Assembly: GCA_001275005.1 (NCBI GenBank)
Contig: JWZX01001755.1
Location: 1-24,054 of the forward strand
DNA length: 24,054 bases
Origin: Chrysochromulina tobinii
Lineage: Eukaryota > Haptophyta > Prymnesiales > Chrysochromulinaceae
Direction of reading: 5' to 3'
The translations under genes were made by a program, and so were the position numbers. Positions 1-24,054 of the stretch are shown one piece after another. The number at the start of each line of letters is the position of its first letter. Within the stretch, counting starts at the first letter, position 1. The notes beneath the pieces were generated by a model. That model was not told where the DNA came from. It saw only the letters and a program-made list of their open reading frames with translations, and did no database searches.

Positions 1-99
1 GAGCTCCTTGGCATGGCGCTCATCGAAATGGCATCGCTCCTCGGCGTGGCGCTTCAAGGTCGCCGCTACTCGCTCGGTTAGCGGGACGCGGGACGACAT
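1..99 (-). CDS. Unknown protein, N-terminal fragment (runs off left edge)
   Basis: Reading leftwards from an ATG at 99-97, 33 codons stay open to the window edge. The predicted peptide begins MSSRVPLTERVAATLKRHAE and continues with a charged, helix-forming stretch rich in Arg, Glu and His. Codons end mostly in G or C, as in the neighbouring genes. The competing plus-strand reading (26 codons ending in TAG at 79-81) is less convincing because it lacks charged helical character. A CTTGA repeat lies about 120 bp upstream in the sense orientation, as it does before other genes in this window, which supports this start. I do not recognise the family; the fragment is too short to assign a function. 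Confidence 0.42.
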   Translation of the reverse strand, partial: MSSRVPLTERVAATLKRHAEERCHFDERHAKEL

Positions 100-671
100 C
101 AACGCCACACCGTCGATGGCTTCCCTTCCTCCTCGGCACTGAGCGTCGAGGAGAACACGCCTCCCTGTGAACGTTAACACGACAGACGCGAAACTCCTCG
201 GCTCTAGGCTAATGCGTGCTGGTCAAGTCAAGTCAAGTGGTTGTTCAGTAGAATTTACCGAGCATGTAGCTTCTGCTGTGAAACACCCCCTTCTCGCGAG
301 TTGCTGTTCAACACACGCAAGCTCCGGTCGTTTCGATCGACACGTGTCCGGTGACACGAAGACTGTGCTTCTGTGAAAGCGTCACTGAGAAGTCGTTAGT
401 AGCCTTAGAGATCTAGAGTCCAGCCAATGAAAGAGCGAAACGATTTGAAGACGCTCAACAAGAAATCCTCTCGCGCCGACACATGTTTCTTTCTCCTCGT
501 TCGAGTCGCATGCACCGCTCTCTCCTCCGGGGTTCGCCGCGCGCCGGGCGCGAGCACGCGCGGCCGCCGCCGCCGCGCGCCGCCGCCGCTCTCCCTCTGC
601 CGCGATCTCCACGGCGGCCTCATCGTCTCATCAGCTGAGGCCTCATTCGTCGACGCGTTGCCGCGGCTTCC
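100..671. other. Intergenic region between the left-edge gene and the eIF3d 3' end
   Basis: About 570 bp with no ORF that looks like a gene. It should hold the promoter of the minus-strand gene at the left edge and the 3' UTR of eIF3d. The part near 480-620 is extremely GC-rich with CGCCGC runs. Apart from the GTCAA repeat at 222-238, I see nothing definite. Confidence 0.5.
222..238 (-). promoter_or_regulatory. CTTGA-repeat tract upstream of the left-edge gene
   Basis: The plus strand reads GTCAAGTCAAGTCAAGT, so the strand of the downstream gene reads ACTTGACTTGACTTGAC. It lies about 120 bp before the ATG at 99. The same pentamer repeat occurs in the sense orientation before the genes starting at 2615, 10325 and 10790. 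A role as a promoter element is inference. Confidence 0.4.
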
Positions 672-2385
672 TCAGAAGCCGCCGTCGTCGTCCTCATCGG
701 GCAGCGGCTCGGGCTCTTCAGCCTCGTCGAATGCGTCAGTAGGTACCGAGTAGAAGCGCACGACGGGCTTGTTCGGGTCCTTGAGCATGAGGTACTTGCC
801 TTCCTCGAGCCCCAGGCAGAGGTCGACGATGGCCTTGAGGATGCCCCACGCGTTGCTCATGTTCAGGTTGATGAGCGGCGCAAGCTCGCGCGGCTTGTAC
901 ACATTCGTGCCGAGCAGCACGTGGCTGTCCGTCGCCTTCGGGTTCATGCGCGACACGTAGCCAAACTTGATCAGGTCGGCATTGGACAGCAGCGCCTGCA
1001 CAGTCCACTTGGCGAGCTTGTTCGAGTTGTTCTTCAGCTCGTTGGCGAGCACGGCGCCGCGCTGCGAGTCGAGCTTCTGCCGCCAGTCGATGCCGCCAGC
1101 AAGCTTCGAGTCGACCTCGTTGAGCGCGTACAGTCGCAGGAAGAGGTCCTCATCATGCATGCCTTTCATCACGCCGTCTACCTCGCACCTACAGAGGACG
1201 CTCACGCGCTTATCCTCGTCGCCCTCCTTGGGCGGCTTGCCGAGGGTGAACTTGCGATACCGGTAGCACACGGGCGCCACCGGCTCCTCAGGGTGCTGCG
1301 CAAAGGGGCCGCGTGGCTCGTTGAAGGCGACGGGCTTGTCGCCCTTGACAAGCACCTGCTGCGAGAACGCCTCGTTGATGTACGTCGCCTCACGCATCAG
1401 CTGCCCCGAGTTGTTGATCGAATCCCTATCGTCGTCCCCAAAGTCGTTGGCCGTCTCCATGTTCGTCACAAAGTCGATCGACGAGCCACGCCGCTTGTCG
1501 AGGAAGAGCTTGTCGCCGACGCGGTTGACGACGAGATCCCAAGAGTAGGACGAGCGCGGCGCGGCCATGATGACGGCGAGGATGGCGTCGGTGGCGTAGA
1601 CACGCACGTCCTTGTTGGCCGGGTCGCCGTGCAGCCGCGCGATCACCGGGTCGTCTGACGTCGACACCTTGTAAAAGGAGGCTTCGGTGCCTACGAGAGC
1701 TTTCTCCGACTTGGGGGTGATGCGGTCGAACTGCTTGTCGTAGTAGTGCACCTGACCGCACGTGTACACGTCCTCGCCGGCGGGCGGGTCGAGGTTCATC
1801 TTCTGCAGCTCAGGGAAGGCGACCTGCCCCTTGACCACCCACTCGGCCCGCACGTCCACCGACGCGTCGCGCGTGCGCACAGGGGTCTGATCGTTCCACC
1901 GGCTCGCGCCCTGGTAGTTGGCTTGCTGGTTCTTCTTCCACTTGCTCATGGGAGCAATCGGCAGCGCCTTCTTGCCGAGGAACTTGGCGTTGAACTTGGC
2001 CTCCTCGCCCGTCGCCGCCGCCGCCGACGTGCCGCCCGCGCCCGCGCCCGCCAAACCGGCCGCCACGCCCACGCCCGCGCATGCCCTTGTCCCACTGCTG
2101 CGTGGGCGCCGCCTGCCGGGTGTCGACGAGCTCGAAGCCCTCGGTGTCGTCGACGACGGCGGTGAACGCCTCGTTCGCCGCCTCGCGCACCTTGCCGCCG
2201 CGCGCCAGGCGCTGCTCGCGCTGCTGCTCCGCGCGCGCCGACCAGTCGGCCATCCGGCCGATGTAGGCCCGCTTCTCGTACGGCGCAAAGGGGATATCGG
2301 CGTACTGTGAGGGCACTGTCGTCGGGCCCCAACCATCTGGGTTGTATGGGATGTCGTCCTCGTGGAGGGTGAAAGACGTCGCCAT
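672..2385 (-). CDS. EIF3D: Translation initiation factor eIF3 subunit D (with apparent frameshift)
   Basis: eIF3d is the cap-binding subunit of the eIF3 complex in the cytosol and contacts the mRNA entry side of the 40S subunit. The N terminus (MATSFTLHEDDIPYNPDGWG, from the ATG at 2385) matches the family's PSGWGP region. The C-terminal half contains strongly conserved stretches such as LGTNVYKPRELAPLINLNMS, NAWGILKAIVDLCLGLEEGK and LKDPNKPVVRFYSVP, followed by an acidic tail. Joined length is about 570 residues, near the roughly 550 usual for the family. The N-terminal part (about 2385-2050) and the rest (about 2030-672) lie in different frames. The switch is a net +1 shift inside the Gly/Arg-rich linker (RGRGRGGRFGGRG) near 2000-2070. 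No plausible intron fits there, so a sequencing or assembly indel in GC-rich repeat is most likely. No introns are seen. The gene is divergently arranged with the coiled-coil gene at 2615. Confidence 0.93.
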
Positions 2386-2614
2386 GTCTCGGGCGAGGTC
2401 GCGCTTGCCACGGGGTTCGTTCAACACGACGCTTCGAGTTCGCACCCAACACCGGGACGCTGTTCGCGGTGGGTAAGATGTGGAGGCCCGTACCCGGAAC
2501 CAGTTTGGGCGCGCGCGCGACCGCGGACCGCCTTGACTTGACTTGACTTGATTTGACTGATTTTGAAGGCCACCCGGCCTCGCCGTCTCGTCGGCAGGCT
2601 GGCCTGGCCGACGC
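2386..2614. promoter_or_regulatory. Divergent promoter region, eIF3d / coiled-coil gene
   Basis: Only 229 bp separate the two divergent start codons, so both core promoters must lie here or overlap the coding ends. A CTTGA tract at 2532-2566 (CTTGACTTGACTTGACTTGA and then degenerate copies) points toward the plus-strand gene and lies about 50-80 bp before its ATG. No TATA box is evident. Confidence 0.5.
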
Positions 2615-4576
2615 ATGCCCCCCAAGGCCCCCACGTCGGCTGCCCAAAGCGCAGGAGCGCCAATGTCAACGCTGAGCGCCGCCGACCGTCGACGGCTCCT
2701 GCACTTCGATTCGTCCGACGAGGACGATGAGCCCCCTGTGAAGCCGCGCGCGCCCATCCCGGCGGCGTTCCGAGCGGCTCGAACAACCGACGGCCTGAGC
2801 AGTAAAAAGGCTGACGGCCGCCTGATCTCGCGCGACGCCGACGCCGTAGCGCGATCCGAGAAGGACATCCCGGCCACGCGCAGCCATGCCAAGGCAGCGG
2901 CCCCCGCGGCTCAGGCGGGCGAAGAGGAGAACCACTCACCGAAGCCGCTACAGCGCGCCGCTCGGGACCGTGGGCTGGGCCAGCGCAAGCAACCGCTCGC
3001 CCCTCGGCGCATCGACTCGGAGTGCTCTTCTTCGGTACCAGCGACGGCTCCAGCTTTGATCGTCAAGATGGATGCGAAGATGGATGCGAGCCCTGTCGAG
3101 AGACGCGCAGCAGCACGGGATTCCTCGGGTGAGACGCCGACACCGCCCCGCTCGGCGACCACCCTGGCCCGAGAGCTGGAGGCGACGGAGGCACGGCTCA
3201 CAGAGATGGCCCGCCTGCACGAGGCGTCCGTGGCGGAGGCCGCCTCGCTGCGCGCGCAGCTCGAACAGGCTCGCGCGCGCATGCTCGAGGCGCACGCGCA
3301 GTCGGTGCGTCAGATGCAGCGCGAGGCTCTGTCGGCCCTCGAGCAGCATGAGGAGCGTGCGGAGACGGCGGAACGGCGGCTGGCGGAGGCGTCCATTGAG
3401 CTCGAGGCGCTGCACGGGCAGCTGTCGGACGCGGCGCGCACGCTCGCTCAGGAGCGTGCCGCGCGTGAGGCCGCGCAGAGCACACACGAGGCCGAGCGCG
3501 AAGCACTGGCGCTGACGCACGCGGCGGCGCTGCGGGGGCTGAGCGAGCGGAGCCTCGAGGATCAGCGCGCGATGCTCGAGGAGCAGCGTGCCGCGATGAG
3601 TGCGCAGCTCGAGCTTGCGGAGAGCGAGGCGGCGCTGCAGGCCTCGCTGGCGAGTCGACTGTGTGCCGAGGCCGAAGAGGTCGGGCGGCGGCTCTGTGAG
3701 ACGATGAGTGAGCGCGACGCCGCCATCCATAGGCGCGAGCAGCTCGAGGAGGAGGTGAGTGCGGCCACGGCGCGCACGCAGCTCGCCCGCGCGGCGAGCG
3801 AGACGCTGCGCGAGGCGCTCGATACGGCGCGCACGCAGCTGGCTGAGGGCACCTCGCAGCTGCAGGCCACCGAACTTGAGCTTCGCGCCACTCGCGCCGA
3901 GTTGGGCGCCGAGCTGGGCGCCGCTCTCGCCGAGTTGGGCGCCGCTCGGGCCGCCGCTACCGACACGGCGCTGGTGCACGAGGCGGAGCTCGAGGCGGCG
4001 CGATCGGCGCTCGCCAGCGCGCATGCGGACTTGCATGCGGCGCGCGCGCAGCTCGAGGCGACCGGCGAGGAGCTCGCGATCTCGCGACGCGAGCTCGAGG
4101 CTACCGGCGAGGAGCTCGCGATCTCGCGACGCGAGCTCACCGCCTCCGACGAAGGCCTGGCGACGACGCGGCGGGACCTCGCGACGTCGCTCGAGAGCCT
4201 CGCCACAGCGCAGGAGGCGCTCGAGATGGCGCTCGCAGGCAAGGCAGCTGCCGAGTTGGCGGGCGGCTCGGCGGCCGACGCGGCGCGGCAGGCGTCGGAG
4301 GCGCTCGACGCGGCGCGGCAGGAGGCGCTCGACGCGGCGCGGCACGCGTCGGAGGCGCTCGACGCGGCGCGGCAGGAGGCGCTCGACGCGGCGCGGCAGG
4401 CGGGCGAGGAGGCAGCTGCGTCCGAGGCCCGGTTCGCGGCGGAGCTCTCGCGCCTTCGGGCGGCGTTGGAGGTTGGTGAGCTCGAGTGGGAGATTGCTGA
4501 GAGGGCCCGGGCGGGGGCGGAGGCAGCCAAGGAGGCCGCCGAGGCGGCGGCGGCGAAGGCGGAGGCGGAGGCGGTG

Positions 4577-4608
<32 letters not shown>

Positions 4609-7600
4609 AGAGGCGGCGCAAATAGCCCACGCGCGCTCCGAGGTGGAGGTGGCCGCGCTCGCCGAGCAGCTCGCCTACAGTGAGCGTGAGCGCCGTGCCG
4701 AGCAGCTCGCTGCCCAGGCCGCCCATGAGGCTGTCGGCAGCGCGAGGCTGGAGAGCGTGCAGCTTCGCATGCAGGTCACCGAGCTGGAGGCGGACCTGTC
4801 GGAGCTGAGCGCGGCGGTGGAGGCGGAGCGCTCGCGCCAGCTCATCGAGATGTCGGTGCTCAGCACGGCGCTGGACGAGAGTGAGGCGCGTGCGGTGGAG
4901 GAGGCGTGCGAGGCACGTGGCGCACGTGGCTTGCTCCGTGCCGCGCGCGAGGAGTGCGAGTTGGCGCGGGAGCTCTTTGAAAAGGCGGCGCTCGACCGCG
5001 GTGCAGAGGCAGCTGCGAGGGAGGAGGCGGAGGCGGCGAGGGAGGCAGCCGAGGCCCGCGTCGTTACACTCGACTCGGACCTGGATGCATGGCGAGCTAT
5101 TCTTGCAGAGTCGAGAGCGCAACTGACGGCACTGAGCAAGGCAGTGGAGGCAGCGGAGGCTGGCAAGGCGGCGGCGGAGGCGGCGAGGGAGGCGGCTGAG
5201 AGCGGGCGAAAGGCGGCGGAGGCTACGGCGGAGGCGGCGACGGAGGCTCGTGACGCTGAGCTCGTGAGCCTCGCAGATGAGTGCCAGCAACTCCAGATCC
5301 AAGTGCGCGCGAGGGATCGTTTGGAGGAAGAGGCCCGTGAGCGGAGGGCGGCGGCGGAGGAGCAGAGGGCAGCCGAGCAGAGGGCGATGGCACGGGAGTC
5401 CGAGGCACAGGTCGCGCGAGCCTTGGCGGATCGAGACGAGGCCCTCGCGCAGCTTGGGGAGGCCGAGGCGGCGATGCAGGCAGCGGAGGAGGCACGGGAG
5501 GCGGCTGAGGTAGCGAGGGACGACTTGCAAGCTGCCCTCCGCGCGGAGTGTCAGGCCCACCGCCGCTCCAGAGAAACCCTCGAAGCGCAAAAGAGCCTTG
5601 CTCTCGCGCGCGCGACGGCGGCTGCCGTGGCCGCGTGCGCGGAGGTGCGCGAGGAGCACGAGGCTGCACGTGTCGAGCGTGCAGCGGCGGAGGAGCAGCG
5701 GCTGATTAAGCACGAGGCGGAATGGGCCGAGGCGAGGGCGGAACGTACGCGGCTCGAGAGCAGCCTCGAGATCGAGATTGCCTCGAGATCGCGGCTCGAG
5801 AGCAGCCTAAGCGACGCGCATCGTGCGGCCGCGCGGGCAGCGGAGCGGCAGGCGGAGGCCGAGGCGCGCCAAGCGGAGGTTGAATCTCAGTTGCGGGAGG
5901 TTGAATCTCAGTGGCGGCAGCAGCAACGGCAGTTGCACGAGAGGATCCAACGGCTGGATGAGCAACGGCACGCCGCCGACGAGCGTACCACTCTCGTGAC
6001 GGAACAAGCGGCGGCCGCGGCGTCGGAGGCGGCCGAGGCGGTACGCGCGGCGGAGAAGCAAGCCGAGGCGGTGCGCGTGCAGCTCGAGGCGGTGCGCGTG
6101 CAGCTCGAGGCGGCACGGGCGCAGTCCACGGAGGCGTTACGTGCCGCGGACGAGCACAGAGGGAGGCTCGAGGAGAAGCTCGATCGTGCCACGGCGCGCG
6201 AGCAGCGGGCGGAGCAGAGGGCAGACGCGGCCGAGGCGCGGCTGGAGACGGCGGTCGCGCGCGAGAGGAAGGAGGCCGAGCGCGTGCTGGAGCTCACGGC
6301 CAGCCTCGCGAGCGCCCGCCAGAGCGCGGAGAGCGCTCTCGCGAGCGCCCGCCAGAGCGCGGAGAGTGCTCGGCAATCACTGGAGCAGGAGCTCATCAAG
6401 GTACGTGCGACAGCCACTGCCGCCGAGGCGGCGCGTGTGCAAGCTGTCGACGAGGCGCGACGCGCGACGGACGAGGCGCGACGCGCGACGGACGAGGCGC
6501 GACGCGCATCAGACGAGGCTTGCAAGGAGGCGAGGGCACGTGCTGAGGCGGCACGGATTGCCGACGAGGCGCGCCGTGACTTAGAGGCTGCTCGATGGCA
6601 GCAGCAACTGCAGCAGCAGCAACTGCAGCAGCAGCAACTGCAGCAGCAGCAACTGCAGCTACAGCAGCCACAGCAGCTACAGCAGCTACAGCAGCAACGG
6701 GATAGCCGGCTAAGCACGGCGGTGGCGGAGGCGGTGGCGGAGGCGGTGGCGGAGGCCGAATCGCAATGGAAGGCGGAGCGACGACGGTTACGGACGGAGC
6801 TCGCCGATGCGCTCGAGAAGGCCAAGGCCGAAACGGCCGCTGCGCAGGCGGCGCGCGACACACGGGTGCAGACCGCACAGGCGAGCGCTGAGTTGGTCAG
6901 AGCGGAGGCACAAGCCGAGATGCAACGCAAAGAGGCGAGGGCGCGCGAAGTGAAGCAACGCGAGGCCGCCGAGCAGCGCGCGTGCGCAGCCGAGGCGCTC
7001 ACCGCGGCGGCTGAGCAGCGGTTTGCGGCGGCTGAGCAGCGATGTGCCGCGGCCGAGCAGCGGGCGGCAGCGGCGGAGAGAGCGGTGGAGGCACTCGAGC
7101 GGCGGCTCGAGGCAGCTGAGCGCCATGCCGAGCGCGAGGCTGCGACGCGGCTCGCCACCGCCCTGGCTGCGGCCCGTGCGGACGCTGAGGTACAGATGGG
7201 CCTGAGGGTTGATGCGGCCTGCCGCGACGTACGCATTGCGTGTGAACGGGCCTCTACGCAGCAGCTGCACGCGCTACAAGCCGCCGCGAACTCGGCTTGT
7301 GTCGTCGCAGAGGACGGTCGCCAGGCGGCCGAGGCGGCGTGTGCGGCGGCGGAGCGTCGTGCTTTATCGGCCGAGGAGGCGCGCGTGGCCACTGCCGAGC
7401 ATGCCGAGAGGGCCCTTGGCGAGGCACGGCGGGAGCGCGACGCCGCACTCAGCGAGCTGCGCGCCGCCGCGGTGGCGGCCCACCAGGTGGCGCTCGATAC
7501 GGCGCTCGAGCGGAGCGGGCGGGAAGCGGACGTGATGGTGCGCGTGCTCCATCGGGCTCTCTGATGACCTCTTGATGGCCTCTGATGACCTCTCGATTGC

Positions 7601-8242
7601 CTCTCTCATCAGGTGCGCGTGCTCCAGCGAGCTCTCGACGAGGAATCGGGGCATGCGGCCGCCGTGCTGGCAGCGGAGCGTCGGGCTGCTCGTGACAACG
7701 CTCGAGCCGATCTGGACGCCTGCCGGGCAGTTGTGACCGAGGAGGCGCTGCGCGAGGTACGCGCGCGCGAGGCCGCGCTCGATCGGCGCGCCGAGGAGCT
7801 TGCGAATTGGGCACGTACCTCCACTGTGGCGATGCGTCGGGTGCTCGCTCGAGAGCGCGCCGACCGAGTGCAAGGGATGGACCGGGCTTTGGAATCTGGA
7901 TCTGGATCTGGATCTGGATCTCGAGTGCAAGGGATGGACCGGGCTTTGGAATCTGAATCTGGATCTGGATCTGGATCTGGATCTCGAGTGCAAGGGATGG
8001 ACCGGGCTTTGGAACGAGCCTCAGACCATGCTTGCGATCTCGCGGAGCCGCCGCGCGCACAGGGCCTGCCTGCTGGCGTATCGGCAGGCATGCCGGCAGC
8101 TGTGCCTGCAGTGCCTGCTGGCGTGCAAGCACCTCGTGCCCTGCCGGGGTCACTCTCACGGATGATCGAGGAGGTCCGGTCGCGCTGCTCGAACGAGCTG
8201 CATGTTCTCGGGGGGGCGACGGCAACGGGTTCGAAAGCGTGA
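2615..8242 (+). CDS. Giant Ala/Glu/Arg-rich coiled-coil protein (exons 2615-7537 and 7613-8242)
   Basis: The spliced product is about 1,850 residues. Residues 1-180 are a low-complexity, probably disordered head with an acidic DSSDEDDE stretch. From about 185 to 1,800 the sequence is almost unbroken heptad-type helix dominated by Ala, Glu, Arg, Gln and Leu, with many internal duplications (EELAISRREL twice; ALDAARQ several times; RRATDEA three times). A Gln-rich tract occupies about 1329-1361. Exon 2 adds a coil, three copies of RVQGMDRALE separated by Ser-Gly repeats, and an Ala/Pro-rich tail. The first ATG after the divergent promoter was taken as the start. Splicing at 7537/7613 is phase 0 and restores VRVLQRALDEE. 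A structural or scaffold role (centrosome, flagellar root, Golgi or nuclear envelope) would fit such a coil, but no named domain is recognisable and function is unknown. The 3' end at 8242 could change if a further exon exists. Confidence 0.75.
6599..6697 (+). repeat. Gln-rich CAG/CTG-type coding repeat
   Basis: Thirty-three codons, nearly all Gln with periodic Leu (units of LQQQQ, 15 bp CTGCAGCAGCAGCAA), inside the giant coiled-coil ORF. The unit keeps the reading frame. It is a likely length-polymorphic site. Confidence 0.85.
7538..7612 (+). other. Introner-like intron, 75 bp, in the giant coiled-coil gene
   Basis: GT-AG intron ending CTCTCATCAG. Its first 24 bases (7538-7561) match the first 24 bases of the next exon (7613-7636) with 2 mismatches. 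The remaining 51 bp are TGATGACCTC-type repeats. Splicing is phase 0; without it the ORF stops at the first TGA of the repeat (7562-7564). Confidence 0.8.
7865..8014 (+). repeat. Coding minisatellite, 57/63-bp units x3
   Basis: Three copies of a 30-bp segment encoding RVQGMDRALE start at about 7865, 7922 and 7985. They are separated by TCTGGA hexamer runs of different length (Ser-Gly repeats). All spacings are multiples of three, so the frame is kept. Confidence 0.85.
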
Positions 8243-8437
8243 TGCAGTACAACTTACGCCACCATGAAGCTGTGTGGACCGACGACGTCATTGAGTGGTC
8301 TCACGGCCAGGTCCACATACGTCGCACCAGCCACCACGGTAGGACGTAGGAACCTAGACCGCCAATCCGCCATGCGTGTTCGTTCTATCTGAAGTCTATG
8401 CTGGGGATGACGCAGCGCGCCGACTGCGGCGAGACTT

Positions 8438-8917
8438 TTGTTTGTGCTGCTCTGCAAAATCGTGGGGAAAAAGTTGAAGGATTCGTCAAAACAAAACGCG
8501 AGCACTTTTCCCGACGGACGGTCGTCGCGGTCATCAAACGCTCGTGCTGTCGTCATGGTGAAGACCTCACGATGGTGCCTATGGCACACCTCACGATGGT
8601 GCCTATGGCACATGTGTCCGACGCAACTGTTTGGCCCGTCGCGCGTGAACAAGGTTCTTGACGAGGTGGCGCATTTGGATCCTGCTCTGGCATCGCCGCC
8701 GCACAAGGAGGACTTGCGCTGCCGAAAGGAGCTGTTTCAATACAGCGTGGAGCAAGAGCAGCCGGCCGCGGCCGAGTGTATTGAGTGTGCTGCCCTCCAG
8801 AAGCTGCAGATGCAGACTGGCCGCAGCGTGAAGCGGCAGCACACAACCCCCTCAAAGATTGCTATGCCGGTGTGCCCGAAGGTCAGCTCATGGTCCTGCA
8901 GTTATCTTCCAGTGTGA
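8438..8917 (+). CDS. Doubtful hypothetical ORF, 159 aa
   Basis: The second half, from about 8640 (RVNKVLDEVAHLDPALASPP and on), has codon use and composition compatible with coding: many CAG, AAG, GTG and CTG codons and a charged helical pattern. The first half looks random and contains the translated 24-bp direct repeat (TSRWCLWH twice). It could be one exon of a gene whose structure I cannot resolve, a further exon of the upstream coiled-coil gene, or chance. No domain is recognised. Confidence 0.22.
   Translation: MFVLLCKIVGKKLKDSSKQNASTFPDGRSSRSSNARAVVMVKTSRWCLWHTSRWCLWHMCPTQLFGPSRVNKVLDEVAHLDPALASPPHKEDLRCRKELFQYSVEQEQPAAAECIECAALQKLQMQTGRSVKRQHTTPSKIAMPVCPKVSSWSCSYLPV
8564..8611 (+). 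repeat. 24-bp tandem direct repeat x2
   Basis: Two adjacent perfect copies of ACCTCACGATGGTGCCTATG plus GCAC, at 8564-8587 and 8588-8611. No function is evident. Confidence 0.85.
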
Positions 8918-9118
8918 TATCATCCTTTACGAATCGTTTGCACCCCCAGCCCACTCGCCAAACCATCACCAATGACAACCACCAATTGCAAGAAGTTCGC
9001 TTTGTTGCGATTGCTGCGCACCCACGGCGGTCACAGTGGAACACATCAACATGGCCGCCGCGCGCCGATGGCCGTCATGGGATACGATACACGATACGAT
9101 AGACATAGAGCAAGAGGA

Positions 9119-9132
9119 CACACACACACACA
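9119..9132 (+). repeat. CA dinucleotide microsatellite
   Basis: Seven CA units in the non-coding interval, just after the GATAC-rich stretch at 9081-9102. Confidence 0.85.
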
Positions 9133-9905
9133 TCGTGACGATGGCTGTTGCATAATGGGAGGGTCGGTTGTTAAGGTCGGTTGTACTAGCTACTACGTAG
9201 TTAGAGGGGCAAGGAGAGCTGTGGGGCTGTGTTGAGCGTCAAACAAGCGCCGTCGTCGATGACTCGGTGTTCGCGTCACAGGGTCGGATTGAAGGGTGGG
9301 GTGTCAGGTGGGGTGAGGGTCTGACTGTCCTCGGTTGAGTCTTGAGAAGTCACCTTGTCACACCGCGCACGACATTTTAAGCACGACGCTGCACCGGCGC
9401 CTCGACGCGACGGCACGAGCCGAGCGGTCTCGAGCTCTCGACGGCTGACGGGCCGGCAGCCCGGAGTCTCCCGAGACTGAGTCTGAGCGTCGAGGCCGCG
9501 GCCTCGCCTCCCGCACGACCGCCAAGTCGATCCTCTGGCGACCGGTCCGGGAACACGTCGACCGAAACGCCAACGCGGAAGCGGAACCGCCAACGACGCA
9601 GCTCGCAGGCGGTTTTCTCCGGACTCCGCTCAGAACCTGAACCAGATCTCCCCCGCACACTGACACAGCCAAAACGATTAGTATTCACCACTTGCTGATA
9701 TTTTCACCTCCCGTCCGATCAACAGAACCCGGTGGCCGCGAGTAGCCGGCCTCTAGCGATTCCGATTGCACTAGAGAGCACACCCTTCTGAACTTGTGTA
9801 CACCGTATACACTCTCTGACCAGTAGGAGAGAAGTGCCGAGCTTCTCGGTGGCGGCACGGCGCCACCGCAGATGCGCACGGCACGCTCCGCGCGGTGCTG
9901 CACGC

Positions 9906-10325
9906 TCAGTAGAAGCGGCCGCCCTTGCCGCCTGGCTTGCTCGCCTCGGCGGCCCTCTTCTTGATCGCCTCCTCCTCCGCCTTGCCCTTGACGGGCGAGA
10001 TCTTCGTGCCCTTGAGATCCTTCGGAATCCTCCTCATCTTCGATTCCGACATGCTCTTGACCCAGCGCACATCGGCGCGGATGGTCATCCCGATTTTCTT
10101 CATCACGCGGATGCCACGTGGCAGGCTTTTCTTCTCGAAGGGGAGGCAAATGAGCGAGATCAGGATGCAGAACACGGGCAGGATGACCGTCAAGCTCAGC
10201 GGGAACCATTCTGTCATAAAGGTGCTGAACGGCGTGTCGCCGAACACAGAGGTGTACAACTCTTCAGCCGGTGTCGCATGGACGGCGCTCACCGCCGAGT
10301 CGTAGGTGCTAGAGATGAAATCCAT
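9906..10325 (-). CDS. Small single-pass membrane protein, 139 aa
   Basis: A compact intronless ORF with convincing amino-acid composition. Residues 1-38 form a polar N terminus. About 39-62 (WFPLSLTVILPVFCILISLI and on) form one strongly hydrophobic membrane segment. The rest is a basic tail (KKSLPRGIRVMKKIG, then Lys/Arg-rich) ending KPGGKGGRFY. No cleavable signal peptide is obvious, so the membrane segment is probably a signal anchor, with the basic tail on the cytosolic side by the positive-inside rule. I do not recognise the family. The start is the first in-frame Met, preceded by about 460 bp of AT-richer intergenic DNA that contains CTTGA tracts. Function is unknown. Confidence 0.75.
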   Translation of the reverse strand: MDFISSTYDSAVSAVHATPAEELYTSVFGDTPFSTFMTEWFPLSLTVILPVFCILISLICLPFEKKSLPRGIRVMKKIGMTIRADVRWVKSMSESKMRRIPKDLKGTKISPVKGKAEEEAIKKRAAEASKPGGKGGRFY

Positions 10326-10789
10326 GGGACGGCCGTCTGCGGACGGCGGGAGGGGGGCATGCGGTGTGGCGCACGTGAGTCAAGGACCTGCCTGGGCAGC
10401 GGGGAATTGGCGTGCCGAGGCTCACAGGCTTGCAGGGTGTGACGCTCGCCTCCGCCTCACGAGACTGCAGCCAAAGACCAAAATGGCTTGGAAGTTTACC
10501 TCAGCTGACGAAATGGCGCGAAAGAACGGAACTTGAGAAGATGCAGAGCATAACAACATAGACCGGGGATAGAGTGATGAGTGTAATGTGGGTGAGGCTA
10601 CTGTTCGTGTATCCGATACATGTACATGTCCCCCCCTTTTTGCTACATAGAACATGTGCCGCTTCCGTGTTGTCAAGTCAAGTCTATACATAACAACAGA
10701 CAAGCATACGGAAGCCTATGTGTGTTTCGGAAGACATGACTTGAATTGCTTGACTTGACTAGTCATTAGAAAAGCGAACATATCCGGAT
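10326..10789. promoter_or_regulatory. Divergent promoter region with CTTGA tracts
   Basis: This interval lies between divergent starts at 10325 (minus) and 10790 (plus). A GTCAAGTCAAGTC tract at 10672-10684 reads GACTTGACTTGAC toward the minus-strand gene. A second tract at 10737-10762 (with CTTGACTTGAC) points to the plus-strand gene, ending about 28 bp before its ATG. It is AT-richer than the genes. A palindromic ACATGTACATGT lies near 10618-10629. Confidence 0.5.
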
Positions 10790-13053
10790 ATGCTGGACCG
10801 CGTAAGAGAAAGGACTAATGCGGTCGCTCTACGCGTGGCCGCGACCGTCGACGAAAAGATGGCCAAGGTCGACGAGCAGATCGACAAGCTCGCCGCCTTA
10901 CGCCGCATCAGTAGCAGTAGCAGCGATAAGGAAAAGGACGCGGAGAAGCCAGAGGCAGCGATGGCCTCAAGGCCGCCGCCGTCGGCACCTTCGGCGAGCG
11001 CGCCGAGCGCCACGCCGAGCGCGGCCGACGCCAGCGCAGCCGCCAAGGCGTTTGAGAGCGTGCCCAAGGCCGAGCTGGTCTCGCTCCTCGTCAAGACCAA
11101 CGGGCGGTTGAAGCAGGTGGAGATGCGGTATGCCGAGCTCAAGCAGCTGCACGAGACGACGCTCGAGGAGAAGCGGAAGCTCGTTGCGACCCGCGGGCGC
11201 GCCGGAGCCTCCCTCGAGGTCGAGCGCGCCGAGATCGAGACGTCGCTGCGCCAGGTGTACGAGGATCGGATGGCCGAGCTCGAGGAGACGGTGGGCTCGG
11301 CGCAGCAGCTCAAGAAGCAGCTGCAGCTGGAGCTCGCGCACGCGACCACGCAGCTGCGCGACCAGAGCGCCGCGCGCGAACGCTTCGAGCGCGCCGCCGC
11401 CGACTCGGCCGCCGAAGCCGACCGCCTGCGCGCTCAGCTCAAGGAGGTGTCACGCGCAGCAGAAGCGGCGACGCGCGAGGCGGCGGCCTCGCGCGGCGCG
11501 GCGGCGACCGAGCACGCGCAGCTGCTCGAGCGCGTACTGCGCCTTGAGGGGGAGCTCGCGGCGGCGGGTGGCGGCGCTGGTGGCGCTGCCTACGACGCGT
11601 CCGCCGGCGCCGCTGCCGGCGGCACTCATGATGGCGCCGGCGGCACTGCGTCGGCGCATCTGGAGCAGAGGCTGCGGGCGGTAGAGGCAGCCCGCAAGGC
11701 CGAGCGCGAGGCGGCTCTTGCCAACCTGCAGCGCTCGGCCGAGCAGCTCGGCGCAGGCGAGCGGGCGCTCGCGGAGGCGCAGCGGGCCACGGCCGCGGCC
11801 GAGGCGCGCGAGGCGGCGGCGTCGGCCGCGTCGGCGGCGGAGCTGCTGGCGGTGCGCGATGAGCTCGCGGCCAAGGACAAGGCGCTGTCGCGAGCGCTCT
11901 CGAACTACAAGGAGGAGGTGGGCCGATGGGGTAAGGAGCGCAGCGCGCTCGAGCAGGCGCGCAGCGACGCCGAGGCCGAGGCCGAGCGGCGGGTGCGGCA
12001 GACGGCACTCGAATGGGAGGCAAGAGTGGCACAGGCGCGCGTTGCGGGGGAGAAGGCGGTGGCCGAGGCTCGGATCGAAATGGAGGTGCGATCTCCCCTG
12101 ATGACCCTTGATTGACCTTGATTGCCACTGATGAGCTCCTCGTTATGCTCGATCGGGTAGGCCGAACTGCTCATCACCCGATCGACCGCCGCCACGGAGA
12201 GCGGCGAGGCCAAGACGCTCGTCGAGAACGCCACGCGCCGTGCGACGGAGCAGGTGAAAGCCGCCTTGATGACCTCTGATGACCTCTGATGACCTCTGAT
12301 GACCTCTGATGACCTCTTGATTGCTCCCCTCATCAGGTGAAAGCCGCCGTGGCGGCGCGCGACGCGGCCATCGCTGAGGCGGCCGAGGCCAAGGAGAACG
12401 CCCAGCGCGACGCGGCGGCCAAGCTGCGCGTGTCCGAGGCGGCGATGCACCGCGCGCAGGAGAGCGAGGGGCAGCTGCTGCGCGAGCGCGACGAGCTCGC
12501 TCGCAAGCTGATGGCCCTGCAGCGCGAGATGCACGAGCAGTCGCAGCACGCGGCGCAGCAAGCGGAGCGATGGAACCAACACGGCACCTCTGCATCGGAG
12601 CACGAGGCGAGGCTCGCGCGGCTCCAGTCGCAGCTCGACGAGGCCGAGATCGGCTACCGGTCCGCGCGCGCCGTCAAGGCGACGCTCGAAGCCGAGCTGA
12701 GCGCGCTCAAGCAGCAGCGGGACGAGGCACTCGAGGCCGGCGTCGCGCTCCGGGCGGAGTTAGCGGCCGAGCGGGCGGACCGTGAGAGTGCCATCGCGGT
12801 CAAGGAGAAGGACGCGGCGAGCTGGAAGGCGAAGTGGAAGGCGCAGGCAGCGCAGCATACCGAGGCGCAGGCGCAGCTCGAGGCAGCCGAGAAGCGCGTG
12901 CTCAGCGAGGCGGCGGACCATGCGGCGGCGCTGGCGACCAGGGACGCGAGATTGCGCGAGCTCGAGGCGCAGCTGGATTCGGGGCGTCCGCAGGAGCAGC
13001 ACATGTTCCTGATGGCGCGCGAGCAGGCGAGCTGCACAGGAGGCGGCCACTGA
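10790..13053 (+). CDS. Golgin-like coiled-coil protein (exons 10790-12085, 12161-12253, 12337-13053)
   Basis: The spliced product is 701 residues if it ends at the TGA at 13051-13053. It opens with a short helix (MLDRVRERTNAVALRVAATV) and a Ser/Pro/Ala linker. A segment from about residue 93 (VPKAELVSLLVKTNGRLKQV, then EMRYAEL) resembles the N-terminal motif of GRIP-type golgins. After that it is nearly continuous coiled coil with one Gly/Ala-rich hinge near residues 260-285. Both splices are phase 0 and restore heptad sequence. No GRIP domain or membrane anchor is seen. The final TGA is the first base triplet of a TGATGACCTC array that marks introns elsewhere in this window, so the true C terminus may lie in a downstream exon, possibly joined to the oxidase at 13240. 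The golgin assignment is inference from pattern; a generic coiled-coil tether is the safer description. Confidence 0.7.
12086..12160 (+). other. Intron, 75 bp, with decayed introner-like ends
   Basis: GT-AG intron with donor GTGCGATC and acceptor GATCGGGTAG. The core contains CTGATGACC and CCACTGATGAG. It lacks the CTCATCAG end of its relatives at the acceptor, but CTCATCAC occurs 15 bp inside the next exon. Splicing is phase 0 and gives MEAELLITRST. A perfect 10-bp inverted repeat (TCGATCGGGT at 12149-12158, ACCCGATCGA at 12176-12185) spans the acceptor. Confidence 0.65.
12254..12336 (+). other. Introner-like intron, 83 bp, with exact flanking duplication
   Basis: The intron opens GTGAAAGCCGCC and the next exon opens with the same 12 bases. 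Including the preceding CAG on both sides, 15 bases are identical (12251-12265 and 12334-12348). Between them are 71 bp of TGATGACCTC repeats ending CTCATCAG. Splicing is phase 0. Confidence 0.85.
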
Positions 13054-13239
13054 TGACCTCTGATGACCTCTGATGACCTCTGATGACCTCTGATGACCTC
13101 TGATGACCTCTGATGACCTCTGATGACCTCTGATGACCTCCCTCATCAGGTGGGTCGAGGGGGGCACCGCGGAAGCCCTCTGATGACCTCTGATGACCTC
13201 TGATGACCTCTGATGACCTCTGATGACCTCCCTCATCAG
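13051..13239 (+). repeat. TGATGACCTC minisatellite with 90-bp tandem duplication; probable intron
   Basis: Nine perfect TGATGACCTC units (13051-13140) end in CCTCATCAG. A 31-bp copy of the next exon's start follows (13150-13180), then five more units and a second CCTCATCAG (to 13239). The exon start is repeated exactly at 13240-13270. The block 13091-13180 is a 90-bp tandem duplicate of 13181-13270. The two CATCAG/GT junctions look like 3' splice sites, which implies an intron that ends here; its donor could not be identified. Confidence 0.8.
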
Positions 13240-15899
13240 GTGGGTCGAGGGGGGCACCGCGGAAGCCCTCGCCGACGCCCTCGACGTGATCCAACTCGCG
13301 CGGCGGACGGCGGCGGGGACGGTGGGCGCCGTTCCGGGCACCTCCTCCGGCGCGCGCGCGCCGTCCCGGGCGCCGTCCCGGCGGCGCTCGCACACGGGCT
13401 GTGATGAGGCCATCCGCGACGCGGCGCTGATGATGGCCTTCATTCGCTCCTCGGCGCAGGGTCGCACGCTCGCGCCTTCAGCGCTGTACGGCGGCGTCAT
13501 CGCGCTGCCACGCTCCCAAATTTGGGACGCGAGCGGAACGTTCACGTTCACAGCCGCGGCGCGCGTGCCGTGCATGACAGAGGCGGAGGTGCAACTGCTC
13601 CTCAAAGCGTCCAGCGTACCGGGCGCCGTGCTGCGGCCATCGGTGATTCGGCCTCTCGGCTGTGGGCACTCGTGGAGTGGTTACAGCGCCGTACCGGGCG
13701 CCGTGCTGCTCGACATGACGCGCATGGACCGCGTGCTTGCTGTCGATGTGGTCGGCGGTCCTGTGGCGCGGCATGCAAGTGCTCACCACGGCGCCGGCGC
13801 CGGGCCGAGTGTGCTTGTGCAGCCAGGCCTGACGCTGCGTGATCTGCGCGCCGTGTTGGCGGCGCACGGGTACACGCTGCCCAGCTCCCCCTAATGGCCT
13901 CTGAGTGCCTCTGATGACCTCTGATGGCCTCTGATGGCCTCTGATGACCTCTGAAGACCTCTGATGACCTCTATAAAGACCTCTGATGACCTTTATAAAG
14001 ACCTCTGATGATCTCTAATGACGATCCTCATCAGGTACACGCTGCCCAGTTGGCCTATGCTACTTGACCAAACAGTTGGAGGTGCGATAGGGCCGTCCCT
14101 AGGCTGATGACCCCGAAGACCTCTGATGACCCTGATGACCTCTGATGACCCCCGATGTCCCCTGATGACCTCTGATGACCCCCGATGGCCCCTGATGACC
14201 TCTGATGACCCCTCATGACCTCTGATGACCACTGATGACCACTGAAGACCTCTGATGACCCTGATGACCTCTGATGACCTCTGATGACCACTGATGACCT
14301 CCCTCATCAGGTGCGACGCTTGGGAGCGGCTCTCACGGCTCGTCCACACGCGACGGCACCACGTGCGATCTCGTGACCGAGATCGCGCTCGTGCTGCCCG
14401 ACGGGTCCATCGTTACGTTACGCGATGAGGAGGAGGAGGAGGAGGAGGACGACCGCACTGATGACGACCGCAATCCAAGGCCATCTCCGGGCGCCGTCCC
14501 GGGCGCCACGCCGCGCCTCAGCCTTCGGCTTCGCGACGCGCGCCTCTCTCTAGGCTTGCTCGGCATCGCCACCGCCATCCGGCTGCGCTGCGTGCGGCAG
14601 TACTATGTCCGTCGGACCGTGCATGCAATGAGCGTGACCGAATTTGGCAACCGGGCCGAGGCGCTCGCTGCGAGCTTCCGACACTTGTGAGAATGCTCTT
14701 CTGTGCCTCTGAGTGCCCTCCGAGTGCCCTCCGAGTGCCCTCTGAAAGCCCTCTGAGTGCCTCCGAGTGCCTCTGAGTGCCATGGATGGCCATTAATAGC
14801 TTCCTGATGGAGCTTGATGACGGCGCTAATAGCTTCCTGATGGAGCTTGATGACGGCGCTAATAGCTTCCTGATGGAGCTTGATGACGGCGCTAATAGCT
14901 TCCTGGTGGAGCTTGGTGACAGGTGGGTGCTGTGGGAGCTCGGGCAGGACGCGCTCGCCTTTTGCGCCCTCGAGGACGTGGGCGAGATTGCAGCTCCCGG
15001 CGCGGAACGGTATGATGGCGAGAATTGGTATCGGGGTGAATTGGTATGACCACTGATGACCTCTGATGACCTCCCTCATCAGGTATGATGGCGAGAATTG
15101 GTATCGGGGTGCACCCCCGTTTGAAGCTCCGGGTGCGCCCGCGACGGCGCGCGTGTCGTCTCGCTCGAAGAAGGCAATTGGGCAAATGCCGACGGAGCCG
15201 GGCAGCGAGGGCGCCGTGCCGGGCGGTGAGGGCGCCGTGCCGGGCAGCGAGGGCGCCGTGCCGGGCAGCGAGTGCGCTGTGCAGGCCATCGAGGGCGCCG
15301 TACCGGCCATCGAGGGCGCCGTACCGGGCAGTGAGGGCGGCGCGCGCTGGGTGTCGATGCAGTACGCCTTCCCTCGCGAGCGCCTGGTAGACTTACTACA
15401 CGCGCTTTCCGCTTGGCACGGAGCCCAAATTAGGAACGAGGGCTCGTCCAAATTAGGCAGCTGCAGCAGCGTCCTAAATCGGGTCGTGGAGCTCAAGTTT
15501 ATTGGTGGGCCGGGCGCGGCGCTGTGCGGCGCGAACGCCAACGGCCCCGTCGTCTGTGCCAACGTCTTGTGGCGTCTCCGACCGCACGAGATGACGACGC
15601 TCATCAGCCTCGAGGAATGCATGCGTGGGCTGGGCGGCTGCCCGCACCTGGGCAAGCGCCACGCGCCCCTCGAGATCGGCGAGATCGAGGACGAGATCGA
15701 CCGCGAGCTCGGCGAGCCTCGCGAAGCACACGCGAGCCACGGCGGCACGTTTGAGCGGCGCATGCAACGATTCGCGGCGCTCGTCGCCCAGATCGATCCT
15801 AACGGTCGCCTCGGGGGCCTCGGTGCGTTGAGGCAGCAACCTCCGCACCAAGCCGAACAAATCGACGAGCAGCAATCTCCGCAGCAATCTCCGCGTTGA
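13223..15899 (+). CDS. FAD-linked sugar-1,4-lactone oxidase-type oxidoreductase (5 exons)
   Basis: Exons are 13223-13869 (probably from 13240), 14035-14081, 14311-14686, 14923-15009 and 15083-15899; joined they give 657 codons in one frame. About residues 100-370 form a PCMH-type FAD-binding domain. RPLGCGHSWSGY supplies the His (H149) expected to bind FAD covalently; VLVQPGLTLRDLRAVLAAHG, DQTVGGATLGSGSHGSSTRD and LSLGLLGIATAIRLRCV match the family order. The C terminus (VSMQYAFPRERLVDLL, LGGCPHLGKRH, IDPNGRL) matches the ALO/gulonolactone-oxidase cap domain, with HLGK (about 574-577) where the family has HWxK. Such enzymes oxidise aldonolactones such as L-galactono- or L-gulonolactone to make ascorbate-type products; the exact substrate cannot be read. 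Seven-residue GSEGAVP repeats are inserted at about 425-471. The start is uncertain: MTSLIR is read from the repeat array, and the gene may be fused to the upstream coiled-coil gene. Confidence 0.8.
13870..14034 (+). other. Introner-like intron, 165 bp, in the oxidase gene
   Basis: GT-AG intron ending CCTCATCAG. Its first 15 bases, GTACACGCTGCCCAG, equal the first 15 bases of the next exon (14035-14049). The middle is TGATGACCTC/TGATGGCCTC repeats with two AT-rich TATAAAGACC variants. Phase 2; splicing gives HGYTLPSWPMLL. Confidence 0.85.
14082..14310 (+). other. Introner-like intron, 229 bp, in the oxidase gene
   Basis: GT-AG intron made almost wholly of TGATGACC-type decamers and ending CCTCATCAG. 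The flanking match is short: AGGTGCGA (14080-14087) before and AGGTGCGA (14309-14316) after, suggesting a decayed longer duplication. Phase 1; splicing joins QTVGG to ATLGSGSHGSS, exactly the family motif. Confidence 0.85.
14687..14922 (+). other. Intron, 236 bp, with two different tandem repeats
   Basis: Donor GTGAGAATG and acceptor TTGGTGACAG, phase 2. The first half is GAGTGCCCTC/GAGTGCCTC units and the second half is a 33-bp repeat. Unlike its neighbours it has no flanking duplication and no CTCATCAG end. Splicing gives SFRHLWVLWELGQD. Confidence 0.7.
14794..14921 (+). repeat. 33-bp tandem repeat, about 3.9 copies, within intron
   Basis: The unit begins TAATAGCTTCCTGATGGAGC; copies start at 14794, 14827, 14860 and 14893, and the last runs into the acceptor. 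The array is open in the frame that continues into the next exon (NSFLMELDDGA repeated), but the preceding exon has a TGA before it. Confidence 0.88.
15010..15082 (+). other. Introner-like intron, 73 bp, with 29-bp exact flanking duplication
   Basis: The first 29 bases of the intron (15010-15038) are identical to the first 29 bases of the following exon (15083-15111). Only 44 bp lie between: a GTATGACCAC stretch, two TGATGACCTC units and CCTCATCAG. Phase 2; splicing restores ERYDGENWYRGAPP. Confidence 0.87.
15197..15337 (+). repeat. 21-bp coding minisatellite (GSEGAVP)
   Basis: About six to seven in-frame copies of a 21-bp unit containing GAGGGCGCCGTGCCGGGC, with AIE and GGE variants. It lies between the FAD-binding and C-terminal domains of the oxidase, so it probably forms a flexible linker. 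Related CCGGGCGCCGT pieces occur at about 13361, 13618, 13692 and 14486 in the same gene. Confidence 0.85.
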
Positions 15900-15938
15900 G
15901 GCAGCAATCTCCGCACCAAGCCGAACAAATCGACGAGC
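15827..15938 (+). repeat. 68-bp tandem duplication across the oxidase stop codon
   Basis: A segment starting GTTGAGGCAGCAACCTCCGC at 15827 is repeated from 15895 (offset 68), with one C/T difference in the shared part. Because 68 is not a multiple of three, entry into the second copy changes frame and produces the TGA at 15897-15899. Confidence 0.85.
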
Positions 15939-16334
15939 GAGGCCGAACCGGCGAGTAGGAAGGTCGTCAAATGAGACCGACCTCACGTCACTAGCAATGA
16001 TTGAGGAGCAGCCCCCGGGAGGCGATCACTCAGTCGATCCTAATTAGTCGATCCGGCTTAGTCGATCCGGCCATACTGTGGTTTGACCGGGAGCACTGTA
16101 TTGAGTGTGGTCCTGTTTTAACTTCACAAACATACGGCTGCGCGTGTCCCGGCTTCCCCGGTATTTGAACCGACCCAGCCACATGCTCGATCGGCTGTAT
16201 CCTGTCTGAGCGGACAGTACCAGTGCCGTTGGCCCATGTTAACGTTCACGCAGGAAAACTCGAGCACTCTACAGTCACGAACGCGAAACTCGAGCGCAGG
16301 CAGTCACTCACTGCAGGCCTCGCCGGCGTCCGAT
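15900..16334. other. Intergenic region upstream of the E2-like gene
   Basis: It contains the second copy of the 68-bp duplication, three near-copies of TTAGTCGATCCGGC (about 16031-16070), and AT-richer sequence. No convincing ORF. The promoter of the E2-like gene should lie here, but no CTTGA tract is present. Confidence 0.5.
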
Positions 16335-17381
16335 ATGGCAACTAAGCGCATCAATAAAGAGCTCATAGACTTTGCCACCGACCCCCCCGTCGATGGGGCG
16401 GAGCTGACGCGTATCGACGGAGAAAACCTCCGGTGCATTCTGCGCCTACCACTATTGGGAGCCGTGCTTGAGGTCCAGGTCCACTTTCCGCCCGACTATC
16501 CATTCCATCCTCCGAAATTCATGCTAGCTGGCGCGTCTTCAGGCGGGCCACAGCGCATGTTCGCTGAGAAACTCCGGGCGGTATGCCCTGAGCTCACATG
16601 CTGGCGACGGACGCCATTTCCAGACCTGCTGGAGCTCCGACTCGATGGCGATGGCTATTATGATCTCGGATGGTCTCCGGCGCTCACTGTGAAATCTCTA
16701 GTGCCCCTCCTTGCGGTTCGCATGGGCGCACCGTCATTGGTGGAAGCAGCCGAATCGATGATCAGCGCTGCGCCCGAGGCCAAGGATGGAGCCGAAGGCA
16801 CTGTGTTGGTGCTCGTAGGCTCGGCAGGCGAGGCACCGCCCTACCCGCCGGCTGAGGCTCGTGGGGGGGCGTTCCTCGGCGTGCTCATCGATCCATGCTG
16901 GGTGCGTCCACGAGCGCTCCCCCGTCAAGGGTGCTCCGCGAGCGCTGGTCATGAGCCAGCATGGTGGAGCCCTCAGAGTGGCGTGCACTACGTGGCTCTC
17001 GTGGCGCCATACTGCTACGATGACCCGGCCTCGGTGCAAGCCCTGCGGCGCTTGCTTGCGGGCCTGCGCGAAAAGGGCTGGAGCCGTGCATACTTCGGTG
17101 CGTCGGGGATCAGTGTCCCATTTCCTTCGGACATCGAGGGACTCCGCAAGTATAATTCGAGTGAAGAAGAACACCATGCGCGACTCAGACTAGAATGCGC
17201 AATTCAGACTATGCGCAACTCAGAAGGGCGACGTGACGCAGGAGCTGACGAAGGATCGGTGCGCGCGCTGTTTTGGGTGGGAGAGGACGGGTCACCACTT
17301 ATAAGTTCGACGTGGGGGGGAGCGCCTTCGTGGCTGAGACGGCAGAGTGTTGGCGAGACGGCTGGAAACTACGGTGGCTGA
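16335..17381 (+). CDS. UBC-fold (E2 variant-like) protein with unknown C-terminal domain
   Basis: The ATG at 16335 was chosen over one at 16236 because MATKRINKELIDFATDPP aligns with the start of ubiquitin-conjugating enzymes. LEVQVHFPPDYPFHPPKFML and later WSPALTVKSLVPLL are standard E2 landmarks. The HPN motif and catalytic Cys that should lie between them are absent: that interval is longer and reads YYDLGWSPALT just before the landmark. By analogy with UEV proteins it may be a non-catalytic ubiquitin-pathway cofactor; CPEL and LTCW offer cysteines, so activity cannot be excluded. Residues 140-348 match nothing I know, and end in a region where frame or splicing is uncertain. The N-terminal 130 residues are secure; the tail less so. 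Confidence 0.72.
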   Translation: MATKRINKELIDFATDPPVDGAELTRIDGENLRCILRLPLLGAVLEVQVHFPPDYPFHPPKFMLAGASSGGPQRMFAEKLRAVCPELTCWRRTPFPDLLELRLDGDGYYDLGWSPALTVKSLVPLLAVRMGAPSLVEAAESMISAAPEAKDGAEGTVLVLVGSAGEAPPYPPAEARGGAFLGVLIDPCWVRPRALPRQGCSASAGHEPAWWSPQSGVHYVALVAPYCYDDPASVQALRRLLAGLREKGWSRAYFGASGISVPFPSDIEGLRKYNSSEEEHHARLRLECAIQTMRNSEGRRDAGADEGSVRALFWVGEDGSPLISSTWGGAPSWLRRQSVGETAGNYGG

Positions 17382-18008
17382 CAAGGGGAACGGTGACGAG
17401 ACTTGTCATCAGCGGCCTGTGCTCGGCAGCACGAAATCATCAGTTGAGGCGAAGGCGGAGGCGAAAGGTACGTGATCCTGGCGGTCGGTCTCGCTGCCCC
17501 TCCTTTCCCAAGGAGGAGTGGGTGCAGCGCACTTGGGGCTCAACGGCTGAAAATGCTTGAGGACGCGCTCTCAGACACTAGAGCCACGACAGTCACTGCC
17601 TCCTCCTCGCCGGCAACAATCGGGGCCGCTGTACCGCGTTCACACGGCGGCCGACGCCTTCGGCGGGCCGGACTGAGCGAGCCTGCTGCTCTTGGGGATG
17701 CTGCTGTCGGCGCTCTGCTTCTTTGTCACCAGTGGGCTGTCATTCTCGTCTGTTGTGGCACGTGTCCCCCACTAGTACTGTGGAGAGGTGCATACGTAGT
17801 GTGTCGTGTAGATCCGACGACGGCCGTGTGCTCGCGCATGTGCTGGTGGCGTGATGGTGGTGCTGTGCGGAGCGGCGGCGCTGGTCCCGTGATCGGACTG
17901 GTGTGGTTCCAATCCGCTTAGATTTGTAGCTCGGTGGACCTATCCAAAACAGGTCGACATGCGGACCCACGCTCCTTTTTTGGGTGAGAAAAAGCGTCCC
18001 GAAGAGGA
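17382..18008. other. Interval without a convincing gene
   Basis: About 630 bp. Some short ORFs exist but none has a recognisable pattern. Possible donor-like GGTACGTGAT near 17466 and the uncertain tail of the E2-like ORF leave room for extra 3' exons of that gene. The last 100 bp should hold the promoter and 5' UTR of the membrane-protein gene. Confidence 0.4.
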
Positions 18009-21000
18009 ATGCGACTTGCCATGGCGCAAGGGTGCACGCCGTTTGTGCGTCGACGCTCTTTGGTACTTTCGATGGCGTTCATGGCATCAACTGCAGGCCT
18101 TCCTCTGGCGAAGGACTCTCCGGACCTTGCGCTTCACGTGGACGGTGTCGTTCCTGCGCTGCACGTGGACGGCGTCGTTCCTCGTGTTGTGCCTGAGAAC
18201 GTGACGGTCACAGTCACAGGCGATGACGGGGTCGCTGCGATGGTCCCCCAAAATGAGATGACCAATCTCCGCGTGATGCCGAGCAATCACATGGTGTATC
18301 CCTGGGACAAGGACGTGGTCACGACGGAGCAAGGATGGCCGTGCAAGACTGACTACGAGAACGACACGCCGACCAAGGAGTGCGAGGGCTGGTGCGGCAA
18401 GCCGATGAATGAATACAACGGCTGCGACATGTGCCGATGCGCAGCATGCCCGCCCGAGACGTGCCCGCCCAACCATTTCTACAACGTGACGGACGTCTTA
18501 GTCGATGTCGTCGATCAGCAAATCCGGCAGGAGATGGGCGCACGGAAGGCCGAGGCGAAGGCCAAGGCGGCCTTGGTCGCCCTCGAGAAGGAAAAGCCCC
18601 AGGCTGCCCCGGGTTCACTCTCGTTCACCTCGGTCGGCGGCGTCGAGGGATCGCGCGATGGCCTGCGGTTCGTCGATGCACCGCTGCTCGTTCACCCCCC
18701 ACATACTGTCTCGGCGCTCGTCTCTGCGATCATGGCGACGTTCTTCAGGTAAGGACGCGCGATGGCCTCATCGGACGGCCCTCCGGGTCACTCTCCCCTG
18801 ATGACATCTCTCAACGTCCCTCTCTGCCTCGTATCCGCCTCGGATGACATCTCCCACTGCCTCTCCCCTCGGCGTCTCTGAATGCCTCTCCCCTGATGAC
18901 ACATCTCTCATCATCCCTCACTGCCTCAGAATGCCTCTCCCCTCGGCGTCTCTAACTGCCTCTCCTCTCGCCCTCCCCTCTTTGCGTGCGCCGCAGCATC
19001 CTGTTTGTGATCGTGACGCTCTGGTGTGCATACGGCGGCTGCCCCCTGCTGCGGCAGCGGGAGGCAAGCGACATGAAGAAGGTCCCCAGTAGCGAGCCAG
19101 CCAGCCCCAGCAGTGCGATCAAGAGGAGTAGTTCGGCTCCGCTCCTCGGGGGCAACCCCAATAAGGCAACTCCTGATGAGGAAGCCGCGCAGGCCGACAA
19201 GGCGGCAGTGGGCGTCGAGAGCGCACCCACGCCGGCCAAGAGCTGGTATGAATGGTTCACGGGCTCCGTTCCAGCGCCATCAAGCCCAGCGCCTGTGATC
19301 GGTGTGCCTGTGGCCGATGCCCAAGCGCCCGTCACTGCGCCCAGCGGCGGCGACGAGCCGCGCTTCAAGCTCAACGAGCGCGTCGAGTGCCGCGACGACG
19401 GCAAGAAGTGGTGGGCCGGCACCGTCGTGTCCGTCGACCCGCTCCTGGTGCAGCCCACTGGAGCCGCGTGGACCAAGGGGTTCACGTGGGACGAGGTGCG
19501 AATTCCCATCCAGGGAGGAGCTCCGACGTCGCCGTCGTTGACGTCATCGACGGCAGCCAAGGACGCGCCGGCGGTGGCCGAGAAGGTGGCGGCGGAGCCT
19601 GCGAAGGCAGCTGCGGCGGCGGCTAAGAAGGCTGCGGCGGCCGGCGAGGCGGCGGCCGGCAAGGCAGCGGCGGCCGGGGAGGTGGCGTCGGCTGAGGGGA
19701 AGAATGTCGTCCAAAGTCTCTTCGGTGGCATCGGTGCGATCTTCGGCGGCGGGGCCGACAAGCCGCGCTTCAAGCTCAACGAGCGCGTCGAGTGCCGCGA
19801 CGACGGCAAGAAGTGGTGGGCCGGCAAGGTCATCTCCGTCGAGCCGCTCCTGGTGCAGCCCGACGGCGACGCGTGGACCAAGGGGTTCACGTGGGACGAG
19901 GTACGCCCCCCCAAACCGGCTGCCGAGGGCGGCGTTCCGACCGACACGAAGCCCAAGGCGGCCGAGACGGCAACGAGCGCGGAGAAGATGGGTCCCGAGG
20001 GTCCAAGCGTTGTGCAGCAGGGCGTTCAAGCCGTCGGGCAAGGTCTGCAGACCGTAGGCCAAAATGTAGGCCAGGGTGCTCAGCAGGGCGTTCAAGCTGT
20101 CGGGCAGGGCCTGGAGGCGGTCGGTGGTGCCTTGGCCGCCATCTTCCGCGGCGGCGACAAGGCGCTATCCCCAGTGGAGGCGGCGGCGGCTGAGAAGGCG
20201 GCGGTCGAGAAGGCGGCGGCGGCGGCGGCTGAGGCTGAGGCGTTCAAGGCGCGGGTCGCTGAGCTCCAGCGGAAGCAGGCGGCAGGCAAGCTGAGCGCCG
20301 CTGAGAAGGCGGAGCTTGCCGGTAGCGAGACGAAGTTGACCTCGCTCTTGGCAGCGGCCGAGAAGGCGGCGGCCGAGGCCGCCGCGGCGGCCGAGAAGGT
20401 GGCGTCGGCCGAAAAAGCGGTGGCCGACAAGGCGGCGGCCGAGGCGAAGGCGGCGGCTGAGAAGGCGGCGGCCGAGGCGAAGGCAGCGGCCGGCAAGGCG
20501 GCGGCGGCCGAGAAGGCGGCGGCCGAGAAGGCGGCGGCCGAGAAGGTGGCGGCCGAGAAAGCGGCGGCCGAGGCGAAGGCGGCGGCTGAGAAGGCGGCCG
20601 CGACCGAGAAGGCGGCGGCCGAGAAGGCCGCGGCCGAGAAGGCGGCGGCGGTCAAGAAGGCAGCCGACGAAGATGATGAAGACGTTGACTTTGATCTCTT
20701 TGACAAGAAGGCGGCCGAGAGGGTGGCGGCCGAGAAGGCGGCGGCCGAGGCGAAGGCGACGGCGGAGAAGGCGGCCGCAGCCGAGAAGGCGGCGGCGGCC
20801 GAGAAGGCGGTGGCCGAGGCGAAGGCTGCGGCCGACAAGGCGGCGGCCGAGGCGAACGTGGCGGCCGAGAAGGCGAAGGCGGCGGCCGAAAAGGCGGCGT
20901 CGGCCGAGAAGGCTGCGGCCGAGAAGGCGGCGGCCGAGAAGGCAGCGGCCGAAAAGGCGGCGGCCGTGAAGGCGGCGGCCGAGAAGGCGGCGGCCGAGGC

Positions 21001-21821
21001 GAAGGCGGCGGCCGAGAAGGCGGCGAAGGACAAGGCGGCGGCTGAGAAACGAAAGCTCTCGTTCCAGAGGGCGGCGGCGTCAGCGTCCGAGAAGGCGGCG
21101 ACGATCGAGACGGCGTTCCAATGGGCGCTGCGCATGCTCAAGAATCACGACGAGCGCAAGGAGTGAGCTCGCCGTTGAGATTGCCGCCGATGAGGATCCT
21201 TGATTGCCTCGGATGATGATCGTTGATTGCCGCCGATGATTCTCAATGGACGTGGCTGATTCTCGATGGACGTGGCTGATTCTCGATGGACGTCGCTGAA
21301 TCTCTTGCTTGTCGCCACGCATTGCTTGCTCGAGTGCCGCCCTCGTCCTCCCTCATTAGGCTGAGTGCCTCCCTCATTAGGCTGAGTGCCTCCCTCATTA
21401 GGCTGAGTGCCTCCCTCATTAGGCTGAGTGCCTCCCGCATTAGGCTGAGTGCCTCCCTCATTAGGCTCAGTGTCTCCCTCGTCCTCCCCTTTTCAGGTAC
21501 GCGCGAAAGGCCTTTACCGAGGTCGACGTGGACGGCTCAGGGGCCATCGACCACACGGAGAGCGTGCTGCTCGTTCAGAGCATTGCCGAGAAGATGGGCC
21601 TGCCGCTGCCCACCACCGAAAAGATCCTGCAGCTCGTCAAAAAGATGGACACATCTGGCGACGGAGATCTGCAACTGGGCGAGTTCCTCTCGTTCTTCAA
21701 GGCGGTGCTCCTCTCGGCGGTGCGCCGCATCTGCGTGATCAAGATCCAGAGCTTGGTGCGCCAAAATCTCGCCAAGGCCTTCGTCGCTCGGATCAAGAAG
21801 CGGGTCGTGGACCAGGACTGA
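18009..21821 (+). CDS. Single-pass membrane protein with Cys-rich ectodomain, Tudor/SH3-like repeats, Ala-Lys helix, EF-hands and IQ motif
   Basis: Exons 18009-18748, 18997-21162 and 21497-21821 join to 1,076 residues. A signal peptide is visible (RRRSLVLSMAFMASTAG). Then come ALHVDGVVP twice, possible N-glycosylation sites (NVT) and a Cys-rich stretch near 118-158 (ECEGWCGKPMNEYNGCDMCR). One membrane segment lies at about 236-260, completed only after splicing (MATFFSILFVIVTLWC). The cytosolic side has two near-identical 48-residue repeats at about 368-415 and 503-550 (RFKLNERVECRDDGKKWWAG) that look like small Tudor/SH3-type barrels. A long AAEKAAAEKAA helix follows (about 641-945). Two canonical EF-hand loops (979-990 DVDGSGAIDHTE; 1020-1031 DTSGDGDLQLGE) and an IQ-type motif (about 1050-1067, IKIQSLVRQNLAKAFVAR) end the protein. 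It could tether a membrane to internal structures under calcium control; that is inference. Confidence 0.82.
18749..18996 (+). other. Intron, 248 bp, pyrimidine-rich, in the membrane-protein gene
   Basis: Consensus donor AG/GTAAGG and acceptor GTGCGCCGCAG, phase 2 (AG/C gives Ser). The body has loose repeats of TGCCTCTCCCCTCGGCGTCT. It interrupts the codons of the transmembrane helix. No flanking duplication. Confidence 0.82.
19358..19905 (+). repeat. Duplicated 143-bp coding module (two copies, offset 405 bp)
   Basis: Segments 19358-19500 and 19763-19905 are nearly identical in DNA and encode the two RFKLNERVECRDDGKKWWAG modules. Their close similarity points to a recent duplication. Confidence 0.85.
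20178..21060 (+). repeat. Ala/Lys/Glu-rich coding repeat (GCGGCGGCCGAGAAG-type)
   Basis: Irregular 12-18 bp units built from GCGGCGGCCGAGAAG encode AAAEK-type helix for about 300 residues. One acidic interruption (DEDDEDVDFDLFD, near 20665-20705) breaks the pattern. The antisense strand is open over the same region, which is a composition artefact. Confidence 0.85.
21163..21496 (+). other. Intron, 334 bp, in the membrane-protein gene
   Basis: Donor GA/GTGAGC and acceptor CCCTTTTCAG, phase 2, joining the Ala-Lys helix to the EF-hand exon (ERKE/YARKAF). It contains three copies of a 20-bp GATTCTCGATGGACGTGGCT unit (about 21238-21298) and then six to seven 21-bp units. Confidence 0.85.
21348..21480 (+). 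repeat. 21-bp tandem repeat of acceptor-like sequence, 6-7 copies
   Basis: The unit is CTGAGTGCCTCCCTCATTAG plus G. Each copy contains a pyrimidine-rich CCTCCCTCATTAG, similar to the CCTCCCTCATCAG 3' ends of the introner-like introns. The array sits directly upstream of the real acceptor at 21496. Confidence 0.88.
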
Positions 21822-22924
21822 AGCAGACTGCGTGTGCATGCCGCGGAACGGATCGTGCCCGAGAACTTTCCGAGAACGTTCCGAGAACGTACGGACCGGG
21901 CTGTGAGCTCTTGTGCGCAGAGTGCACAAAATGTGAAGCATGATCCTTGGAGGTGTATTGAGGGTTCGGCGCGTATGTGACGTCGGTGCTACTCACATGT
22001 AACGGTTGGGTTGGTGTGCGAGTCGGAGGACAGGCAGAGATGATCCGGTGTGTGTGTATGCGGCGGTTTTCTGGAAAGAGCAAGCGGTGTCCGGTGAGAT
22101 GGCCGTATGTTACTCCCAACATCTCACTCCCAACTCTCTTTTTTAGACGAGGAACGCACCGCATGGAGGAACGGCACTGGTGCCACTGCTCTGCACAGTC
22201 AAAGTCTTCTCTACTGTGTGCATCTCACACTTGTTGTTAGGGATGTTAAGTAATAATCAGCCCCGAGAGCTGGCCTTGTGAGGCCGAGCTCTGAGTCCCT
22301 GTGAGTGTGAGGCGCCGAGAGACGGCCGTAGGACGGAGGTTAAGGTGGTCGGGCGGTGTCGTCGGCGGTCACTGGTTTGAATCCACTGCTCTGACGACCG
22401 GTATGTCAGTTCTTAGGTGTCCGTGTAGGGTCCCCACGCCAAGAGGGTCGTCCATCCGTATGCTTGTGAATGTGAATATTAATATGTGAAGTTAAACAAT
22501 CTGCAAGCGCGTCCCCGGGGGCGCGTGTTTACATGACTACTGGCAACATTCTGGCAACAGGCCAGCAACGGAGCAAGCGGGGCGTCCCGCTAAGGAGTTG
22601 CGAAATACCGAAAAATGCGTGTGTCTGTGTGATTTCTAACACTCTGACGCGTCAAATTTACGAATGGGATCCTACTTAATGTAGTACACTTCGGAAGACC
22701 CTGTGTTTGTTCCGGCTCCCGGCACCACCAACGTGTCTGTTAACCGATCGGTCGGTCCGGGTCGGTCGTTATCCGACCCGTACTTTTCTATGGCTCGCGG
22801 AGCGCTGCAGTCTGCAGACCACCTTGTGGGAAAGGCGGCGGGAACCCCTTGTGCACCCGCCGCCAAGTAGCTCTCTAAGTGAGCCCTATAAGTAAGCCCG
22901 AAGAAGCTGGCGCCTAAGTGAGCC
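21822..22924. other. Intergenic region between convergent genes
   Basis: About 1.1 kb holding the 3' ends of the membrane-protein gene and of the glycosyltransferase gene. I see a GAA/TTC cluster (21863-21887), a strong hairpin at 22267-22291 (GAGCTGGCC, loop TTGTGA, GGCCGAGCTC), and several GGGCTCACTTAG-type repeats on the minus strand (22870-22940) just after the glycosyltransferase stop. No ORF or RNA gene is convincing. Confidence 0.5.
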
Positions 22925-24054
22925 CTAAGTGAGCCCGGCCTCCAAGTAGCTGGCGCCGACACGGTGCACGGTCTCGTTAAACTGAAGGAAGCCCCTTCGC
23001 GTCACCCAGGTATAGTGCGCAATGAAGTCACCAGGCTGCACCTCACGCACCTTGACGAGAGACTGCATCGCGCGCCGGGGGCGCACGATGCATACTCGCG
23101 CGCCTGCGGCCGCACTGGCAGCGTCTGCGGAGTCATTGCGGGACCACAGCCAGCGCAGCCCGTCTTGCTCCCAGTAGCGGCGAAACCTGAACTCAGGCTG
23201 GGTGGACATCATCATGAGACGCTCGAGGATGATCTCCGCCGCGCGATCGTTACGCACAAGGAAGATGCCCATGTTGAAGGGCTGGCCTCCGACGTCTTCC
23301 GCCACCATCAAGCTGCAGTGTGGGCCAGGGGCCGGTGTGAGCAATCGACTTTGGATCGAAACGCCCAAATCCAGAAAGATGGCGTCCGCATCGATCCACA
23401 GCACATACCTCAGCAAGGGAAAGCCCAGCATGCATGCGCGCACCAAGTGTATTTTGGCCCAAGAGGCTGGCGTGACTCGGGAGATGTTGCCCGGGTCCAG
23501 TTGCGCAGCCGCCGAGCACACGTCTACAGAGAGGAACGTGTAGCCTCGAGCCTGCGCATACGCTTGGTGATTCGCTTGGCTTTGGGTGAACACATCCGCC
23601 TTCAGGGCTGCCAAGCATTCAGCATCCAGGCTCGCGCCCTGAGCACATTGTCGAGAGGGGATCTTTGGCAGGGTGGGCAGCATGAAGAAAGAAGCGATGC
23701 CAATCTCGTGGTCGGAGGGCCGCTGCATGCCAATCTCGTGGTCGGAGGGCCGCTGCATGCCAATCTCGTGGTCGGAGGGCCGCCGCCCTTCGCGAGCGTG
23801 GCTGGGCCTCGGCTTCGTGGTCGTCATCGATATGGGTCTGGACGCGCTGGTCGTCTCATTCTCGCTCAGCCCGCGGAGGGAGAGGGGCGCTGGCCCACCA
23901 CCCGACGCGGCCGGTGTGCTCTTCGTGGCCTCTGACGCGTCCAGCTGCCCGTCTAACATCGCCGCTATCGAGCCCTCGGTCAGCAAGACTGCTCGGGCAC
24001 TTCGGTCGCCACAGCCATACCAGACCCGCACGCCTCCTGGGAGCCTCTCTAGGA
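22925..24054 (-). CDS. GT34-like glycosyltransferase (5' end open at window edge)
   Basis: The catalytic half is clear. NHQAYAQARGYTF opens the domain; WAKIHLVRACM, YVLWIDADAIF (the DxD sugar-nucleotide/metal site), FNMGIFLVRND, a WEQDGLRWL motif and GDFIAHYTW follow in the order expected for the galactosyl/mannosyltransferase family of GMA12/MNN10 type. Such enzymes act in the Golgi lumen on glycoproteins or polysaccharides. The upstream part (roughly 23650-24054) is low-complexity, contains a 30-bp repeat translated as RPSDHEIGMQ three times, and is open to the edge, so the true start, any membrane anchor and possible introns are unresolved. A pyrimidine-rich stretch (minus strand, about 23690-23650) before the conserved part could precede a 3' splice site. 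The donor sugar cannot be stated. Confidence 0.75.
   Translation of the reverse strand, partial: LERLPGGVRVWYGCGDRSARAVLLTEGSIAAMLDGQLDASEATKSTPAASGGGPAPLSLRGLSENETTSASRPISMTTTKPRPSHAREGRRPSDHEIGMQRPSDHEIGMQRPSDHEIGIASFFMLPTLPKIPSRQCAQGASLDAECLAALKADVFTQSQANHQAYAQARGYTFLSVDVCSAAAQLDPGNISRVTPASWAKIHLVRACMLGFPLLRYVLWIDADAIFLDLGVSIQSRLLTPAPGPHCSLMVAEDVGGQPFNMGIFLVRNDRAAEIILERLMMMSTQPEFRFRRYWEQDGLRWLWSRNDSADAASAAAGARVCIVRPRRAMQSLVKVREVQPGDFIAHYTWVTRRGFLQFNETVHRVGASYLEAGLT
23697..23783 (-). repeat. 30-bp tandem repeat x3
   Basis: The plus-strand unit ATGCCAATCTCGTGGTCGGA plus GGGCCGCTGC occurs twice fully, then once over about 27 bases. It is in frame in the glycosyltransferase ORF (RPSDHEIGMQ), but it may be intronic because it precedes the conserved domain. 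Confidence 0.88.

Follow-up and report, generated by a model that had tools for sequence, protein, structure and literature searches.

How introns arise is a long-standing question, and the haptophyte Chrysochromulina tobinii harbors a family of decamer-array introns that makes intron birth unusually easy to study. The introners already published from its genus, likewise an intron-creating repeat family in a haptophyte, are described in the part of the survey that treats them as having an element-borne 5' splice site and 4-bp duplications, unlike the family considered here (PMC9860276). For Symbiodinium microadriaticum the same source reports introners with 4-bp duplications and clear terminal inverted repeats (TIRs). 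In Daphnia, direct repeats at the opposite ends of neointrons have been explained by staggered breaks (PMC4202315), and the introner elements of Amoebophrya, which are also invasive, carry direct repeats 3-5 nt long and inverted repeats of 8-20 nt, and their splice sites are non-canonical (PMC7789003). A further report, which models insertion at breaks, examined 213 introns and describes direct repeats at or close to the borders of every one, 4-30 bp long with a mean of 11.4 (PMC11782384); because direct repeats near intron borders are so widely reported, the permuted controls used below matter.

Decamer-array introns in the window and their host genes

The window (the whole 24,054-nt stretch of C. 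tobinii DNA analyzed here, contig C778 of the genome) contains 53 matches to the decamer TGATGACCTC with at most one mismatch, against a mean of 1.2 in 100 shuffles. On re-reading of its letters, the intron coordinates given by the first-pass annotation are correct, with acceptors of CTCATCAG followed by GT; such ends fall at 7612, 12336, 13149, 13239, 14034, 14310 and 15082. Its observation that the start of each intron repeats the start of the next exon also stands, over 24 bp (2 mismatches), 12, 15, 6 and 29 bp for the introns in order and over 31 bp at 13240.

All of the genes and introns concerned are on the plus strand. A long coiled-coil-like gene at 2615..8242 (exons 2615-7537 and 7613-8242) hosts an introner-like intron of 75 bp (7538..7612), composed of the 24-bp duplication with 2 mismatches and a 51-bp core ending CTCATCAG; the stop of the unspliced ORF (2615-7564, with no match in Pfam) falls inside the decamer array, and the spliced reading is open to 8242. 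Two introns lie in a second coiled-coil-like gene (10790..13053). That at 12254..12336 (83 bp) combines a 12-bp exact duplication with a 71-bp core, and that at 12086..12160, in which no duplication was found by eye, has degenerate units, ends GATCGGGTAG (GGGTAG) and splices in frame. Exons 10790-12085, 12161-12253 and 12337-13053 join into an open frame whose sole stop is at the end; splicing of 7538-7612 and 12254-12336 leaves the frames of both coiled-coil genes open. At 13050..13239 are two decamer arrays, each ending CTCATCAG, separated by a 31-bp segment (13150-13180) that is repeated exactly at 13240; since the first array (13050-13149) has no copy of this segment upstream of it, 13050-13239 is the least certain of the introns.

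The FAD-linked oxidase gene (13241..15899, its 5' limit provisional) has four introns. Three are introner-like: 13870..14034 (165 bp; a 15-bp exact duplication and a 150-bp core with TATAAAGACC variants), 14082..14310 (229 bp; a duplication of 6 bp only) and 15010..15082 (73 bp; a 29-bp exact duplication and a 44-bp core). Taken by itself, the 6-bp duplication at 14082 lacks significance, because the permuted set often reaches its score; the junction of this intron is backed by protein homology. The fourth intron, at 14687..14922, contains 33-bp tandem units and ends GGTGACAG rather than CTCATCAG, in the same gene as CTCATCAG introns. An end in CTCATCAG thus marks the introns originally listed, but not those at 12086-12160 and 14687-14922.

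Removing 13870-14034, 14082-14310, 14687-14922 and 15010-15082 yields an open FAD-linked oxidase frame, in which the FAD_binding_4 match rises from 37.7 bits (unspliced ORF 13223-13894) to 71.4 bits; an ALO match to the same gene is weak and below its cut-off. Aligned to seven of the eleven relatives found, the spliced protein shows no gap at any of the four junctions, and the relatives lack the second copy of the duplicated words there; the proteins with which they continue across the intron sites may come from intronless genes, transcripts or spliced models. Relatives of the oxidase also carry PF01408, PF22725 and PF02894, which we take to be dehydrogenase-type domains; none of the three was found in the ten window ORFs scanned. 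At other loci in the genome, matches to Asparaginase_C, EamA, Fn3-like, neurobeachin-type beta-propeller, DEAD and Exo_endo_phos domains cross spliced junctions, those to DEAD and Exo_endo_phos just under the curated cut-off. Two of the ten spliced proteins profiled match no family, and in a partial helicase (L038) domains flank the junction on either side with none across it. The asparaginase intron can be followed further: the reading of another deposited contig (P0121), which at 99% identity is probably conspecific, enters this intron as well, and three relatives (P0122-P0124, 67-80%) continue through the site uninterrupted. As introners do, the inserts lie in exons and, judging from sequence, splicing would restore the protein.

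Several other features of the window may be recorded here. Tandem repeats with 63-bp and 15/33-bp units occur inside long ORFs at 7865-8014 and 20350-21048, and at 21347-21480 a 21-bp unit, CCTCCCTCATTAGGCTGAGTG, is repeated in tandem roughly six times; it is a CTCATTAG version of the acceptor module, and further repeats precede it closely at 21179-21304. For the eIF3d gene the first named matches by E-value are to Coregonus (47%), Strombidinopsis (59%), Haptolina ericina (66%) and Diacronema lutheri (51%). No known RNA family scored above threshold in the window, a phage search with 12200-13300 gave no match, and a search of viral contigs with TGATTGCCTCCCTCATCAGGT gave 0 matches.

Genome-wide abundance, duplicated targets and insert anatomy

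In the genome searched (53.15 Mb, 2,253 contigs), CTCATCAGGT is present at 2,407 sites (1170+1237), against 45 (24+21) for the reversed pattern, and TGATGACCTCTGATGACCTC at 843+804, against 0 in the control; exact GATTGCCTCCCTCATCAG occurs 991 times, with GT next in 666 and no GT next in 325. The search for further copies proposed in the first-pass annotation thus finds them elsewhere, and the CTCATCAGGT count excludes a repeat confined to the window. The sampled introner loci are spread over many contigs, with similar introns at unrelated sites of one genome; since most were picked for CTCATCAGGT, for an array or for one of two longer end variants, class frequencies are biased toward these types.

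Distinct CTCATCAG ends sampled numbered 218, of which 163 have GT next. For 76 of these 163 the start of the following exon recurs upstream with its match anchored precisely to the junction (score at least 12), against 2 of 798 permuted-flank pairs, and in the smaller set of ends lacking a following GT upstream copies were found in 19 of 53, against 10 of 253. For 72 of the 163 GT ends there is no duplication of score 9 or more within 350 nt; these may be old, or made by another route. Removal of later tandem copies and array-containing repeats from 77 cases with a score of at least 11 left 55 single-copy cases, in which the duplication is 11-44 bp long (median 20, the floor being imposed by the score) and the core 20-208 (median 62). 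The duplication begins GT in 51 of these 55, and G occupies -1 in 43; in the 27 where it is exact, the target, the insert and the two junctions are legible base by base, and this proportion is consistent with the earlier suggestion that the repeat was recently active. Smaller, earlier tests of duplication and microhomology pointed in the same direction.

The position of the repeats and the right end of the arrays vary. In a scan with free offset (88 matches scored), 47 begin 0-4 bases before the AG/GT boundary, 27 extend at least 6 bases to its left, mostly as whole-unit tandem copies, and 14 begin 2-26 bases to its right. When arrays were scanned with no requirement for CTCATCAG, clean flanking repeats (score at least 15, free of array motif) were found at 81 of 269, against 3 of 1057 permuted flank pairs; a looser scan, with the threshold lowered to 12, found them at 131 of 278, the permuted pairs giving 84 of 1,090. 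Of the 81, 34 have CTCATCAG and GT at the right end, 6 another AG and GT, 9 AGGT within the repeat, and 2 an AG from the repeat with a GT from the core; 13 have GC or GA donors only, 2 have antisense sites only, and for 15 no frame-restoring splice was found. The claim that the core brings the 3' splice site therefore describes the usual case, but not the minority of arrays that have another right end or take AG or GT from elsewhere. In one array with a 19-bp exact duplication and no CTCATCAG (L158, C688:840-1340), the AG and a GC donor would both derive from the duplicated exon (AAACAG/GCGC).

The typical insert is an array of approximately 10-bp units (TGATGACCTC / TGATTGCCTC and variants) that usually ends sharply at 3' in the module TGATTGCCTCCCTCATCAG; the 5' end of the cores is not fixed. 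At 73 GT ends (loci fetched for CTCATCAGGT, plus the window), an A stands at -17 in 99%, inside TGAT and followed by a pyrimidine-rich stretch, and YTNAY fits this region in 55. This A is the predicted branch point, and, as the repeat unit itself resembles a branch-point motif, the arrays may offer several. Insert starts could be phased in 26 of the 55 single-copy cases, among which all ten phases of the unit occur; the other 29 begin with irregular sequence. In the 26, the end of the duplication overlaps the predicted preceding repeat by a mean of 1.8 nt, against 0.45-0.53 in two null models (0/5000 each); flank-templated filler (5/29 vs 62/812) is not clearly shown.

The orientation of the inserts was evaluated with a codon-score test restricted to 25 clean sites, at which both 120-nt flanks are motif-free, all other sites being dropped. 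The sense frame outscores the other strand at 24 of these, and is open in 21, against 6 for the other strand; 15 of 20 are in phase 0. A broader test of 85 sites, whose flanks may hold other arrays, did not discriminate: the plus strand scores better in 54, and the best frame is open in 44 (plus) and 45 (minus). Frame-restoring GT..AG pairs at the start of the duplication were found for 35 of the 81 arrays in sense and 0 in antisense, and frame-restoring splice sites at any offset for 51 in sense and 8 in antisense. A sense bias of this kind is expected from selection, and so is by itself no proof of an RNA route.

Sequence and protein homology together establish an insertion origin for what is predicted to be a spliceosomal-type intron family. 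As read from the DNA, it is a family of introner-like introns in which the core would supply the 3' splice site and the duplication the 5' splice site; the original reading as an introner-like, intron-generating repeat is supported by genome-wide dispersal, anchored duplications and protein homology at the junctions.

Copying between loci and the route of insertion

A 22-base core segment outside the repeats has an exact match in C19 and two in C395, the latter in tandem and joined by a further copy with a mismatch. The two cores are identical over 50 bases, after which their flanks, both beginning GTACGG, diverge; a non-repeat segment common to both shows that sequence has been copied from one locus to another. 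In a comparison of 71 GT ends from the window and loci L001-L080, spaced by 160 bp or more, pairs on the same contig and strand have a core similarity of 0.626 (88 pairs), against a null of 0.541 (0/10,000), which would reflect either new copies arising from neighbors or later homogenization by gene conversion. Similar cores also tend, weakly, to share the first bases after AG/GT (P 0.013, 0.039 and 0.049 at three thresholds).

Tandem growth takes several forms. Pairs of CTCATCAGGT in tandem with 10-120 bp between them number 400, and tandem copies of duplication plus core are common. At one locus (L058, C54:4711-7720), exon units of about 24 nt appear by eye to be repeated together with a short intron, and splicing would add eight residues per copy to the protein. 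At two others (L111, C953:7470-8560; L112, C1953:18000-18820), units of GTACCC... plus core, ending CTCATCAG before GT, form arrays with a 54-bp period, possibly chains of zero-length exons or recursive splice sites.

These short spliceosomal-type introns were probably made by insertion during the repair of staggered breaks, with an existing, often neighboring, introner being copied. A staggered break in the target exon would have its overhangs filled in, giving duplications of variable length; the gap would be bridged by the introner copy, joined on the 5' side through a few bases of microhomology and on the 3' side at the AG/GT boundary. The insert would then have on either side one copy of a target-exon piece of 11-44 bp, mostly starting with GT, and a splice from the GT of the first copy to the AG of the insert would remove one copy together with the insert and restore the coding sequence. 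Selection would retain sense, splice-competent copies, and recombination between duplications could later give tandem copies of duplication plus core; neither a transposase nor fixed element ends would be required. Duplication through fill-in at staggered breaks is established in mouse cells, according to the portion of the report that concerns it (PMC8355091). Both signs of such repair, variable direct repeats at opposite intron ends and microhomology at the junction, were found here, and the lengths of 11-44 bp speak against a fixed-cut transposase, to which the first-pass annotation preferred staggered-break repair or tandem duplication, as far as a mechanism can be inferred from them. Random fragment capture does not predict that most copies should end sharply at 3'; such a boundary would need either selection or GT microhomology, for the latter of which there is weak evidence. 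If repair and not a transposase is the maker, a portable 3' splice module and broken DNA are all that intron gain on a mass scale requires.

Two RNA-based or partly RNA-based routes can be set beside staggered-break repair. Retroposition of the non-LTR type, in which a nick in the target primes reverse transcription of an RNA that ends in CTCATCAG (target-primed reverse transcription), predicts inserts that are precise at 3', truncated at 5' and bordered by target duplications of variable length; SINE and LINE retroposons likewise have a variable duplication, 5' truncation and a fixed 3' end. The mostly precise 3' junction, the variable 5' end (ten phases, n=26), the 5' microhomology and the variable duplication agree with it, and RVT_1 domains are present in the genome (26 matches, 22 above cut-off). 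However, none of the 12 RVT_1 loci read (of 26; 2.5-3.7 kb each) has an array with the end module, isolated units being found in five and a lone CTCATCAG in one; arrays with other right ends show equally clear flanking repeats, so that the retroposon traits fit the CTCATCAG class only; and similarity between neighbors is not expected of a freely diffusing RNA. We consider this route fairly unlikely. It is unlikely, too, that the excised intron is the mobile form, its free 3' end (...CTCATCAG-OH) serving as template where a gene close by is nicked or broken. Copying would halt part-way, for example near the branch point, and only the 3' splice module would be inserted, leaving the duplicated target to provide the 5' splice site; a waste product of the spliceosome would in that event seed new introns without a transposase. 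DNA copying by way of AG/GT microhomology would be an alternative with the same outcome.

The first-pass annotation took CTGATGA and TCATCAG for inverted-repeat ends, which would make the family a non-autonomous TIR DNA transposon, or MITE-type introner. The two heptamers are indeed reverse complements, TIRs are described in 72 of the 177 assessable families of the introner survey (PMC9860276), and antisense-type ends (GAGGYMATCAGGT) occur 121 times, against 0 in the control. But CTGATGA is one phase of the repeat, the 26 phased copies starting in all ten; the 5' ends have no fixed sequence; and duplications of 11-44 bp in 55 cases leave no constant short target duplication. All 8 of the 121 antisense-type ends read proved to be AC followed by one unit of an ordinary array, which was the opening unit in 4 and an internal one in 4; antisense copies may still occur among them. 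Four of the eight arrays finish in CTCATCAG before GT and have their flank duplicated, oriented as usual. The fixed-end TIR/MITE reading was rejected on the variable duplications and non-fixed 5' ends, and a TIR transposon seems highly improbable: the length and variability of the duplications, the microhomology at 5', the mixture of right ends and the similarity of neighbors argue against it and fit staggered-break repair. Pure tandem genomic duplication of AGGT-containing exon pieces, with later minisatellite expansion inside, would account for the tandem CTCATCAGGT pairs and for AGGT inside the flanking repeat in 9 of 81 arrays; yet AGGT turns up nearly as often in antisense (8/81, in register at any point of the repeat), which places the sense count near chance, and one end module at many sites together with a non-repeat core common to two loci marks a dispersed insert. 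The core-less read-through in relatives also disfavors it, because the core is not exon sequence, and we judge it very unlikely. That the arrays are not introns at all, but coding or non-coding minisatellites or assembly artefacts, is scarcely credible: low-complexity arrays do assemble poorly and the genome is in 2,253 contigs, but the arrays contain stops, domains are extended or rebuilt on splicing, junctions are gapless against relatives, and another deposited contig has the same intron.

Comparison with known systems

Among the literature matches listed, no published description of a decamer-array introner family was found. In the account it gives of its filtering, the introner survey removed low-complexity families by manual inspection (PMC9860276), so that a family of this type could be missed, and this mode of intron gain could be commoner than thought. 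In splice-site origin there is a likeness to Symbiodinium microadriaticum, where the 3' splice site is likewise described as insert-borne and the 5' splice site as coming from the target duplication (PMC9860276); here the duplications are 11-44 bp, there is no fixed 5' end and the body is made of tandem decamers. Unlike the introner elements of Amoebophrya, the introns here are mostly GT-AG and have no fixed inverted-repeat ends. They differ from SINE and LINE retroposons in that no partner element stands beside the 12 of 26 RT matches read and in that some copies have other right ends. The Daphnia repeats, given as 4-12 bp (PMC4202315), are shorter than those described here, which go with an insert that recurs at dispersed sites and has a conserved module at its 3' splice site. 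Compared with the direct repeats reported around introns generally, as that study presents them (PMC11782384), those of C. tobinii are anchored at the splice site, have been judged against permuted flanks and are tied to one recurrent insert.
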